Of a stretch of 64,000 nt of DNA, positions 1 to 64,000 are shown one piece after another. The notes under the pieces are model-generated. The model made no database searches. It was given only the letters and a program-made list of their open reading frames with translations, and had not been told where the DNA came from. This DNA comes from Desertivirga arenae (GTDB taxonomy: Bacteria; Bacteroidota; Bacteroidia; Sphingobacteriales; Sphingobacteriaceae). Positions within the stretch are counted from its first letter, which is position 1; the number at the start of each line of letters is the position of its first letter. The stretch is taken from the NCBI RefSeq assembly GCF_017355785.1, contig NZ_JAFEWE010000007.1, positions 124,001-188,000 on the forward strand, written 5' to 3'. Both the position numbers and the translations under genes were made by a program.

Positions 1-1125
1 CTGAAGAGGAAGATGTTCTTTATATTGCTCATTGCTTAGCATCTTGGGAAGGTTGGCAAATTGTTGGGTGCTTGCAAACCCATTATAGTCTATTGTAGGT
101 TCTATATTGCCATTAGGTCTTTTAGTTGTTATTAGTATAACTCCATTAGTACCACGGGTTCCATAGATAGCAGCGGCAGAACCGTCTTTCAGAACATCCA
201 TACTTTCAATATCCTCTGGCGCAACAGTGTTTAAGTCGCCGGGTATACCATCTACCAGGATAAGAGGTTGCACACTTGAGCCCAGGGTTGCAGTTCCGCG
301 TAGAAGGATCTGGGTAGAAGAGGTAGGATCTCCACTGGGTGTTCCGATAGCAAGACCTGCCACCTTACCTTGAAGCAGCTGACCCGCATCTTTCACTGCA
401 CCTTTGACAAAATTATCAGACTTTACGCTGGTTACTGCACTAGTTACATCTGCTTTTCGCTGAGTTCCGTATCCAATTACGACAACCTCATTCAAGCTCG
501 TCTGCTGTTCCTGGAGCGTAATATTTAGCGTTGCCGACTCGCCAATTGTTCTCTCCTGAGTTACAAAGCCGATAAAACTGAATACGAGGATCGCGTTCTT
601 ATCAGCAACTGAAATTTTATATTTCCCGGCACCATCAGTCACCGACCCATTTGCCTGACCTTTTATTTTAACAATAACACCAGGGATCGGCCGGCCTGCT
701 GCATCAGTAACAACCCCGCTTACCGTTAATTGCTGGGCTGCTTTATCTGATACCAGGCTAGAGGTTTTAATTGCTCCCTCTTTTACAGAGATCGTGTTAT
801 TGATCTGCTTAAAAACCAAGCCTGTTTGCCTGCCTATTGACTGGAGAAGCTCGTCAATAGATTGCTTTTTTGAAGACAGAATGATCTTGAAATCTTTCTC
901 AAGTAGGTTCTGATCATAGAAAAATTTAAGGTCGGTTTGCTTTTCAATAGTAGTAAATGCTTCCTTCAGGCTAACCTGCATGGAGCCTACCTTTACTTTC
1001 GCTTTTGAGGGAGTTTGAGAACGTCCGTCCTCTGGTACAATAACAAAAGAGGAAAGGCAGAAAATGAAAATAAACAATATGGCATTCAACGACATAAGAA
1101 AGAACTTATGTTTTAGATTTTTCAT
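1..1125 (-). CDS. SusC-type TonB-dependent transporter with STN domain, N-terminal part
   Basis: This is the first 375 codons of an outer-membrane oligosaccharide transporter; the gene runs off the left edge of the window. The start is the ATG read from 1125 down, giving a basic n-region and a hydrophobic segment (about residues 7-30). Next come an STN (secretin/TonB N-terminal) domain at about 45-115, a carboxypeptidase-regulatory-like domain at about 133-205, the sequence LNEVVVIGYGTQRK at 211-224, and a TonB plug ending in the SusC hallmark YGTRGTNGVILITTK (321-335). The STN domain is the part that contacts a FecR anti-sigma factor in the periplasm. That fits its position downstream of fecR and the ECF sigma gene on the same strand. 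The receptor should therefore both import a glycan and signal its presence. The barrel and any SusD partner lie outside the window. Confidence 0.93.
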   Translation of the reverse strand, partial: MKNLKHKFFLMSLNAILFIFIFCLSSFVIVPEDGRSQTPSKAKVKVGSMQVSLKEAFTTIEKQTDLKFFYDQNLLEKDFKIILSSKKQSIDELLQSIGRQTGLVFKQINNTISVKEGAIKTSSLVSDKAAQQLTVSGVVTDAAGRPIPGVIVKIKGQANGSVTDGAGKYKISVADKNAILVFSFIGFVTQERTIGESATLNITLQEQQTSLNEVVVIGYGTQRKADVTSAVTSVKSDNFVKGAVKDAGQLLQGKVAGLAIGTPSGDPTSSTQILLRGTATLGSSVQPLILVDGIPGDLNTVAPEDIESMDVLKDGSAAAIYGTRGTNGVILITTKRPNGNIEPTIDYNGFASTQQFANLPKMLSNEQYKEHLPLQ

Positions 1126-1167
1126 AACTTTGAATGTTTGATAAATAAAATTTGTTAAACTTCTAAG

Positions 1168-1226
1168 CGCCTGCAATGACCGTCGAAAAGTGTTGCGGGC
1201 GTTTCTGTTTGCCTTCTAAAGGCAAA
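1168..1226. other. two hairpins in the fecR-susC gap
   Basis: The 159-bp gap between fecR and the STN-type susC holds two inverted repeats. The first pairs 1168-1176 with 1193-1201 (CGCCTGCAA and TTGCGGGCG, one wobble). The second pairs 1208-1215 with 1219-1226 (TTTGCCTT and AAGGCAAA, perfect, 3-nt loop). Neither is followed by a clear U-tract on the minus strand. A leader structure or RNA-processing site is more likely than a strong terminator. Function is inferred only from position. Confidence 0.4.
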
Positions 1227-1284
1227 GCTTTAGTGGGTTAAGTAAATTTGCCTGGCATAATCATTGGTTAGTTTTGTTAATTGG

Positions 1285-2313
1285 TTACTTGTTAGTTGAG
1301 GAGCAATTACCTCCGCTTATAAATACCTTGTTACCCTCGATCCTATATTTAATGTTAACCGAGAATTTCATTGCTTCAAGAATATTTTTGAGGCTCTCTT
1401 GATGATAAGAGCCTATCATGCTGCATTTGCCTAGCTGAGGGTTCTCGTAAGTGATCTTAACATTGTACCACCGTTCAAGAACGGGCTTCATTTCAAAAAG
1501 TGTTTTCCCGGTAAATACAAGGTCTCCATCTTTCCAGCTAGCGAACTGATCTGTGCTTACATTGGTTTTAACTACGAATTTTGCCCCGGGAGAATAGGTG
1601 ACTTGTTGTGCTGGAGTTAACATTACCGGCTTTGGGTTTAAAGGCTTTTTGTTAAACTGAAGGTCTTCGCTTACTGCTACTTTTCCAGTTCTTACAGTAA
1701 TTTGCGAATATTCATTTTTGTAAGATTTCACATTAAATGAAGTACCTAAAACGGTGGTATTCACTCGTCCTGAATGAATAATAAAAGGCTTCTTAGGATC
1801 ATGAAAAACTTCAAAAAAGGCTTCGCCCTCCAGTTCTAATTCTCTTTTATTCCGGTTAAATTTTTCGGGATATCGCAAACGACTACCTGAATTTAACCAT
1901 ACAACTGATCCGTCGTCGAGTATTAGTTTACGAACTTTTCCATTTTCTGCAGCTGCTGTAACGTATTTTGCGGGCTCAACTAAGTTTTTTACAGCTGTTT
2001 TTTGTTTGTATAAGAGAAGTGCTGCGGCAGCGACAATAATGAAGGAAGCTGCAATTCGAAGGTAACGTGGAGCAAAAGGTTTTGATGGTCTTAATGACCG
2101 GACTGGTATATTAGGAACTTCCTGAATGTTCAGGTCACCAAATTGCTCATGGTTAGCTTTTCCAGTAGCAATATCTTCTTCCAGTTGTGCTTTCAGAGCA
2201 TTGTCAATTTCACCTGTCTTCAATAAATGGAAAAGTACTTCCATTTCTTCAGCACTAGCCTGATTGTTTAGATAGCGATCAACAAGTTGTTTATAAAAGT
2301 TAGTCTGGTCCAT
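1285..2313 (-). CDS. FecR-type anti-sigma factor
   Basis: The 342-residue inner-membrane protein should hold the neighbouring ECF sigma factor inactive until the STN-type transporter signals that substrate is bound. An N-terminal cytoplasmic helical region (about 1-75) is followed by one membrane segment (about 85-102, with the run AAAALLLYK). Then comes the periplasmic FecR domain (about 118-220, including LDDGSVVWLNSGSRLRYPE and the FEVFHD, FIIHSG and VLGTSFNVKSY blocks). The C-terminal DUF4974-like domain (about 255-335) contains FTGKTLFEMKPVLERWYNV. Length and domain order are typical of Bacteroidota FecR proteins. It lies 82 bp downstream of the sigma gene and 159 bp upstream of the transporter, all on the minus strand, which is the standard sigma-fecR-susC order. 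Confidence 0.95.
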   Translation of the reverse strand: MDQTNFYKQLVDRYLNNQASAEEMEVLFHLLKTGEIDNALKAQLEEDIATGKANHEQFGDLNIQEVPNIPVRSLRPSKPFAPRYLRIAASFIIVAAAALLLYKQKTAVKNLVEPAKYVTAAAENGKVRKLILDDGSVVWLNSGSRLRYPEKFNRNKRELELEGEAFFEVFHDPKKPFIIHSGRVNTTVLGTSFNVKSYKNEYSQITVRTGKVAVSEDLQFNKKPLNPKPVMLTPAQQVTYSPGAKFVVKTNVSTDQFASWKDGDLVFTGKTLFEMKPVLERWYNVKITYENPQLGKCSMIGSYHQESLKNILEAMKFSVNIKYRIEGNKVFISGGNCSSTNK

Positions 2314-2395
2314 TTTGCTGGCTTCAATACTAAAGACCAGAAATCAGTTGGGTAGGGTACCCCTGGAGGAAAAAAAATATTAAAATTTTCTAGGA

Positions 2396-2977
2396 TTACC
2401 TTAATGTATTGATAATCAGAAATAAAAAAATATCTAAACTGTTTTGAAGAGTAAGTTTAAGGGCCTTTAATGATCTTACCATATGCTTTTTCACTGCATC
2501 TTTAGAAATTCCAAGCAATGCTGAGACCTCCTGGTAACTCTTTTCTTCTTCTCGGCACATTCTAAAGATCTGTTGAGTTTGTGGAGGTAGGCTGGATAGT
2601 ACTTTCTGCAGGTGGGCATAGTATTCTTCAGATACCACTTTATCTTCTGCATTTATTGAGGTAGTGGAGGCAAACAAAATTATTTTTTCTTTCATTGCCT
2701 GGTCTGCTGAAACCTTCTTGAGAAAATTAAAGGTATAATTTCGCGAAATAATAAAAAGATAGTCTTTCAAGCTTCTAACTTCACCAAGGTTGGAGCGGTT
2801 GTCCCAGAGTTTTATAAAAACTTCCTGAACAAGATCTTCCGCGACATCAGGATCTTTCACGTATCTTAAAATAAAGAGTTTTACAAGATTGAAATGCTTG
2901 CGATAAAATTCTGAAAAGGCATTACTATCTCCTGCACATATCCGTTTCAATGCAATGTCTTCTTCATGGGAAATCAT
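2396..2977 (-). CDS. ECF-family RNA polymerase sigma factor
   Basis: The 193-residue protein has sigma-70 region 2 at about 20-90, including YVKDPDVAEDLVQEVFIKLWDNR-type residues that bind core polymerase and the -10 element. Region 4 lies at about 125-178 (LPPQTQQIFRMCREEEKSYQEV, then a helix-turn-helix around LLGISKDAVKKHMVRSLK). Regions 1 and 3 are missing, as in all ECF sigmas. It should direct transcription of the downstream STN-type susC and possibly its PUL, after release by FecR. The start ATG at 2977 gives the usual short N-terminus. It is divergent from the GH43-like gene across a 326-bp gap. Confidence 0.95.
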   Translation of the reverse strand: MISHEEDIALKRICAGDSNAFSEFYRKHFNLVKLFILRYVKDPDVAEDLVQEVFIKLWDNRSNLGEVRSLKDYLFIISRNYTFNFLKKVSADQAMKEKIILFASTTSINAEDKVVSEEYYAHLQKVLSSLPPQTQQIFRMCREEEKSYQEVSALLGISKDAVKKHMVRSLKALKLTLQNSLDIFLFLIINTLR

Positions 2978-3303
2978 ATATGAGGCTTTCTCTTTTTAAC
3001 TTGGTTAGTTCCCGAAGGGGTTCGATCAATCGAAGGTACAGTGTTGTTTTGATATTTACAACGGTAGTAATTGAACAAATGTGACATTCATCTCTACATC
3101 TGTGCCACATTCAAGCAGATAAGCGATCTAGTTTTGTATCGCAATTATAAACACATAGACACACATATACCCTACGCGACTAAGAGATTAACTTGCTTTT
3201 TGAGCAGGGATGCGGAAACCTGGTGCTGGAAAACCTATAATATTCCAGATAAAAGTTTCCGACTATCCTAATGTAGCAGAGGTTAAAAAGGAATAATTTT
3301 GAG
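2978..3303. promoter_or_regulatory. divergent upstream region of the sigma factor and GH43-like genes
   Basis: The 326-bp gap contains no convincing gene. On the plus strand TAGTTTTG (3129-3136) matches the Bacteroidota -7 consensus TAnnTTTG. Only a weak -33 (TGTG, 3101-3104) lies upstream, so the implied leader is about 160 nt. A second TAATTTTG at 3294-3301 abuts the GH43-like ATG and is probably too close to serve it. An inverted repeat with 6-bp arms, TTCGATCAATCGAA (3021-3034), lies close to the sigma-factor start and could be an operator. These are position-based inferences. Confidence 0.35.
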
Positions 3304-5385
3304 ATGAAAAGTAAGATCATTGTTCTAGTATTTATTGCCACATCCCTGTTTTCTGTGGTAAAAGCGCAAAGTACTCCTGGAGCCCAAAAGCAGTCTGCCA
3401 GTGGATTTATTCATACAGCAGCGGGAAATCCTTATCTTCCTCTTTGGGAGCACGTGCCGGATGGTGAACCCCGCGTTTTCGAAGATCCAGATAAGCCTGG
3501 GAAGTATCGTGCTTATATTATTGGTTCGCACGACGTAAGGTTTTCCAGCTATTGCGGAGCAGACATAAGGATGTGGTCGGCACCGGTTGAAGATTTGTCC
3601 AGCTGGCGTGATGAAGGGGCAATCTTTACCTATACTATTGATGGACAATGGGATGTAATGTATGCCCCTGATCTGGTGGAGGTGAAAAGAAGGAATGGTA
3701 AGAAGGAATATTATCTTTATCCTCATAGCCGTGGGAATAATAGAATAGCAATGGTTGCTAAGGGGGATCGCCCGGATGGACCTTTTACCCCTGTTAATCT
3801 AACTGCTGACGGAAAGCAGGTTTTGCCTGGAAGTCTCCTGGGCTTTGATCCGGCAGTGTACATCGAGCAAATTAATGATCCTAAAGACCCTGATTACAAT
3901 ATTGGTTTTAGAGCTTATGCCTATTGGGGCTTTCAAAAGTCTTCAGCAGCGCAGTTGGATCAGAATACCATGTATTCACTAAGACCTGGTACAGAAGTTA
4001 TTGAACGCCTGATACCTGCCAGTTCCCGTTACGGAGTACTTCGGGATCCAAAAGGGACAGAATTTCCTAAGATCTATCCAGGCGAGGATCTGGGCACATT
4101 TAACTTCTTCGAGGCCTCATCCATCCGGAAGGTAGGAAATAAATACGTGTCAATATATAGTGGTTATTCAGGACCGGAATATGGAATAGGCAGCTCAAAC
4201 TCTACACTGCGATATGCTATAGGGGATTCACCTTTAGGCCCATGGAAAGGGGGAGGCGTTTTGGTAGATTCACGTGCACCGGTTCTAAACCAGGACGGGT
4301 CTGCCATCGTAGGAACTAACGCAGGACATAATACGCATGGCAGTATTGAGTTAATTAATGGTCAATGGTATGTATTTTACCACAGGCCTCCGCGTGGCTT
4401 TGGTTTTGCACGCCAGGCTGTAGTTGCTCCTGTAACGATTAAATGGGACGAGAAACCGGTTTCGGAAGGTGGAACAGTTTCTATTCGTGCTTACGATCCT
4501 TTCGCGAAGGATAAGGTGTGGACAGCCAAAAGCAATGACGGAAAAGAATATAAAGGAGCTGAAGTTACTTCAGAGGGTTTCCATTTTTATGGGCTTAACC
4601 CTTATCAATATTACTCTGCGGGATATGCCTGTTACCTTTCCAATGGCGTTGCGATGGAGGATTCCTGGGATATTTGGGATAACCATATGCCGGTATCTAA
4701 TGTTAGGAACGGCTCTGTTGTAGGGTTCAAATATTTCGGTTTTGGGGGGCTTAATAAAGAGAAAAATGGTCTAAAGCCTTTTGAAGGAACCAAAAAAGGG
4801 AACCAAACTGCCTTCAATCTTTTTCTTACCCCAAGAACCAGTAAATCGTTCAAAGTAAATGTTTGGTTAGATGGACCATGGGATAATACGACCTGGAAAG
4901 GTATAAAAATGGGTGAAATTATTGTACCTGCCAATGCTAAGCAGGAATCCACTCAGTTTAAAATTGACGTAGCGAAATTTGTAGAACATCTGGATAAAAA
5001 ACATGCTGTTTATCTGGTTGCAGAAGGGGAAGGAGGGGAACTGCTTTTTGATCTTCAGGGTTTAGGATTTAGTTTGAAGAAAAAGGAACTTGTCCGCCCT
5101 GTTGTGCCTGTTGTGAACATTGCCGTTAATGGCAAGTCAATAGAATTACCAAAAACACCTGTCAGATCTACCAACGAGAACGGAATACTTGGTTACAATA
5201 ATTATGAAGTTAATTATGCTATTTCATCTGAAGCAAGTGAAATACCGCGTATTACCGCCTCTTCCAATAATCCGGCAGTAAAAGTTTCGATAACACAGGC
5301 AACCTCATTGCCAGGTACAGCGAAAGTGAATTTTAATTACAATGGTATTGTAAAGACTTATCAAATTGTATATTCCGGTAAATAA
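3304..5385 (+). CDS. secreted GH43-like glycoside hydrolase with C-terminal accessory domains
   Basis: The 693-residue protein has a signal peptide (about 1-21, ending VVKAQ) and a five-bladed beta-propeller of the GH43 type. Likely catalytic residues are the base D61 (FEDPD), the pKa modulator D123 (MYAPDL) and the acid E270 (NFFEASSIRK). HNTHGSIELINGQWYVFYHR at the end of the propeller is typical of GH43. About 200 residues resembling a carbohydrate-binding beta-sandwich follow (around 400-595), then a 90-residue Ig-like tail (around 603-693). GH43 enzymes release L-arabinofuranose, D-xylose or related sugars; the exact linkage cannot be told here. A hairpin terminator follows directly. No LacI-type operator was seen upstream, so it may belong to the ECF-sigma system on its left rather than to the mannan PUL on its right. 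Confidence 0.8.
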   Translation: MKSKIIVLVFIATSLFSVVKAQSTPGAQKQSASGFIHTAAGNPYLPLWEHVPDGEPRVFEDPDKPGKYRAYIIGSHDVRFSSYCGADIRMWSAPVEDLSSWRDEGAIFTYTIDGQWDVMYAPDLVEVKRRNGKKEYYLYPHSRGNNRIAMVAKGDRPDGPFTPVNLTADGKQVLPGSLLGFDPAVYIEQINDPKDPDYNIGFRAYAYWGFQKSSAAQLDQNTMYSLRPGTEVIERLIPASSRYGVLRDPKGTEFPKIYPGEDLGTFNFFEASSIRKVGNKYVSIYSGYSGPEYGIGSSNSTLRYAIGDSPLGPWKGGGVLVDSRAPVLNQDGSAIVGTNAGHNTHGSIELINGQWYVFYHRPPRGFGFARQAVVAPVTIKWDEKPVSEGGTVSIRAYDPFAKDKVWTAKSNDGKEYKGAEVTSEGFHFYGLNPYQYYSAGYACYLSNGVAMEDSWDIWDNHMPVSNVRNGSVVGFKYFGFGGLNKEKNGLKPFEGTKKGNQTAFNLFLTPRTSKSFKVNVWLDGPWDNTTWKGIKMGEIIVPANAKQESTQFKIDVAKFVEHLDKKHAVYLVAEGEGGELLFDLQGLGFSLKKKELVRPVVPVVNIAVNGKSIELPKTPVRSTNENGILGYNNYEVNYAISSEASEIPRITASSNNPAVKVSITQATSLPGTAKVNFNYNGIVKTYQIVYSGK

Positions 5386-5387
5386 TG

Positions 5388-5422
5388 AACTTTAAAGTGA
5401 ATGGTAACACTTAAAGTTTTTT
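5388..5422 (+). terminator. intrinsic terminator after the GH43-like gene
   Basis: AACTTTAAAGTG (5388-5399) pairs with CACTTAAAGTT (5408-5418), leaving a one-base bulge, and TTTTTT ends at 5422. It starts two bases after the GH43-like stop codon and ends 35 nt before the next ATG. It probably limits read-through into the hydrolase. Confidence 0.65.
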
Positions 5423-5457
5423 AGGCCCCTTGGCCAAACCTATTAAATTTATATAGA

Positions 5458-6369
5458 ATGATACGAAACTGTTTTTACTCATTGCTTTCCCTCGGTTTAT
5501 TGTTCATGGCAGAGCCAGTACCGGCACAGCAAGGTCAGTCAATAACAAAGGTTTCCAGGATTGTTGAAGATGGAGGGACAGGTCCTTACCCTGCTATTAT
5601 GATGACTGAAAGGTCGCTCCCTACACATACTGTCTTTCGTCCACAAAACCTCTCTGAGTTTTCCCCTAAGAATAAAATGCCCATAATAGCATGGGGTAAT
5701 GGGGCTTGCGCAAACTCTCCCTGGGAACATATTAATTTTTTATCTGAAGTATCTTCTCATGGGTTTTTGGTGATAGCAATCGGTCCAATGCCTGCTGAAG
5801 GTGAAAAGGGTGAAACGGGAAAATCCACCTCCCCCCAGTTACTAGATGCAATCAACTGGGCGATAACTCAGAACTCTAACAAAAACAGCCCCTATTATCA
5901 AAAGATCAACATCGATAAAATAGCTGTAAGTGGAATGTCTTGTGGGGGCTTGCAAACATTAGAAGTAGCATCAGATCCAAGGGTGAGTACTATTGTTGTT
6001 TGTAATAGCGGTATTTTCAAAACTCCTGGAAATGGACGGAGCGACATGCCTGATCTAACCAAAAATAGCCTTAAGAAAATTCATACACCAACTCTTTATC
6101 TATTAGGTGGCGAGAAGGATATTGCTTATGGGAATGGAATGGATGATTATCAGCAGATAAATCACGTACCAGTTTTTGTAGCAAATCTGGATGTGGGTCA
6201 CGGCGGTACCTACGGTCAGCCTCACGGTGGTGAATTTGCAAGTGTGGCAACAGCATGGTTTAAGTGGCAGTTGAAGAATGACCGAAAGGCTGGGGAGATG
6301 TTTACTGGGGCAACTCCTGGCCTCGCAAAGAACTCTAAGTGGAGATTCGAAAAGAAGAATATGCCTTAA
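5458..6369 (+). CDS. secreted alpha/beta hydrolase (PETase/chlorophyllase-like fold)
   Basis: The 303-residue protein has a signal peptide (about 1-24, ending PVPAQ). The alpha/beta-hydrolase motifs are an oxyanion region around IIAWGNGACANSPWEH (76-91), the nucleophile elbow GMSCGG with S161, an acid residue near D221 (LLGGEKD) and a histidine near H248 (LDVGHGG). This arrangement resembles the dienelactone/PET hydrolase/chlorophyllase-like group often found beside PULs. A role in removing esters from glycans or lignin-carbohydrate-type substrates is plausible but not shown. It follows the GH43-like gene on the same strand after a 72-bp gap that holds a terminator. Its own strong terminator lies at 6411-6441, so it may be monocistronic. 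Confidence 0.75.
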   Translation: MIRNCFYSLLSLGLLFMAEPVPAQQGQSITKVSRIVEDGGTGPYPAIMMTERSLPTHTVFRPQNLSEFSPKNKMPIIAWGNGACANSPWEHINFLSEVSSHGFLVIAIGPMPAEGEKGETGKSTSPQLLDAINWAITQNSNKNSPYYQKINIDKIAVSGMSCGGLQTLEVASDPRVSTIVVCNSGIFKTPGNGRSDMPDLTKNSLKKIHTPTLYLLGGEKDIAYGNGMDDYQQINHVPVFVANLDVGHGGTYGQPHGGEFASVATAWFKWQLKNDRKAGEMFTGATPGLAKNSKWRFEKKNMP

Positions 6370-6410
6370 ACAGTTTTCTTAATATCCGAATAGCATTCGC
6401 TTTAATACTT

Positions 6411-6441
6411 GCCGCTCCATTTTAAGAGCGGCATTTTTATT
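6411..6441 (+). terminator. intrinsic terminator after the alpha/beta hydrolase
   Basis: GCCGCTC (6411-6417) and GAGCGGC (6426-6432) form a perfect 7-bp GC-rich stem with an 8-nt loop, followed by ATTTTTATT. It lies 42 bp after the stop codon and marks the left boundary of the GH92 transcription unit. Confidence 0.85.
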
Positions 6442-6488
6442 ATGAACCAAAAGCCGGAAGTCAGAGATATTTTTTGACCCTCTTTTTT

Positions 6489-6512
6489 CTTATGTTAGCT
6501 GACTAACATAAG
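6489..6512. repeat. perfect 10-bp inverted repeat upstream of the first GH92 gene
   Basis: CTTATGTTAG (6489-6498) and CTAACATAAG (6503-6512) are exact reverse complements separated by CTGA. It lies between the terminator at 6411 and the GH92 promoter near 6593. There is no U-tract after it on the plus strand. On the minus strand the hairpin is followed by an A-rich run. It could be an operator or a backup terminator. Confidence 0.5.
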
Positions 6513-6592
6513 CCCTGCTTTTCAAGTGTTCGTTATCCTCCCGGTAAAACCATTATCACTTCCCTTCCTTCAAGTAAATTGAATAAAAAAAG

Positions 6593-6638
6593 GTTGCTAA
6601 AACGATTTTTTAACCTACTTTTGTTTAAATCGTCTTTC
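6593..6638 (+). promoter_or_regulatory. GH92 promoter with LacI-type operators
   Basis: GTTG (6593-6596), a 19-nt spacer and TACTTTTG (6616-6623) match the Bacteroidota -33/-7 pattern. The near-palindrome GCTAAAACGATTTT (6596-6609) fills the spacer. A second, weaker half-match, TTTAAATCGTCTTT (6624-6637), lies just downstream over the likely start of transcription. A repressor bound here would block polymerase. The same motif recurs upstream of five other PUL genes. Confidence 0.7.
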
Positions 6639-6721
6639 TAAACAACCACATCGAGGTTAGATGGAAAGGCTTTCGATGTAATAATTAAACTACTCAAGCT
6701 AACTAACACCTAAATTTTTAG

Positions 6722-9061
6722 ATGAAATTAAGGCATTCTATGTATCAATCACTGCCAGGTAGAAAACAGGTACTGTTTTTGGTTTTCCTGACTATTCTTC
6801 TCCAGCAGGCTTTTGCTCAGGTTAAAAGCCCTGCAGATTATGTAAACCCTTTTATAGGTGCCAGTACCAGCGAAGGTGCTGCTGGAATATACCACGGTTT
6901 AGGTAAAACTTTTCCTGGCGCAACTACTCCTTTCGGAATGGTTCAGGTAAGTCCTAATACGATCACCGGTGGTGATAACGGATCAGGATATAGTTTTGAG
7001 CATAAAACAATAGAAGGCTTCGCACTTACACAAATGAGTGGGGTAGGGTGGTTTGGCGACATGGGTAACTTCCTGGTAATGCCTGCAACAGGAGCTTTAC
7101 AAACTAGTTCGGGTAAGGAAAATGGGGTGAAGGGATATAGGTCATTTTACGATAAATCAAGCGAGAAAGCTTCTGCCGGATACTATAGCACCTTCCTTAC
7201 GGATTATAAGATAAAAGCTGAGCTAAGTGCAACGCCACATTGTGGGATAATGCGATTCTCCTTTCCTAAACATCAAATGTCGAGGATACAAATTGATCTG
7301 GCAAGGCGGGTAGGGGGTACTTCAACTTCCCAGTACGTAAAAATGGTTGATGAGAATACGATAGAAGGTTGGATGAAATGCACTCCCGACGGTGGAGGAT
7401 GGGGAAATGGAGATGGGAAGGCCGACTACACAGTTTATTTCTGTGCTAAATTTAGCAGACCTTTAAAGGAATACGGGTTTTGGAGTGCCGATATTCCAGA
7501 AAGTTGGGGCAGGAAACGTGAAGATGTTGAAAGCAAGTCTTATCAGGAACGTGTGGCTAAATCGGCGATATTAAAAGGGCTGAAAGCAATTTCGGGTAAA
7601 CACCTTGGCTTTTTTGCGAATTTTAATACTGGGGAAGGAGAGCAGATCATCCTGAAAACTGGGATTTCTTACATTAGCGTTGAGGGCGCAAGAAATAACT
7701 TATCGAAAGAAATCCCAGACTGGAACTTCGCAAGAGTGCAAATAAGGGCTAAACAATTATGGAACGATGCTTTGGCTAAGATTGAGGTCAAGGGTGGTAA
7801 TGAGGAGGAAAAGGTGAATTTTTACACCGCGCTTTATCATACTATGATAGATCCACGTATCTTCCAGGATGTTGACGGGAAATATCCTGGAGGTGACGGA
7901 CAGGCGCACTCCTCCACTAAATTTATTAAGCGCACGATTTTCAGCGGCTGGGATGTCTTCAGGAGCCAAATGCCTCTTCAAACAATTATCAACCAGGGGC
8001 TCGTAAATGATCTGATCAATTCTTTGGTAACATTAGCTGATGAAAAGAAGTTTGATTACCTGGAACGCTGGGAAATGCTTAACTCTTACAGTGGTTGCAT
8101 GATCGGTAATCCTGCAGTATCTGTGATCGCAGATGCTTATGCCAAAGGAATAAGGGGATTCGATGTGAACAAAGCCTATCAGTTGTGTAAGAATACAGTG
8201 GAGAAGTTTGGCAATGGAAGCCGCGGCTATACTTCTGAATCTTTTGGTATTGCCAACACTTTAGAGTACGCATACTCCGATTGGTGTGTTTCCCGTCTTG
8301 CCAGTGCTTTAGGGTATACGGAAGACGCCGCCACTTACCAAAGGAGAGGGAAGGCTTATCAAAACATCTTTGATCCTCAGGTGGGCTGGTTCAGGCCGAA
8401 AGACAAGGACGGCAATTGGGAGCCCTGGCCGGAGGAGGGCCGGTTGAAGCAATGGTATGGCTGCATTGAGAGTAATCCTTACCAGCAGGGCTGGTTTGTG
8501 CCTCATGACGTACCTGGAATGGTACAATTGATGGGAGGACGTGAGAAGGTTTTAACGGATCTCCAGCAATTCTTTGAAAAGGTCCCGGAGAATATGATGT
8601 GGAATGATTATTATAACCATCCAAATGAACCTGTTCATCACGTCCCGTTTCTGTTCAATCATTTAGAGGCACCTTGGCTTACACAAAAATGGACCAGGCA
8701 GATCTGCGCCAGGGCTTATAGGAACAAAGTTGAAGGTTTGGTAGGAAACGAGGATGTTGGCCAAATGTCGGCGTGGTATGTACTTGCCGCTGTTGGCCTG
8801 CACCCCATCTGCCCGGGTGATACCAGGTATGAAATTACAAGTCCTGTATTTAGTGAAGCCAGTTTAAAAACCGGAGAAGGGTCTTCTAATACCTTTAAGG
8901 TCCTTGCTAGAAATAATTCCAAAAAAAATATCTATATACAAGGTGCTACACTTAATGGCGAGCCTTATAATAAGAGCAGCATCGATTATTCAGTGATAGC
9001 AAAAGGTGGTGTGCTGGTATTACAGATGGGAAGTTCCCCCAATAAAAACTGGGGGAATTAG
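6722..9061 (+). CDS. GH92 alpha-mannosidase, probable alpha-1,2 type
   Basis: The 779-residue protein carries a signal peptide (about 1-33, ending QQAFAQ). The GH92 N-terminal domain begins YVNPFIG and contains FPGATTPFGMVQVSPNT. The (alpha/alpha)6 catalytic domain holds the likely general acid E583 (IESNPYQQGWFVPHD), the motif HPNEP at 633-637, and GNEDVGQMSAWY with N676, E677 and D678. GH92 enzymes are calcium-dependent inverting exo-alpha-mannosidases. As I recall from work on the family, HxNEP marks those that cut alpha-1,2 bonds, so this gene is predicted to do so; the second GH92 lacks it. It is the first gene of the LacI-type regulon, with the operator inside its promoter. A long hairpin at 9110-9162 ends the unit, so it is probably transcribed alone. 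Confidence 0.95.
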   Translation: MKLRHSMYQSLPGRKQVLFLVFLTILLQQAFAQVKSPADYVNPFIGASTSEGAAGIYHGLGKTFPGATTPFGMVQVSPNTITGGDNGSGYSFEHKTIEGFALTQMSGVGWFGDMGNFLVMPATGALQTSSGKENGVKGYRSFYDKSSEKASAGYYSTFLTDYKIKAELSATPHCGIMRFSFPKHQMSRIQIDLARRVGGTSTSQYVKMVDENTIEGWMKCTPDGGGWGNGDGKADYTVYFCAKFSRPLKEYGFWSADIPESWGRKREDVESKSYQERVAKSAILKGLKAISGKHLGFFANFNTGEGEQIILKTGISYISVEGARNNLSKEIPDWNFARVQIRAKQLWNDALAKIEVKGGNEEEKVNFYTALYHTMIDPRIFQDVDGKYPGGDGQAHSSTKFIKRTIFSGWDVFRSQMPLQTIINQGLVNDLINSLVTLADEKKFDYLERWEMLNSYSGCMIGNPAVSVIADAYAKGIRGFDVNKAYQLCKNTVEKFGNGSRGYTSESFGIANTLEYAYSDWCVSRLASALGYTEDAATYQRRGKAYQNIFDPQVGWFRPKDKDGNWEPWPEEGRLKQWYGCIESNPYQQGWFVPHDVPGMVQLMGGREKVLTDLQQFFEKVPENMMWNDYYNHPNEPVHHVPFLFNHLEAPWLTQKWTRQICARAYRNKVEGLVGNEDVGQMSAWYVLAAVGLHPICPGDTRYEITSPVFSEASLKTGEGSSNTFKVLARNNSKKNIYIQGATLNGEPYNKSSIDYSVIAKGGVLVLQMGSSPNKNWGN

Positions 9062-9109
9062 TTCAGGATTGCCTGAAAACCCCTCGCCAGAAAGGTCAAT
9101 CATTCAGTA

Positions 9110-9162
9110 TTTAGCAAAAAGTCCTTGATCCTGTATTACAGGTTCAAGGACTTTTTGCTAAA
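9110..9162. terminator. long perfect hairpin after GH92, overlapping an operator
   Basis: The arms 9110-9128 and 9144-9162 are perfect 19-bp reverse complements (core AAAAAGTCCTTGA and TCAAGGACTTTTT). An inner CCTGT/ACAGG stem sits inside them. The T-run in the right arm and the A-run in the left arm allow it to work in both directions. The last bases, GCTAAA, are also the left half of the operator-like sequence at 9157-9172. Confidence 0.85.
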
Positions 9163-9186
9163 TCGGTTTTGCTATTTGTGATTTTG
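9154..9186 (+). promoter_or_regulatory. possible distal operator/promoter before the SusD/SusC operon
   Basis: GCTAAATCGGTTTTGC (9157-9172) has six of eight symmetric base pairs around a central CG and matches the PUL operator. TTTG (9154-9157) and TGATTTTG (9179-9186), 21 nt apart, could form a weak promoter. It shares bases with the terminator arm at 9144-9162, so part of the match may be incidental. Confidence 0.4.
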
Positions 9187-9351
9187 CGGCCTAAATTATT
9201 TATTTTGACCTTAGTTAAACCTAAAAAATGTCTTTTATTATTTGCTAAACTCTTAAAGAACCTGCAAAGATTCAATCTAAATTATATCACCTTAGGGTTT
9301 TTCTTTCTGGAATATTAATCAGATTGTAAGAACGCTACGTTTTTTACAAAA

Positions 9352-9394
9352 CTTGTTAAACGATTTGCTAAATCGATTTTATTAAATATTTTAG
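9352..9394 (+). promoter_or_regulatory. SusD/SusC operon promoter with two LacI-type operators
   Basis: Two operator-like sequences stand side by side: GTTAAACGATTTGC (9355-9368) and GCTAAATCGATTTT (9367-9380). TTTG (9364-9367), 19 nt and TATTTTAG (9387-9394) give a near-consensus promoter whose spacer is the second operator, as at 6593 and 28272. The SusD ATG lies 84 nt downstream of the -7 element. The remainder of the 416-bp gap holds the hairpin at 9110 and AT-rich sequence with no evident gene. Confidence 0.7.
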
Positions 9395-9477
9395 TGGAAA
9401 GATTACCGGGGTCGAGGAAATGATAAACTGCTCAAAATTCCCTGATAAAAAATAACTAATCAATTCTCTTAAAAATT

Positions 9478-11208
9478 ATGGATAAAGCACTATCGTTTAT
9501 CTCTTTGATCCTGTTTTCAGTAGTAACGGTTTCTTGTAAAAAGGAGAGCTTTTTAGGGAAAACAAAATCCACAGATCTGGATGAACAAACCGTTTTTGCA
9601 GACAGTGCTTACACAATGAACTTTCTAAACGGGATCTATAACGATATAGGATTCAGCGTTCATCCTGACCGATTTAATGGCGGAGGGCTTGATGCCGCTT
9701 CTGACGAGGCCGAAGGCTCATCGTCTGGTGCCGTCAATACCTATATTCAATTTGCCACAGGTACGGTAAATCCGGCCATTATAACCAATGATGCCTGGAG
9801 TATTAGTTATACGAACATTCGAAGGGCAAACATCTATCTGAAGCACCTCCCGGAAGCTACCTTTTCGAAGGCACTCCAGACGCGTACTAAAGCCGAAGCC
9901 CGCTTCCTCAGGGCCTGGTACTATTTCATTTTGCTGGAGCACTACGGTGGCATTCCTTTGATGGGAGATAGCGTATATAATGCAACAGATGAAGTGCCAA
10001 GAGTCCGTAATACTTTCGGGGAATGTGTAAATTATATTGTTAATGAATGTGATTCGGCTGCGAAATACCTTGACTGGACGCAGGTGGCAGAAAATTATGG
10101 AAGGGTTAATAAAGCTGCCTGTAAAAGCTTAAAGTCCCGTGTTTTGCTGTATGCTGCCAGTCCACTATTTAACGGAGGACAGCTGACTGACCGCCCAGAG
10201 CTTAGATCACTAACAGGCTATGGAACAGCAGACATTAATCGCTGGAAGCTGGCTGAAGATGCGGCGCTGGAGGTAATCAATAGTAATAACTACAATCTAT
10301 TGATCGATAATACTACTGAGCCAGGCTATGGTTTTTATCAGGTATTTACGCTCAGGAAAAGTTCAGAACTCATATTTGCCCGTATGCAGGGCCCTAACCG
10401 GGAGTTGGAAGCCTTATGGCAGCCACCTACGCGCGGAGTTACTAATCCTGCAGCTTATCCTTATCTGGATCTGGCTGAAGCTTTTGGTATGGCTAACGGA
10501 AAGCCTATCCAGGATCCTGCTTCGGGGTACGACGAAAGAAACCCTTATAATAATCGCGACCCACGCTTCAACAATACCTTTATCAGAGATCAGACACTAA
10601 TTGTCCGTCGTCCGGAAATTACAAAGTTCCCCGTGAATATTTATATAGATGCCACTGATCCAAGCCGGATAAGCTCTGGTCAGGATGCAATTTATAAAGG
10701 CACCCCAACAGGTTTTTATACCAATAAAATGTTAAACCGGGACGTCGTTTCCGACTGGTTTAATACGAATACTAACCGGTGCTTCCCTCTTATAAGGTAT
10801 GCTGAAGTGCTGTTGAACTTTGCTGAAGCAAGAAATGAAAGGCTATCAGCGCCAGATGCGGAAGTTTATAAAGCAGTTGAGGAAATTCGAAAAAGAGCAG
10901 GCCTTAATCCCTTTGCTTTACCAGCAGGTTTGAGCACAAGCAGTATGCGTTCAATAATTCAGAATGAAAGAAGACTGGAGCTTGCTTTTGAAGGACACCG
11001 GTTTTTCGATGTGCGGAGATGGAAAATAGCTGAGACGACCGAAAATCAGCAAATGCATGGAACCGAGCCTACCAGAACAGCCAGTGGTACAACTTTCCGC
11101 ACTATTAATGTTCGCAAGCATGTTTTCGATAAACGGATGTATCTATGGCCTATTCCTCTTTCTGAGGTGTCAAAATCATCACAATTGCTTCAAAATCCGG
11201 GTTACTAG
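9478..11208 (+). CDS. SusD/RagB-family glycan-binding lipoprotein
   Basis: The 576-residue surface lipoprotein has a lipobox VTVSC with the modified cysteine at C20. SusD landmarks include the N-terminal TPR-like region (RRANIYLKHLPEA, RTKAEARFLRAWYYFILLEHYGGIPLM) and the C-terminal block RYAEVLLNFAEARNE, IRKRAGLNPF, NERRLELAFEGHRFFDVRRWK. It should capture oligosaccharides and form the lid of a SusC barrel. It is the first gene of the long operon from 9478 to at least 26410, whereas susD normally follows susC. Its C-terminal third is very close to the SusD-like protein at 15954-17651, suggesting tandem duplication. Confidence 0.95.
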   Translation: MDKALSFISLILFSVVTVSCKKESFLGKTKSTDLDEQTVFADSAYTMNFLNGIYNDIGFSVHPDRFNGGGLDAASDEAEGSSSGAVNTYIQFATGTVNPAIITNDAWSISYTNIRRANIYLKHLPEATFSKALQTRTKAEARFLRAWYYFILLEHYGGIPLMGDSVYNATDEVPRVRNTFGECVNYIVNECDSAAKYLDWTQVAENYGRVNKAACKSLKSRVLLYAASPLFNGGQLTDRPELRSLTGYGTADINRWKLAEDAALEVINSNNYNLLIDNTTEPGYGFYQVFTLRKSSELIFARMQGPNRELEALWQPPTRGVTNPAAYPYLDLAEAFGMANGKPIQDPASGYDERNPYNNRDPRFNNTFIRDQTLIVRRPEITKFPVNIYIDATDPSRISSGQDAIYKGTPTGFYTNKMLNRDVVSDWFNTNTNRCFPLIRYAEVLLNFAEARNERLSAPDAEVYKAVEEIRKRAGLNPFALPAGLSTSSMRSIIQNERRLELAFEGHRFFDVRRWKIAETTENQQMHGTEPTRTASGTTFRTINVRKHVFDKRMYLWPIPLSEVSKSSQLLQNPGY

Positions 11209-11233
11209 TTTCTCTAATTAAAATATTAAAACA

Positions 11234-11683
11234 ATGAAAACTTACAGAATTTCTTTACTGGTCTGCCTGGCTTTATTCGTGCTTGGTCTGGGCTTATCCG
11301 GATGTAATAAGGAGATTGCGGGTGTATCAGTGGAGCCCCTTAAAAATATAGCTGGAACATGGAAGGTTGTCCAGCTTACCAGAAATGAGGAAGATCTGTC
11401 GGAGAGGGTTGACTTGAGTGCCTTTCGATTGGTTTTAAAGGAAGATAACACGTATTCCTTCGCTGATAAGCTTCCTTTTGTAGTTAGCGATCCAGGCACA
11501 TTTTCCTTAGATGATCCCCAGTATCCTTTTTACCTGCTGCTTAAGCCGGCAGGTGGAATGCCTGAAGGCAAAGTCTCTTTGCAAATGCCAGTAAAAAAAG
11601 GAAAAACTCAGTTAAGTATGACGCTACGCCCCGGGTGTGAAACCAATACCTACCGTTACACATTTGAGAGAGTTCAAGATTAA
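11234..11683 (+). CDS. small lipoprotein, DUF5004/lipocalin-like
   Basis: The 149-residue protein has a long hydrophobic signal and the lipobox LSGC (C24). The mature part starts with a lipocalin-like pattern: NIAGTWKVVQLTRNEEDLSE, then alternating beta-strands (FRLVLKEDNTYSFADKLPF and a closing YRYTFERVQ). This resembles the DUF5004/lipocalin-like proteins seen between susD and susC in Bacteroidota PULs, though the family name is from memory. It lies 25 bp after susD and 11 bp before the next lipoprotein gene, clearly in the same operon. The likely role is an accessory surface or periplasmic glycan-binding protein. Confidence 0.65.
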   Translation: MKTYRISLLVCLALFVLGLGLSGCNKEIAGVSVEPLKNIAGTWKVVQLTRNEEDLSERVDLSAFRLVLKEDNTYSFADKLPFVVSDPGTFSLDDPQYPFYLLLKPAGGMPEGKVSLQMPVKKGKTQLSMTLRPGCETNTYRYTFERVQD

Positions 11684-11694
11684 GATATCCAGAT

Positions 11695-12687
11695 ATGAAG
11701 AAATTACTTAAAAATATAAAGCTTGTGTTATTTTTTGCAGGCCTGGTACTGGTGGTATTCCTTGCGAATTGCGGATTAACACCCTTAACGATAGAGGTCC
11801 CTTCAGTAGTTAATGCAAATGAAGTAGCCACATTTATATTGAATTGCGGAACCGAGCCACGCATTGCAAATACTGATCCACCTTATACTTCTAAACTTAT
11901 TGTTGGATTTATGGTGCCAAAAAGCTGGAAGGCGGCTCAAAATACAACAGTAGAGCTGATAAGTTCTGAAAAAGGTAATAGTACGCTAGTGCTAATACCC
12001 AGCGCGGAGAAGGAAGCTGCCTCTGGTCTTGCCTGGCCCGATGCTGCAAAAAAGAGATTTGGAATTGGACCAAACCTGCTGGATGATTTTGAGTGGCTGG
12101 TTTATAGAAGTGTGCCTGCTTATACTTTTATTAATAATGAAGACATCAAGTTTAAAGTTAAGATATCTTCGAAAGTTGGATCAGAAAACAGCTTTTCCAG
12201 ACTTGGGTTTTTCATCCTGTCTGCCAAAGAAAATCTTAGACCAGAAGATACTGACTATACTAAATACGCATTCTCTAACAACTTTTCAGTAACTAACGGT
12301 GAGGGGGATCTTGTTGATTATGTAAATCCCCAGTTAGCAAAGGTAGAACCTGTTAAAAGCCTGGATAACGATTTCATCTCTCTTAATTTCGATGCAGGGA
12401 TCATTGAAACTACTTTATCAAATACAGACGAGATTTTTCTGGAAGCCCGGGGTTTTACTAAGAGCGGACAGCAGATTGCTATAACGACTAAAGTGGATAA
12501 AACCAGGTTGAAGCCTTTGGGGGGAAAGAAATACCGAATAGACATCTGGCCGCGTGGACTCCTTAATGTTCCTCAAAATGAAACCTTAGACCGCTTTGAA
12601 TACTATTTCACCAATGCAGCAGGAAATGCGAAAGTTGGATATGGAAATACGGCCGATCCGTTCAGGTATACATTTAAATGTCCATAG
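11695..12687 (+). CDS. PUL lipoprotein, DUF4961-like
   Basis: The 330-residue protein has an N-terminal hydrophobic segment and a lipobox FLANC (C26). The body is beta-rich with no catalytic motif that I recognise; landmarks are PSVVNANEVATFILNC (about 36-51) and SNNFSVTNGEGDLVDYVNP (about 196-214). From memory it resembles DUF4961 proteins, which are encoded beside DUF5004 lipoproteins in mannan-type PULs. The pairing with the upstream gene fits. It is probably a cell-surface glycan-binding protein that works with the adjacent SusC (12744-15851). The tail ends YGNTADPFRYTFKCP, with a cysteine next to the last residue that could form a disulfide. Confidence 0.6.
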   Translation: MKKLLKNIKLVLFFAGLVLVVFLANCGLTPLTIEVPSVVNANEVATFILNCGTEPRIANTDPPYTSKLIVGFMVPKSWKAAQNTTVELISSEKGNSTLVLIPSAEKEAASGLAWPDAAKKRFGIGPNLLDDFEWLVYRSVPAYTFINNEDIKFKVKISSKVGSENSFSRLGFFILSAKENLRPEDTDYTKYAFSNNFSVTNGEGDLVDYVNPQLAKVEPVKSLDNDFISLNFDAGIIETTLSNTDEIFLEARGFTKSGQQIAITTKVDKTRLKPLGGKKYRIDIWPRGLLNVPQNETLDRFEYYFTNAAGNAKVGYGNTADPFRYTFKCP

Positions 12688-12743
12688 CTACTAAAATCTA
12701 GTCTTAAAAAAGGTACAAAAATAAAAATCTTAATACTGATAAA

Positions 12744-15700
12744 ATGCTGAATTGCTACTTAAAAAAGTGCATATCTGGGATGCTATTGCTTTTCTTTAAC
12801 GCATATCTTGCAGAAGCACAGCCTATCCCCTCTAAGATTTCTGATCGGGATCTACGCGCACAGCATGTAATTAAAGGTACAGTGCTGGATGAGTTTGGTA
12901 AGCCTCTGGTTAATGCCAGTATCAAACTTCCGGGAGGAAAGACAGCAGTACTTACTGATGATTCCGGTTCTTTCGAGATAAGTGAAAATGCAGAAGGACA
13001 GTTGATCATAATAGAGCATCCCGATTATATCACGCGGAAATTGAAATTGAAGCGGAACGCTCAACTTATTGTTAAGATGAATGAGAGTTACTTAAAAGAG
13101 CCGGAAAAGGTTCAGGTGTTATATAATAGCCGTAACACAAAGGAAGTGCTCGGATCGGTTAATTCTATCTATACTAAACAATTAACAAGCACGCCAACTC
13201 CACTTTACTTAAATGCACTTACCGGCCGTCTTGCCGGATTTTACACACAGGAAACAAGTGGTTTCAGGAATGCACGCACAACCTCTATTACCGTAAATGA
13301 TCTTGCCGGAACGCTTCCAAATGAAGCTACAAGATACACCTCAGGTGTAAGTGATAACTCTGAGTTGAGCTTCAGTTTGAGAGGGCAAGCACCAGTAACT
13401 ATTATAGATGGGGTACAACGCGACATTTACTCTATAGATCCTGAGCAGATAGAGTCTGTTACTGTATTAAAAGATGCACTTTCTACCTTGTTATTGGGGC
13501 AGAAGAGCTCAAGAGGCGTTTTGCAGGTAACTACTAAAAAAGGTGTTGCAGGGCCACCAAGGATATCTTTCACGGCACAGGGCGGATTTCAGAATGCCCT
13601 TAAAACCCCTAAACCCTTAAATGCTCACGAGTATGCCTATCTGTATAATGAAGCATTGCTGAACAGTAATTTACCAGTTGCTTATTCTGCGGAAGATTTC
13701 AACGCATTCCGGGATGGATCGTCTCCCTATATATCCCCTGACGTAAATTGGTATAATACCATTTTGAAGGATGATAACCCCATCAGTAAATATAGTTTAA
13801 ATGTAAATGGAGGTCTTAAAAACGCCAGGTATGCTCTTGCCCTTAGTTACATGAACCAGGAGGGGATGTTTAAATCATCCGACCAGTTTGACTATAAGAC
13901 CAACCTTGAGCAAAATCGCTATCTGATCAATTCTAACGTGGATGTAGATGTCTCTAAAAATTTCTCAATTGGTCTGCAGGTTTTTGGCCGTATTCAGGAT
14001 GGCAGACAGCCTGGGGCAGGGACAAATAATATTTTAAACAAGCTTTATACTACCCCCAATAATGTATATCCGGTCTTTAACGAAAACGGCTCATATGGAG
14101 GATCTTCAGAGTATATAACGAACCTTTACCAGCAGACGATGGGCTCGGGATACCTGCTTGACAATACCAGGGATCTGATGGCTAATCTGGATTTGAATTA
14201 CAAGTTGGATAGCTGGCTTCCTGGTTTATACGCCAGAGCTAAAGTGAACTTTTCCTCCCTTTCTTCAACGCTGGTGAACAGAGCTTTTGTTCAACCTGTC
14301 TTTGATGTTTCCCTGGATGGGACTGGACGCCCGGCATACACTAGGTTCGGGTCTATTTCTGACCAGCCCAACACTATGAATGCTACATCGACGGCCCAAC
14401 TGTTTTACGTACAGGGGGCACTTGGTTATAATTTTAGTCTGGAAGGACATTCGGTAGGTGCAATGCTTTTTGTAGATCAGCAATCTTCAACGTATCAATA
14501 TGACCTCCCGGGTAAATACACGAATATCGCAGCAACAACCAGTTATAATTATGATCAAAAATATTTTGCAGAAGCTGCCCTAAATTATGCAGGCTTTGAC
14601 CGTTTCGAGCCAGGGAAGCAGTACGGAGTTTTTTATGCCTTTGGCCTGGGTTGGGATATCTCACGCGAAAATTTCTTAAAAGACAAATTGAGCTGGTTAG
14701 AACAATTTAAGTTAAGAGGAACTTACGGGAAAACCGGCAACAGTAATGAAAATAACCTGGGTTATTTCTCCTGGCGAGGAGCCTTTGGACAGGATGGAAC
14801 CAATAGTTATCCTACATCTACCAATTATTCGCCAGTGTTTGGGCTGGTGGAAAGAAATATGGCTAATGTTAATGCTACCTGGGAAAAAGCCCATAAGCTG
14901 AACCTGGGTCTGGATATCCAGGTATTGAACCATTTTACCCTGACTGCCGATTATTTCCATGATACTTACTATGACCTTTTGCAACAGAGGGGTTCTACCA
15001 CAGAAATAATCGGAATGGCCTATCCTAATGAAAATGTCGGAAAAAATCTCTACTCCGGGCAGGAGTTGACCCTCACCTATAAGAATTTCCTTAACAAATT
15101 TAATTACTTTATCACTGCCAATGCCTCCCGCTTGCACAGCAAGGTTTTATATATGGACGAATTGCAGCAACGCTACTCCTGGAACCGGAGAACGGGAATG
15201 CCGGTCGGACAAACTTTTGGGTACCTGGCTAATGGCCTTATTCAAACCCAGGAAGAGGCGGATCAGGCACCTTTACTTGCAGGAACGGTTGTATATCCGG
15301 GCGATGTTAAATTAGTGGATTTGAATAGCGACGGGGTGATAGATCAGTTTGATCAGACTGCCCTGGGCAACACAAAACCGCAGATAAACTATGGGGCCAC
15401 TCTGGGATTCAATATAGCCGGTTTCGATTTTAGTGTATTATTTCAGGGAGTAAAGAACAGGACTTACCAACAAACTGATTATTCATTTGGCAATGGAGGA
15501 AAAGACCAGGGATATGAATATATGCTGGGTAGATGGACTCCTGCCACTGCTGCCAATGCAACTTATCCTAGATTGACTGTAGGTTTCAATGCGAACAATA
15601 CACCTTTTCTGAATAATTCGAGCTTCTGGACGCATTCGGGAGAGTATTTCAGGGTACGTAATATTGACATCGGATATACTTTACCCTATACCATTACACG

Positions 15701-15851
15701 AAGACTAAGGGTGTCGGGACTACGGCTTTTTGCAAATGCGCAAAATCTGTTCACTGAGACCAGCTACGAACGCTTAGACCCTGAAGTTTACAGTAATGCA
15801 GCCTACCCGATCCAGAGAACAATTAATGCTGGTGTGAATATCAAATTGTAA
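12744..15851 (+). CDS. SusC-type TonB-dependent transporter, divergent plug
   Basis: The 1035-residue outer-membrane transporter has a signal peptide (about 1-26, ending AYLAEAQ). A carboxypeptidase-regulatory-like domain spans about 43-110 (IKGTVLDEFGKPLVNASIKL), followed by a TonB plug and a 22-strand-type barrel ending VNIKL. The plug is atypical. It contains an extended RNARTTSITVNDLAGTLPNE region. Where most SusC proteins have an AIYG..GANGVV motif it reads LSTLLLGQKSSRGVLQVTTK. A calcium-loop-like DLNSDGVIDQFDQ occurs late in the barrel. It lies 21 bp upstream of the next susD-like ORF's first ATG and 56 bp after the DUF4961-like gene. It should import mannose-containing oligosaccharides with one of the two SusD proteins here. 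Confidence 0.93.
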   Translation: MLNCYLKKCISGMLLLFFNAYLAEAQPIPSKISDRDLRAQHVIKGTVLDEFGKPLVNASIKLPGGKTAVLTDDSGSFEISENAEGQLIIIEHPDYITRKLKLKRNAQLIVKMNESYLKEPEKVQVLYNSRNTKEVLGSVNSIYTKQLTSTPTPLYLNALTGRLAGFYTQETSGFRNARTTSITVNDLAGTLPNEATRYTSGVSDNSELSFSLRGQAPVTIIDGVQRDIYSIDPEQIESVTVLKDALSTLLLGQKSSRGVLQVTTKKGVAGPPRISFTAQGGFQNALKTPKPLNAHEYAYLYNEALLNSNLPVAYSAEDFNAFRDGSSPYISPDVNWYNTILKDDNPISKYSLNVNGGLKNARYALALSYMNQEGMFKSSDQFDYKTNLEQNRYLINSNVDVDVSKNFSIGLQVFGRIQDGRQPGAGTNNILNKLYTTPNNVYPVFNENGSYGGSSEYITNLYQQTMGSGYLLDNTRDLMANLDLNYKLDSWLPGLYARAKVNFSSLSSTLVNRAFVQPVFDVSLDGTGRPAYTRFGSISDQPNTMNATSTAQLFYVQGALGYNFSLEGHSVGAMLFVDQQSSTYQYDLPGKYTNIAATTSYNYDQKYFAEAALNYAGFDRFEPGKQYGVFYAFGLGWDISRENFLKDKLSWLEQFKLRGTYGKTGNSNENNLGYFSWRGAFGQDGTNSYPTSTNYSPVFGLVERNMANVNATWEKAHKLNLGLDIQVLNHFTLTADYFHDTYYDLLQQRGSTTEIIGMAYPNENVGKNLYSGQELTLTYKNFLNKFNYFITANASRLHSKVLYMDELQQRYSWNRRTGMPVGQTFGYLANGLIQTQEEADQAPLLAGTVVYPGDVKLVDLNSDGVIDQFDQTALGNTKPQINYGATLGFNIAGFDFSVLFQGVKNRTYQQTDYSFGNGGKDQGYEYMLGRWTPATAANATYPRLTVGFNANNTPFLNNSSFWTHSGEYFRVRNIDIGYTLPYTITRRLRVSGLRLFANAQNLFTETSYERLDPEVYSNAAYPIQRTINAGVNIKL

Positions 15852-15953
15852 GTGATCCTAAATTAATAATCAATGAAAACATCACGAGAATTAACAGGCA
15901 AAAACGGTATAGCCGACGATTATAAGGACACTTCATTTTCTTTAAAGAAGCAG

Positions 15954-17651
15954 ATGGTCCAGGTGAAGAAGCACTATAAACTTGGTTTTCTGATAGGGAT
16001 AGCAGCAGTATTTGCTTCCTGTAAAAGAGACCTCGAAACAGTGCCAATTGAGCAGCAAACATTGGATGTTATATTTGATTCCAGAGATTCTGCTGGCGCA
16101 AATGCGAACCGCTTTTTATACGATTCTTATCTGCACCTTCCCACTATACATAACCGCGTTGGAGGAGATTATCTGGATGCAGGCACTGATGATGCAATTT
16201 CATCGACTACCACAAATACCTCTGTTTTTCAGCTAGCCACGGGTGCATATACAGCTAATAATTATCCGGATAACCAATGGTCTAATCTTTATACAGGGAT
16301 CCGGCAAACGAACATATTCATCTCTAATATTGACAGGGTTCCACTAAAAGGAAAACTGAGTAATGGAACACCCTTCAACCGGGTATGGAAAGCTGAATCC
16401 AAATTCTTGAGAGCTTTCTATTATTTTGAGTTATTAAAACGATACGGAGGTGTGCCCCTGCTGGGTAACCGTATACTTTCTTTGGCAGACGATGTGAACA
16501 TTCCAAGAAGTTCCTTTGATGATTGCGTTGAATTTATCGTTAGTGAATGCGATGCTATCAAGGATAGTTTGAGGACTAATCCGATAGACGCTACTAATAT
16601 AGAAAGGCCGAACAGGGCCGCTGCTCTGGCATTGAAAGCGCGGGTGTTGCTTTATGCTGCAAGCCCACTTTATAATGGAGGCAATATTGAGGGCGGAAAT
16701 CAATTTACTGGTTATAGTTCATACAATGCAGAGCGCTGGCAAAGAGCGGCAAATGCTGCGCGGGAGCTTATTGACGAGAACGCACTGAGTCTTGATCCCG
16801 GATTTGAAAATGTCTTTCTAAATCAGATGAGCCCCGAAAGGATCTTTGCGAGACAAGGTGGAAATAACCAGTCGGTTGAGAATAACAATGGGCCCATTGG
16901 TTATACTTCGTCAATTAATAACGGCAGGACTAGTCCCACTCAGGAACTAGTGAACTCTTTCGGAATGTCTAATGGGAAATCAATTGCAGAAATTGGTTCA
17001 GGATACAATCAGAACTCACCTTATGAGAACCGGGATCCAAGATTTTACGCTACCATCCTTTACAATGGGGCTCCCTGGTTAGGGAGACCTGTGCAAACCT
17101 ATGAAGGCGGTGCTGACAAACCGGGTGGTGCAAGACAACAGACCCGTACCTCATATTACCTACGCAAGTTCATGGGTAATTATACAACTTCATCACAATA
17201 CACCAATATATCTCATGATCATATTCTTTTCAGATATGCTGAAGTACTTCTGAATTTCGCTGAAGCAAAGAATGAGTATTTAAATACACCAGACCAGGAC
17301 GTTTACAACGCAGTGGAATCCATCAGAAAGAGAGCCGGTTTAAACCCTTTTTCTCTCCCTATTGGTCTCAGTAAAGACCAGATGAGAAATCTTATCCGGA
17401 ATGAAAGGAGAGTAGAACTGGCATTTGAAGAGCATCGTTACTGGGATGTGCGAAGATGGAAGATCGCGGAAACCGAATTTAATAAGGAGCTGCATGGAAA
17501 ACTTATCTACAAGCTTGGTTCGGGAACTCTTACTTATCAGGATAATCCGGTGCTTCAGATGAAGTTTAAGGCACCACAAATGTATTTCGCCCCAATTCCA
17601 TATTCCGAAGTTGTGAAAAATAAAAACATGGTCCAAAATCCCGGATGGTAG
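15954..17651 (+). CDS. SusD/RagB-family lipoprotein
   Basis: From the ATG at 15954 this is a 565-residue lipoprotein (signal MVQVKKHYKLGFLIGIAAVF, lipobox FASC, C23). An in-frame ATG at 15873 would add 27 mostly polar residues before the signal peptide. That extension has the usual 21-bp spacing from susC but would make an unusually long n-region, so I prefer 15954. SusD landmarks are ESKFLRAFYYFELLKRYGGVPLLG, RYAEVLLNFAEAKNE, IRKRAGLNPFSLP and NERRVELAFEEHRYWDVRRWK. The close match to the SusD at 9478 indicates a tandem duplication. It is followed 46 bp later by another SusC gene. Confidence 0.93.
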   Translation: MVQVKKHYKLGFLIGIAAVFASCKRDLETVPIEQQTLDVIFDSRDSAGANANRFLYDSYLHLPTIHNRVGGDYLDAGTDDAISSTTTNTSVFQLATGAYTANNYPDNQWSNLYTGIRQTNIFISNIDRVPLKGKLSNGTPFNRVWKAESKFLRAFYYFELLKRYGGVPLLGNRILSLADDVNIPRSSFDDCVEFIVSECDAIKDSLRTNPIDATNIERPNRAAALALKARVLLYAASPLYNGGNIEGGNQFTGYSSYNAERWQRAANAARELIDENALSLDPGFENVFLNQMSPERIFARQGGNNQSVENNNGPIGYTSSINNGRTSPTQELVNSFGMSNGKSIAEIGSGYNQNSPYENRDPRFYATILYNGAPWLGRPVQTYEGGADKPGGARQQTRTSYYLRKFMGNYTTSSQYTNISHDHILFRYAEVLLNFAEAKNEYLNTPDQDVYNAVESIRKRAGLNPFSLPIGLSKDQMRNLIRNERRVELAFEEHRYWDVRRWKIAETEFNKELHGKLIYKLGSGTLTYQDNPVLQMKFKAPQMYFAPIPYSEVVKNKNMVQNPGW

Positions 17652-17697
17652 TGTTTTAAACCACAGGACGATCTTCAATTTTAAATCTAATTCTGAG

Positions 17698-20600
17698 ATG
17701 AAAAAATCTTTATATACAATTCTTATCATTTTTTTGATGAGCCCTATAATATCCTTAGCCCAAACCAGGGTTTCAGGTATAGTTAAAGATGCCAGTGGTC
17801 CTTTGCCTGGCGTAAGCATAAAAGAGAAAGGGGTAGAAAGAAGTGGCGCAACTACTGATGTGAACGGAAAGTTTACTATGGTATTAAAAGGCCAGGCAAA
17901 TGTGCTGGTGTTTTCCAGTATCGGCTTTCAAAGTCAGGAGCTGAAGGTTCACGACGGGCAGAAGCTGGAAGTCATACTGCAGGCAAGTAATCGCAGTCTG
18001 GAGGAGGTTGTTGTTGTTGGTTTCGGAAAAGCAAAAAGGATCACCATGACAGGCTCTGTAAGTGCAATTAAAGGTTCTGAGATAAGGGAAGTCCCAACCT
18101 CCAGTGTTCAGAACGCCCTGCAAGGAAAATTACCTGGCTTCATTGCTCAACAACGCTCTGGACAACCTGGAAAAGATGCATCTGATTTTTTTATCCGTGG
18201 GGTAAGTTCCTTAAATCCTGCAGGAAATCAGCCCTTGATTATTGTAGATGATATTGAATATTCGTATGAGCAGTTATCTCAGATTAATGTGAATGAAATA
18301 GAAAGTATTTCTATACTTAAAGACGCTTCAACCACAGCTATTTATGGGATAAAAGGGGCAAACGGAGTTCTGATCGTTACTACCCGCCGAGGTACTGCAG
18401 GTGCTCCAAAAGTTAATGTTAGGGTAGAATCAGGCCTGCAGGCTCCTGTTAGAAAACCAAATTTCCTGAATAGTTATGAGTCGGCTTTACTGGTGAATGA
18501 AGCCCTGAGTAACGACGGGCTTACACCGCAGTTCAGTAACGACGACCTGGAGCATTTTAGAAAGGGTGACGATCCTTACGGGCATCCGGATGTGAATTGG
18601 TATAAGGAAATATTTAAACCCAGTTCGATGCAGTACAATAGCAATATTGATATCTCGGGCGGGGCAGAAGCTGTGAAGTATTTTGTTTCGGGAGGGGGTT
18701 TTACCCAGAACGGAAATGTGAGGACCTTCCAGGATGAAGAGAACCAGGTAAACCCTAATTATTATTACAGGAGGTTCAATTTCAGATCTAACCTCGACGT
18801 GCAGGCTTCAAAGACGCTGAACCTCCGGTTCGACCTCAGCGGTAGGTTTAACAGGATCAACGCGCCCTATGCAGGTAACATAGTAGGGGAGGTATATGAT
18901 TTTTCACGTATTCATCCTTACTCAGCTCCGTTTTTAAATCCCAATGGTAGTTATGCTTATGCAAGTGATACCAAAGGACTTCTTCCTACTATAAATGCCC
19001 GCTTAGCCACACAGGGTTACCGGTTGGAGCGAAGGAATGATCTGAATGTCCTTTTTGGCGGCACACAAAAGCTGGATGCCCTAACCAAGGGATTGTCATT
19101 TATTGGAAGAGTTGCTTATGCCAGTGTTGAATCCAACGCCCGGTTGCAAAGAAGAGATAATCCGCCATCTTACCTGTATGATCCTGACGGTGATACTTAT
19201 ACGCTGAACGGACCCACCTATACTTCAGGGAACTATCTTTTAAGTGCAGAACAGGGTATGTTCAATAGCCGTGTAAATATTCAGGCCTATTTGAATTACG
19301 ACCGTACCTTCGGTCCGCATAACCTGCACTCGATGTTGTTATATAACCGAGAGTCATATAAGGAAAAGGATGCTTTCGTAAATGCTAATAACTGGATCCC
19401 TCAAAATTTCCAGGGTTCTACCTTCAAAGCTATTTATGACTATAAGCAGAAATACATATTGGATTTCAGCGCTGCCTATAATGGGTCTGACCGGTTCAAT
19501 GCCAATAATCGCTTTGGTTTTTTTCCCGCGATGTCTGTCGGGTACAGCATTTCAAAGGAGAACTTTTTTAAGAAAAAAGCGCTGGAATTCATTGATCTTT
19601 TAAAGGTAAGGGCTTCTTATGGTATTGTAGGCTCGGATAAAGTTCAGGGTAATCGTTACCTGTACGATCAGGTATATTTGCTACAGCCCGGCATCTCATT
19701 TGGTGAAACGAATACTCCGGATTTTTCAATTGTTGAGGGGCCCCTCGGAAATCCTGACGTTACCTGGGAGAAGCAGAAAGAGTTTGATCTTGGTTTGGAT
19801 GCGAACTTATTCAGGAGCAAATTGAATCTTACCGTCGACTACTTCAATAACCTGCGATACAGACAATTAATCACCCCTTCTTCTCTGCCCCTGAACATAG
19901 GGGTGGGAACATCCCCTAAAAATATTGCCCGGGTTCGCAATCGCGGGTTTGATGGAGAGTTGGGATATCGCAGTAATGCAGGGAATTTCAGCTATAATGT
20001 TTCCGCAGTCTTTTCTTACTTTAAAAATAAAATACTGTATAAAGACGAGCCTTCTCCGGCCTATCCATGGCTTATGGAAACTGGTCATTCCATCAATCAA
20101 CCTTTCGGCTATACATTTACAGGTTTCGATGAAAATGGAAACCTGAAGTACAAAGATTTTAATGCCGACGGTGTAATTGATGAGAATGATAAAACGGCAA
20201 TAGGTAAACCCAACTTACCAAGTACCTCTTATGGTTTAACCCTGGGCGGAAGATATAAGGGTTTTAGTATGAATATTCTGTTCCAGGGAACAGCCGGCTA
20301 TAGCTTTGTTGTAAAAGGTACAGGTATCGAACCTTTTCAAAGCCAGTTTCAACCTATCCATCAGCAAAGATGGACCCCCGAAAATAGTGATAACGCACAA
20401 TTTCCCCGTTTAACAACAAACCCAACCTCAATCAACAGTCCTGCAGCCTACCTGTCTGATTTTTGGCTGATAGACGCAAAGTACTTGCGGTTGAAAACCC
20501 TTGAATTGGGTTACCAGCTTCCCAACAAGGCATTGCCGCTTGGAATAAGCAATGCGAGGATCTACCTCAGTGGTTATAATCTGCTAACCTGGACTAACTA

Positions 20601-20700
20601 CTCTAAGTATCAGCAGGATCCGGAGGTAGAGTCGAACACTGCAGGTGATACTTACCTGAACCAGCGGGTAATCAATTTAGGATTTCAGGTAGGTCTATAA
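17698..20700 (+). CDS. SusC-type TonB-dependent transporter
   Basis: The 1000-residue transporter has a signal peptide (about 1-21, ending ISLAQ) and a carboxypeptidase-regulatory-like domain (TRVSGIVKDASGPLPGVSIK, about 22-100). The SusC linker SLEEVVVVGFGKAKR is followed by a classical plug (ILKDASTTAIYGIKGANGVL). The barrel ends INLGFQVGL. Unlike the upstream SusC at 12744, all the usual plug signatures are present. It follows the second SusD by 46 bp and precedes the DUF5018/propeller lipoprotein by 31 bp. SusD2-SusC2 therefore form a pair in reversed order within the operon. Confidence 0.95.
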   Translation: MKKSLYTILIIFLMSPIISLAQTRVSGIVKDASGPLPGVSIKEKGVERSGATTDVNGKFTMVLKGQANVLVFSSIGFQSQELKVHDGQKLEVILQASNRSLEEVVVVGFGKAKRITMTGSVSAIKGSEIREVPTSSVQNALQGKLPGFIAQQRSGQPGKDASDFFIRGVSSLNPAGNQPLIIVDDIEYSYEQLSQINVNEIESISILKDASTTAIYGIKGANGVLIVTTRRGTAGAPKVNVRVESGLQAPVRKPNFLNSYESALLVNEALSNDGLTPQFSNDDLEHFRKGDDPYGHPDVNWYKEIFKPSSMQYNSNIDISGGAEAVKYFVSGGGFTQNGNVRTFQDEENQVNPNYYYRRFNFRSNLDVQASKTLNLRFDLSGRFNRINAPYAGNIVGEVYDFSRIHPYSAPFLNPNGSYAYASDTKGLLPTINARLATQGYRLERRNDLNVLFGGTQKLDALTKGLSFIGRVAYASVESNARLQRRDNPPSYLYDPDGDTYTLNGPTYTSGNYLLSAEQGMFNSRVNIQAYLNYDRTFGPHNLHSMLLYNRESYKEKDAFVNANNWIPQNFQGSTFKAIYDYKQKYILDFSAAYNGSDRFNANNRFGFFPAMSVGYSISKENFFKKKALEFIDLLKVRASYGIVGSDKVQGNRYLYDQVYLLQPGISFGETNTPDFSIVEGPLGNPDVTWEKQKEFDLGLDANLFRSKLNLTVDYFNNLRYRQLITPSSLPLNIGVGTSPKNIARVRNRGFDGELGYRSNAGNFSYNVSAVFSYFKNKILYKDEPSPAYPWLMETGHSINQPFGYTFTGFDENGNLKYKDFNADGVIDENDKTAIGKPNLPSTSYGLTLGGRYKGFSMNILFQGTAGYSFVVKGTGIEPFQSQFQPIHQQRWTPENSDNAQFPRLTTNPTSINSPAAYLSDFWLIDAKYLRLKTLELGYQLPNKALPLGISNARIYLSGYNLLTWTNYSKYQQDPEVESNTAGDTYLNQRVINLGFQVGL

Positions 20701-20731
20701 CCTGGGTCAGGCTTTTAAATAAAAATATAAT

Positions 20732-22618
20732 ATGAAGAAGGTTTTATTTCTATTGATATCAGGTCTGGTCCTTTTTTGGGCCTGCAAAGACAATTATATT
20801 ATGCCTCCTCATCCCGGGAGGATGATTAAGCAATTTAAACTTGCAGAGGGGCAAATAGGTGAGACGGTTATTTCGCGGACTGACGGTAAAAACAAAGTAA
20901 TTGTAACTGTTGGGAAATCTGTTGATCTGAAAGCGTTGACCCCCCTTATCACAGTTTCAGACAAAGCAAGTATTTCACCGGCATCGGGCCAGGTAATAGA
21001 CGTTTCAGCTACAAAAAAAATTAATTATACAGTTACGGCCGAAAGTGGGCAGGTAGAAAACTGGGAAGTTATGTTCGTGGTGTTTGATCCGAATGCGGTA
21101 GATTATGCTTCCTATACGATCAAAAATATGGCAGCGGCAAAGTTTCTTCAGGTTGCCGGGGATATTAAATTCACTGAAAAATATAGGAATAATCAAAAGA
21201 TAGATCTGTTTCAGGGCGCATCGGAAGGTGTTCCTGATATCTGGCAGAAATGGAAGTTGATTTATAAGCTTACTGAAAATAATATCCGTTATTATGAGAT
21301 GATGAATCTGCATAGTGGCAAGCTGCTAACCTCTCCGGGAACAGCAGCAGGAGCAGAGCTTCTACAACTTTCAGAGAAAGGAACAGTAGGTGGTGATCAG
21401 CTTTGGGAAGTCAGGGAAAAATCAGCACAGGGGTTATTTTCTTTCATTAATAAAGGAAGCGGAATGGCTGTCTCCTATATAGCGGCTGTAGGAAGCAATC
21501 CGAAAGTTATACAGGAAGTTATCAGTACAGATAGCAAGCAGCAGTGGAACTTAAGCCCTATTGCCGAAACATCTTACCGTGATGATAAAGCAGTTACTTT
21601 TTTCGAGCGTAATTCAGCTATGCAGGGTTCTGTTGCTTTTGATCAGGGAACCAGTGTGCCTCTAAGTGATGGGAGAGTATTATGGATCACTCAGGATGCC
21701 TGGGACGGTGTTTCTCTGAGAGCGGGAAATGTATTTGATTGTAATCATTTCTTTAGCTATAATAATTCTGTAATGATCCAACCCTCCAGGACAGATTGGG
21801 ATCCGGCACATACTCCAAATATGACCATCTCTAACAGTGCTCATAACCGGCCTAAGCAGGTGTTCAACAACCAGCCCGGAACAACCTGGTCCTGGCCGGG
21901 ACTTGGTGTTCAGATTGGCAACGATGTATGGGTGCAGTGCGGGGAAGGAAAGGATTTGAACGCGACCAATCAGTCTTTGTACAAGTTAAACGAAGTTGCA
22001 GGAAATCAATGGAGCGCTATCCGCATGATGCCTGCAGGTATGAGCAACCAGATCGCCATTAATTATGCTGCAGGAATGGTAAAAAGCAATGATGGGTATG
22101 TTTATTCATTTGGCTTTCAGGGTACAGGAATAACTTCTACAAATGTCTTTGTAGCAAGGTTCGCGCAAAGTAATCCAATGAACTGGACCTTTTGGAATGG
22201 ATCAAAATGGGCGGATACACCTACAACAGCCACAGAAGCCCGTGTTAGTCCCGGGATGGCAAACGTAAGTGTTTCTTACTGGAAGGGAAAATATGTAATG
22301 ATGAACATGACCCAGGGGTTCTTTTGTGATAACTCCGTTCGCGAGATCTATATGTCTTATTCTGACAGTCCTACAGGACCTTTCTCCACTCCGAAAAAGG
22401 TTTACACTATTGTTGAATATTTTAAAGGAGTGTACGCGAGATATTACACCCCTGCTATTCACCCTGAGTTTGACAATGGGCGCGACGAACTGCTGTTAAC
22501 GTATTGCCTTAATGTTACAGGTTGTGATCTAAGCTGGTGTGAAAACGGCGGTATGGATCCTTATTACTACAGGGTTAAAGGACTTCGGGTACCTGCATCT
22601 CTGATCTTTCCGCAATAG
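20732..22618 (+). CDS. surface lipoprotein: DUF5018-like + ricin-like + beta-propeller domain
   Basis: The 628-residue protein has a lipobox FWAC (C18). Residues about 30-115 resemble DUF5018, an Ig-like repeat (IKQFKLAEGQIGE, LKALTPLITVSDKASISPASG). Residues about 118-265 have the spacing of a ricin-type beta-trefoil (YYEMMNLHSGKLLTS, QLWEVREKSAQGLFSFINKGSG, QQWNLSPI). Residues about 270-625 form a propeller resembling DUF5005/DUF4185 proteins, with WDGVSLRAGNVFDCNHFF, FWNGSKWADTP, SDSPTGPF and a closing YYYRVKGLRVP. DUF4185 is related, as I recall, to the endo-D-arabinanase family GH183. It is either an uncharacterised surface hydrolase or a binding protein. The last third is paralogous to the protein at 36891-38069. 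Confidence 0.6.
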   Translation: MKKVLFLLISGLVLFWACKDNYIMPPHPGRMIKQFKLAEGQIGETVISRTDGKNKVIVTVGKSVDLKALTPLITVSDKASISPASGQVIDVSATKKINYTVTAESGQVENWEVMFVVFDPNAVDYASYTIKNMAAAKFLQVAGDIKFTEKYRNNQKIDLFQGASEGVPDIWQKWKLIYKLTENNIRYYEMMNLHSGKLLTSPGTAAGAELLQLSEKGTVGGDQLWEVREKSAQGLFSFINKGSGMAVSYIAAVGSNPKVIQEVISTDSKQQWNLSPIAETSYRDDKAVTFFERNSAMQGSVAFDQGTSVPLSDGRVLWITQDAWDGVSLRAGNVFDCNHFFSYNNSVMIQPSRTDWDPAHTPNMTISNSAHNRPKQVFNNQPGTTWSWPGLGVQIGNDVWVQCGEGKDLNATNQSLYKLNEVAGNQWSAIRMMPAGMSNQIAINYAAGMVKSNDGYVYSFGFQGTGITSTNVFVARFAQSNPMNWTFWNGSKWADTPTTATEARVSPGMANVSVSYWKGKYVMMNMTQGFFCDNSVREIYMSYSDSPTGPFSTPKKVYTIVEYFKGVYARYYTPAIHPEFDNGRDELLLTYCLNVTGCDLSWCENGGMDPYYYRVKGLRVPASLIFPQ

Positions 22619-22678
22619 CGTATTTCAGATTATACGGATTATTACTATTAAGAAACACACAGAATCTCAAAAAGATAT

Positions 22679-24070
22679 ATGAAACTTAGTTTTTTACTGC
22701 CAGGCCTTGCCTGTCTTTGTACCCAACTCTCAACTGCTCAGCCTAAACCTCAACCCTTTAAATCAGGAGACCGGGTGGTTTTCGCTGGGAACAGTATTAC
22801 CGAAGCAGGTTTATACGGCTCTAATATCTGGTTGTATTATATGACCCATTTCCCCGAAAGAAAAATACAAGTATTAAATGCCGGTGTTGGTGGAGATGTG
22901 GCCGAGCAAATTTACAAACGATTGGATGATGATATTCTCGCTAAAAAGCCAACAGTGCTTGCTGTGACCTTCGGAATGAATGATAGTAAGTACTTTGAGT
23001 ATAACTCGCCCAATCCGGACGTGAATGGCTTTGTAAAAACATCGTATGATAGCTATCTGAAGATTGAAAAAAAACTACAGGAGCTGAAGGGTGTGAAGAA
23101 GATCATTATGGCATCCTCCCCTTATGATGAAAACGTCCAGTTGCCAAATAATAATGCTTTTAAAGGGAAATTCAAAACTATGGAAAAGATCATTGAATTT
23201 CAAAAGGCTTCAGCTTTCAACAATAACTGGAGCTATGTAGATTTCTTTTATCCAATGGCCCAGATTAATCTGCGCGAGCAGAAAAAGAACCCGGTTTATA
23301 CAGCTTCAGGAAATGATCGTATCCATCCAAGCAGTGCTGGCCACCTGGTAATGGCATATATCTTTTTGAAAAGTCAGGGATTAGCAGGTTCCTGTATCGC
23401 TGATGTTAGTGTTGATTACGCTGCCGGCAAGGTAGTTAAATCAGTAAATGCAAAAAGCGATAAAGTGCTGAAAATAAAGGATGGAATACGCTTCGATTAC
23501 CTTGCTAATTCTCTTCCTTTTCCCATAGATACAGTTCCACGGGTGTGGATGAACCCTGAAGTACAAAGCGAGGCCTTAAAGATCGTACCTTTTAATGAAG
23601 AATTTAATAATGAGAGGTTGGTAGTGAGAAATTTACCTGCGGGAAGGTATACATTAAGAATAGACCGGGATCCAGTTGCAGAATTCTCTGCGCATGAGCT
23701 TGCTGCAGGGATAAATATAGCTACACTTAAAAACACGCCGCAGTACCAGCAGTCATTACAAGTGCTTAAACTGAGTAATGAACGACGGGAAATTGAAGGA
23801 AAATTCAGAAGCTATTTCTGGGTTAATTACAATTTTCTGGCGGATAAGAAGATGTTGTTCGACAAGTCATCCGCTGCCAGGGATACGATCGAAAAGTATG
23901 CGCCGAGTAACGGTTGGTTGAATGGAAAGAAAAATGACTGGGAAATGGTGCGGGAGGAAAATTCAGGAAAGATGCTTGAAAGCAAAATGAATGCACTGGT
24001 CGACGAGATATACCGGGTAAACAAGCCTAAGAAACATACCATCGAAATCGTAGCTGTTTCTTTTAACTAA
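22679..24070 (+). CDS. secreted SGNH/GDSL hydrolase
   Basis: The 463-residue protein has a signal peptide (about 1-21, ending LSTAQ). SGNH blocks are intact: block I AGNSITEAG with the nucleophile S39, block II NAGVGGD (G71), block III FGMND (N101) and block V DRIHPSSAGH with D213 and H216. The SGNH domain ends near residue 235. The other 230 residues form a C-terminal region without a family that I can name, ending in a helical stretch around KPKKHTIEIVAV. Such enzymes in PULs commonly remove acetyl or other acyl groups from polysaccharides. The next gene starts 7 bp after the stop, so the two are cotranscribed with the GH78-like enzyme. Confidence 0.85.
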   Translation: MKLSFLLPGLACLCTQLSTAQPKPQPFKSGDRVVFAGNSITEAGLYGSNIWLYYMTHFPERKIQVLNAGVGGDVAEQIYKRLDDDILAKKPTVLAVTFGMNDSKYFEYNSPNPDVNGFVKTSYDSYLKIEKKLQELKGVKKIIMASSPYDENVQLPNNNAFKGKFKTMEKIIEFQKASAFNNNWSYVDFFYPMAQINLREQKKNPVYTASGNDRIHPSSAGHLVMAYIFLKSQGLAGSCIADVSVDYAAGKVVKSVNAKSDKVLKIKDGIRFDYLANSLPFPIDTVPRVWMNPEVQSEALKIVPFNEEFNNERLVVRNLPAGRYTLRIDRDPVAEFSAHELAAGINIATLKNTPQYQQSLQVLKLSNERREIEGKFRSYFWVNYNFLADKKMLFDKSSAARDTIEKYAPSNGWLNGKKNDWEMVREENSGKMLESKMNALVDEIYRVNKPKKHTIEIVAVSFN

Positions 24071-24076
24071 GCTAGA

Positions 24077-26410
24077 ATGGAACGTATATTCAAAGTCTTT
24101 TTAACTTTTTTTATTTTATTGACCGGCCATCTGGTGTATGGCCAGTCGGAATGGCATGCGGAATGGATCGCCGGGAAAAATATTACAGGAACCGAGTATG
24201 GGGTGTACCATTTTCGTAAAACTGTTGATATAGCAATTAAGCCTGCAAAATTTATTGTTTATGTATCGGCAGATAACCGTTATAAGCTTTATGTCAATGG
24301 CCGGTTGGTATCACTTGGCCCAGCCCGGGGGGATAGTTATTCATGGAATTACGAAACGCTTGACCTTGCCCCTTACCTTAATCCTGGGAGCAATACAGTA
24401 TCAGCTTTGGTGTTTAACGAATCGGAGTTTCGTCCTGAAGCTCAGGTAAGTTTCAGGACGGGATTTATTCTTCAGGGTAGCTCTCCTGCGGAAGAGATCC
24501 TGAACACTAATAATACATGGAAATGTATTCGCAGTGCAGGACATAGGCCTGTTCCTGGTTATTTCTTTGCTGCTAGTAAAGGGGAAATGATAGATATGAA
24601 GCACACAGTCAAAGGCGACTGGACAGCCCGGCGGTATGACGATTCCTCATGGCCGGCCGCTGAGAAAATTGCTGATGGCCGACCTAAAGGAAAGGCCTGG
24701 GGTACTGATTGGGCTCTGGTTCCCTCCACCTTGGCAGCAAGGGAAATGTCGTATTTACGGATCCCAAAGCTAAGAAGTGCAACAGGAGCGAATGTGCCCT
24801 CATCTTTTCCTGCTAAAAAAACATCCTTTACGATCCCGGCTAATACCCTTGCAGTATTGTTGCTCGACCAAACCTACGAAACAAACGCTTATATTACATT
24901 GAATTTTGATGGTGGAAAAGACGCGGGTATTTCTATAGGTTATGCGGAAACGCTTTATGATAAGGGAAGCAACGGCAGGCAAAAAAGTAACCGGAATGAG
25001 GTGGTGGGGAAGGAGTTTATCGGGCGAATTGACAGTTTAATTGCTGATGGGACTGATGACCAAACTTTTACCACGCTAAACTTCCGCACTTATCGTTATA
25101 TCAGACTCTTAATCCATACCCAGAACGAACCCTTGATCATTCAAGACCTTTACGGGACTTTTACTGGGTATCCTTTTAAAAAAGTAGCGGTATTCGATTC
25201 GCCAAATACCGAGATTAAGCAAATATTGGATATCGGATGGCGTACAGCAAGGTTAAACGCCTGGGAGACTTATACCGACTGTCCTTATTACGAGCAGCTG
25301 CAGTATATAGGCGATACCCGGATCCAGGCTATGATATCCTATTACAATACGGATGATGACCGTCTTGCCAGGAACGCCCTTACTCAAATAGACCACTCCC
25401 GTTTACCTGAAGGAGTGACAAGAAGTTGCTATCCAACAAAGGGCACTCAGGTAATACCGCCCTTTTCTTTGTGGTACATTGGCATGTTATATGATTTCTG
25501 GATGTATCGAAATGATCCTGGATTTGTAAAGGATAAACTTATCGGAGTTAGGGGAGTGCTCGACTTTTTCAGGAAGTATCAACAGGCGGATGGATCGTTG
25601 AAAGATGTACCATACTGGGCTTTTGTAGATTGGGCGGGTAACCTGGCAGGAGAAGTTAAGGGTTCGGATGGTAGTGCGGCAATCCATGATCTGCAATTGT
25701 TGTTAGCTTTTCAATGGGCCGCGCAAATGGAAGCGAAGCTTGGGTTGCAGGACCTTGCCACTCTGTATCATCAAAGGGCCATTCAGTTGCAAAAAACGAT
25801 ACAGGGTAAATATTGGGATGCTGGCAGAAAGCTATATGCCGATACCAGGGAGAAGACGGGGTTTTCTCAACATGCAAATGCTCTTGCCATACTTGCCGGT
25901 GTGGTAGATCAGGATGTTATACCGGCAGTTGCTGAGGGAATGCTGAAGGATAAAAGCTTAACCCAATGTACGGTCTACTTCAAATACTACCTCAATCAGG
26001 CTTTAGTGAAGGCGGGTTTGGGGAATGATTATATGAACTGGCTGGATATCTGGCTTCAGAACATGGCATTGGGACTTACCACCTGGGCTGAGGATTCAAG
26101 TTTGGAGACGGTTCGATCTGAATGTCATGCCTGGGGATCAAGTCCTAATATCGAATTTTTCAGAACAGTATTAGGTGTTGATACGGATGCTCCAGGATTT
26201 AGCAAAGTCAGGATTAAACCTCATTTGGGTAGCCTTACCAACGTAAAGGGGGTAATTCCTCATCCCAGGGGAATGGTCAGCCTGCATTACTATGAGCATA
26301 GGGGGAAGTGGAAAATTAATATAGAACTTCCATCCGAAATTTCGGGGGTTTTTGAATGGAAGGCAAAGACCTATAAGCTTAATTCAGGGCAAAATTCTTT
26401 TGTCCTGTAG
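24077..26410 (+). CDS. GH78-like alpha-L-rhamnosidase
   Basis: The 777-residue protein has a signal peptide (about 1-23, ending LVYGQ). It begins with a GH78-type N-terminal beta-sandwich (EWHAEWIAG, then VSADNRYKLYVNGRLVSLGPARGD) and a second beta domain. The (alpha/alpha)6 domain contains the GH78-like signature DCPYYEQLQYIGDTRIQ with D401, E406 and D413. TWAEDSSLETVRSECHAWGSSP near residues 675-696 is the C-terminal catalytic-domain motif. The protein ends in a C-terminal beta-sandwich. GH78 enzymes remove terminal alpha-L-rhamnose by inversion. Its place in a mannosidase PUL suggests that the target glycan is rhamnose-decorated, or that this subgroup has another specificity. It is the last intact gene of the 9478 operon. 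Confidence 0.85.
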   Translation: MERIFKVFLTFFILLTGHLVYGQSEWHAEWIAGKNITGTEYGVYHFRKTVDIAIKPAKFIVYVSADNRYKLYVNGRLVSLGPARGDSYSWNYETLDLAPYLNPGSNTVSALVFNESEFRPEAQVSFRTGFILQGSSPAEEILNTNNTWKCIRSAGHRPVPGYFFAASKGEMIDMKHTVKGDWTARRYDDSSWPAAEKIADGRPKGKAWGTDWALVPSTLAAREMSYLRIPKLRSATGANVPSSFPAKKTSFTIPANTLAVLLLDQTYETNAYITLNFDGGKDAGISIGYAETLYDKGSNGRQKSNRNEVVGKEFIGRIDSLIADGTDDQTFTTLNFRTYRYIRLLIHTQNEPLIIQDLYGTFTGYPFKKVAVFDSPNTEIKQILDIGWRTARLNAWETYTDCPYYEQLQYIGDTRIQAMISYYNTDDDRLARNALTQIDHSRLPEGVTRSCYPTKGTQVIPPFSLWYIGMLYDFWMYRNDPGFVKDKLIGVRGVLDFFRKYQQADGSLKDVPYWAFVDWAGNLAGEVKGSDGSAAIHDLQLLLAFQWAAQMEAKLGLQDLATLYHQRAIQLQKTIQGKYWDAGRKLYADTREKTGFSQHANALAILAGVVDQDVIPAVAEGMLKDKSLTQCTVYFKYYLNQALVKAGLGNDYMNWLDIWLQNMALGLTTWAEDSSLETVRSECHAWGSSPNIEFFRTVLGVDTDAPGFSKVRIKPHLGSLTNVKGVIPHPRGMVSLHYYEHRGKWKINIELPSEISGVFEWKAKTYKLNSGQNSFVL

Positions 26411-26515
26411 TTGTTATTTGTATAGGCAGACCCGAACGAACGATTAGATAATACAAATTTGGAAAAGATTAAGGACTTAATTAAGCATTTTCAGCGGGTA
26501 AGTTCTGTCCTAACC

Positions 26516-27271
26516 TGCGGAAGTTTGTTGGTTTCTAACACTGCGAGGACACAGAAAAGTTATTTTATAGACGGTTACCACGGAGGTGTTTGGGGACACT
26601 ACCCTGATAGAAGAACAAAAGCTCTTTAAAAATGCTCCGTTCGACGTTGTGCATAGTAAGTTGCAGAACACCTTCTTTAACCGGTGGGACAGTATAAAGA
26701 ATAATGTGATCCTCAATTGGGTAGATGTTACAGGTGCAAAAAATAGGTACGGAATGGCTTTATATAGCGATCACACCACCAGTTACAGTTATGGTAACGA
26801 TTTTCCATTAAGTCTTACCCTTCAGTATTCAGGAATGGGGCTTTGGGGTATGAATTACAAGATCAAGGGGTCTTCCGTAATCCATTACAGTATAGTGCCG
26901 AATGAAGGCAATTGGGACAAGGCATTATTAAATGCTGAAAGTACTTTCATAAATGAACCCCTAATAACTGCACAAACGGCAAATTGCTCAAAGGATGGAG
27001 CCGGTAGGTCTTTATTAACCTCCTTTACCCTGGTCTGGAGCTTAGCAGTATGACTTTCGACCAGGGAGCCTTGTTCCTCAGGTTCTATAATGCCTTTGAG
27101 AGTGGGGCGGAAAATAAGGTATTACTAACGGGGCATGTTAAAAAAGCGGAGCTGGTAGAGCTTGATGGAAGAGTAAAACAATATATGACGATAAGCCGGC
27201 AGGGAGCAGAATCGGTAGTCCGTTTTTCTATCCCGGCGTTTGGCATACGAACTATTAAAGTGTATTACTAA
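26516..27271 (+). pseudogene. remnant of a GH38 alpha-mannosidase (internal deletion and frameshifts)
   Basis: One frame reads TQKSYFIDGYHGGVWGHYPD (codons from about 26549), the conserved start of the GH38 catalytic domain. It then runs into a stop at 26627. From about 26613 a different frame reads EEQKLFKNAPFDVVHSKL, then NWVDVTGAK, ALYSDHTTSYSYGNDFPL and LQYSGMGLWGMNY, which are C-terminal GH38 sequences. This frame stops at 27051-27053, and the closing block FDQGALFLRFYNAFESG to FGIRTIKVYY continues in a third frame (27050-27271). A complete GH38 of this type is roughly 1000 residues, so about 2 kb of catalytic core is gone, with at least two frame breaks. The 175 bp before it hold no start codon in the right frame. 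It lies between the GH78-like gene and the Lgt-like gene. Confidence 0.85.
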
Positions 27272-27327
27272 CAAGCAAAATAATGTGTATTCTTAATGCT
27301 TAAATATTTCTTGCCTTATATTTTGGT

Positions 27328-28236
27328 ATGTTTCCAACTTTGTCTCATCTTATAAAGTACTTAACCGGCCTTGATATCTATGTCCCCGGACAAACGTTTG
27401 GATTATTTGTTGTATTAGCCTTTGCCACCTCATATTATACCTTCAGGCTTGAATTTATAAGGAAGGAGCGGTTAGGCCTTATTAAACTCTCCCCATCCCG
27501 TACCAGGCCAGGTGAACTTGAACATCCCTATCAGTTGATGGACAAATTGCTGCTCTGGGCAGCGATCTGGGGATTTATAGGTGCAAAGCTTTTCAACTGT
27601 TTCGAGGCTCCGGCGATGTTTTTCAGAGATCCGGCAGGAATGTTTTTTTCTATTGACGGCTGGACTTTTTACGGAGGATTGGTATTTGGTGCGATCTCTT
27701 ATCTTGTAATTGGTTACAGGCATGGAATGCGATTAATAGACCTGGCAGATATCGGATCTCCGGGCATGCTGGTTGCTTATGGAGTGGGAAGGTTAGGGTG
27801 TCATCTTTCTGGTGACGGCGATTGGGGGAGAGTAAATCTTCACACTAAACCCTTTACATGGGTGCCCGACTGGATTTGGGCCTCCACTTATCCTCATAAC
27901 GTGTTAAGGGAAGGTGAATACATCCAGGGCTGTTCCGAAGAATATTGCTCTCAACTTTTAAAGCCGGTTTATCCAACATCTCTCTATGAAGCTATAGTAA
28001 TCCTATCGCTGTTTTGTCTGCTATGGAAGTTTAAAGACAAGCTGCAGCACCCCGGATCAATGTTTTCATTGTACCTCATTATAAATGGGGGAGAACGGCT
28101 TCTTATGGAGCAGATCAAGGTTAATTTGAATTATACGATTGCTGGTCTCTCTTTTTCTCAAGCAGAACTAATTGCTGCATTGTTTCTTGTATCAGGAATT
28201 GCCGGTATTACTTGTCTTAGTTTACGTAAATCTTAA
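27328..28236 (+). CDS. lgt: Lgt-like prolipoprotein diacylglyceryl transferase
   Basis: The 302-residue polytopic membrane protein should move diacylglycerol from phosphatidylglycerol to the lipobox cysteine of prolipoproteins. Family landmarks are [17 protein letters not shown] near the N-terminus, [10 protein letters not shown] in the position of the E. coli HGG loop, [17 protein letters not shown] (Lgt signature region, arginine retained), PTSLYEA and the late [10 protein letters not shown]. Compared with E. coli Lgt the HGG histidine is a tyrosine and the signature carries GDGDWG. From memory this is a form seen in Bacteroidota. Around seven hydrophobic segments are visible. Its position inside the PUL, between a pseudogene and a GH92 gene, is unusual. 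It may serve the many lipoproteins of the locus or be a second cellular copy. Confidence 0.8.
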
Positions 28237-28269
28237 TCAGTTATTATTTAGTAATCTTTTTCTATTTTC

Positions 28270-28301
28270 TTTTTGCTAAATCGATTTTTCGGCTATATTC
28301 G
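28270..28301 (+). promoter_or_regulatory. second GH92 promoter with LacI-type operator
   Basis: TTTG (28272-28275), an 18-nt spacer and TATATTCG (28294-28301) give a Bacteroidota promoter with one mismatch. GCTAAATCGATTTT (28275-28288) lies between the two elements, exactly as in the promoters at 6593 and 9364. The GH92 ATG is 30 nt downstream of the -7 element. Confidence 0.75.
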
Positions 28302-28331
28302 TATTCTAATTATAAACTTAAAAAAACCTCA

Positions 28332-30539
28332 ATGATTTTTTTTCCGAAGTCGGTTTCGCCTAAAGTGAAACTTCTATTAAGAAAAATATTATCTCTTTTT
28401 CTGCTATCGATTGCTGCCAAGGCCTATTCACAATCGGCCAACCATGGGGGGTATGCAAATTATGTGAACACCCAGATTGGTTCTAAAGGGAAAGGGCATG
28501 GAAAGCATGAGCAATATCTGGAGGCGGGGTATACTTTTCCTGGTGCAATGTCGCCGTTTGGAATGGTTCAGTTTACCACTACATTTTTCAATGAAGATCG
28601 TGGTTTTGTTATCAACCAAATGAGTGGAGCAGGCTGTGAGCACATGGGGAACATGCCTCTTATTCCCTTGGATGGAGACTTGAAAGTGTCGCCGGATTCC
28701 ATGACCACCTTCAATCCCGGATTCAAAATCTTACGTTCCGTTGCAGGCTATTATAAATCATCAAGTGATCAGGGCGTTATTTCCGAGCTCAGTGTAACTA
28801 CCCGCACGGGTATGGGTAGGTTTAGTTTTGCTCACAAGCAGGGGACAATTATTATAGGGACAGGAATTAATGCGACGAAAATCACAGACGCAAGTGTCAA
28901 GATCACTAGTCCGAAAAGTTTTGAGGGTTATGCCGATGGCGGGCAGTTCTGCGGGTCTCCTGCTAATTATAAAATCTATTTCGTAGCCCAGTTTAGTGAG
29001 CCAGCAATTACCAGCGGGACTTGGGAAGGCGCGCGTCTCCGATCTTCTGATAAAACTGCTTCAGGAGAAAATTCAGGGGTATACTTCACCTTCGATACAA
29101 GGGTAAAAAAGAAAATTTTATATAAGGTGGGTATTTCCTATGTTTCTCTTGAAAATGCACGCCAAAATCTCATAGTCGAAAATAATGCCTGGAACTTCGA
29201 CGATGTAGTTTCCAAGACGCAGTCGGCCTGGAATAAATGTTTAGGGAAAATAGAGGTAAGCAAACCCGCTGATGCAACACAGTTTTATACCGGGCTTTAT
29301 CATGTTTTCACTCATCCAAATATCTATAATGATGTGAATGGCGAATATATGGGCGCTGATTATAAGGTTCACAAAGTTAGCAAAGGCAATTATTATACTG
29401 CTTTTAGTAATTGGGATACCTATCGTACACAAGTCCAGCTAATTGCGATGTTACTTCCGCGGGAGACTTCAGAAATGATGAGCTCTATACTCACTTTTGC
29501 CGAGCAGTCGGGAGGTGGATTTCCCAGATGGGTCTTGAATAGCACGGAGACAGGCATAATGCAAGGTGATCCCACTTCTATTTTAGTTGCTAATGCATAT
29601 GCTTTCGGTGCTAATACATTCGATCTAGCTAAGGCTTTAAAGGTAATGCGGAGAGGTGCTGAAGATCCCGATACGAAGTCTCAGAAAGAACTTACCCGGC
29701 CCATGCTAAAACAGTATCTGGAAAAGGGTTATATGCATGCTTCAATGATGCTGGAATATACTTCCGCAGACTTTGCTATCGGTCAGTTCGCGCTTCAGGC
29801 CTTCCAAGACTCCATTTTGTACCGCCGGTATCTCAAACGAGCCCAGAGCTGGAAAAATTTGTATAATCCTCAAAGTACCTGGCTGCAGTCGCGTAACGAA
29901 GATGGGAGCTGGAAACCTTATAATCACGACTGGAGAGAGCTAAGTTATAAGGGTTATTTCTGGATGCTGCCTTATAATTGGAAGAAATTAATTGACACTA
30001 TAGGAGGAAAAAAGGTAGCCGAGAAAAGGTTAGACGAATTCTTCAGCAAGTTGAACGCAAACTATCATGAAGAATGGTTTGCCTCTGGAAATGAACCGGA
30101 TTTTCAGGTTCCATGGGCCTACAATTGGACCGGGCAGCCTTACAAAACTCAAAATATAGTAAAACGAATTATAAAAGAACAATATGCTAATCGTCCTAAT
30201 GGACTTCCCGGAAATGATGACCTGGGAGCAATGGGAGCCTTTTACGTCTTTGCTAATATCGGCATGTTCCCCGTGGTGCCGGGCTTGGGAGGATTTTCTC
30301 TAAATAGTCCCTCATTCGATGTGGTCAAATTACACCTTGCCAAAGGAACACTGATCATTAATGGTGGAAGCTCTGACAAAGCTTATATTAATAATCTTAA
30401 GCTTAATGGGAAATCATTTAATAGCACCTGGATTTCCTGGAACGCTATTCAAAAAGGAGGAATACTGAGCTTTAATTTATCTGATGTCCCAAATAAAACC
30501 TGGGGAGCTCAGACAGAGCCTCCTTCATTTGATTATTAA
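28332..30539 (+). CDS. GH92 alpha-mannosidase, non-HxNEP clade
   Basis: The 735-residue protein has an n-region of about 18 residues and a signal peptide ending near residue 34 (AAKAYSQ). The GH92 start NYVNTQIGS and FPGAMSPFGMVQFT are followed by the (alpha/alpha)6 catalytic domain with YKGYFWMLPYNWKKL, SGNEP (585-589), VPWAYNWTGQPYKTQ and GNDDLGAMGAFYVF. The usual alpha-1,2 marker HxNEP is replaced by SGNEP. A different linkage preference (alpha-1,3, -1,4 or -1,6) is inferred. It heads its own operon with the GH130, GH2 and later enzyme genes and has the LacI-type operator in its promoter. Confidence 0.93.
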   Translation: MIFFPKSVSPKVKLLLRKILSLFLLSIAAKAYSQSANHGGYANYVNTQIGSKGKGHGKHEQYLEAGYTFPGAMSPFGMVQFTTTFFNEDRGFVINQMSGAGCEHMGNMPLIPLDGDLKVSPDSMTTFNPGFKILRSVAGYYKSSSDQGVISELSVTTRTGMGRFSFAHKQGTIIIGTGINATKITDASVKITSPKSFEGYADGGQFCGSPANYKIYFVAQFSEPAITSGTWEGARLRSSDKTASGENSGVYFTFDTRVKKKILYKVGISYVSLENARQNLIVENNAWNFDDVVSKTQSAWNKCLGKIEVSKPADATQFYTGLYHVFTHPNIYNDVNGEYMGADYKVHKVSKGNYYTAFSNWDTYRTQVQLIAMLLPRETSEMMSSILTFAEQSGGGFPRWVLNSTETGIMQGDPTSILVANAYAFGANTFDLAKALKVMRRGAEDPDTKSQKELTRPMLKQYLEKGYMHASMMLEYTSADFAIGQFALQAFQDSILYRRYLKRAQSWKNLYNPQSTWLQSRNEDGSWKPYNHDWRELSYKGYFWMLPYNWKKLIDTIGGKKVAEKRLDEFFSKLNANYHEEWFASGNEPDFQVPWAYNWTGQPYKTQNIVKRIIKEQYANRPNGLPGNDDLGAMGAFYVFANIGMFPVVPGLGGFSLNSPSFDVVKLHLAKGTLIINGGSSDKAYINNLKLNGKSFNSTWISWNAIQKGGILSFNLSDVPNKTWGAQTEPPSFDY

Positions 30540-30554
30540 CACACACACACACAC
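30539..30554 (+). repeat. (AC)8 dinucleotide repeat in the GH92-GH130 gap
   Basis: Eight AC units start at the last base of the GH92 stop codon and end 10 nt before the GH130 ATG at 30565. The repeat occupies most of a 25-bp gap. Slippage would change the distance between the two genes but not a reading frame. Confidence 0.9.
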
Positions 30555-30564
30555 TATTAAGGTT

Positions 30565-31665
30565 ATGAAAAAAATGTGGCTAACAGGCTTGATGCTTTTG
30601 TCGGTTTTTGCAAATGGACAGCAATTACCTGACTGGGCATTGGGACCCTTTGTTCGACCTCAGCATGGTAATCCCGTTATTTCGCCGAGATCATCTTCCG
30701 AATTTAAATGTCCAATGCTTGATAAGCCCATCAATTGGGAGGTTAATGATACGTTCAATCCCGCAGCTACGGTTAAGGATGGAAAGATTTACGTGCTGTA
30801 CCGTGCTGAAGACAAAAGGGGAGAGGGAATAGGTAACCGTACTTCTAGAATAGGTCTCGCTGAAAGTGTAGACGGGATTAGGATGAATCGGAGTACAACG
30901 CCTGTTTTGTATCCTGCCAGGGATGGTCAGGCAGAGCAGGAATGGTACGGAGGCTGCGAGGATCCAAGGGTAGCTGCCACCTCTGACGGTCGGTTCATTA
31001 TGTTATATACGATGTGGAATAATAAAGTGCCCAGGCTGGGGGTGGCTATTTCCAGGGATTTAAAGAACTGGACAAAACACGGTGCTGCTTTCGCCAAAGC
31101 ATATAATGGGAAGTTCTATAATATGCCAACAAAATCAGCTTCAATTCTAACAAAGATATCGAATGGAAAGCAATACATCACGAGGGTTAAGGGCAAGTAC
31201 TGGATGTATTGGGGGGAGGATAACGTTTTTGCTGCTACTTCTCAGGATCTGATAAACTGGGAGCCGTTAGTGAGTTCGGAAGGCGAATTGATTAAATTAA
31301 TGTCTCCCCGGGCGGGATACTTCGATAGCCAGTTAACAGAGTGTGGTCCACCCGCAATTCTCACCAATAAAGGAATTGTCTTGCTTTATAACGGGAAGAA
31401 CAGGGCTACAGAAGGTGATAAAAATTATACTGCAAATGCCTATTGTGCGGGACAGGCACTTTTCGATGCCGAGCATCCTGAGAAGTTGCTTGCGCGTCTG
31501 GACAAGCCCTTTCTTATTCCTACCGAGTCTTTCGAGAAAAGCGGGCAATATCCTGCCGGAACTGTGTTTATTGAAGGTATGGCCTATCTTAGAAAGAAAT
31601 GGTATTTGTATTATGGCTGTGCTGACTCGAGGGTAGGCCTTGCCATTTATAACCCCAAGCACTAG
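30565..31665 (+). CDS. secreted GH130 beta-mannoside hydrolase/phosphorylase
   Basis: From the ATG at 30565 this is a 366-residue protein with signal peptide MKKMWLTGLMLLSVFANG. A longer reading from 30484 would overlap GH92 and put 27 polar residues before the signal, so it is rejected. The five-bladed propeller carries the GH130 motif GCEDPRV with the proton donor D133, plus ECGPPAILTNKGIVLLYNG and the closing YLYYGCADSRVGLAIY. GH130 includes cytoplasmic mannosyl-phosphorylases and secreted beta-1,2-mannosidases. The signal peptide favours hydrolysis of beta-mannosides outside the cytoplasm. It lies 25 bp after GH92 and 66 bp before GH2. Confidence 0.88.
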   Translation: MKKMWLTGLMLLSVFANGQQLPDWALGPFVRPQHGNPVISPRSSSEFKCPMLDKPINWEVNDTFNPAATVKDGKIYVLYRAEDKRGEGIGNRTSRIGLAESVDGIRMNRSTTPVLYPARDGQAEQEWYGGCEDPRVAATSDGRFIMLYTMWNNKVPRLGVAISRDLKNWTKHGAAFAKAYNGKFYNMPTKSASILTKISNGKQYITRVKGKYWMYWGEDNVFAATSQDLINWEPLVSSEGELIKLMSPRAGYFDSQLTECGPPAILTNKGIVLLYNGKNRATEGDKNYTANAYCAGQALFDAEHPEKLLARLDKPFLIPTESFEKSGQYPAGTVFIEGMAYLRKKWYLYYGCADSRVGLAIYNPKH

Positions 31666-31695
31666 CGGCCCAGATTACAAAAATTTTAATTGAAA

Positions 31696-31709
31696 GCTAA
31701 ATCGATTTG
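31696..31709 (+). promoter_or_regulatory. LacI-type operator before the GH2 gene
   Basis: GCTAAATCGATTTG lies in the 66-bp gap between the GH130 and GH2 genes, 22 nt before the GH2 ATG. No good -7 element follows it. It may control a weak internal promoter or act as a roadblock to read-through from the GH92 promoter. Confidence 0.6.
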
Positions 31710-31731
31710 GTCGAGACAGAAAAATTAGACT

Positions 31732-34386
31732 ATGATAAAAAGGGCCGAAATATGTTTTATTCTTAGCATCCTGTTGTCACAGCTCCAGGGGTTGGCACAG
31801 GGGATCACTAAAGAATTAAGGTGGAAACTGGCTGCCCAAACAGAGGTGCCAGAGGCCTCAATCATTTCCTCATCAAAATATAATACTTCTACCTGGGTAG
31901 AGGCCATCGTGCCTGGAACTATCTTTCATTCGTATGTAGTAGCAGGAAGGGAGAAAGATCCAGACTTTGGAGATAATATTTATCAGGTGGATAAAGCGAA
32001 GTATTGCAGACCATTTTGGTATCGGACTACTTTTAGTGGAAAGGGCTTTCGTCCGGGAGAACAAGTGTGGCTTAATTTTCACGGAGTTAATAAGAGGGCT
32101 GAGATATTTCTGAATGGTAAGCCGATAGCAGGGATCACTGGTCTGATGAGAAGAGCAAAATTTAATATTACCGCTGGGGTGCATGCCGGGACCAATGTTC
32201 TTGCTGTACTCATTATTCCTCCTCTCTACAATGCTACCCATAATCAGGGTCTTGCCAACCGTGAGGCCCCAACTTATCTAAGCAGTGGCAGTTGGGATTG
32301 GATGCCCGCTGTGCCGGGCTATAACAATGGAATTACAGATAGTGTTACAATTACTACTACCGGAAATGTGGCAGTTGAAGATCCTTGGGTGAGAGTTAAG
32401 CTACCCACCATGTCGCTCGCCCAACTTAGCATTCAGACAGATCTTCGAAATGCAAGTAGTCAAAGAATTTCCGGTGTACTAAGACTTACCATTAATCCGG
32501 GAAAGATTACCGTGGTAAGTAAAGCTATAACGCTTCAACCCGGGAGTGTGGAGACGGTAACACTGGATGAAAGGTCTTTTAAACAGCTAAAGATTGAAAA
32601 TCCGAAACTATGGTGGCCCAATGGTTATGGTGGGAAGCCTGATGGAACACAATATCTATATTCCTGTAAAGTAGAATTCAGAGAAGACGGTAAAACGTCT
32701 GATGCAGTAACTAAGGTGTTTGGAATTCGAAAAGTAAGTTCAGATACAACTTCACTTAACGGACCTTTGCGCCTCTATATAAACAATGTCCCTATTCTTG
32801 TAAAGGGAGGAAACTGGGGAATGTCTGATTACATGCTTAAGGTGAGAGGACAGGATTATGAACCTCGCATAAGGCTGCATAGGGCAATGAATTATAGCAT
32901 GATCCGGAACTGGACGGGTGAAGTTACTGATGAGGATTTTTATAATTATTGCGACAAGTACGGGATCCTCATTTGGGATGATTTCTGGCTGAACAACTTT
33001 GGCCCGATCGATAGTCTTGAAGTATTCCGTTTAAATGTAGTTCAGAAGGTGAAGAGACTGCGGAACCACCCTTCTATTGCTATCTGGTGCGGAGCCAATG
33101 AAGGTGTTCCCGGTGGGGATCCTAAGGGATCTTTGAATATGGCTATAGAAACGGCAGTGCTGGAAAATGATCTGCATGATAAACTATATATTTCCCGTTC
33201 CAATGCGGGCATTACTAACCCAAATTTTTCCATCAAAGGAGGTAGCCGGAACTTATCTGGAAGTGGGTTATGGGGTAATGTTGATCCCCGAACTTATTTC
33301 ACAGATCCGCATAATAGTTATCAGTTTTCTAACAATAGTTGGGGCATGCGCAGTGAGCTTGGGATGGCAACATTTGTCAATGTGGAAAGCTTTAAGAAGT
33401 TTATGCCGAAAGAATTTTGGGTACCTCCAAGCCCTGAAGCCCTGGATAGCAAAACTAATATGTGGGCCAGGCACTTTTTCAGCACCCATGGCGAATTGGG
33501 GGGAGGAGCAACACCAGTAAAATATATCAATGATATTAACCAGAGTTATGGCCCATCAGGAACGCTGGAAGATTTCTGCAAGAAAGCGCAGCTTCTTAAT
33601 CTGGAGACGATGAAGGCGATGTATGAGGGCTGGAATGATCATATGTGGAAGGATGCTTCCGGAATGTTGATATGGATGAGTCAGTCGGCCTATCCCAGTA
33701 TGATATGGCAGACGTATGATTATTATTATGATTTAACCGACGCTTATTTTGGGGCAAAGATAGCCTGTGAGCCTGTTCATATTCAATGGAATCCTGCAAG
33801 CCATTCGGTAAAGATTATTAATAACAAACCTTACAGTTTAAATCAGCTTACAGCTGGAGCAGAAATATATGACATAAATGGGAGGAAGGTAAAAGCCTAT
33901 CACCGCGGTACCAGGATGAGCGTGCCAGCTACTTCGTCTACTGAAGCCTTTGTTGCTTTTTCAAAAGGTGACGATACTGATTTTTCAAGGGTGTATTTTT
34001 TGAAGCTGAAACTGAAAGATAAAAAGGGGAAGCTTTTATCTGAAAATTTCTATTGGATCGGTAAGGAATATCAGAATTATACCCCTTTGAATGATCTTGC
34101 AAGGGTAAAAGATGAGTTGAAAATAAGCAAGCCGAGAGTAAGCACTGCCAAAGACAAAATTCACAGGGTGATTAGCTATAAAGTTCTTAACAGATCCTCA
34201 AAAGCAGCAGCTTTTGGAATAAGGGCACAGCTACTTCGGGAAGATGGTTCTCAAATTTTGCCCGCCATTATAAGCGACAGTTATTTTTCATTAATGCAGG
34301 GCGAATCGAAGGATCTCCAGATAGAAGTAGATCCAAAACTACTGAACGCTGGGTATAAGCTTTTTTTAAGTCCCTATAACAATTGA
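31732..34386 (+). CDS. GH2 beta-mannosidase-like enzyme
   Basis: The 884-residue secreted protein has a signal peptide (about 1-23, ending LQGLAQ). The sugar-binding jelly roll includes KAKYCRPFWYRTTF, WLNFHGVNKRAEIFLNG and SSGSWDWMPAVPGYNNGI. Ig-like domains follow. The TIM barrel has the acid/base E457 (WCGANEG) and the probable nucleophile E542 (MRSELGMATF). IENPKLWWPNGYG and the WDDFW region fit the beta-mannosidase/exo-glucosaminidase branch of GH2. C-terminal beta domains span about 690-884. It should remove terminal beta-linked mannose, for example the core beta-mannose left after the GH92 enzymes act. Gluco- or glucosamine-specific relatives cannot be excluded. The next gene starts 42 bp after its stop. 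Confidence 0.85.
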   Translation: MIKRAEICFILSILLSQLQGLAQGITKELRWKLAAQTEVPEASIISSSKYNTSTWVEAIVPGTIFHSYVVAGREKDPDFGDNIYQVDKAKYCRPFWYRTTFSGKGFRPGEQVWLNFHGVNKRAEIFLNGKPIAGITGLMRRAKFNITAGVHAGTNVLAVLIIPPLYNATHNQGLANREAPTYLSSGSWDWMPAVPGYNNGITDSVTITTTGNVAVEDPWVRVKLPTMSLAQLSIQTDLRNASSQRISGVLRLTINPGKITVVSKAITLQPGSVETVTLDERSFKQLKIENPKLWWPNGYGGKPDGTQYLYSCKVEFREDGKTSDAVTKVFGIRKVSSDTTSLNGPLRLYINNVPILVKGGNWGMSDYMLKVRGQDYEPRIRLHRAMNYSMIRNWTGEVTDEDFYNYCDKYGILIWDDFWLNNFGPIDSLEVFRLNVVQKVKRLRNHPSIAIWCGANEGVPGGDPKGSLNMAIETAVLENDLHDKLYISRSNAGITNPNFSIKGGSRNLSGSGLWGNVDPRTYFTDPHNSYQFSNNSWGMRSELGMATFVNVESFKKFMPKEFWVPPSPEALDSKTNMWARHFFSTHGELGGGATPVKYINDINQSYGPSGTLEDFCKKAQLLNLETMKAMYEGWNDHMWKDASGMLIWMSQSAYPSMIWQTYDYYYDLTDAYFGAKIACEPVHIQWNPASHSVKIINNKPYSLNQLTAGAEIYDINGRKVKAYHRGTRMSVPATSSTEAFVAFSKGDDTDFSRVYFLKLKLKDKKGKLLSENFYWIGKEYQNYTPLNDLARVKDELKISKPRVSTAKDKIHRVISYKVLNRSSKAAAFGIRAQLLREDGSQILPAIISDSYFSLMQGESKDLQIEVDPKLLNAGYKLFLSPYNN

Positions 34387-34428
34387 TGAAATATTCGAAA
34401 GATCTTATTAGCATATAGAGCAATTAAA

Positions 34429-35850
34429 ATGAAACGTTTAAGAAAATATTGGATTAGCACTGCCGTATTCGCATTCCTGATAACAGCTTTCTCTGGTGCT
34501 GGTGCTCAAACCATCAGCTCTGATAACAAAGATCTGGAAAAAGCCTTTCGTCTTGCACTGAAGGTTGTGGATGGAAATGTACGTGATGGGATATTAGCTG
34601 CAGGGGGAGACTATGGCGGCGAATGGACACGCGATATTGCCATTAATTCATGGAATGCTGCGAGCCTTTTATGGCCGGAAGTAGCTGAGAAATCTTTGTG
34701 GAGTGTTACGATCGGCAGGGATTCTATCGGACATCAGTACTGGGATAAAATTATCTGGACTATCGCCGCTCTTCATCACTATTACGTGAACGGAGACCGG
34801 AAATTCCTGAGGCAAGCTTACACTTGCTCAGCCAATACCATGAAACAATTGGAGAACAGTCAGTTTGATCCGGGTACCGGTCTTTTTATGGGACCATCTG
34901 TTTTTAATGATGGTATCGCCGGCTACCCCGAACCCATTTTTGAGCGGGGGAACCTTTCCACATTTGTTCTCGACCACAAGAATTCTCATGGTATTAAATG
35001 TTTAAGTACAAACTCAATTTATTATGAGGCTTATAAAGTACTGGAAAAAATGAGTAAGATCCTTCAAACCAATGAATATGGGGTATTCAGCTTGAAGGCA
35101 AAGAATCTTAAAGCTAATATCCTTAAGCATTTGTACAATCCTAAGTCAAATACTTTCGACTACCTTCTTGATCATACCGGGAAAGCTGATCATTCTCAAG
35201 AAGCTTTGGGTATTGCCTTTGCTGCTATTTTTGAAATCCCTGATGCAGGAAAAGCAAGGGCTATTATATCAAATGCTCACGTCTCGAAATACGGGATACC
35301 TTCTATTTATCCGGATTTTCCAAGATACTCGCCTGATACCCCAGGTCGGCATAATAATATTATCTGGCCAATGGTCAATGGATTTTATGCAAAGGCTGCC
35401 ATTAATACGCGTAATTATAAGCGGTTTGAGGAAGAGCTTAAAAGTCTTACGCATCTGGCTATAGACGAAGATAAGGGTAATATGGATTTTCGTGAAATCT
35501 ATAGTCCCTATACCGGAGCTGCTATTGGTGGTTGGCAGAGCAATAAATTAACACCCTCTTGCAGAAGACAAACCTGGTCAGCTACGGCCTATCTCGATAT
35601 GGTAATGTACGGCCTTATTGGGATGAGATTTAGCAATGCCGGAGAAATTGAGTTCAAGCCATACCTTCCTCCGGGTATTTCCATACTTGAGCTCTCTGAG
35701 CTGAAATATAGGAATAAGTATTTGAATATTCTGGTGGAGGGGAAAGGCTCAACTATCCGGGAAATGCATGTGAATGGCAGGAAGGTCTATAAAGTTACCC
35801 CTGGTATTCTAAACCATTCTATTAATAAGGTACACATTGTGATGATGTAG
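34429..35850 (+). CDS. secreted (alpha/alpha)6-barrel glycosidase, MGH1/GH63-like
   Basis: The 473-residue protein has a signal peptide (about 1-27, ending GAGAQ). The toroid begins with GGDYGGEWTRDIAINSW, a combination typical of GH63/mannosylglycerate-hydrolase-like six-hairpin glycosidases. Other landmarks are DGIAGYPEPIFERG, the IYPDFPRYSPD loop, HNNIIWPMVNGFYAKAA and GGWQSNKLTPSCRRQTWSATAYLDM. The last 80 residues form a small beta domain (IEFKPYLPPG to HIVMM). No narrower family can be assigned by eye. In this operon an exo-acting alpha-glycosidase on the mannan or its side chains is a sensible guess. It ends 148 bp before the esterase gene, which has its own operator-bearing promoter. 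Confidence 0.65.
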   Translation: MKRLRKYWISTAVFAFLITAFSGAGAQTISSDNKDLEKAFRLALKVVDGNVRDGILAAGGDYGGEWTRDIAINSWNAASLLWPEVAEKSLWSVTIGRDSIGHQYWDKIIWTIAALHHYYVNGDRKFLRQAYTCSANTMKQLENSQFDPGTGLFMGPSVFNDGIAGYPEPIFERGNLSTFVLDHKNSHGIKCLSTNSIYYEAYKVLEKMSKILQTNEYGVFSLKAKNLKANILKHLYNPKSNTFDYLLDHTGKADHSQEALGIAFAAIFEIPDAGKARAIISNAHVSKYGIPSIYPDFPRYSPDTPGRHNNIIWPMVNGFYAKAAINTRNYKRFEEELKSLTHLAIDEDKGNMDFREIYSPYTGAAIGGWQSNKLTPSCRRQTWSATAYLDMVMYGLIGMRFSNAGEIEFKPYLPPGISILELSELKYRNKYLNILVEGKGSTIREMHVNGRKVYKVTPGILNHSINKVHIVMM

Positions 35851-35882
35851 GCTTGGTGCCTATCCTGTCAGTATAGATAGTA

Positions 35883-35916
35883 CTTGTTCTCTCAATCGTT
35901 TTTACTAATAGTTTTA
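35883..35916 (+). promoter_or_regulatory. possible esterase promoter with a degenerate LacI-type operator
   Basis: CTTG (35883-35886), 22 nt and TAGTTTTA (35909-35916) form a weak promoter. On the minus strand 35891-35906 reads AGTAAAAACGATTGAG, which matches the operator core AAAACGATT. Position between the promoter elements is the same as at the stronger sites. Confidence 0.45.
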
Positions 35917-35998
35917 AGGTGTTAGGAGTTAGATTTATTGCTGGAAACTACTCTTTCTGCACTCCTTGTATAATGCCGGCATTTACTGTTTTTAGATT

Positions 35999-36832
35999 AT
36001 GTACAAAAGAAAGTCCCTTCTCGTGATCTTATTGATGTTGTTCGCTTTCAACCTCCAAGCTGCAATGGTGGATACCGTTTCTATCTTTAGCGATAGTATG
36101 CATAAAAGTATAAAAGATGTTGTTATCCGGCCTTCAGCTTACAACCCCTCTCAAAGATACCCCGTACTGTACCTGCTGCATGGTTATAGTGGGAACTACA
36201 GCGACTGGATAAAAAAGGATCCCGAGTTATCTGGATTAGCCGATGAGTATGGTATGTTGATCGTTTGTCCTGATGGTGCTTTTGCCAGTTGGTATTTTGA
36301 CAGTCCGGAGGAGAAGGGGTCTCTTTATGAAACTTACATTTCCAGAGAGCTTGTAAGTTACATTGATAAACATTACTCTACCGTTAACAAGCGGGAGGGG
36401 CGTGCTATTACTGGTCTTAGCATGGGTGGCCATGGAGCTCTCTATCTGGCCTTTAAGCATCTTGATGTTTTTGGTGCCGCTGGCAGTATGAGCGGAGGGG
36501 TGGACCTTCGTCCTTTCCCGGATAGCTTCGGACTAAACCAGGTACTTGGCAAGTACAGTCAATATCCTGAGAGGTGGGAACAGAACAGTGTCGTTAATAT
36601 GCTTTATCTGATCAAGAGTAATTCGCTCGCTTTAACGTTTGATTGTGGGGCCGACGATTTTTTTTGCTTGTACAATAAACAATTGCACGAAAAGCTTTTG
36701 GAACGCAATATTCCTCACGAGTATACCTCTCGTCCCGGAGGCCACTCCTGGGAGTACTGGTGTAATTCAATAAAATACCAGGCCTTGTTCTTTAATAACT
36801 TTTTTAAAACCAGTAAGATCAAAGCTGGTTGA
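35999..36832 (+). CDS. secreted CE1-like esterase (esterase D family)
   Basis: The 277-residue protein has a signal peptide (about 1-22, ending LQAA). It belongs to the putative-esterase alpha/beta hydrolase family. Landmarks are YPVLYLLHGYSGNYSDW, the nucleophile elbow GLSMGG with S141, an acid residue at D219 or D220 (FDCGADD) and H249 (PGGHSWEYW). Relatives include feruloyl and acetyl xylan esterases of CE1 and S-formylglutathione hydrolase. The signal peptide and context favour removal of acyl groups from the glycan. It is followed by the propeller gene 58 bp later. Confidence 0.85.
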   Translation: MYKRKSLLVILLMLFAFNLQAAMVDTVSIFSDSMHKSIKDVVIRPSAYNPSQRYPVLYLLHGYSGNYSDWIKKDPELSGLADEYGMLIVCPDGAFASWYFDSPEEKGSLYETYISRELVSYIDKHYSTVNKREGRAITGLSMGGHGALYLAFKHLDVFGAAGSMSGGVDLRPFPDSFGLNQVLGKYSQYPERWEQNSVVNMLYLIKSNSLALTFDCGADDFFCLYNKQLHEKLLERNIPHEYTSRPGGHSWEYWCNSIKYQALFFNNFFKTSKIKAG

Positions 36833-36890
36833 GGTAACCCGCTTTTCGGGCATTTGATCCTCGGAATAATTTATATATCTTGATGATTTT

Positions 36891-38069
36891 ATGAGAAGAT
36901 TAATTGCAATAGCGATAATGCTGGGAATTTCTTTTTCAGGAGGATTATTTGCCCAGGTAAAAGATTTGAACCATTTGAAGTTCTCAGTAGAGGAAGCGCC
37001 GGAATGGTCTGCTCTTTTTAAGCGTGATTCTGGGTGGTTTGGAGGAGATGGTATTTATACGATTCCACTAAATTCACCCGAAAACAAGAATGCCACATCG
37101 ACGACTCAGACGCTTTTCATTTTCAGCGATTCAATGATAGGCACTATTAGAAAAGATTCCCTTCAGAACGGTTTCAGGATGATTCATAATTCTATCGCGG
37201 TATTGAAGGGGAATAAGCCATTGCCTGAAAATCTGAAATTTAATTGGAAAGAAAATTCAAAGGGCGAGGCCGAGCCTGTTTTTGAGCCTCGTACCCCCAA
37301 GACCCAGATGAATGATTACTACTGGCTGGGCGACGGTTTTGTAAATCAGAAACTGAATAATGCACTTTATATATTTGGTTATCGGATCCGCAACGTATCC
37401 GAAGAGGCTTTTGGTTTTAGGGAGATTGGTAATACCCTGATAAAAATTCCAGCCGGTTCAAAACCTCCATTCTATAATTATCAGCAGTGGGATACTCCTT
37501 TTTTTATTGAGGATGGGGAGAATGATATCGGTTCTTTTGGTGCTGGTATTTTTGTTAATACGAAATCTGCTGGTGCTCCTTCTCCTGATGGGTTTGTTTA
37601 TATCTACGGAGTAAGGGGGAAGGCAAAGAATTTGCTCGTAGCGCGTGTAAAACCAGAAGATTTTGAGCGCTTTGAAAGATGGCGGTTTTGGGATGGCAAA
37701 GCTTGGAATTCTAATATGAACAAGGCCGCAACGCTTACAGACGCTGTATCAAATGAATTAAGTGTAAGTCCCCTTCCTGATGGCCGGTACGCACTCGTGT
37801 TTCAGGTAGGAGGGATAGGAACTACTGTTGGTTTGCGTTTAGGGGCCAGTCCCACCGGACCTTTCGGCCCAATTATTAAGATCTGGGATAGTAGTAAGGA
37901 CGCAGAGGAAAAAACTTACGTAATGTATAATGCTAAAGTACATCCTAGTTTGTCTTCAAGGGCTGAGCTTCTTATCAGCTATAACGTTAACTCGGTTGAA
38001 TTTATTAAAGATCTCAAAAAAAATCCCTACTTATACCGGCCTCGTTTTGTGCGGGTTAAATTATTCTAA
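36891..38069 (+). CDS. secreted beta-propeller protein, DUF4185/DUF5005-like
   Basis: The 392-residue protein has a signal peptide (about 1-21, ending GGLFAQ) and then a single propeller domain. Landmarks are DSGWFGGDGIYTIPL, FIFSDSMIGTI (an acidic residue in the position often catalytic in propeller hydrolases), PTGPFGPI and the closing YLYRPRFVRVKLF. The second half parallels the propeller of the lipoprotein at 20732-22618 (FWDGKAW against FWNGSKW, SPTGPF in both). DUF4185 relatives are, as I recall, linked to the endo-D-arabinanase family GH183, so a hydrolase role is possible. I cannot name a substrate. It lies 134 bp before lacI. Confidence 0.55.
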   Translation: MRRLIAIAIMLGISFSGGLFAQVKDLNHLKFSVEEAPEWSALFKRDSGWFGGDGIYTIPLNSPENKNATSTTQTLFIFSDSMIGTIRKDSLQNGFRMIHNSIAVLKGNKPLPENLKFNWKENSKGEAEPVFEPRTPKTQMNDYYWLGDGFVNQKLNNALYIFGYRIRNVSEEAFGFREIGNTLIKIPAGSKPPFYNYQQWDTPFFIEDGENDIGSFGAGIFVNTKSAGAPSPDGFVYIYGVRGKAKNLLVARVKPEDFERFERWRFWDGKAWNSNMNKAATLTDAVSNELSVSPLPDGRYALVFQVGGIGTTVGLRLGASPTGPFGPIIKIWDSSKDAEEKTYVMYNAKVHPSLSSRAELLISYNVNSVEFIKDLKKNPYLYRPRFVRVKLF

Positions 38070-38141
38070 TCATTACATAGCTTTTGATAAGGCAATTCAA
38101 AGAGTACTTGGGTCGAAGCAGATTATATGCCTTTTATTGAT

Positions 38142-38189
38142 GCTAAATCGATATAATTGTAAAGGAGCTTGATTTTTAAAGTATATTTG
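38142..38189 (+). promoter_or_regulatory. lacI promoter with its own operator
   Basis: ATTG (38156-38159), 22 nt and TATATTTG (38182-38189) fit the Bacteroidota promoter, with a perfect TAnnTTTG. GCTAAATCGATAT (38142-38154) abuts the -33 element. This places the PUL operator in front of the regulator gene and predicts autoregulation. The start codon lies 14 nt after the -7 element, so the leader is very short. Confidence 0.7.
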
Positions 38190-38203
38190 GATAAAAAACA
38201 CTG

Positions 38204-39253
38204 GTGAAGAAGTTATCAATTGCAGATATAGCTAACCAACTTAATGTTTCGAAAAGCACGGTATCATTTGTACTTAATGGTCGGGCGGAAGAAAAACGAA
38301 TCAGCAAAGAACTGGTAAGTCGGGTCGAAAAATTCGTCAAAGAAGTAGGTTATTCTCCCAACCCCATAGCTCGTGGGTTGAGGACAGGCAAATCTCATAT
38401 CATTGGTTTAATGGTGGAGAGTATTTCAGATCCATTTTTTGCTCAGATTGCTAAGCTCATCGAAGATAGAGCTTATAAAAAAGGTTATCGTATCCTGTAT
38501 TGCAGCACTGACAATAATACCCAGAAAACAAGGGATCTTATTGATGTTTTTCGGGAAAGAAGCGTAGATGGGTATATTATCTCTCCTCCGGTAGGGGTAG
38601 AGAAAGAAATTGACGCACTGATCAAGGCTGGGATGCCTGTAGTTTTATTTGACAGGAATTTAAAGGAGCTCGAAGTTGACTATGTGGAAATAGATAATGA
38701 GCCAAGTGCATTTAATGCTACTAAAATGTTGGTAGATCAGGGATTCAAAGACATTGCCTTCATAACTTTTTCCTCCTCCCAAAGTCAGATGTTAGGGAGG
38801 TTAGCGGGATACAGGTCAGCAATGAGCCAGGAAGGGTTAACAGATAACGTTCATGAAATTGATTATAATCCGGATGAAGAGGTGATGATTGCAACGGTTC
38901 AGAAGTATCTGAGTGAAAATAAGCAATTGGACGCGGTTCTGTTCGGGGCGATACAGGCGGGATCCTGTGGGTTGAAAGCAATTAACATCCTGAACTTAAA
39001 GGTACCTCAGGATCTGGCAGTGGTCTCTTTTGATGATCATGATATTTTTAAATTATTCGCTCCTCCTGTCACAGCAATTGCGCAGCCTATTGAAGCCATA
39101 GCTGACAGGGTTATCAGTCTTCTGTTAGACAGGTTAGAACCCGGAGGCAAAGATGCTGGTCCAGCTAAAATAATCCTTGAAACTGAATTGAAGCTTAGGA
39201 AGTCCCATCTTTCTCCGGTCAAGAAAACTATAAGAAGTAAGAAGTCGGGTTAA
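38204..39253 (+). CDS. LacI-family transcriptional regulator of the PUL
   Basis: The 349-residue protein starts at a GTG (38204). An N-terminal helix-turn-helix, SIADIANQLNVSKSTVSFVLNG-type (about 4-26), and the hinge helix region NPIARGLRTGKSHIIG are followed by a periplasmic-binding-protein-like effector domain (IGLMVESISDPFFAQIAKL, VVLFDRN, VVSFDDHDIFKLFAPPVTAIAQP). The C-terminus is basic. LacI proteins bind palindromes with a central CG, as in the repeated GCTAAATCGATTT of this window. It is the last gene of the PUL and has an operator-bearing promoter. The effector is probably a mannose-containing oligosaccharide or monosaccharide, but this is inference. Hybrid two-component regulators, common in such loci, are absent here. 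Confidence 0.93.
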   Translation: MKKLSIADIANQLNVSKSTVSFVLNGRAEEKRISKELVSRVEKFVKEVGYSPNPIARGLRTGKSHIIGLMVESISDPFFAQIAKLIEDRAYKKGYRILYCSTDNNTQKTRDLIDVFRERSVDGYIISPPVGVEKEIDALIKAGMPVVLFDRNLKELEVDYVEIDNEPSAFNATKMLVDQGFKDIAFITFSSSQSQMLGRLAGYRSAMSQEGLTDNVHEIDYNPDEEVMIATVQKYLSENKQLDAVLFGAIQAGSCGLKAINILNLKVPQDLAVVSFDDHDIFKLFAPPVTAIAQPIEAIADRVISLLLDRLEPGGKDAGPAKIILETELKLRKSHLSPVKKTIRSKKSG

Positions 39254-39374
39254 TTGGTAGAGATTTAACTATTCAAATCTGGCACATAGCCACTTTTTTA
39301 AAAATGTTACAAAGACTTCTTTTTTATTGGCAATAAATTAAAATAAAAATATCATTTTTGCCTTCAGAACTAGA

Positions 39375-39722
39375 ATGTCGTATTTCAGAAGATTAAATAA
39401 GGCCATTGCATTTTTCCTGTTGCTGATCTTTTCAGCGATACAGGTGATTCAATGCGTCCATGATCATACTGAAGAAATGACCTCAGTTTCTTTTAAAAAA
39501 GAAACAAATAGTGCTGCAAAGGCTGAATTTCAAAAGCCAGACGTAAAGTGTAAGGTCTGTGATTATGTTCAAAACCAACAATCAAGGCATATTCACAGTT
39601 ACGATCAAATAGTCCTGACTATTCCTGGTGGTAAGTCTCTGTTGCAATCCCCAAGTTTTTCTGATAGCGTTTTTGAACGCTCTGTCCATACCTGGACAAA
39701 TAAAGGTCCCCCTGTAGTTTAA
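39375..39722 (+). CDS. small exported His/Cys protein, possible metal-binding
   Basis: The 115-residue protein has an N-terminal hydrophobic segment (about 10-27, ALIAFFLL-like) that can be a signal peptide. The mature part holds CVHDHTEE, CKVCDY and HIHS, a density of His and Cys residues that suggests metal binding. I know no named family. It lies 102 bp before the TonB receptor's preferred ATG and runs in the same direction. With the receptor and the His-rich lipoprotein it forms a three-gene set. A role in metal capture, sensing or chaperoning is inferred from composition and place. Confidence 0.55.
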   Translation: MSYFRRLNKAIAFFLLLIFSAIQVIQCVHDHTEEMTSVSFKKETNSAAKAEFQKPDVKCKVCDYVQNQQSRHIHSYDQIVLTIPGGKSLLQSPSFSDSVFERSVHTWTNKGPPVV

Positions 39723-39823
39723 TTCCTTTTCTGGCATTTCTGCTGCCCGACCGTTCATTAGGCTCATAGTCTTTTGAGCCTGGTATGCGTTCATCGCATT
39801 TTCTTTCCTATAATTTTTTCCAT

Positions 39824-42136
39824 ATGAAGTATTGGGTGCTTACCATCGTTACCCTCGTTTCTGTTGTCGTGCAGGCTTCTGCGCAACAATTTGATTGTCG
39901 CTTGAAAATTGAAGGATCTGTAAGGGATTCTCTTAGCGGCCTACCCGTCCATGGCGTTTTAATTAGCGTAATTACTGCTAATAGGACTGCTATCACTGAT
40001 GAACATGGGCATTTTAGTATTAACAAAATCTGTGAAGGACCAGTAATACTGGTAGTGAATACACCCGGGTTCCGGCCTTATAAAAAGGTCTTTTCGAGGG
40101 TGTCTGAACAAAGTGTATCACTTCTCTTGCAAAAGGCAGAGTTAAAACTTGAAGAAGTACACATTACAGCAGGAAAGCCATTCTCAGGCACTGTTAATAT
40201 AGCCGGAAGTATAACCGCTAATCAACTCGAACAGAGCAGAGGAGGAACCCTGGCTGATGCACTTAGATCCGTTCCCGGTGTAAGTACTTTACAAACTGGC
40301 TCCTCAATTGCTAAACCAGTAGTGCAGGGATTGCATAGTAACCGGCTGCTGATCCTGAATAACGGAATCCGCCAGGAAGGGCAACAATGGGGTATGGAAC
40401 ATGGACCGGAAATCGACCCCTTCATAGCCCAGTCAATTACCGTGATCAAAGGTGCTGAAGGAGTTAGGTACGGACCAGAAGCAATAGCTGGAGTTATCCT
40501 GGTAAAACCTGCTGCCCTTCCAAAACAATTTGGAATAGCTGGAACACTAAATCTGGCAGGCTCGAGTAATGGCTTGGGAGGGGCTGCTTCTGGAGCGCTT
40601 GAAGGTGCAAGTAAAGGTATGCCTGGCTTCGCATGGCGTTTTCAGACCTCAGGAAGGACCTCGGGCAATATAAAAACGGCCGATTATTACCTCAATAATA
40701 CAGGATTAAGAGAGCTTAACTTTTCCGGCGGGCTTGGTTACTCTCGAAAGAAACTGGAGACTGATCTCTACTTCAGCCACTTCCAGTCAGAAATAGGAAT
40801 TTTTAGAGGTTCTCATATTGGAAACCTTGAGGACCTGCAGGCAGCACTTGCTAATGGAAGACCTTTCGATGAAGGCTCTTTTACCTATTCTATTGATGCA
40901 CCCCGTCAAAAGGTCGCTCATAACCTGTTGAAATTGGAGAGCCACTTTCATTTAAGCAGTAAAAGCCATGTAGATCTGGTGTATGGGCTCCAGCAAAATA
41001 AGCGGCAGGAGTACGATATAAGGAGGGGAGGAAGAAGTGGCATTCCATCTCTCGATCTTACGCTTACTACACAAACCCTGGATATTTCTCTCGAAAATGA
41101 TAACGGAAGTCATTGGAAACAAATAGTTGGTGTTAACGGAATTTTACAAGTAAATAATAATGTTCCCGGTACGCTTGCAACTCCTTTAATCCCTAACTAT
41201 GATAGCTATAATGCAGGCCTTTTTTACATTGGAAGATATTCGAAAAGTAACTATCAGCTTGAGGGAGGTCTGCGCTATGATTATAAATATCTTGATGCCC
41301 TGGGGTATGACAGGAACCAGGATCTCTATGGTGGCACCCGTAAGTTTAATAACGTTTCTGCCAATGCAGGTGCTGTCCTGTATCTAACCAACCAATGGAC
41401 GATACGTTCTAATCTCGCTTCTGCATGGCGCCCCCCGGTGGTAAGTGAGCTCTTTAGCAATGGTCTTCATCACGGCTCAGCTGCAGTGGAGATAGGCGAT
41501 AAAGATCTGGCTAGTGAAAAAAGTTATAAGTGGATCAACGCGATCGAATTTCATGGTGATAATTTGAACTTCGACTTTAGTGCCTATTGGAATCGTATCA
41601 ATAACTACATCTACCTTCAGCCCTCTTTGGAGCTCTATGAAAGCATCCGGGGTGTTTTTCCAACCTACTATTATAAACAAACCCACGCTCAGCTTCTCGG
41701 TGCTGATCTGGGGCTCTCCTTTGATCTATCCAGCCATTTAAAATATGGGCTGAAGGGAGCAATTGTCAGAGCAAAAGATGTACGTAATGATATTTACTTG
41801 CCATGGATCCCCTCAGACCGGATTGAAAATAGTATTAGTTTCCATTGGTCGGATCGAGGTAAGGAAACTGCTAATTATGTAACACTTAATCACCTCTATG
41901 TTGCCAGGCAGAACAGGTATGAAGAAGGTAGCGATTTTACCTCACCTCCACCTTCTTATCATTTGCTTGGCCTGCAGGCAGGAACAAGCTTTTTTTTAGG
42001 AAAGAAGAGTTTGGGCCTTAATGCTTCTGTAAACAATATTGCCAACACGTTCTACAAAGACTATATGAACAGGTTCCGGTATTACGCCCACGATCAGGGT
42101 CGAAACCTGACGTTAAGAGCTACTCTTAAATTTTAA
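39824..42136 (+). CDS. TonB-dependent receptor, probable metal (zinc-type) uptake
   Basis: From the ATG at 39824 this is a 770-residue outer-membrane receptor with signal peptide MKYWVLTIVTLVSVVVQASA. An upstream ATG at 39785 adds 13 residues and is less likely. A carboxypeptidase-regulatory-like domain (about 27-105) precedes a plug with GGTLADALRSVPGVSTLQTG and QQWGMEHGPEIDPFIAQ. This plug is not of the SusC type and no SusD gene follows. The barrel ends NLTLRATLKF. Its neighbours, a His/Cys protein and a His-rich lipoprotein, favour divalent metal uptake similar to ZnuD receptors. Copper or another ligand cannot be excluded. Confidence 0.75.
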   Translation: MKYWVLTIVTLVSVVVQASAQQFDCRLKIEGSVRDSLSGLPVHGVLISVITANRTAITDEHGHFSINKICEGPVILVVNTPGFRPYKKVFSRVSEQSVSLLLQKAELKLEEVHITAGKPFSGTVNIAGSITANQLEQSRGGTLADALRSVPGVSTLQTGSSIAKPVVQGLHSNRLLILNNGIRQEGQQWGMEHGPEIDPFIAQSITVIKGAEGVRYGPEAIAGVILVKPAALPKQFGIAGTLNLAGSSNGLGGAASGALEGASKGMPGFAWRFQTSGRTSGNIKTADYYLNNTGLRELNFSGGLGYSRKKLETDLYFSHFQSEIGIFRGSHIGNLEDLQAALANGRPFDEGSFTYSIDAPRQKVAHNLLKLESHFHLSSKSHVDLVYGLQQNKRQEYDIRRGGRSGIPSLDLTLTTQTLDISLENDNGSHWKQIVGVNGILQVNNNVPGTLATPLIPNYDSYNAGLFYIGRYSKSNYQLEGGLRYDYKYLDALGYDRNQDLYGGTRKFNNVSANAGAVLYLTNQWTIRSNLASAWRPPVVSELFSNGLHHGSAAVEIGDKDLASEKSYKWINAIEFHGDNLNFDFSAYWNRINNYIYLQPSLELYESIRGVFPTYYYKQTHAQLLGADLGLSFDLSSHLKYGLKGAIVRAKDVRNDIYLPWIPSDRIENSISFHWSDRGKETANYVTLNHLYVARQNRYEEGSDFTSPPPSYHLLGLQAGTSFFLGKKSLGLNASVNNIANTFYKDYMNRFRYYAHDQGRNLTLRATLKF

Positions 42137-42177
42137 TACTACATCCATAAATGTTTAACCCTATAATTTAAAAATCA

Positions 42178-42774
42178 ATGACAACAACTGGAATCTACAA
42201 AAAAGCATGGTTAGCCCTTGCCGTGGGAGCTATTTTAACTTTTAATGCGTGTACAAAAGACGATCCTGAGCCAGAGTTACCACAGGAAGAGTTTAAAAGC
42301 GTGGTATTCAATTTCATTGAATTGGAATCGCATGGCGATCATTACCATCAAACAACAGATACTGTTCAGGTAGTTTTTGGACAGGACGGTAATTCAATTA
42401 AAAGTCATTATGATCTTCATGCCGGCGCTGTTTACCGTTTGAAGGTAGTTGCTTACGACTTTGCTGGTCGCGAAATGCAAGATGAATTTGTGGAAGAGGC
42501 TGCCGAACACCAGATGTTTATAACCGGGGCTCAGGAGGGAGTACTTGATTATAAGTATGAAGATGACAAGGTGGGAGTAAAGGGCCTGCTTACTACTTTA
42601 AAACCCTCAAATGGATCAATGACTTTAACAGCGGTACTTCGCCATGGTCTTGATAAATCCAAAACCTCTGTAGATGACTGGGATGATGCAAATCATGCAC
42701 GTTTCGGCGGTTCTGCTGATTTTACATTGAAGTTCCCTCTGCATGTAATAGAAGGAGAAGACCACGATCATTAG
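42178..42774 (+). CDS. His-rich lipoprotein next to the TonB receptor
   Basis: The 198-residue protein has a lipobox FNAC (C25). The body is beta-rich and carries histidine clusters: ELESHGDHYHQTTD (about 50-63), an acidic/His middle and the C-terminal EGEDHDH. I recognise no characterised family; similar proteins follow TonB receptors in other Bacteroidota, as I recall. A surface metal-binding partner for the receptor 41 bp upstream is likely. A hairpin terminator lies 8 bp after its stop codon, closing the cassette. Confidence 0.6.
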   Translation: MTTTGIYKKAWLALAVGAILTFNACTKDDPEPELPQEEFKSVVFNFIELESHGDHYHQTTDTVQVVFGQDGNSIKSHYDLHAGAVYRLKVVAYDFAGREMQDEFVEEAAEHQMFITGAQEGVLDYKYEDDKVGVKGLLTTLKPSNGSMTLTAVLRHGLDKSKTSVDDWDDANHARFGGSADFTLKFPLHVIEGEDHDH

Positions 42775-42781
42775 TTACCAG

Positions 42782-42805
42782 GCAGGCTTGCAAAGGCAAG
42801 CCTGC
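42782..42805 (+). terminator. hairpin terminator after the metal cassette
   Basis: GCAGGCTTGC (42782-42791) and GCAAGCCTGC (42796-42805) form a perfect 10-bp stem with a 4-nt loop. It is followed by TCTGTTGCTTT, a weak U-tract. Confidence 0.75.
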
Positions 42806-42915
42806 TCTGTTGCTTTATAATGCGTGTTTAGTTGAGCACTATCAATAATTCCATTTGCTGCGATTTTATTTTTATGTTCGTAGTTAAATACTATTCAACC
42901 AAGTATTCTAACAGC

Positions 42916-43920
42916 ATGACTTATATTGCAGCAGCAGAGCGCTATCAGGGAATGGAATACCGCCGGTGCGGGAAGTCCGGTATTCAACTTTCGGCTTTTT
43001 CACTAGGCCTATGGCACAATTTCGGCTACGTAAACAATTTTGAAAACGGAAGAAATCTGTTGAAGACCGCATTTGACAATGGTATCACTCATTTCGACCT
43101 GGCTAATAATTATGGTCCTCCGTATGGATCAGCGGAAGCTAATTTCGGCAGGATGTTAAATTTGGATTTCCGATCCTATCGTGATGAATTAATTATCTCG
43201 AGCAAAGCGGGTTATGATATGTGGGAAGGTCCCTATGGAAATTGGGGCTCGAAAAAGTATTTGGTGGCAAGTCTGGATCAGAGCCTTAAGAGAATGGACC
43301 TGGACTACGTTGATATTTTTTATCATCACCGGCCTGATCCTGAAACGCCGCTTGAGGAAACAATGGCTGCACTAGATCTTATTGTCCGTCAGGGGAAGGC
43401 ATTGTACGTGGGCATCTCTAATTACCGTCCCGAAGAAGCTTTGAAAGCATTCAGGATATTAAAAGACCTTGGTACTCCTTGCCTGATTCATCAACCTAAA
43501 TATTCAATGTTCGAACGCTGGGTAGAAGATGGATTGTTGGATTTGCTTGAAAAGGAGGGAGTGGGATGCATTCCTTTTTCACCGCTGGCACAAGGACTCC
43601 TAACGGATAAATATCTTCATGGAATACCAGAGGATTCAAGAGTAGCAACAAGCGGGAAATTTTTGAACGAAAGTCATATCACACCTGAGAAAATAAGTAA
43701 AATAACACAGCTAAATGAAGTCGCTAAACAAAGGGGACAAAAACTAGCGCATATGGCTTTAGCATGGCTGCTTAAAGACAAAAGAGTAACCTCCGTGTTA
43801 ATAGGATCCAGCAAACCTGAACAAATAGTTGATTCTATTAAGGCGCTTCAGAACACAACTTTTAGTTATGAAGAGATTACTACGATCAATGGAATTCTAA
43901 ATACAGAAACCGATCTCTGA
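42916..43920 (+). CDS. gpr: aldo/keto reductase, YghZ/Gpr-like
   Basis: The 334-residue protein closely follows the L-glyceraldehyde-3-phosphate reductase subgroup. The N-terminus MTYIAAAERYQGMEYRRCG and LSLGLWHNFG-like block are its hallmark. The catalytic tetrad is D61, Y66 (FDLANNYG), a lysine in SSKAGY and a histidine in FYHHR. NADPH-binding residues lie in PFSPLAQGLLT and LIGSSKPEQI. A TTG-started extension to 42832 is rejected because it adds residues absent from the subgroup. The reaction is NADPH-dependent reduction of aldehydes such as L-glyceraldehyde-3-phosphate. The pectinesterase gene starts 2 bp after its stop codon, so the two are cotranscribed. Confidence 0.9.
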   Translation: MTYIAAAERYQGMEYRRCGKSGIQLSAFSLGLWHNFGYVNNFENGRNLLKTAFDNGITHFDLANNYGPPYGSAEANFGRMLNLDFRSYRDELIISSKAGYDMWEGPYGNWGSKKYLVASLDQSLKRMDLDYVDIFYHHRPDPETPLEETMAALDLIVRQGKALYVGISNYRPEEALKAFRILKDLGTPCLIHQPKYSMFERWVEDGLLDLLEKEGVGCIPFSPLAQGLLTDKYLHGIPEDSRVATSGKFLNESHITPEKISKITQLNEVAKQRGQKLAHMALAWLLKDKRVTSVLIGSSKPEQIVDSIKALQNTTFSYEEITTINGILNTETDL

Positions 43921-43922
43921 AA

Positions 43923-44900
43923 ATGAAGTTTAAATCTCAAAAGACATTAACAGCAGGCCTAATAGCAGTTGTTTTATTATTCTTCGCTTCCTTTACTTCT
44001 GAAGGTCAAGAGAAAAAGATCGTGGTGGCACAGGATGGGAGCGCAGCATTTAAGACTATTGCTGAGGCAATTTCTTCAATCCCTGAAGGTAATACCACTC
44101 CAGTTGTTATTCTTGTCAAAAATGGTATTTATAAAGAGAAGCTTACCTTTCCGAAGACGAAATCTAATATTAGACTTATAGGAGAGGATGTAAATAGGAC
44201 AATTCTAACTTATGATGATTATGCTTCAAAGAAAGATAGTGCAGGAAAAGATATAGGTACATCCAGATCTGCTAGTGTCTTTGTGCTCTCGAACGATTTT
44301 ATCGCCGAAAATATAACGTTCGAAAATTCTTCGGGACCAGTAGGACAAGCGCTTGCAATATCGGTTGGAGGAGACAGGGTCTTTTTCAAAAACTGTCGTT
44401 TTCTGGGCTTTCAGGATACGATTTATACTTCAGGGGGAACTACACATCAATACTTCTACAATTGCTATATTGAAGGTACGGTCGACTTTATTTTTGGTGC
44501 GGCAACGGCTGTTTTCGAAAAATGTGAGATCTTTTGCAAAAGGGGAGGATACATCACAGCAGCCTCTACTCCTGAGGGGCAAAAATATGGCTATATTTTC
44601 AGGGAATGTAAAATTACAGGCACTGCGCCGGAGAACTCCTTTTTTCTGGGAAGACCATGGCGACCTTATGCCAAGGTGGTTTTTATAAAATGTGAGCTTC
44701 CGGCATTAATTAAAGCAGAAGGATGGCATAATTGGGGGAAAGAAAGCAACGAGAAAACAGCATTTTACGCTGAATACAAGAATAAGGGTGAAGGCTTCCA
44801 ACCTGACAAACGCGTTAGGTGGTCCAGGCAATTGACAAAGAAGGAAGCATCAGAATATACCCTTGAAGAAATATTTGTTGATTGGAAACCAGGTAAATAG
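43923..44900 (+). CDS. secreted pectinesterase (CE8)
   Basis: The 325-residue protein has a signal peptide (about 1-29, ending TSEGQ) and a right-handed beta-helix. The CE8 catalytic residues are in place: Q142 (GQALAI), D165 as general acid (GFQDTIY), D188 as nucleophile (GTVDFIFG), and R244 with W246 (LGRPWRPYA). It removes methyl esters from homogalacturonan. It is complete and of normal size. No pectate lyase or GH28 gene is present in the window, so it is separated from the rest of any pectin pathway. It shares an operon with the aldo/keto reductase and converges on the bestrophin gene with a 50-bp gap. Confidence 0.95.
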   Translation: MKFKSQKTLTAGLIAVVLLFFASFTSEGQEKKIVVAQDGSAAFKTIAEAISSIPEGNTTPVVILVKNGIYKEKLTFPKTKSNIRLIGEDVNRTILTYDDYASKKDSAGKDIGTSRSASVFVLSNDFIAENITFENSSGPVGQALAISVGGDRVFFKNCRFLGFQDTIYTSGGTTHQYFYNCYIEGTVDFIFGAATAVFEKCEIFCKRGGYITAASTPEGQKYGYIFRECKITGTAPENSFFLGRPWRPYAKVVFIKCELPALIKAEGWHNWGKESNEKTAFYAEYKNKGEGFQPDKRVRWSRQLTKKEASEYTLEEIFVDWKPGK

Positions 44901-44950
44901 TCAAACGGCAGCTCCTGGAGCTAACTCAACATTCATTTGTCCCTGGTGCT

Positions 44951-45910
44951 TTACAACACGATGCCAGCATAGTAATCCTTGGGCTTCGGAAAATCGGTTT
45001 CTCCCATTTGTTCCTTTAAATTTGTTTCAATTGCTATACTTAATGCGGTAAGAGGAACATCTTCAATCCGATTTTCAAAAGGATCCTCTGCCCGTTCTCC
45101 CATGAGGTCAAGGCAGCGAAAAACAAAAGATATGATAACAGAGAATGGAATAGAAAGCCATCCCAGTTCTTCGATAAAAACGAACGGAAGAACGGAGGCA
45201 TGAATGAACACGAACACTTTAGAAAAGCTACTATACTGCCTGGGTAGGGGCGTGTTCTTTATTCTCTCGCACCTTCCCTGGATATTGTTAAATTCAATCA
45301 ACGTTTCCTCCAACCGCACAAAAAAGTACTCATTGATCCAGCCCTTGTCCATCGCCTTTTTCAAATCAACCCCCTGTTGCTCTATAAGGAAATTTGGAGG
45401 ATTATTTTTGTGACTGAATTCCTCAAATTCACTTGCAGACACGAAGTCTTTCACGTCCGAATATTCATTAGGACCTTCATAGTATTCCTGTAAGCCTGAC
45501 TTGTTATAATGGTGTTGCCTTCTAAGGAATACTCGCAACCCATGAACAAAACCAATGTGGCGATATATCAACTTCTTATGGAGCTGCTTAATCTCCTCCT
45601 GGATGGCAACATCTGGTGAGGAAATTAATAACATTACTTCTCTTGCCCATACTCTGCTGTAATTAACTAATAATCCCCATATCTGTCGAGCTTCCCACCA
45701 CCTGTCGTAGGCATTGTTGTTTTTAAAACCTAGAAAAATAGCGAGTGCGGTACTTAAGGCAGCAATAATATTAAAAGGAATGTGTAGCCGGATAAGTTCG
45801 AAATAATCATGAATAAGGAAAACCGAAAGAGAAAGAAAAAAATAATACAAAAGACTTGGCCAGGTATAATGAAAAATGATTGACCACTTTAGTTGTCTGT
45901 ATACTAACAT
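44951..45910 (-). CDS. bestrophin-family membrane channel protein
   Basis: The preferred ATG at 45910 gives 319 residues starting MLVYRQLKWSIIFHYTWPS, the normal bestrophin N-terminus. The ATG at 46021 would add 37 residues that do not look like the family. Landmarks are FLGFKNNNAYDRWWEARQIWG after the second membrane helix and GERAEDPFENRIEDVPLTAL near the C-terminus. Prokaryotic bestrophins form pentameric ion channels that often prefer sodium over chloride. It is divergent from the alpha/beta hydrolase at 46059 with a 148-bp shared upstream region. Confidence 0.9.
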   Translation of the reverse strand: MLVYRQLKWSIIFHYTWPSLLYYFFLSLSVFLIHDYFELIRLHIPFNIIAALSTALAIFLGFKNNNAYDRWWEARQIWGLLVNYSRVWAREVMLLISSPDVAIQEEIKQLHKKLIYRHIGFVHGLRVFLRRQHHYNKSGLQEYYEGPNEYSDVKDFVSASEFEEFSHKNNPPNFLIEQQGVDLKKAMDKGWINEYFFVRLEETLIEFNNIQGRCERIKNTPLPRQYSSFSKVFVFIHASVLPFVFIEELGWLSIPFSVIISFVFRCLDLMGERAEDPFENRIEDVPLTALSIAIETNLKEQMGETDFPKPKDYYAGIVL

Positions 45911-46058
45911 AGAAATTTTTTCTAGTAAACTAGAAAAATAGACAATGGTTGGAGGGGGCTGATAAAATTTATAGTTCTTACTATACCAGAAAAGAGAACT
46001 CATGTCCATCTGATGTTCCAAATATCCTCTTATGTTTGCAAATCAGGCAGAGGTTCAT

Positions 46059-47225
46059 ATGAAATACTATTACAAAGTCTTCATTGGTATACTATTCTTT
46101 TTACTAACACAAGTTGCATTTGTAAAGGCACAAAAAGCGCTTAGTTTGAGAGCAGCAATCGCGGCTGAAGAAGGAGCGCTCCAACGTCAAGATAAACAGC
46201 AAAGAGCGGAAGCTGAGAAAGAATGGAAGCAAGGATATGTGGAGGCTGGACCCTACAAAATGAAATTTGATTATAAAGTATACGGGTTGAAACCACATGA
46301 TGGACGAAGTTTGTATATCTCCATGCATGGGGGGGGAGGAGTGCCTGAAGCTGAGAACGACCAGCAATGGAAAAACCAGATTAAATTGTATGCACCTGCA
46401 GAAGGAGTATATTTCGTTCCCAGATCACCGACTAACAGTTGGAACCAATGGCATCAGTCTCATGTAGATTCTCTTTTCGCTAAGGTGATTCGTAACGCAG
46501 TAATTATGGAGGGCGTTAACCCTGATAAAGTTTATTTACTTGGTTACTCAGCCGGAGGAGATGGAACGTATCAGATTGCGACACGAATGGCTGATCATTT
46601 TGCTGCGGCATCTGCTATGGCAGGACACCCAGGAGATGCACGTCCTGAGAATCTTTATAATCTCCCCTTTACTATATTTATGGGAGGGAAAGACGAGGCT
46701 TATAACAGAAATGGACTTGCCGAGGTATGGCGCAGGCAACTGGATAGTCTTAGAAAGGATAATCCAGGGGGATATATTCATAAAGTAACTGTGTATGATG
46801 ACCTGGGCCATTGGATGAAACGTAAGGATACTGTTGCCCTTCCCTGGTTAGCTGCATACCAAAGAAATGCGTTGCCTAAGAAAGTAGTCTGGATACAAGA
46901 CGACGTAGATGATAAAGATTTTTACTGGTTGGCTGTGCCTGCTGGCGAATCAAAAACAGGGGCCAGAGCGGTAGTGTCCATACGTAATAATGTTATTAAT
47001 ATTGAAGAAAATGATCATCCAAACCTGATTATAATGCTTAATGACCGGCTGATCAATTTGAATCAGAAGGTGCTGATAAAGTACCAGGGAAAAGCGATTG
47101 CTAAAGAGCGGATAGGAAGATCAAAGAAGATTATCGAAGAAACAGCACAACGACTTGACCCTTCCTTAATTTTTAGTGCCGGCATTTATATTGAAAATAA
47201 TGTATTTAAGGGTCAGCTGAAATAA
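46059..47225 (+). CDS. secreted alpha/beta hydrolase, depolymerase-like
   Basis: From the ATG at 46059 this is a 388-residue protein with signal peptide MKYYYKVFIGILFFLLTQVA. An ATG at 46032 adds 9 residues and is less likely. The hydrolase motifs are YISMHGGGGVPEAEND (oxyanion region), the nucleophile elbow LGYSAGGDG with S164, FMGGKDEA and DDLGHWM. The fold resembles PHB depolymerase and CE1-like esterases. The last 100 residues form an extra beta-rich domain. No glycan-specific feature is visible, so the substrate is unknown. Confidence 0.75.
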   Translation: MKYYYKVFIGILFFLLTQVAFVKAQKALSLRAAIAAEEGALQRQDKQQRAEAEKEWKQGYVEAGPYKMKFDYKVYGLKPHDGRSLYISMHGGGGVPEAENDQQWKNQIKLYAPAEGVYFVPRSPTNSWNQWHQSHVDSLFAKVIRNAVIMEGVNPDKVYLLGYSAGGDGTYQIATRMADHFAAASAMAGHPGDARPENLYNLPFTIFMGGKDEAYNRNGLAEVWRRQLDSLRKDNPGGYIHKVTVYDDLGHWMKRKDTVALPWLAAYQRNALPKKVVWIQDDVDDKDFYWLAVPAGESKTGARAVVSIRNNVINIEENDHPNLIIMLNDRLINLNQKVLIKYQGKAIAKERIGRSKKIIEETAQRLDPSLIFSAGIYIENNVFKGQLK

Positions 47226-47297
47226 GAGAATTCGGAGTATGAGGCTAATCGCCTATTAACTAAATTTTATCAAAAGGCCCCATTCAATTCTGTTGTT

Positions 47298-47336
47298 AAT
47301 ATTACTGGCAAATCTGTTAAACATGCCAGTAATATT
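47298..47336. terminator. convergent-gene hairpin
   Basis: AATATTACTGGCA (47298-47310) and TGCCAGTAATATT (47324-47336) are perfect 13-bp arms with a 13-nt loop. It lies between two converging hydrolase genes and probably stops transcription from both sides. Confidence 0.75.
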
Positions 47337-47339
47337 GAA

Positions 47340-48464
47340 TTATTTATTATCGGACTGTATAAATTCAACGACAGTCTGATTAAGTTCTTCGTGTCGTTCC
47401 ATCAATCCCATGTGCCCTGCAGGCTTCAAAGTTATCACCCTTGATCCTGGGATACGCTGGTTCATTTCGTAGCTAGCTTCTGGCTTTGTTAGCTTGTCTG
47501 AGTCGGCAGCTACTATAAGTACCGGAATCGGGATCTGATTAAGTACCGGAGTGGAATCATAATTAAACATTCCTAGCACACCCCGTGCGGTTACGGCAGG
47601 AGGGGCCATAGCAGACAAAAGACTGGCAAAGTCTAGTTGAGCTGGCGTTTGCGTTCCGGCAAATGTAAGGAACCTTGTCATAATAAGCATATTGCCGTTT
47701 GCGTAACTCATCCAGCGGCTTAGCCAAACAAGAGGAGAAAACACAATCATTAACCAGCATATGGGTTTAAGAATTGGATTTTGTATGGTTGTTAAGAGTT
47801 TGTTTAGAATAGCAGTCCTTGTTGGATTGGTATACGTAGTATGTTCAAGTACAAGTCCTTTAATTCCCACAAGCTTTTGTTTGTATGATTTGCAAAAGGT
47901 AAGGATCGTCATGCCTCCGATACTGTGTCCCCACAAGACAGGATTTACTGGCTGGGTTTTTTCCAGAACATCGTTTAATACCCCTGCCAGGTTCTCCAGG
48001 GAAAAGTCTTTATTATCAGGCTGGCGAGACTTCCCCAAGCCGGGAAGATCAATTAAGATGAGGTGGTAATCTTTACTGAAATACCTTTTCTGATAATACC
48101 ATTGCATGCTGTTTGAATTCCAGCCATGAACAAATACAATACTTTGACGGCCTTTAATACCGTAATGTTCTATATTAATCAATGACCCATCTGATCTTCT
48201 AAGTTCTTCCTGGTCTTTGCTCCGTTCAGGTTTCGGTTCATCTTCTCCCTTTCTCTTTTGTCCCAGCAGTAACTTAATTAAACTTCGGCCTCCTACAAGG
48301 ATATAAAGGAGTAATACAATAGCTCCTATCAAACAGGTCCTGGCGTACTCGTCATCAAGCGTATCGCGATATAAATACCACTCCCGCCAGAGATAAATAT
48401 CAGCACCCAGAAAAACAAGCGACAGTAGATCTGCAAGTAACAATCCTATTAGTAATATTGCCAT
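47340..48464 (-). CDS. membrane-anchored alpha/beta hydrolase
   Basis: The ATG at 48464 follows an AGGAG five nt upstream and gives a 374-residue protein. Two hydrophobic segments near the N-terminus (about 1-20 and 42-60) are followed by a charged linker (QKRKGEDEPKPERSKDQEE). The catalytic domain has VFVHGWNSNSMQWYYQ, the elbow GHSIGG, an acid residue in VAADSDKLT and a histidine in PAGHMGLME. This is a general alpha/beta hydrolase, probably facing the cytoplasm or periplasm from the inner membrane. The substrate is unknown. Confidence 0.8.
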   Translation of the reverse strand: MAILLIGLLLADLLSLVFLGADIYLWREWYLYRDTLDDEYARTCLIGAIVLLLYILVGGRSLIKLLLGQKRKGEDEPKPERSKDQEELRRSDGSLINIEHYGIKGRQSIVFVHGWNSNSMQWYYQKRYFSKDYHLILIDLPGLGKSRQPDNKDFSLENLAGVLNDVLEKTQPVNPVLWGHSIGGMTILTFCKSYKQKLVGIKGLVLEHTTYTNPTRTAILNKLLTTIQNPILKPICWLMIVFSPLVWLSRWMSYANGNMLIMTRFLTFAGTQTPAQLDFASLLSAMAPPAVTARGVLGMFNYDSTPVLNQIPIPVLIVAADSDKLTKPEASYEMNQRIPGSRVITLKPAGHMGLMERHEELNQTVVEFIQSDNK

Positions 48465-48517
48465 AGCCACTCCTTTTTAAAAAGTTCCTTAATTATCATT
48501 AGCTGCATCTTAAGAAT

Positions 48518-48549
48518 AAAAAAAGCCTCCCTGTCGGGAAGCTTTTTTT
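48518..48549 (-). terminator. terminator after the SPW-repeat gene
   Basis: AAAAAAGCCTCCC and GGGAAGCTTTTTTT flank a TGTC loop with one mismatch. On the minus strand the hairpin ends in a run of seven T. It lies 13 bp downstream of the SPW gene stop and before the next minus-strand gene. Confidence 0.85.
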
Positions 48550-48562
48550 ATCTAAACATCTT

Positions 48563-48955
48563 TTAATGCGAAGGACTGATACCTCTGTCTAAATGATGTC
48601 CGTGGGAGTGCTGAGACTCTCTCTCCGTAAACAAACCAGCACCAATCTCAAGAATACCAATAATCAGGTGTGGCATGTATACCTGTTCGTCGAAGTTTAG
48701 CAACCATGGAGATGCTGCCAGGAAGATACCTGCTATTACATCCATAGTCAAATGGGTTGACATTGAAAGAACCTTCTTGCCTCCTCCTTCATAATCAGTT
48801 AGGAAAGACATTAAAAGAATCATGGCACCTACAATAACTGCAGACCATTTAGCTCCTTCTACATCAGCAAACCCTAAGATCCAGGGAGCTGCAATCAATA
48901 CTATACCAGTCATGTAATCTAATACTGCGTGGAATTTTCTGCTAATGAATTTCAT
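48563..48955 (-). CDS. SPW-repeat membrane protein
   Basis: The ATG at 48955 gives a 130-residue protein; an upstream ATG at 48997 adds 14 residues before it. Two SPW repeats are visible: LIAAPWILGFADVEGAKWS and LAASPWLLNFDEQVYMPH, each a pair of membrane helices. The C-terminus is His-rich (HSHGHHLDRG). The family is of unknown function. It seems monocistronic with its own terminator. Confidence 0.85.
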   Translation of the reverse strand: MKFISRKFHAVLDYMTGIVLIAAPWILGFADVEGAKWSAVIVGAMILLMSFLTDYEGGGKKVLSMSTHLTMDVIAGIFLAASPWLLNFDEQVYMPHLIIGILEIGAGLFTERESQHSHGHHLDRGISPSH

Positions 48956-49074
48956 AGATAGTTTTTTTTGTTCTATGCATGAAAGTCCAATAGACATGCC
49001 AAAAGAAATTGAAATGAGGTGCTATTAGGAAAACAGGTAGTTTTCACAGCTGTTACTGCAACCTGCGTTTCTTT

Positions 49075-50175
49075 CTATTTTTGCCCCTCCAAATTTAGCT
49101 TCTTTATCAAATTCACTTCATCTTCCCTGTAAGCCGTCCCATCTTTTTTAAAAATATCATGGAACCATTCGATGGGCTGACTGCCATCTGCAATAGGAGT
49201 GTCCCATGCATAAATAGTATTTGTTTTTCCAGCTACAAATCCCCAGTTTATAGCACCAACGTTCTTTTGCTTTAAAAGAGGTAAAGTGTTGGAAAAGCGA
49301 TTGTTCCGGGTGCGAGCCATGTATTCTGTGCAAATTAAGGGGCGGCCACTTACTTTTAGTAACTCTATCACCCGTTGATGCCAGTTTGGTTCCTCATAAT
49401 CATGATAGGTAATAATATCAGAATTCATCACCTGGAAGGCATTAAGCTTCTCGAAATCCCATGCCCAAAGACCTGCACTGATTGGTTGATCAGGTTTAAC
49501 GGCTCTTGCCCAGGAGAAAATTTTGGTAAGGAGAGGCAGGGAGCTTTCCTTCTTACCACTGTTTCCCGGCTCATTATATAAATCCCAGAACAAGATCCTT
49601 TCATCTTTGGAAAAGCGGTTCATTACATCTTTGACATATTTCTCCAACTGAGGGAAGTTCAAAGAGTCTTTGGAATATGGATCTCCCGGATCTTGCATCC
49701 AGCCAGAATTATGAGTGCCGGTTTTAGGTTCTGGTTGTTTCCCGGCTTTGGGATCCTTATTCCAGCAATCGTCAAAAAAGACTAATATAGTTTTAATTTT
49801 ATGTTTATCGGCTATTCCCAGGTATTGGTCAACTCGTTTTTTGAACCCTTCAGGATCTCCTTTCCATGCAACACTGTGTAGAAATACGCGCATACTATTG
49901 AATCCAATATTTTCTGCCCACCCAAGTTCGCGGTCTATTGTTGCAGGGTCAAAGGTATCAGCTTGCCACATCTCCAATTGATTTATTGCTGTACTTGGTA
50001 TATAGTTAGCACCGGTGATCCACTTTTGAGGAGAATACCAGGAATTGGCTTTTTCGACGGACCAAACTTGAGATGGAAGTTTGGTAGTATTCTTCTGCTT
50101 TTGCGCCTGAACATCTATATTTCCTCCAAGTAGAAATAGGACGATTAATAAATGGGTTTTTAATAAGTTTTTCAT
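49075..50175 (-). CDS. secreted GH5-like (clan GH-A) glycoside hydrolase
   Basis: The 366-residue protein has a signal peptide (about 1-25, ending DVQAQ). A TIM barrel runs from ITGANYIPSTAINQLEMWQ to GAINWGFVAGKTNTIYAW. The acid/base is E202 in FWDLYNEPGN and the nucleophile is E284 in ICTEYMAR. MRVFLHSVAW and HDYEEPNW also fit clan GH-A. Family GH5 is the best general guess, although some GH2-like barrels read the same way. It follows a DUF3823 gene, susD and susC on the minus strand but is separated from DUF3823 by a terminator at 50238-50262. Likely substrates are beta-linked glycans such as mannan or glucan. Confidence 0.75.
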   Translation of the reverse strand: MKNLLKTHLLIVLFLLGGNIDVQAQKQKNTTKLPSQVWSVEKANSWYSPQKWITGANYIPSTAINQLEMWQADTFDPATIDRELGWAENIGFNSMRVFLHSVAWKGDPEGFKKRVDQYLGIADKHKIKTILVFFDDCWNKDPKAGKQPEPKTGTHNSGWMQDPGDPYSKDSLNFPQLEKYVKDVMNRFSKDERILFWDLYNEPGNSGKKESSLPLLTKIFSWARAVKPDQPISAGLWAWDFEKLNAFQVMNSDIITYHDYEEPNWHQRVIELLKVSGRPLICTEYMARTRNNRFSNTLPLLKQKNVGAINWGFVAGKTNTIYAWDTPIADGSQPIEWFHDIFKKDGTAYREDEVNLIKKLNLEGQK

Positions 50176-50237
50176 GAAAGGTATTGCTTATTCAGGTTAT
50201 TATTCTGAAATCAAACGGAAAGCTTTGTAGAGCATAG

Positions 50238-50262
50238 AAAAAGGTCCGCTCATTGGCGGACC
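50238..50262 (-). terminator. terminator between the DUF3823 and GH5-like genes
   Basis: GGTCCGC (50243-50249) and GCGGACC (50256-50262) form a perfect 7-bp stem. On the minus strand it is followed by TTTTT (50242-50238). It starts 11 bp after the DUF3823 stop codon and lies 63 bp before the GH5-like ATG. Confidence 0.85.
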
Positions 50263-50272
50263 CGAAATACTA

Positions 50273-50950
50273 TTAAAGGCTAATTTTTACCGGTAAAGTA
50301 TAAAGCACCTCGTTTACACCTACAGCTTTCACCCCAACCCGCGCATACAAATATCCTTTAGATACCATTGCTGCAGGAATGCTTGCAGTTAAAGAGATGG
50401 GCTGACTCAGATTGGTTACTTCTGCTGCAGTTTTTTGAACTGTTGCTTCTTTATTAACCTCGTCGAGAATGGTCGTAGTGCCGAGATAGAGGTTCACTCT
50501 TTCCAGTGTAGCGGCCGTATTTATTTTCTGAAGATTAAATGTAGTCGTCATGGATGCGGTACCAGATTTTTGGAAAGTTTCACTGGTGATGATGAAGTGC
50601 GGCTGAACAGGAACATCAACTACAGTATTACCACTTACTTTTACATTTATAGTGTCTGTGGAAGCTACCCATGGAGCATTTGCTGTACGAACAAGTTTAT
50701 AGTCGCCGTCAAACAGTGCGGCCGAATAGCTTCCATCCTGGTCTACATAGACAGTGATTGGAGCAGAAAAGGCGAAGCCCGACTGCCACAACTGTAATTG
50801 CACCGTATTCGACCTGACTCCCAATGCTTGTCCCTGATAAACCACACGACCAGTCAGAGTAGATTTAGGCGCTTCTAAGTTGTCTTTTTTGCAAGCTGCA
50901 AGATTTATAGCAAGCGTTAGCAGAGTGTATATTAAATAACGGATTTTCAT
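50273..50950 (-). CDS. DUF3823-like PUL lipoprotein
   Basis: The ATG at 50950 gives 225 residues; a TTG two codons upstream is not needed. The lipobox is INLAAC (C20). Two beta-sandwich domains follow: an Ig/carboxypeptidase-like one (LTGRVVYQGQALGVRSNTV, then DQDGSYSAALFDGDYKLVR) and a second at about 115-225. This pattern fits DUF3823 proteins, encoded after susD in many PULs and probably working as surface glycan-binding proteins. It lies 6 bp after susD on the minus strand. Confidence 0.8.
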   Translation of the reverse strand: MKIRYLIYTLLTLAINLAACKKDNLEAPKSTLTGRVVYQGQALGVRSNTVQLQLWQSGFAFSAPITVYVDQDGSYSAALFDGDYKLVRTANAPWVASTDTINVKVSGNTVVDVPVQPHFIITSETFQKSGTASMTTTFNLQKINTAATLERVNLYLGTTTILDEVNKEATVQKTAAEVTNLSQPISLTASIPAAMVSKGYLYARVGVKAVGVNEVLYTLPVKISL

Positions 50951-50956
50951 GGTCAA

Positions 50957-52843
50957 TTAGTTAAATGGATTAGGAACAAGTTTCGGATTAGCGTTTAATA
51001 TACCCTGGTCGAACGACGAGTAATAATTGAATATCTGGAACAGGCGAGGCGAGCGGAAACGAGGCGCTACCATCTTCATAAATACATACTTACCATTTTT
51101 AGATGCATCCGTAGGATGAACAACGCGATATGGATAAAGCGCGTAAACCATAGCGTTGGTACTAGAAGGGTTTCCGTTCCATACCTGATCTGCTATTCTC
51201 CATCGTTTCAGATCCCATAACCGGTGATCTTCAAAAGCTAATTCGTTGCGTCGTTCTCTTCTTATTTTATCCAGGGTAAGGGTTGCTGTAGTAAAACTAT
51301 TAGCTCCGAAACCGGCCCGTTCACGAATAGCGTTAATATAGGTGACAGCACTTGCCACATTTGCTCCTCCCAGTTCAAAGGCGGCTTCTGCAGCATTAAG
51401 ATAGATCTCACCAAGTCTGAACCATACCCACCAAGTGTCACTTTGAGTTCCCCGGGTGGCACTACCACCGTTAGCATCAATGTATTTGCGTAAATAAAAG
51501 CCTGTGTTCGAAACTTCCATAATTGAGCGATGCGGTCCTGACGCAGCAACCAGAGGTTTCCCGTCTGTATAGGTTGAGCTCAGATCTGAACCTTCTATTA
51601 CGTTATAGGAATTGGTAGAAGTATTCCAACTCAGCACTCCGGCCTGCATACTTACAGTTAAGCCTTTAAAGGGTGCTCCAGGGTAGATTACCGTTCCGTA
51701 TAAGCGGGCATCTTTATTAGCAAAGATATCCGTAAGGTTATTGTAATAAATATAATCTGTATTGTTTGCATTCCTTGTTTGAAGTTCACCACTTGCGCCA
51801 TTCAAATAATCATAACTCTCTACAAGGTTGAGGGAAGGAGTGACACTTGATGATCCTAAATTGTCCTCCCGAATTCCACGTGCAATATTGTCATAAGAGA
51901 AATAGTGCTTTTTTGATTTAGAGACCAGGAAGTCGCGAACGAATATTACTTCCGGATTATTGGCTTTTTTTACCACTGCCTCATAAAAGTTCTCGCCCAG
52001 ATTTGGGTTTGCCCTGTAAAGAGAATAGGGTCCTGCTAATACTTCTTTGCTGGCATCCAGCGATTTTTGGAGATATTCGTTTGCTCTCGAAGCAGGGATA
52101 CCCACTTCTCCATTAGCTGTTACCACTGTTGGAGTAAGTAATGCATTATATTTCGCAATGGTACCGGCATACAACATTGCGCGGCTTTTCAACGCCATAC
52201 AGGTATACCTGTTAGCCCGCCCAGTGCTTCCCTGATTTCCAATGTCTTCCTTGATCGCATCCAGCTCGCTAGCTATAAAATCATAGACTTCCGCTTCCTT
52301 CGCACGTGGTACTTGCAAATAGCCCACTTCCTGGTCAAATTTATAAACGAGTTGCTCCGTAACGAGAGGAACTCCGCCCATTCTCTTTACCAACTCAAAA
52401 TAGATGTACGCTCGCAAAAACCGGAGCTCCGCCTTTACCTGCTTTTGTTGTGCCTCAGTCAGACTGGCACTGCTAAACTTATCTACTCCTTCAATAGAAA
52501 GGTTGATGTCCCGGATAAGTCCGTAGTCATAGTATCTCCAGCTATTCCTGTCGTAATTAATAATGTTATTCCGCCATTCTTCGTTTGAATTTCCTGACCA
52601 CATGGCGTCATCGTAATTTGCCATGTTGCGCCATTGGGAACCAGCCTGATCTGTAAGACCCAGGTCTGTAGGCATACGATTATAAAAATTAGCAAGCAAG
52701 CCGGTAATTAGCTTAGGATCTTTCCACAAGTCTTCGTCTCTAACAATACTTACCGGTTCTCTTTCGAGGAAGTCGCGTTTGCAGGCGCTTAAGCTCATGG
52801 CTGCCATCACCCCCGCCAATATATATTTACTTAATGTTTTCAT
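50957..52843 (-). CDS. SusD/RagB-family glycan-binding lipoprotein
   Basis: The 628-residue lipoprotein has a lipobox SLSAC (C21) and the SusD landmarks KAELRFLRAYIYFELVKRMG, RLGEIYLNAAEAAFELGG, INAIRERAGFG and RRERRNELAFEDHRLWDLKRW. It should pair with the SusC gene 10 bp upstream. Its sequence is not close to the SusD proteins of the mannan PUL. That fits a separate substrate. The DUF3823 gene follows 6 bp later. Confidence 0.95.
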   Translation of the reverse strand: MKTLSKYILAGVMAAMSLSACKRDFLEREPVSIVRDEDLWKDPKLITGLLANFYNRMPTDLGLTDQAGSQWRNMANYDDAMWSGNSNEEWRNNIINYDRNSWRYYDYGLIRDINLSIEGVDKFSSASLTEAQQKQVKAELRFLRAYIYFELVKRMGGVPLVTEQLVYKFDQEVGYLQVPRAKEAEVYDFIASELDAIKEDIGNQGSTGRANRYTCMALKSRAMLYAGTIAKYNALLTPTVVTANGEVGIPASRANEYLQKSLDASKEVLAGPYSLYRANPNLGENFYEAVVKKANNPEVIFVRDFLVSKSKKHYFSYDNIARGIREDNLGSSSVTPSLNLVESYDYLNGASGELQTRNANNTDYIYYNNLTDIFANKDARLYGTVIYPGAPFKGLTVSMQAGVLSWNTSTNSYNVIEGSDLSSTYTDGKPLVAASGPHRSIMEVSNTGFYLRKYIDANGGSATRGTQSDTWWVWFRLGEIYLNAAEAAFELGGANVASAVTYINAIRERAGFGANSFTTATLTLDKIRRERRNELAFEDHRLWDLKRWRIADQVWNGNPSSTNAMVYALYPYRVVHPTDASKNGKYVFMKMVAPRFRSPRLFQIFNYYSSFDQGILNANPKLVPNPFN

Positions 52844-52853
52844 GGTATTTCTC

Positions 52854-55800
52854 CTATAAGGTTAAGTTGAATCCAAATGTGTAGATCCTCTGCTGAGGGT
52901 ATGCAATCCCATTTGTAGCGGATATTTCAGGGTCAATCTCAAAATCTTTAACATTATCGAACGAGAACAAATTAGTTCCATTCGCATATACTCTTAAAGC
53001 ATTGATACCAACCTTTCCCAGTACTTTCTTCGGAATTGAATAACCGAGCTCCAGATTTTTTAATCTGAAATACCTAACGTTTGTCAGCCAGTAATCACTT
53101 CTCCTAAAATTAGAGTGATTACTGTAGTTCTTTCGCAAAGCGGGGTAGGTCCCAGCAACCCATTGACTACTTGGATCATAAGGGTCTACCCGATGCCAGC
53201 GGTCAGTAAGCATATAAGCCGGAGAGTTTCCATCATTCTGAAAGGGATAACGTAATTCCCAGTCGCGGTAAAAGCTCTGCATTCCGGCTCCTACGAAGTT
53301 GAAGTAAAGGGAAATACCTTTATAGTCTACACTGCCTGTTAACCCATAGTTAAAGTATGGCTGTGCGCCTTCTGCATATCCAATTGGTCTTTCATCAAGC
53401 CCATTAATAGTTCCATCCCCGTTCACATCCTTAAAAATGAAGTCTCCTGGCAATAAGGTTCTGTTGCCTTGTCCATCAATGTTTACTGGATAATCATCTA
53501 TCTCCTGTTGCGACTGGAAGCGTCCCTGCACCTGATAGCCCCAGTTTACATTTTGCCACCTGTCGCTTACCTGATTTCTATATTGATCCCAGGAATTTCC
53601 AAAACGTTCATTGGCCCTGGTTTGCACCAGCGTTCTGCCCAACGTTCCGTTTACACCTACTGAGAAATTTACATTTCTGATCTTATTTGAATAGGTGATA
53701 AATCCATCGAATCCACGTACTTTATCAGAATTCTGATTTTTTACCGGCAGTACATAGCCTGTCTCTCCAGGAATAACAACTGTTCTGTCCTCAAAAGGAA
53801 CATCTACCCGTTTACGCTGGAAAAAATCGAATTGTCCGGTAAAGTGTTTGTACACAGTGAAGTCAATACCTATGTTAGACATCTGGTTCTTCATCCAGCT
53901 TACTGTTGTTGTTGGGATTGTCCTTGGATCAACACCGGCATACAATGTTCCATCAAACACAGCATTTCCTGAGTTTACATCATATCCACCCAGATAGGCG
54001 AACGGCCCTGGATCAAAATAGTTGCCGTTAACATCCTGTTGTGATGTTCCCGTTTCTCCCCAGGATGCTCTCAATTTAAAGTCGTTCACCTTATCGGAGA
54101 AAATCTTTTTAAAGAAGTCTTCATTTGAAATTCTCCAGCCCAGTGAAATGCCTGGGAAAAATCCGAAGCGGCTTCCCGATCTGTATAAAAATGAACCGTC
54201 ATATCTTGCAAGCGCCTCTAATAGGTATTTCTTCTTATAATCGTAATTAATACGACCAACATATCCTTCAAAAGCCTCCTCATAGTGAGAGTCACCATAA
54301 TAATCGACATCAGTCACCAGTTGAGTTTTAATAATATTATTTGGAGGAACGCTATGGAGGGCGATATAATCATTTATGGCTTCGCGTCGCTCGAAGGCTA
54401 ACAATCCTGTGAACGAGTGATCTTTGATCTGCTTGTTGTAGCTAAGCTGAAATTGTGAAAATTTTGATTCCACATTGCGTTTGTGACGCTCCCTCCATGG
54501 GTTTTGATTCCCATATAGAGCTCCGTTAGGAGAGCGATCGTTATATTGTCCGGTTACAGGATCGTATATGTACGCAGGATAAGTATACTCAAAGCCTTCG
54601 AACTGATCGTTACTGAAGTCATAGGCATATAGGGCTTTAGCTGTTAATCCGAATTTAAAGGCATATTCTGCTGAAAGTTTTCCACTGGCAGCCTGAGTTT
54701 TATTATCAATATAGCCAGTAATATCATCACTATAGGTGGCCGGGTTAACGTTCACATTATGCGTTTGATTAATATACCTGGGGTTGTTATTAGCATACGG
54801 TGTTTCAGTAGGCCACATACTTCCAATACTCAGGAAAGGATTAAAAAAGTCGTCCAGTCCGGGTACACCCACATTATGTCGATCTTCCATCCTTCCACTT
54901 AATTGTGCTGAAACTGTTAGTCCTTCAAGTACTTTCGTTGAAACATTCGCCTGAATATTAGACCTTTTGAAGCTAAAATCTTTAATGATCGCATCCTGGT
55001 TAACATGACTTGCTGAAACATAATAGTTAGACTTGTCTGTGCCCCCGCTTGCATTTGCACTTAGGAAATACTGAGGTACATTAGGGCGGGTCACAAAATC
55101 ATAATAATCTGTACTTTGATAGCCTGGTTCTGTCCCAGCTTCCCATTTTGCAAATTCTTCTCTTGTAAAAAGAGCTGATGGGTCCCGACCCTGATTTTGT
55201 TCAGATTCTAGTCGCCCCCGTACATATTGAGGCGCATTTCCCGGTCTGGGATAGCGGGTGAAGTTTTGGAGTCCATAATAACTACTAACACCAAGGCTTG
55301 GCTTTTGTCCCTTTTTCCCTTTCTTAGTGGTTACCAGCACAACCCCATTTCCTCCTGCCAAACCATAGATGGAGGCAGATGCATCCTTCAACACGGTAAT
55401 ACTTTCGATGTCGTCCAGGCCTAACTGATTAAAAGCATTGACGCCAGAAATCCCAGTATTATAACCAAAAACATCTGTGCCATTACTGGTGCTATAGGCT
55501 ACCCCATCAATCACATAGAGTGGATTTCCCAGGTTTCTGATCTGTAAGTTAGCGCCATTTCCCGGACGTGAGTCTGTTGTACGGGCAGTGACCCCGGGTA
55601 CTTTACCTACAAGGGCGCTGGTCGCTGCAACTGCTGGCGTTCTAACAATGTCTTCTGATTGGATAGTGCTTATCGCTCCTGATACCGTGGCTTTTTTCTG
55701 AGTACCATAAGCTACAACAACTACTTCCTCCAAAGATGTGTTCTGAGATTCCAGCGTTACATCGACCTGGGAACGTCCGGATACTTGTACTTCACGTGTT

Positions 55801-56066
55801 GCAAAGCTGATGTAGGAAAAGACAAGGGTTCCATTGGGATTAGGAATATTAATGGAATAACGGCCGCTTGCATCAGATGTGGTTGCAGCGCTTCCACCTT
55901 TTAATTTAATGCTTACGCCAACCAGCGTTTCTCCCTGGGAGTCCCTTATAACTCCCCTCACGTTAAAAGTTTGGCCTTGGGCTATCACCGGCATCGCTAA
56001 GGCTAGCTGAATAAGGATAGCACCAATAACTGCCTGAAAGAACAGTTTTTGTTTTAATGTTTTCAT
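52854..56066 (-). CDS. SusC-type TonB-dependent transporter
   Basis: The 1070-residue transporter has a signal peptide (about 1-30, ending PVIAQ). A carboxypeptidase-regulatory-like domain follows (FNVRGVIRDSQGETLVGVSIK), then the linker TSLEEVVVVAYGTQKKATVSG and a classical plug (VLKDASASIYGLAGGNGVVL). The barrel ends YTFGFNLTL. A calcium-loop-like DVNGDGTINGLDE occurs late in the barrel. It starts a minus-strand PUL operon: susC, susD, DUF3823, then the GH5-like gene past a terminator. It faces another SusC gene across 438 bp. Confidence 0.95.
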   Translation of the reverse strand: MKTLKQKLFFQAVIGAILIQLALAMPVIAQGQTFNVRGVIRDSQGETLVGVSIKLKGGSAATTSDASGRYSINIPNPNGTLVFSYISFATREVQVSGRSQVDVTLESQNTSLEEVVVVAYGTQKKATVSGAISTIQSEDIVRTPAVAATSALVGKVPGVTARTTDSRPGNGANLQIRNLGNPLYVIDGVAYSTSNGTDVFGYNTGISGVNAFNQLGLDDIESITVLKDASASIYGLAGGNGVVLVTTKKGKKGQKPSLGVSSYYGLQNFTRYPRPGNAPQYVRGRLESEQNQGRDPSALFTREEFAKWEAGTEPGYQSTDYYDFVTRPNVPQYFLSANASGGTDKSNYYVSASHVNQDAIIKDFSFKRSNIQANVSTKVLEGLTVSAQLSGRMEDRHNVGVPGLDDFFNPFLSIGSMWPTETPYANNNPRYINQTHNVNVNPATYSDDITGYIDNKTQAASGKLSAEYAFKFGLTAKALYAYDFSNDQFEGFEYTYPAYIYDPVTGQYNDRSPNGALYGNQNPWRERHKRNVESKFSQFQLSYNKQIKDHSFTGLLAFERREAINDYIALHSVPPNNIIKTQLVTDVDYYGDSHYEEAFEGYVGRINYDYKKKYLLEALARYDGSFLYRSGSRFGFFPGISLGWRISNEDFFKKIFSDKVNDFKLRASWGETGTSQQDVNGNYFDPGPFAYLGGYDVNSGNAVFDGTLYAGVDPRTIPTTTVSWMKNQMSNIGIDFTVYKHFTGQFDFFQRKRVDVPFEDRTVVIPGETGYVLPVKNQNSDKVRGFDGFITYSNKIRNVNFSVGVNGTLGRTLVQTRANERFGNSWDQYRNQVSDRWQNVNWGYQVQGRFQSQQEIDDYPVNIDGQGNRTLLPGDFIFKDVNGDGTINGLDERPIGYAEGAQPYFNYGLTGSVDYKGISLYFNFVGAGMQSFYRDWELRYPFQNDGNSPAYMLTDRWHRVDPYDPSSQWVAGTYPALRKNYSNHSNFRRSDYWLTNVRYFRLKNLELGYSIPKKVLGKVGINALRVYANGTNLFSFDNVKDFEIDPEISATNGIAYPQQRIYTFGFNLTL

Positions 56067-56504
56067 GAATAGTTGTCGGTTTAATATTAGGGATGGTAGA
56101 TTTCCCCCAATTAATTGGTTTAAATTTTTTTTTTGCCTTTCTGTTGTTTGTTAAATTATTGTTTACCTCCTTTTATAAAGTATTTGGTTCTGTTTAATGA
56201 TCCTCAAAGTGATATTCTCCTCGAAGTGAAAAGTTGTTTCGGTTGAAGAGTTAATAAATTGGTTTTTAGTTAATTTGGTTAGCTTCTTACTATTGGATTA
56301 ACGATCCAGCTTTTAAACGGTTTTCTCTAAATTAACTATCTGGGAAATTATGATCGAATTGTGAAATTGACGAGGAAAAATTTCATTTATTGGTATTGTG
56401 TTAAGTCTTAGCGATGATCCTTGTAAAGTTTAATGTAAAGTCGACTATTCTTTAACCTTTGCTTTAACTAACCGGAATAGCTTTGCGAGCAAATCGAGAA
56501 GCTA
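56067..56504. promoter_or_regulatory. shared upstream region of two divergent susC genes
   Basis: No gene is visible in this 438-bp AT-rich gap. On the plus strand TAGCTTTG (56478-56485) matches the -7 consensus, with TTTG at 56458-56461; the 16-nt spacing is short. TTTTAAACGGTTTTC (56311-56325) has a central CG flanked by A and T runs, loosely like the PUL operator, but lacks the GCTAAA arm. I see no regulator gene next to this pair of operons. Confidence 0.4.
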
Positions 56505-59500
56505 ATGAAATTCAAAAGTTCTACAATTAAATTTTTTATCTCAGCTCTTTTCCTGCTCCTCTATCAGGGAGTTTCTGCCCAGCTACGATCTATAAGCGGC
56601 ACAGTAAGCGATGATAAAAATGAAGCCCTGCCAGGGGTAAGTGTATCACTAAAAGGAACAAAAATAAACACAAGTACAGATGCTAACGGAAAGTTTGTAC
56701 TTAATAACGTTCAGGATAATGGTACTCTTGTGTTTGCCTTCATCGGCTTTCACACCATTGAAGTACCTGTAAATGCTAAAACGATTTTCAATGTTCGTCT
56801 CGAACCTGATACGAAAGCATTAAGTGAAGTTGTGGTGGTGGGGTATGGTGTACAGAAGAAGGCGAATCTAACCGGGGCAGTAGATAATATTACCGGTCAG
56901 GCATTACAAAACCGGCCCGTTCCTAACCTTACCCAGGGAATCCAGGGATTAATTCCTAACCTGAATATCAAAATGATGGATGGCAAGCCTACCCAGGCAC
57001 CTAATTTTAATATACGCGGAACCACCTCAATCGGACAGGGAGGAAGCGCCCTGGTTTTAATCGATGGTTTTGAAGGAGATCCGAGCTTGCTAAACCCCAA
57101 TGATGTTGAGTCAATCTCAGTACTTAAGGATGCAGCTTCTGCTGCAGTTTATGGGGCTAGGGGAGCTTTTGGAGTCGTTCTTATCACTACTAAAAAACCT
57201 CAAAAAGGACGTACCAGCGTCTCTTTCTCATCTAATTATGCTGTAAAGCAACCTCTGCAAACTCCTGATTTTGTCACCGATGGATATCTCTGGTCCAAAA
57301 TGTTTGCTGAAGCTTTTGTGAATGGGGACGGCGCTTTTCCACAAAACGCGAACAAAACACAAAAGTTCTCTCAGGCTTATTTAGACGAGTTTAAACGAAG
57401 AGCCGAGTCGGGGCAACCTTACAATGAGGTGGAGGTAAATCCTACAACTGGAGAATATACCTATTACGGAAGTACCGATTGGTATGGACACTTGTACAAA
57501 AAAAATACCGCTGCAGTTGAAAACAACATTTCGGTTAGCGGAAGTGGCGAAAAAGCTTCTTTCCTCGTTTCAGGCCGCTTTCTTAACCAGGACGGTTTAT
57601 TCAGGTACAATACTGATGATTACAGTATGCAGAACATCAGAGCCAGGGGCACGGTTGAATTATTCCCATGGTTAGCTGTTGAGAACAATGCTGATTATTC
57701 TGTGATGAAGTACCATAATCCGATTAACGTAGGTGAAGGAGGAGGTATATGGAGAAATATAGCCGATGAGGGACATCCCACTGTTCCATTGTTCAATCCT
57801 GACGGCTCCCTGACCTTTACTGCAGCATACACAGTCGGAGATTTCTTTTATGGAAAGAACGGTATCGATACTACCAGAAAGGTTTTCAGGAATATCACGG
57901 GACTTAGGGCAAAGTTTTTTGATAATAAATTTAGGGTAAATGCTGATTTTACCTTCAGGAATACTGATGGAGATGTAAACCGTCGGAGAGTGCAGGTACC
58001 ATACAGCACAACTACTGGACAAACTGCCTACGTAGGTACAACCACCAACGACCTTCTTTTTTCTAAAAGGGAAACCAGGTATTTGGCTACCAACATTTAT
58101 GGGGAATATGAAAATACTTTTAGAAACAAGCACTACCTGAAGTTTATGGCCGGTTACAATTACGAGGAATCAACCTTAAATGGCCTTCTTACGCAGAGAA
58201 ACGGTATTATATTCGACAATGCTTCAGATTTAAACCTGGCGCTTGGCCAGGCGATAACCACCGGAGGCGGGTATGAGAAGTGGGCAATTTTAGGAGGGTT
58301 TTCCCGCTTAAATTATTCCTTCAGCGACAGGTATTTGTTCGAGGTAAATGCTCGTTACGATGGTTCATCTAAATTTCCTGAAGATCAGCGCTTCGGATTC
58401 TTTCCCTCTGTATCCGCAGGATGGAGAATTAATCGTGAGCCGTTCTGGCCTGTTTCTCAGAAGCTAATTACCGACTTGAAACTCCGCGCTTCTTATGGAT
58501 CTTTGGGTAATGGTAATATTGCGTCTTATGCCTATCAGGAACTTTTCAAAATTGTTCAGTCAACGGTTATACTGAATGGTACCAAGCCACAAACAACTGG
58601 TCAGCCAGCAGTTCAACCTGAAGGAATCACCTGGGAAACTTCTACAACCAGCAACATAGGTCTTGATTTAGGAATGTTTTCGGATCGTTTAACATTTAAC
58701 GGCGATGCCTACATTCGTAATACAACAGACATGTTTACGGTTGGCTTATCAGCTCCGGCCACTTTCGGAAATACTGTACCCAAAGGTAATTATGCAGATC
58801 TACAGACAAAGGGATGGGAATTATCTCTAACCTGGAGGGATAAGATCGGGGGAAAATCTAAACCATTCAATTATAACGTTAGATTAACTCTTGCCGACAA
58901 TAAAACTAAAATTACCAGGTATAATAATCCTGATAAGTTGCTGAACGATTATTACGAAGGTCAGACATTGGGAGAGATCTGGGGATATGAAACAGAGGGC
59001 TTTTTTATAGACCAGGCCGATATTGATGCTCACGCTAAACAAAGTCCGCAGATGCGAGCATCACCTACTAATATCTGGTACCCCGGAGACATAAAACTGC
59101 GTGACCTTAACAATGACGGCTTTATCAATGTTGGAACAAATAGTGTCAATAACCCTGGCGATAGAAGAATTATTGGTAATTCGTCCCCGCGATATCAATA
59201 TGGAATAAGCTTGGGAGGAGACTGGAGTAACTTCTCTTTCTCTGCCTTCTTTCAGGGAGTTGGGAAGCAGCAATGGTACCCAAGCACAGAAACAGAGATG
59301 TTCTGGGGTCAATATAACAGACCTTATAATAACATCCCTACATTCCATGTTGGAAACATGTGGACACCTGAAAATCCAAACGCATACTTTCCAAGAACGA
59401 TGTCGCGGGCAGCATCCAGTAACACCAACAGAACTCTTGGTGTAGCTCAAACCCGTTACTTACAGAATGTTGCTTATCTAAGGATGAAGAACATCCAGGT

Positions 59501-59735
59501 GGGATATAACTTACCAAAAAGGTTGATCTCAAAGATCGGTGCCCGCACGGCCAGAGTCTACATCTCAGGTGAGAACCTGTTTACTTATTCCCCTTTGTAT
59601 AAAATTGTGAAGACGATTGATGTTGAGAACGCCGTTCCAGCAGATCAGGTTATTAATCCAAATAGTACAAATGGCGATGGTTATAATTACCCGATGATGC
59701 AGAGCTTTTCTGCGGGCCTGAACTTTGGTTTCTAG
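56505..59735 (+). CDS. SusC-type TonB-dependent transporter
   Basis: The 1076-residue transporter has a signal peptide (about 1-25, ending GVSAQ) and a carboxypeptidase-regulatory-like domain (RSISGTVSDDKNEALPGVSV). The linker ALSEVVVVGYGVQKKANLTG is followed by a classical plug (VLKDAASAAVYGARGAFGVVL). The barrel ends MMQSFSAGLNFGF. All SusC landmarks are normal. It is paired with the SusD 100 bp downstream. No enzyme gene follows, so its substrate cannot be guessed from context. It might share substrate with the divergent operon. Confidence 0.95.
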   Translation: MKFKSSTIKFFISALFLLLYQGVSAQLRSISGTVSDDKNEALPGVSVSLKGTKINTSTDANGKFVLNNVQDNGTLVFAFIGFHTIEVPVNAKTIFNVRLEPDTKALSEVVVVGYGVQKKANLTGAVDNITGQALQNRPVPNLTQGIQGLIPNLNIKMMDGKPTQAPNFNIRGTTSIGQGGSALVLIDGFEGDPSLLNPNDVESISVLKDAASAAVYGARGAFGVVLITTKKPQKGRTSVSFSSNYAVKQPLQTPDFVTDGYLWSKMFAEAFVNGDGAFPQNANKTQKFSQAYLDEFKRRAESGQPYNEVEVNPTTGEYTYYGSTDWYGHLYKKNTAAVENNISVSGSGEKASFLVSGRFLNQDGLFRYNTDDYSMQNIRARGTVELFPWLAVENNADYSVMKYHNPINVGEGGGIWRNIADEGHPTVPLFNPDGSLTFTAAYTVGDFFYGKNGIDTTRKVFRNITGLRAKFFDNKFRVNADFTFRNTDGDVNRRRVQVPYSTTTGQTAYVGTTTNDLLFSKRETRYLATNIYGEYENTFRNKHYLKFMAGYNYEESTLNGLLTQRNGIIFDNASDLNLALGQAITTGGGYEKWAILGGFSRLNYSFSDRYLFEVNARYDGSSKFPEDQRFGFFPSVSAGWRINREPFWPVSQKLITDLKLRASYGSLGNGNIASYAYQELFKIVQSTVILNGTKPQTTGQPAVQPEGITWETSTTSNIGLDLGMFSDRLTFNGDAYIRNTTDMFTVGLSAPATFGNTVPKGNYADLQTKGWELSLTWRDKIGGKSKPFNYNVRLTLADNKTKITRYNNPDKLLNDYYEGQTLGEIWGYETEGFFIDQADIDAHAKQSPQMRASPTNIWYPGDIKLRDLNNDGFINVGTNSVNNPGDRRIIGNSSPRYQYGISLGGDWSNFSFSAFFQGVGKQQWYPSTETEMFWGQYNRPYNNIPTFHVGNMWTPENPNAYFPRTMSRAASSNTNRTLGVAQTRYLQNVAYLRMKNIQVGYNLPKRLISKIGARTARVYISGENLFTYSPLYKIVKTIDVENAVPADQVINPNSTNGDGYNYPMMQSFSAGLNFGF

Positions 59736-59835
59736 TTGTCCTACTTTGGCTTTTTGTCAGATCATCTTAATATATGAAAAGTCAGCAAAGGATTTTAATT
59801 CCCTTATTGATAATAACAACTTAATAATCACTCTA

Positions 59836-61614
59836 ATGAAAATACAATATATCTGGTTGATGTTATTCGGAATGCTTTTCGCAGCTTGCGAGGAGTTAGA
59901 CCAGGAACCTGAGTCTTCAGCTACAAAAGCGGCAGTTTTTGGCACTGAAAATGGACTGAAATTATATACCAATTCCTTCTATTCCATGGAGTTTCTGCCA
60001 CGGAATTCAATCGGACGTGATGCCATGTCTGATTACCTAGCTGTTAAATCAGTAGAAACCTTTCTTCAGCCCGGAGCTTTTTCTTCTGTATTAAGCTCAG
60101 GATGGACATGGACGGATCTGAGGAATATTAATTATTTTATCGCCAATTGTAATGATCCAGCAGTTCCTGCAGACGTTCGCAATAATTATATTGGTTTAGC
60201 GCGTTATTTCAGGGCTTACTTTTATTTTGAGAAAGTGAAGCGCTTTGGCAATGTGCCTTGGATCGGAAAGCCTTTGGCTGTGGATGATCCAGCTTTATAT
60301 GCCGGTCGCGATTCCAGGCAGCTGGTTATGGATTCTGTACTGGCAGACATCGACTTTGCATGTGCTAATATTAAAGCCACAAATGATGCTTCAAGAACTA
60401 CGGTTACCAAGTACGTGGCTTACGCTTTTAAATCCCGAGTATGTTTATTCGAGGGCACATTCCGGAAATATCATACCGAACTAAATCTTCAATCTACGGC
60501 TGACCTGTGGTTGAACAATGCAATATCATCCGCCAAAGAAGTTATGGACAAAGGAGGATATTCAATCAATACAGCAGGGGGCCCCGGCCTATCTTACCGC
60601 CAGGTATTCACGAGTAATTCGCCCGTAGTCGGTGAAGTACTTCAGGCCTCGGTGAGTGATCTTAATCTGGGTGTGCTTAATGATGCTAATTGGTGGTGGA
60701 CCAGCGGTACTTACGGAGCGAAAGCGAGTTTTATACGCACTTTTATTAATACCTATTTAAAGCTCGATGGTACGCCATTTACAAACGACCCTTCTTACAG
60801 AACTATGTTGTTTAAGGATGAGGTGAAAAATAGAGACCTAAGGCTGAAGCAGACCATTCGTTCCGGCGACTACAAGAGGATCAGTGGAGGCGTGCAAGTA
60901 CCTGCACCTCCTGTTTTTTCGTATACTTTTACCGGTTATCAGCCTATCAAATACACATTGGACGACATGTATTACGATGCAGGGGCTTTAAATACCAATG
61001 CTATTCCATTATTCCGCTATGCCGAGGTTTTATTAAATTATGCGGAGGCTAAAGCAGAGTTGGGTACGCTGACCGACGCTGACTGGGCTGCCACAATCGG
61101 AGTGCTTCGTGCAAGAGCAGGGATCACAGGAGGACTAAGTACCAAACCTACAGTAGCAGATCCTTACCTTACTACGAATTACTTTCCGGGGATAACAGAT
61201 CCCTCTATTCTAGAAATCCGTCGTGAAAGAGGCATAGAGTTAAGTTTGGAAGGCTTCCGTTTCAGCGACCTTCTGAGGTGGAAGAGAGGACAATTAATGG
61301 AGCAGGAATGGAACGGGTTTTATGTGCCCTCACTTAATACCCCGATGGACCTAAACGAAGATGGAATACAAGATGTAGCCTTCTATCAAGGTACTAAGCC
61401 TACGCCTGCCGTTTCAGGGGTGACCTATGTGGATGTTTCAGCTACAGTAGGTGGGAAAACTAACTCGCAGTTATTAAAAAACGGAAGCTCAGGAGAGCTG
61501 ATCTGGATGAACGAGATCCCGAGGAAGTGGGAGGATAAGATGTATTATTATCCTATACCTCAAAATGACTATCAGAAGAATCCTCAGTTAGGACAGAATA
61601 CGGGATGGCAATAA
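59836..61614 (+). CDS. SusD/RagB-family glycan-binding lipoprotein
   Basis: The ATG at 59836 gives a 592-residue lipoprotein with signal MKIQYIWLMLFGMLFAA and C18. A reading from 59725 would overlap susC and put 37 polar residues in front, so it is rejected. SusD landmarks are IGLARYFRAYFYFEKVKRFG, FRYAEVLLNYAEAKAELG and IRRERGIELSLEGFRFSDLLRWKRG. The late part contains an acidic loop (MDLNEDGIQDVAF). It is the last gene of this two-gene operon and is followed by a long hairpin at 61709. Confidence 0.95.
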   Translation: MKIQYIWLMLFGMLFAACEELDQEPESSATKAAVFGTENGLKLYTNSFYSMEFLPRNSIGRDAMSDYLAVKSVETFLQPGAFSSVLSSGWTWTDLRNINYFIANCNDPAVPADVRNNYIGLARYFRAYFYFEKVKRFGNVPWIGKPLAVDDPALYAGRDSRQLVMDSVLADIDFACANIKATNDASRTTVTKYVAYAFKSRVCLFEGTFRKYHTELNLQSTADLWLNNAISSAKEVMDKGGYSINTAGGPGLSYRQVFTSNSPVVGEVLQASVSDLNLGVLNDANWWWTSGTYGAKASFIRTFINTYLKLDGTPFTNDPSYRTMLFKDEVKNRDLRLKQTIRSGDYKRISGGVQVPAPPVFSYTFTGYQPIKYTLDDMYYDAGALNTNAIPLFRYAEVLLNYAEAKAELGTLTDADWAATIGVLRARAGITGGLSTKPTVADPYLTTNYFPGITDPSILEIRRERGIELSLEGFRFSDLLRWKRGQLMEQEWNGFYVPSLNTPMDLNEDGIQDVAFYQGTKPTPAVSGVTYVDVSATVGGKTNSQLLKNGSSGELIWMNEIPRKWEDKMYYYPIPQNDYQKNPQLGQNTGWQ

Positions 61615-61708
61615 AGCCTGCCAAAAAGTAAGGGATAAGTGATCTGATTCGAATAACCCCCTCTTATCCCCAGCTTTCATATGTCTGCATCTTTCCTCCC
61701 CCTTAAAT

Positions 61709-61754
61709 GCCTGATGAGTCCACATTATTCTGCATAAATGTGGACTTATCAGGC
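61709..61754 (+). terminator. long hairpin after the SusC/SusD pair
   Basis: The arms 61709-61726 and 61737-61754 are 18-bp reverse complements with a single G-T wobble (core GAGTCCACATT and AATGTGGACTT). The loop is 10 nt, followed by TTATTGG. It lies 95 bp after the susD stop. The remaining gap to 61905 holds no other feature that I can see. Confidence 0.7.
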
Positions 61755-61905
61755 TTATTGGACAGGACGAGCTAAGGTTCATATGAATGGGGGGAATAAT
61801 CATGGGATAACCTGGTTAAATTTAAATTGTGATTTGAAACATTTTTTCTTAAAACAACATCGCCTATATTGCTTAATAATTCTTTCACCCTAACATTTAA
61901 TACTT

Positions 61906-62847
61906 ATGGCAATAGTTGATAAAAAAGGAGTTTTGCACGGACCAGTAGATAATATTTTATACCGGGAGTACAGGGGTATGCAGATTGCGCAGATAAAACC
62001 TGCAAAAGTGAAGCAAACCCTTGCTAGTAAGGAAGCTGGCTTAGAGTTCGGATTGGCTGCTACCACAGCGGCAAGCATCCGTGCGGTCTTTCTTCCTGGG
62101 TATAAAGCGAATGACGGAGCTATGGCTAACCGTCTTACTACCACTACCTTAAAAAGTATTCGTGCCGCTATTCATAAGCGAAGAGGGGAAAGGAATATAC
62201 ATGACGGAGATCCTAATATGTTCTCGGGCTTCCAGTTTAACAAAAATTCTCCTTTGGATGAGTGCCTGAGGGTGAATCCACAGGTTAGAACAACCGAAGA
62301 AGGAAGGATAGTCGTCAAGCTTCCGGCTTTTACAGAAAATGAGCTTCGCGGACCAGCAAAAGGTTATTATGTAATTCGTTTGATGGCCGTATCTTTCAAC
62401 TTTAAGACTTCTCTGGCAAGTTATTTAAGCAGCAAAGAGATCAAAATTAATTACGGGAAAGGATTTGAAGGTGCTGAAATAGAGGTTCTTGAGTCGCTAC
62501 CTCCAGGTCGCCTCGTTTTACTTGGAATGTTTGTTCATGCTTATAATTGGGACACCTTTGATGGATACACCCGACTTAATAGCAAAACCTGGAGTCCCGG
62601 GGCAATTATAGGCGGATGGCAAGCACCAGAACAAGAAGAACCAGAAATGACAAATCGACTCGAAAAAGAAAAGGCTGTTGTTGGAGACGTTAAAATGTAT
62701 CCATTGAGCTACTCAGGTGTGGAAATTCAAAGAAAATTCGAAGATATTTGGGCAAAGCAGGATAAAAAGGTAAAAGACCCAGTGCAAAAAAGACCTGCAA
62801 TGCCTGATATAGATGAAGAACTGCCTATAGGTGATTTCAAGATATAA
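61906..62847 (+). CDS. hypothetical cytoplasmic protein of unknown family
   Basis: The 313-residue protein has no signal peptide or membrane segment. It starts MAIVDKKGVLHGPVDNILYR, then AQIKPAKVKQT, a small basic N-terminal block that vaguely recalls the DUF6266-type proteins of Sphingobacteriaceae (short MAI.. start, KP.. basic motif). A middle beta-rich region (IVVKLPAFTENELRGPAKGYYVIRL-like) contains RLMAVSFNF and LLGMFVHAYNW. The C-terminus is charged and repetitive (EEPEMTNRLEKEK, AKQDKKVKDP, PDIDEELP). The frame is clearly coding in codon pattern and length. I do not know its function. Confidence 0.7.
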   Translation: MAIVDKKGVLHGPVDNILYREYRGMQIAQIKPAKVKQTLASKEAGLEFGLAATTAASIRAVFLPGYKANDGAMANRLTTTTLKSIRAAIHKRRGERNIHDGDPNMFSGFQFNKNSPLDECLRVNPQVRTTEEGRIVVKLPAFTENELRGPAKGYYVIRLMAVSFNFKTSLASYLSSKEIKINYGKGFEGAEIEVLESLPPGRLVLLGMFVHAYNWDTFDGYTRLNSKTWSPGAIIGGWQAPEQEEPEMTNRLEKEKAVVGDVKMYPLSYSGVEIQRKFEDIWAKQDKKVKDPVQKRPAMPDIDEELPIGDFKI

Positions 62848-62944
62848 AATTGAAATGAATGTGTTGAAGCACTTAAGCACCTAGGGGCCAGTGATTCAAA
62901 AAATACTAACTGTTCGGTATAAGATATACGATAAGTGGGAGCAC

Positions 62945-62977
62945 AAAAAAGCCCTGAAGCTATGAGAGCAGCAGGGC
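62945..62977 (-). terminator. terminator for the CcsA-type gene
   Basis: GCCCTG (62951-62956) and CAGGGC (62972-62977) form a 6-bp stem. On the minus strand it is followed by TTTTTT (62950-62945). It lies about 70 bp downstream of the CcsA stop codon. The rest of the 198-bp convergent gap has no evident gene. Confidence 0.6.
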
Positions 62978-63045
62978 AACCTAAACCTTATCACAATTAT
63001 ATATTATACGAATACCTGGATCAAATAGTATACTTCAAGCGGTTT

Positions 63046-64000
63046 TTATTTTCTCTTGGACTTCAAAGGTGCTACAGTTTTTTGAACAATTACTGGCTTG
63101 TTTTTATATCGTTGATAGGACACAATAGCCAGAATAGCTACAATGGATACAGTGATGTATACCCATGATGGAATTGGAACAGGGTCACCCTGTGCATAGG
63201 AATGCAGGCCTGTAAGATAATAGTTCACTCCAAAGTAGGTCATGATGATTACCGAAAAGGCCAGCAGCGAGAGCAGGTTAAAGAGATATTTTCCACGCAT
63301 ACCTGGTATAAGGCGTATATGCAGCACGAAGGCGTAAACAATCACCGAGATGAAAGCCCAGGTTTCCTTTGGATCCCAGCTCCAGTAACGACCCCAACTT
63401 TCATTGGCCCATATCCCTCCTAGGAAAGTTCCAACTGTTAGAAGGAATATACCAACAGTTAGTGACATTTCATTCACGATCGTAAGCTCCAAAACAGAAG
63501 AAGCTACCTTTTTCGCGATCTTTTTGTGGTCGATAATATAGAGTACCAGCACTACCGTACCTAGCAAAGCACTTAGTCCAAAAAAGCCATAGCTGGAGGT
63601 AATAATTGCCACGTGCACCATTAACCAGTAGGATTTAAGTACGGGAACTAGCGGGGTGATCTGCGGATTCATTTGTGATCCTCCATGAGCGAAACCCATT
63701 AGGATAACGGCAATCAGACATCCAGCTGCAGGTATGAAAGCATTACTATTCCTATAAAGCAGCAATCCCGACATAACTCCAATCCAGCTGATAAACATTA
63801 CCGCCTCGTAACCATTACTCCATGGCTCATGACCTGAAATATACCATCGCACTCCAAGACCGAACATCTGTAAGAAGGCCGCTATGCTTATTATTATAAG
63901 GAGAAACTTAACTGCTTTGGACAAAGCGGTGGAATCACTAAAGAGCCTTCCAAAGGCAAGAGCAAGGATCACGGTTCCGAGCAGGGCGTAAGCGATCATC
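63046..64000 (-). CDS. cytochrome c biogenesis protein CcsA-type, C-terminal part
   Basis: The 317 residues up to the window edge form a polytopic membrane protein of the CcsA/ResC/CcmC heme-handling family. The WWD motif WANESWGRYWSWDPKETWAF (197-216) binds heme during its delivery to apocytochrome c. HEPWSNGYEAVMFISW and MVHVAIITSSYGFFG give further landmarks; H129 and H227 could be heme ligands. In Bacteroidota CcsA is often fused behind a ResB/CcsB part in one long protein. The methionine at 63999 may therefore be internal, and I treat the gene as running off the right edge. It is convergent with the hypothetical gene and unrelated to the PULs. Confidence 0.88.
   Translation of the reverse strand, partial: MIAYALLGTVILALAFGRLFSDSTALSKAVKFLLIIISIAAFLQMFGLGVRWYISGHEPWSNGYEAVMFISWIGVMSGLLLYRNSNAFIPAAGCLIAVILMGFAHGGSQMNPQITPLVPVLKSYWLMVHVAIITSSYGFFGLSALLGTVVLVLYIIDHKKIAKKVASSVLELTIVNEMSLTVGIFLLTVGTFLGGIWANESWGRYWSWDPKETWAFISVIVYAFVLHIRLIPGMRGKYLFNLLSLLAFSVIIMTYFGVNYYLTGLHSYAQGDPVPIPSWVYITVSIVAILAIVSYQRYKNKPVIVQKTVAPLKSKRK

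Follow-up and report, generated by a model that had tools for sequence, protein, structure and literature searches.

Remnant of a GH38-like gene between GH78-type and Lgt-like genes in a PUL of Desertivirga arenae

Solved members of GH38 include Ams1 (6lz1) and SpGH38 from Streptococcus pyogenes (2wyi). According to their published descriptions, the Asp that serves as nucleophile also binds the metal (D402 in Ams1, D125 in SpGH38), and an H.D motif is given as H290/D292 in Ams1 and His13/Asp15 in SpGH38. Here we describe pieces of a GH38-like gene within a PUL of Desertivirga arenae. The window, i.e. the whole stretch of 64,000 nucleotides that was analysed, corresponds to positions 124001-188000 of contig C41 (297,569 bases) in a draft genome of 6.19 Mb (43 contigs, 99.83% complete).

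Intact relatives of the gene are predicted to adopt the GH38 fold. All three relatives tested (859-870 residues) exceed the cut-offs of PF01074 (29.3-34.3 bits vs. 25) and PF07748 (35.5-46.2 bits vs. 25), and PF09261 is above its cut-off in one of them. NCBIfam yields mannosylglycerate hydrolase only, at 24.9-40.7 bits and thus far under the cut-off of 1138. The structure of a Mucilaginibacter segetis protein (L184) was predicted on the basis of a 28-row alignment, the best model reaching a mean pLDDT of 84.1 and the other four 73.5-74.7. In a fold search with this model the first 35 of the 50 matches listed are GH38 enzymes, and Ams1 is the best match among the solved ones (Z 28.2, rmsd 3.1, 716 residues). 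The predicted fold is common to L184, Ams1 and SpGH38 over residues 24-848, with an identity of 14-17% to solved GH38 enzymes in structural alignments.

The putative active site resembles that of the solved enzymes in part. The His-Asp pair of the metal site in Ams1 and SpGH38 aligns with the intact relative, and an Asp matches the acid/base by eye. In contrast to both enzymes, a Glu (E142 of L184, motif EEPC) is aligned with the Asp nucleophile in 56/56 and 28/28 rows, whereby the HMMER alignment of this region is weak (5.5 and 4.6 bits, two domains shown) and compares sequences, not superposed active sites. An invariant Glu-Glu occupies the place of the GH38 nucleophile at L184 residues 139-145. 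Moreover, the N-terminal motif of the subfamily reads D..H (L184 residues 30-33), as opposed to H.D in the solved enzymes. We regard the exchange of Asp for Glu as a lead. An earlier note on this DNA had named the lost enzyme an alpha-mannosidase. Such an activity is not established and the label is unsupported as stated, because of the Glu at the nucleophile position and because no characterised close relative was seen. Tentatively, and with rather more doubt than trust, the gene could be assigned to a separate subfamily with the GH38 fold, found in PULs of Bacteroidota, in which Glu replaces the Asp nucleophile and the metal site is rearranged. The bond it cuts might then not be an alpha-mannoside, and its PULs, many of them with a second Lgt of their own, could discard it.

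In the window, a GH78-type gene (24077-26410, + strand; alpha-L-rhamnosidase according to its Pfam domains) is followed at a distance of 917 bases by a second Lgt-like gene of short form (prolipoprotein diacylglyceryl transferase, 27328-28236, + strand). Translated comparison reveals three stretches in this gap, each of which is part of one protein family. The 5' remnant (26522-26605, + strand) comprises the end of a signal-peptide-like stretch followed by the motif QKSYFIDGYHGGVWGHYP. The middle remnant (26608-27020, + strand) lies in another frame and covers approximately residues 643-780 of an intact relative, which belong to its C-terminal half. The 3' remnant (27008-27271, + strand) is in the frame of the 5' remnant again, closes with a stop codon and matches PF17677, the GH38 C-terminal domain, just above the Pfam cut-off (22.7 vs. 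22 bits). The first two pieces gave no match in Pfam and NCBIfam, even at E 10; the GH38-like family of the remnant became clear because whole intact relatives were used instead of fragments.

A search of the whole 6.19 Mb genome with an intact relative of 870 aa (G015), in which matches up to E 1 were taken, returned three matches, all of them at this locus. Residues 20-54 match 26522-26626 (E 1e-4), residues 643-780 match 26610-27020 (E 3.5e-48, 56% identity) and residues 777-867 match 27008-27277 (E 2.5e-9), the last aligned span crossing the stop codon at 27269-27271. These collinear matches are far above chance and tie a single locus to one intact family. Neither the search with the intact relative (E up to 1) nor the PF01074 profile brought up a further GH38 gene in this genome. 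The remnant pieces are collinear with GH38-like genes from Mucilaginibacter, Pedobacter, Desertivirga and further Bacteroidota. They are full-length open frames, whereas about two thirds of the gene length is gone from the remnant (26522-27271 overall), which retains ~50 N-terminal and ~225 C-terminal residues in comparison with 56 intact relatives of 842-922 aa.

The earlier note had proposed that a large internal deletion destroyed the gene, quoting peptides that are all present in the sequence, and had asked for an alignment with intact GH38 genes. We ran it against the 56 relatives, and it shows a deletion as well as a frameshift. From the proline of HYP to the lysine of KNAPFD, the intact relatives count 583-604 residues (median 596). 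In the window the CCT of HYP ends at 26605 and KNAP begins at 26628, leaving 22 nt. Therefore 1727-1790 nt (1.73-1.79 kb) are missing, a length that is not a multiple of 3 if a single event took place, and the junction is out of frame. Only ~6-7 codons separate the end of HYPD from FKNAPFD, fewer than the ~15 claimed before. The junction is bracketed at 26604-26611 (+ strand) by the points at which DNA matches to relatives stop and start, those on the 5' side ending at 26604-26608 and the outermost on the 3' side starting at 26608-26611. No relative closer than 55% identity over the remnant was found in the tree alignment of 57 rows, so that the deletion ends are given as a bracket. Two inverted pairs in 26300-27400 were taken as chance.

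The deleted part contains E142, H348 and D349 (L184 numbering), which are HMMER-aligned with the nucleophile and the His-Asp metal pair of Ams1, and also D240, whose correspondence to the acid/base of Ams1 is by eye only. The absence of the catalytic core, as claimed earlier, is thus borne out for the residues aligned with the nucleophile, the acid/base and the second metal site. A second lesion, again a frame change, is located about 400 bp after the deletion junction at 27008-27020 (+ strand), where the alignments of the middle and the last block overlap. It does not open yet another frame, as had been assumed: the first and the last block share a frame (positions 26426 and 27008 each give 2 mod 3), from which the middle block (0) differs. 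No in-frame ATG or GTG lies between the stop codon ahead of the first block and the HYP motif. In-frame TTG codons precede or lie within the first block (26459, 26525 and 26528) and a TTG start is possible; a Met precedes the leader in all five intact relatives that were looked at.

An error of assembly or sequencing, i.e. an intact GH38 gene in the strain that was collapsed by the assembler, could mimic such a locus. The genome is a draft of 43 contigs, and a sequencing error might account for the frameshift if this were the sole defect. However, a single collapse would not be expected to produce separate defects (the deletion, the later frameshift and the lack of an ATG or GTG start). No direct repeat of ≥12 nt was found in 26300-27400, the GH78 and GH92 neighbours are full length, the contig spans 297,569 bases, the missing middle was found on no other contig, and syntenic relatives are likewise devoid of GH38. 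We thus consider an error of this kind very improbable.

Taken together our data argue strongly for 26522-27271 being a pseudogene of a full-length secreted GH38-like exo-glycosidase, once located between the GH78 and Lgt-like genes, that was wrecked by deletion and whose loss the PUL would tolerate. One deletion, or a few overlapping ones, would have removed ~1.75 kb from the middle of the gene, with an out-of-frame fusion of the two ends as the result. It would be accompanied by a separate frameshift and probably also by the loss of a usable start codon, and a functional enzyme could no longer be made from what is left. That a PUL loses one of its exo-glycosidases is nothing unprecedented, namely ordinary gene decay.

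That the remnant still yields a small protein as a stand-alone C-terminal module is a reading for which we see hardly any chance. A frame of 155 codons starting from GTG 26586 (26586-27053) is open, and the middle block keeps 27/28 strongly conserved positions. This frame, however, begins inside the broken 5' part and stops at the frameshift in the middle of a domain. The middle piece is matched in 57 of 301 sampled family genomes (the window's own included), and the other 56 have one match each within an uninterrupted open frame of 845-922 codons; a stand-alone C-terminal piece was not seen among these relatives. The conservation, moreover, is equally explained by recent decay.

That the loss is recent had been suggested before and is consistent with several features of the pseudogene. 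No stop codon occurs within the three aligned pieces, and the remnant keeps 42 of the 43 columns that it covers and in which the 56 relatives are ≥95% conserved. In a tree of 57 rows and 223 columns, the root-to-tip distance of the remnant is about average (1.04 vs. a mean of 1.01, SD 0.23; rank 24 of 57). These values are compatible with a loss that is young on the scale of genus divergence, which carries no date. Counted against it is the terminal branch of the remnant, the fourth longest of 57 (0.68; median 0.21), as would be expected for an isolated lineage or some faster change. The remnant groups with the genes of another Desertivirga genome (G001) and of genera g13, g15, g16, g18 and g19 (9 tips, support 88); support is low in the middle of the tree (33-40 at deeper nodes). 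The closest relative is L184, to which the middle piece is 66-68% identical. When this piece alone was used to scan named genomes, no relative came up. With a 12-row alignment of intact proteins as query, the same collection gave 80 kept loci of 310, in a search that depends on two motifs from the deleted core and is hence blind to other wrecked copies.

The rest of the PUL had been described as otherwise intact, and apparently this is the case. Two genomes of genus g20 (G088 and G098) carry the cluster of the window in the same order, with the GH92 gene (6722) and the LacI-type gene (38204) as its outer members and 72-93% identity for 17 window proteins. Of the 18 intact window proteins that were compared, 17 have a full-length or nearly full-length alignment in each of the two genomes, among them the GH78-type protein (777/777 residues). 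Frame 3304-5385 has no counterpart in the cluster stretches of G088 and G098. This 693-aa frame lies upstream of the PUL and has neither a Pfam match (E 0.001) nor a homologue in the compared stretches. The PUL encodes GH130, GH2 and two GH92 enzymes. One GH92 gene (28332-30539, + strand) is full length in comparison with G088 and G098, and the other (6722-9061, + strand) is the likely counterpart of the GH92 gene near GH38 in many relatives (60-71% identity in most). The surroundings of the 56 intact genes, in stretches of at most 20 kb, include a GDSL gene in 45 cases and GH92 in 45 cases.

The g20 clusters contain no GH38 remnant. Their GH78 and Lgt-like genes are separated by merely 43 and 15 nt (stop codon included) in G088 and G098, respectively, and the best tblastn hit of the 56 intact proteins in these stretches has an E value of 0.039 and lies outside the gap. 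PF01074 finds nothing across the whole genomes of G088, G098, G002 and D. arenae itself, while the same search detects the gene in 6/6 genomes having it. GH38-free forms of this PUL thus exist. Unlike the window, they have an extra GH92-like open frame between GDSL and GH78 (765 codons in G088, 757 in G098) and hence three GH92 genes; in the window the GDSL and GH78 genes are only 6 bases apart (24070-24077) and the third GH92 gene is absent.

Genus g20 may have lost GH38 or may never have had it. In three genomes of genus g4 (G068, G100 and G121), an Lgt-like gene comes immediately after an intact GH38 gene, which is the arrangement at the remnant; homologues of the window's SusC and SusD (63-65%) are located upstream of GH38 in G068 and G100, and in G068 a homologue of the lectin gene (42%) as well. 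That GH38 lies next to Lgt in g4 favours an old gene. In the tree, on the other hand, the remnant falls away from these g4 genes, which argues for a possible separate arrival of the gene in this PUL.

The similarity to genus g20 also touches on whose loss this was. The PUL or the gene could have arrived from another genus already broken, so that the loss would not be an event of this strain. Besides the 72-93% identity of the PUL proteins, the GH78 protein is 78-83% identical to g20 but only 65% to its best match in the same-genus genome G001, and three chromosomal frames at one locus behave differently, with 70-82% to G088 and 82-89% to G001. A fourth frame (222 aa, opposite strand, 33-48%) is left out of this marker set as it is probably not a gene, and the chromosomal comparison consequently consists of three markers at one locus. 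Against an import of the broken gene, 63 of 399 family genomes searched (two places scored per genome) give a match, but the junction is spanned by none other than the window's own. We consider such an origin possible, albeit somewhat unlikely. As an observation on the PUL as a whole, region 6722-39253 matches the PUL of the other genus at least about as closely as the three chromosomal frames match the same genome (70-82% to G088), pointing to possible horizontal transfer.

For a pseudogene that decayed in place, tolerance of the loss would most likely be due to the GH92 enzymes (and GH130, GH2) covering the bond, or to the side chain cut by GH38 being rare or unimportant for the strain. That the two GH92 enzymes make GH38 redundant had been offered earlier. 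Both enzymes are present and the idea is plausible in view of GH38-free PULs, but those have three GH92 genes; simple redundancy is weakened because this third GH92 is absent from the window. The GH38-free syntenic relatives are new here and make an ordinary pseudogene more informative. The PUL with the remnant may be an intermediate between the GH38-bearing PUL and the GH38-free form of the related genus and, if so, the locus shows one step in the shedding of PUL enzymes. The wider point is small, as gene decay in PULs is expected. As a practical warning, annotation could list the GH38 fragments at this locus as genes. Searches of the literature on GH38/GH92 PULs, PUL pseudogenes, Mucilaginibacter GH38 and PUL gene loss gave no title on this locus among the matches listed.

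The downstream neighbour is a second Lgt inside the PUL, the housekeeping Lgt of the same genome being encoded on contig C23. At 27472-27530 of the window, the PUL copy lacks ~77 residues that the PUL copies of g4 possess; the housekeeping Lgt, too, has a similar stretch that is missing here. Recent damage of this gene by deletion was considered and rejected, since the same short form occurs in G088 (83%) and G098 (79%); it is common to G088, G098 and G288. A literature search for Lgt together with PUL and SusD found no paper. Because two matches often come from a single long Lgt, three or more were used as a rough indicator of a second copy. Among 301 family genomes this number is reached by 32 of the 57 that have the GH38-like gene vs. 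14 of 244 without it (uncorrected for relatedness, the 14 being counted by eye). In at least 20 of the 56 relatives, an Lgt-like gene is located on the GH38 contig within ~31 kb.
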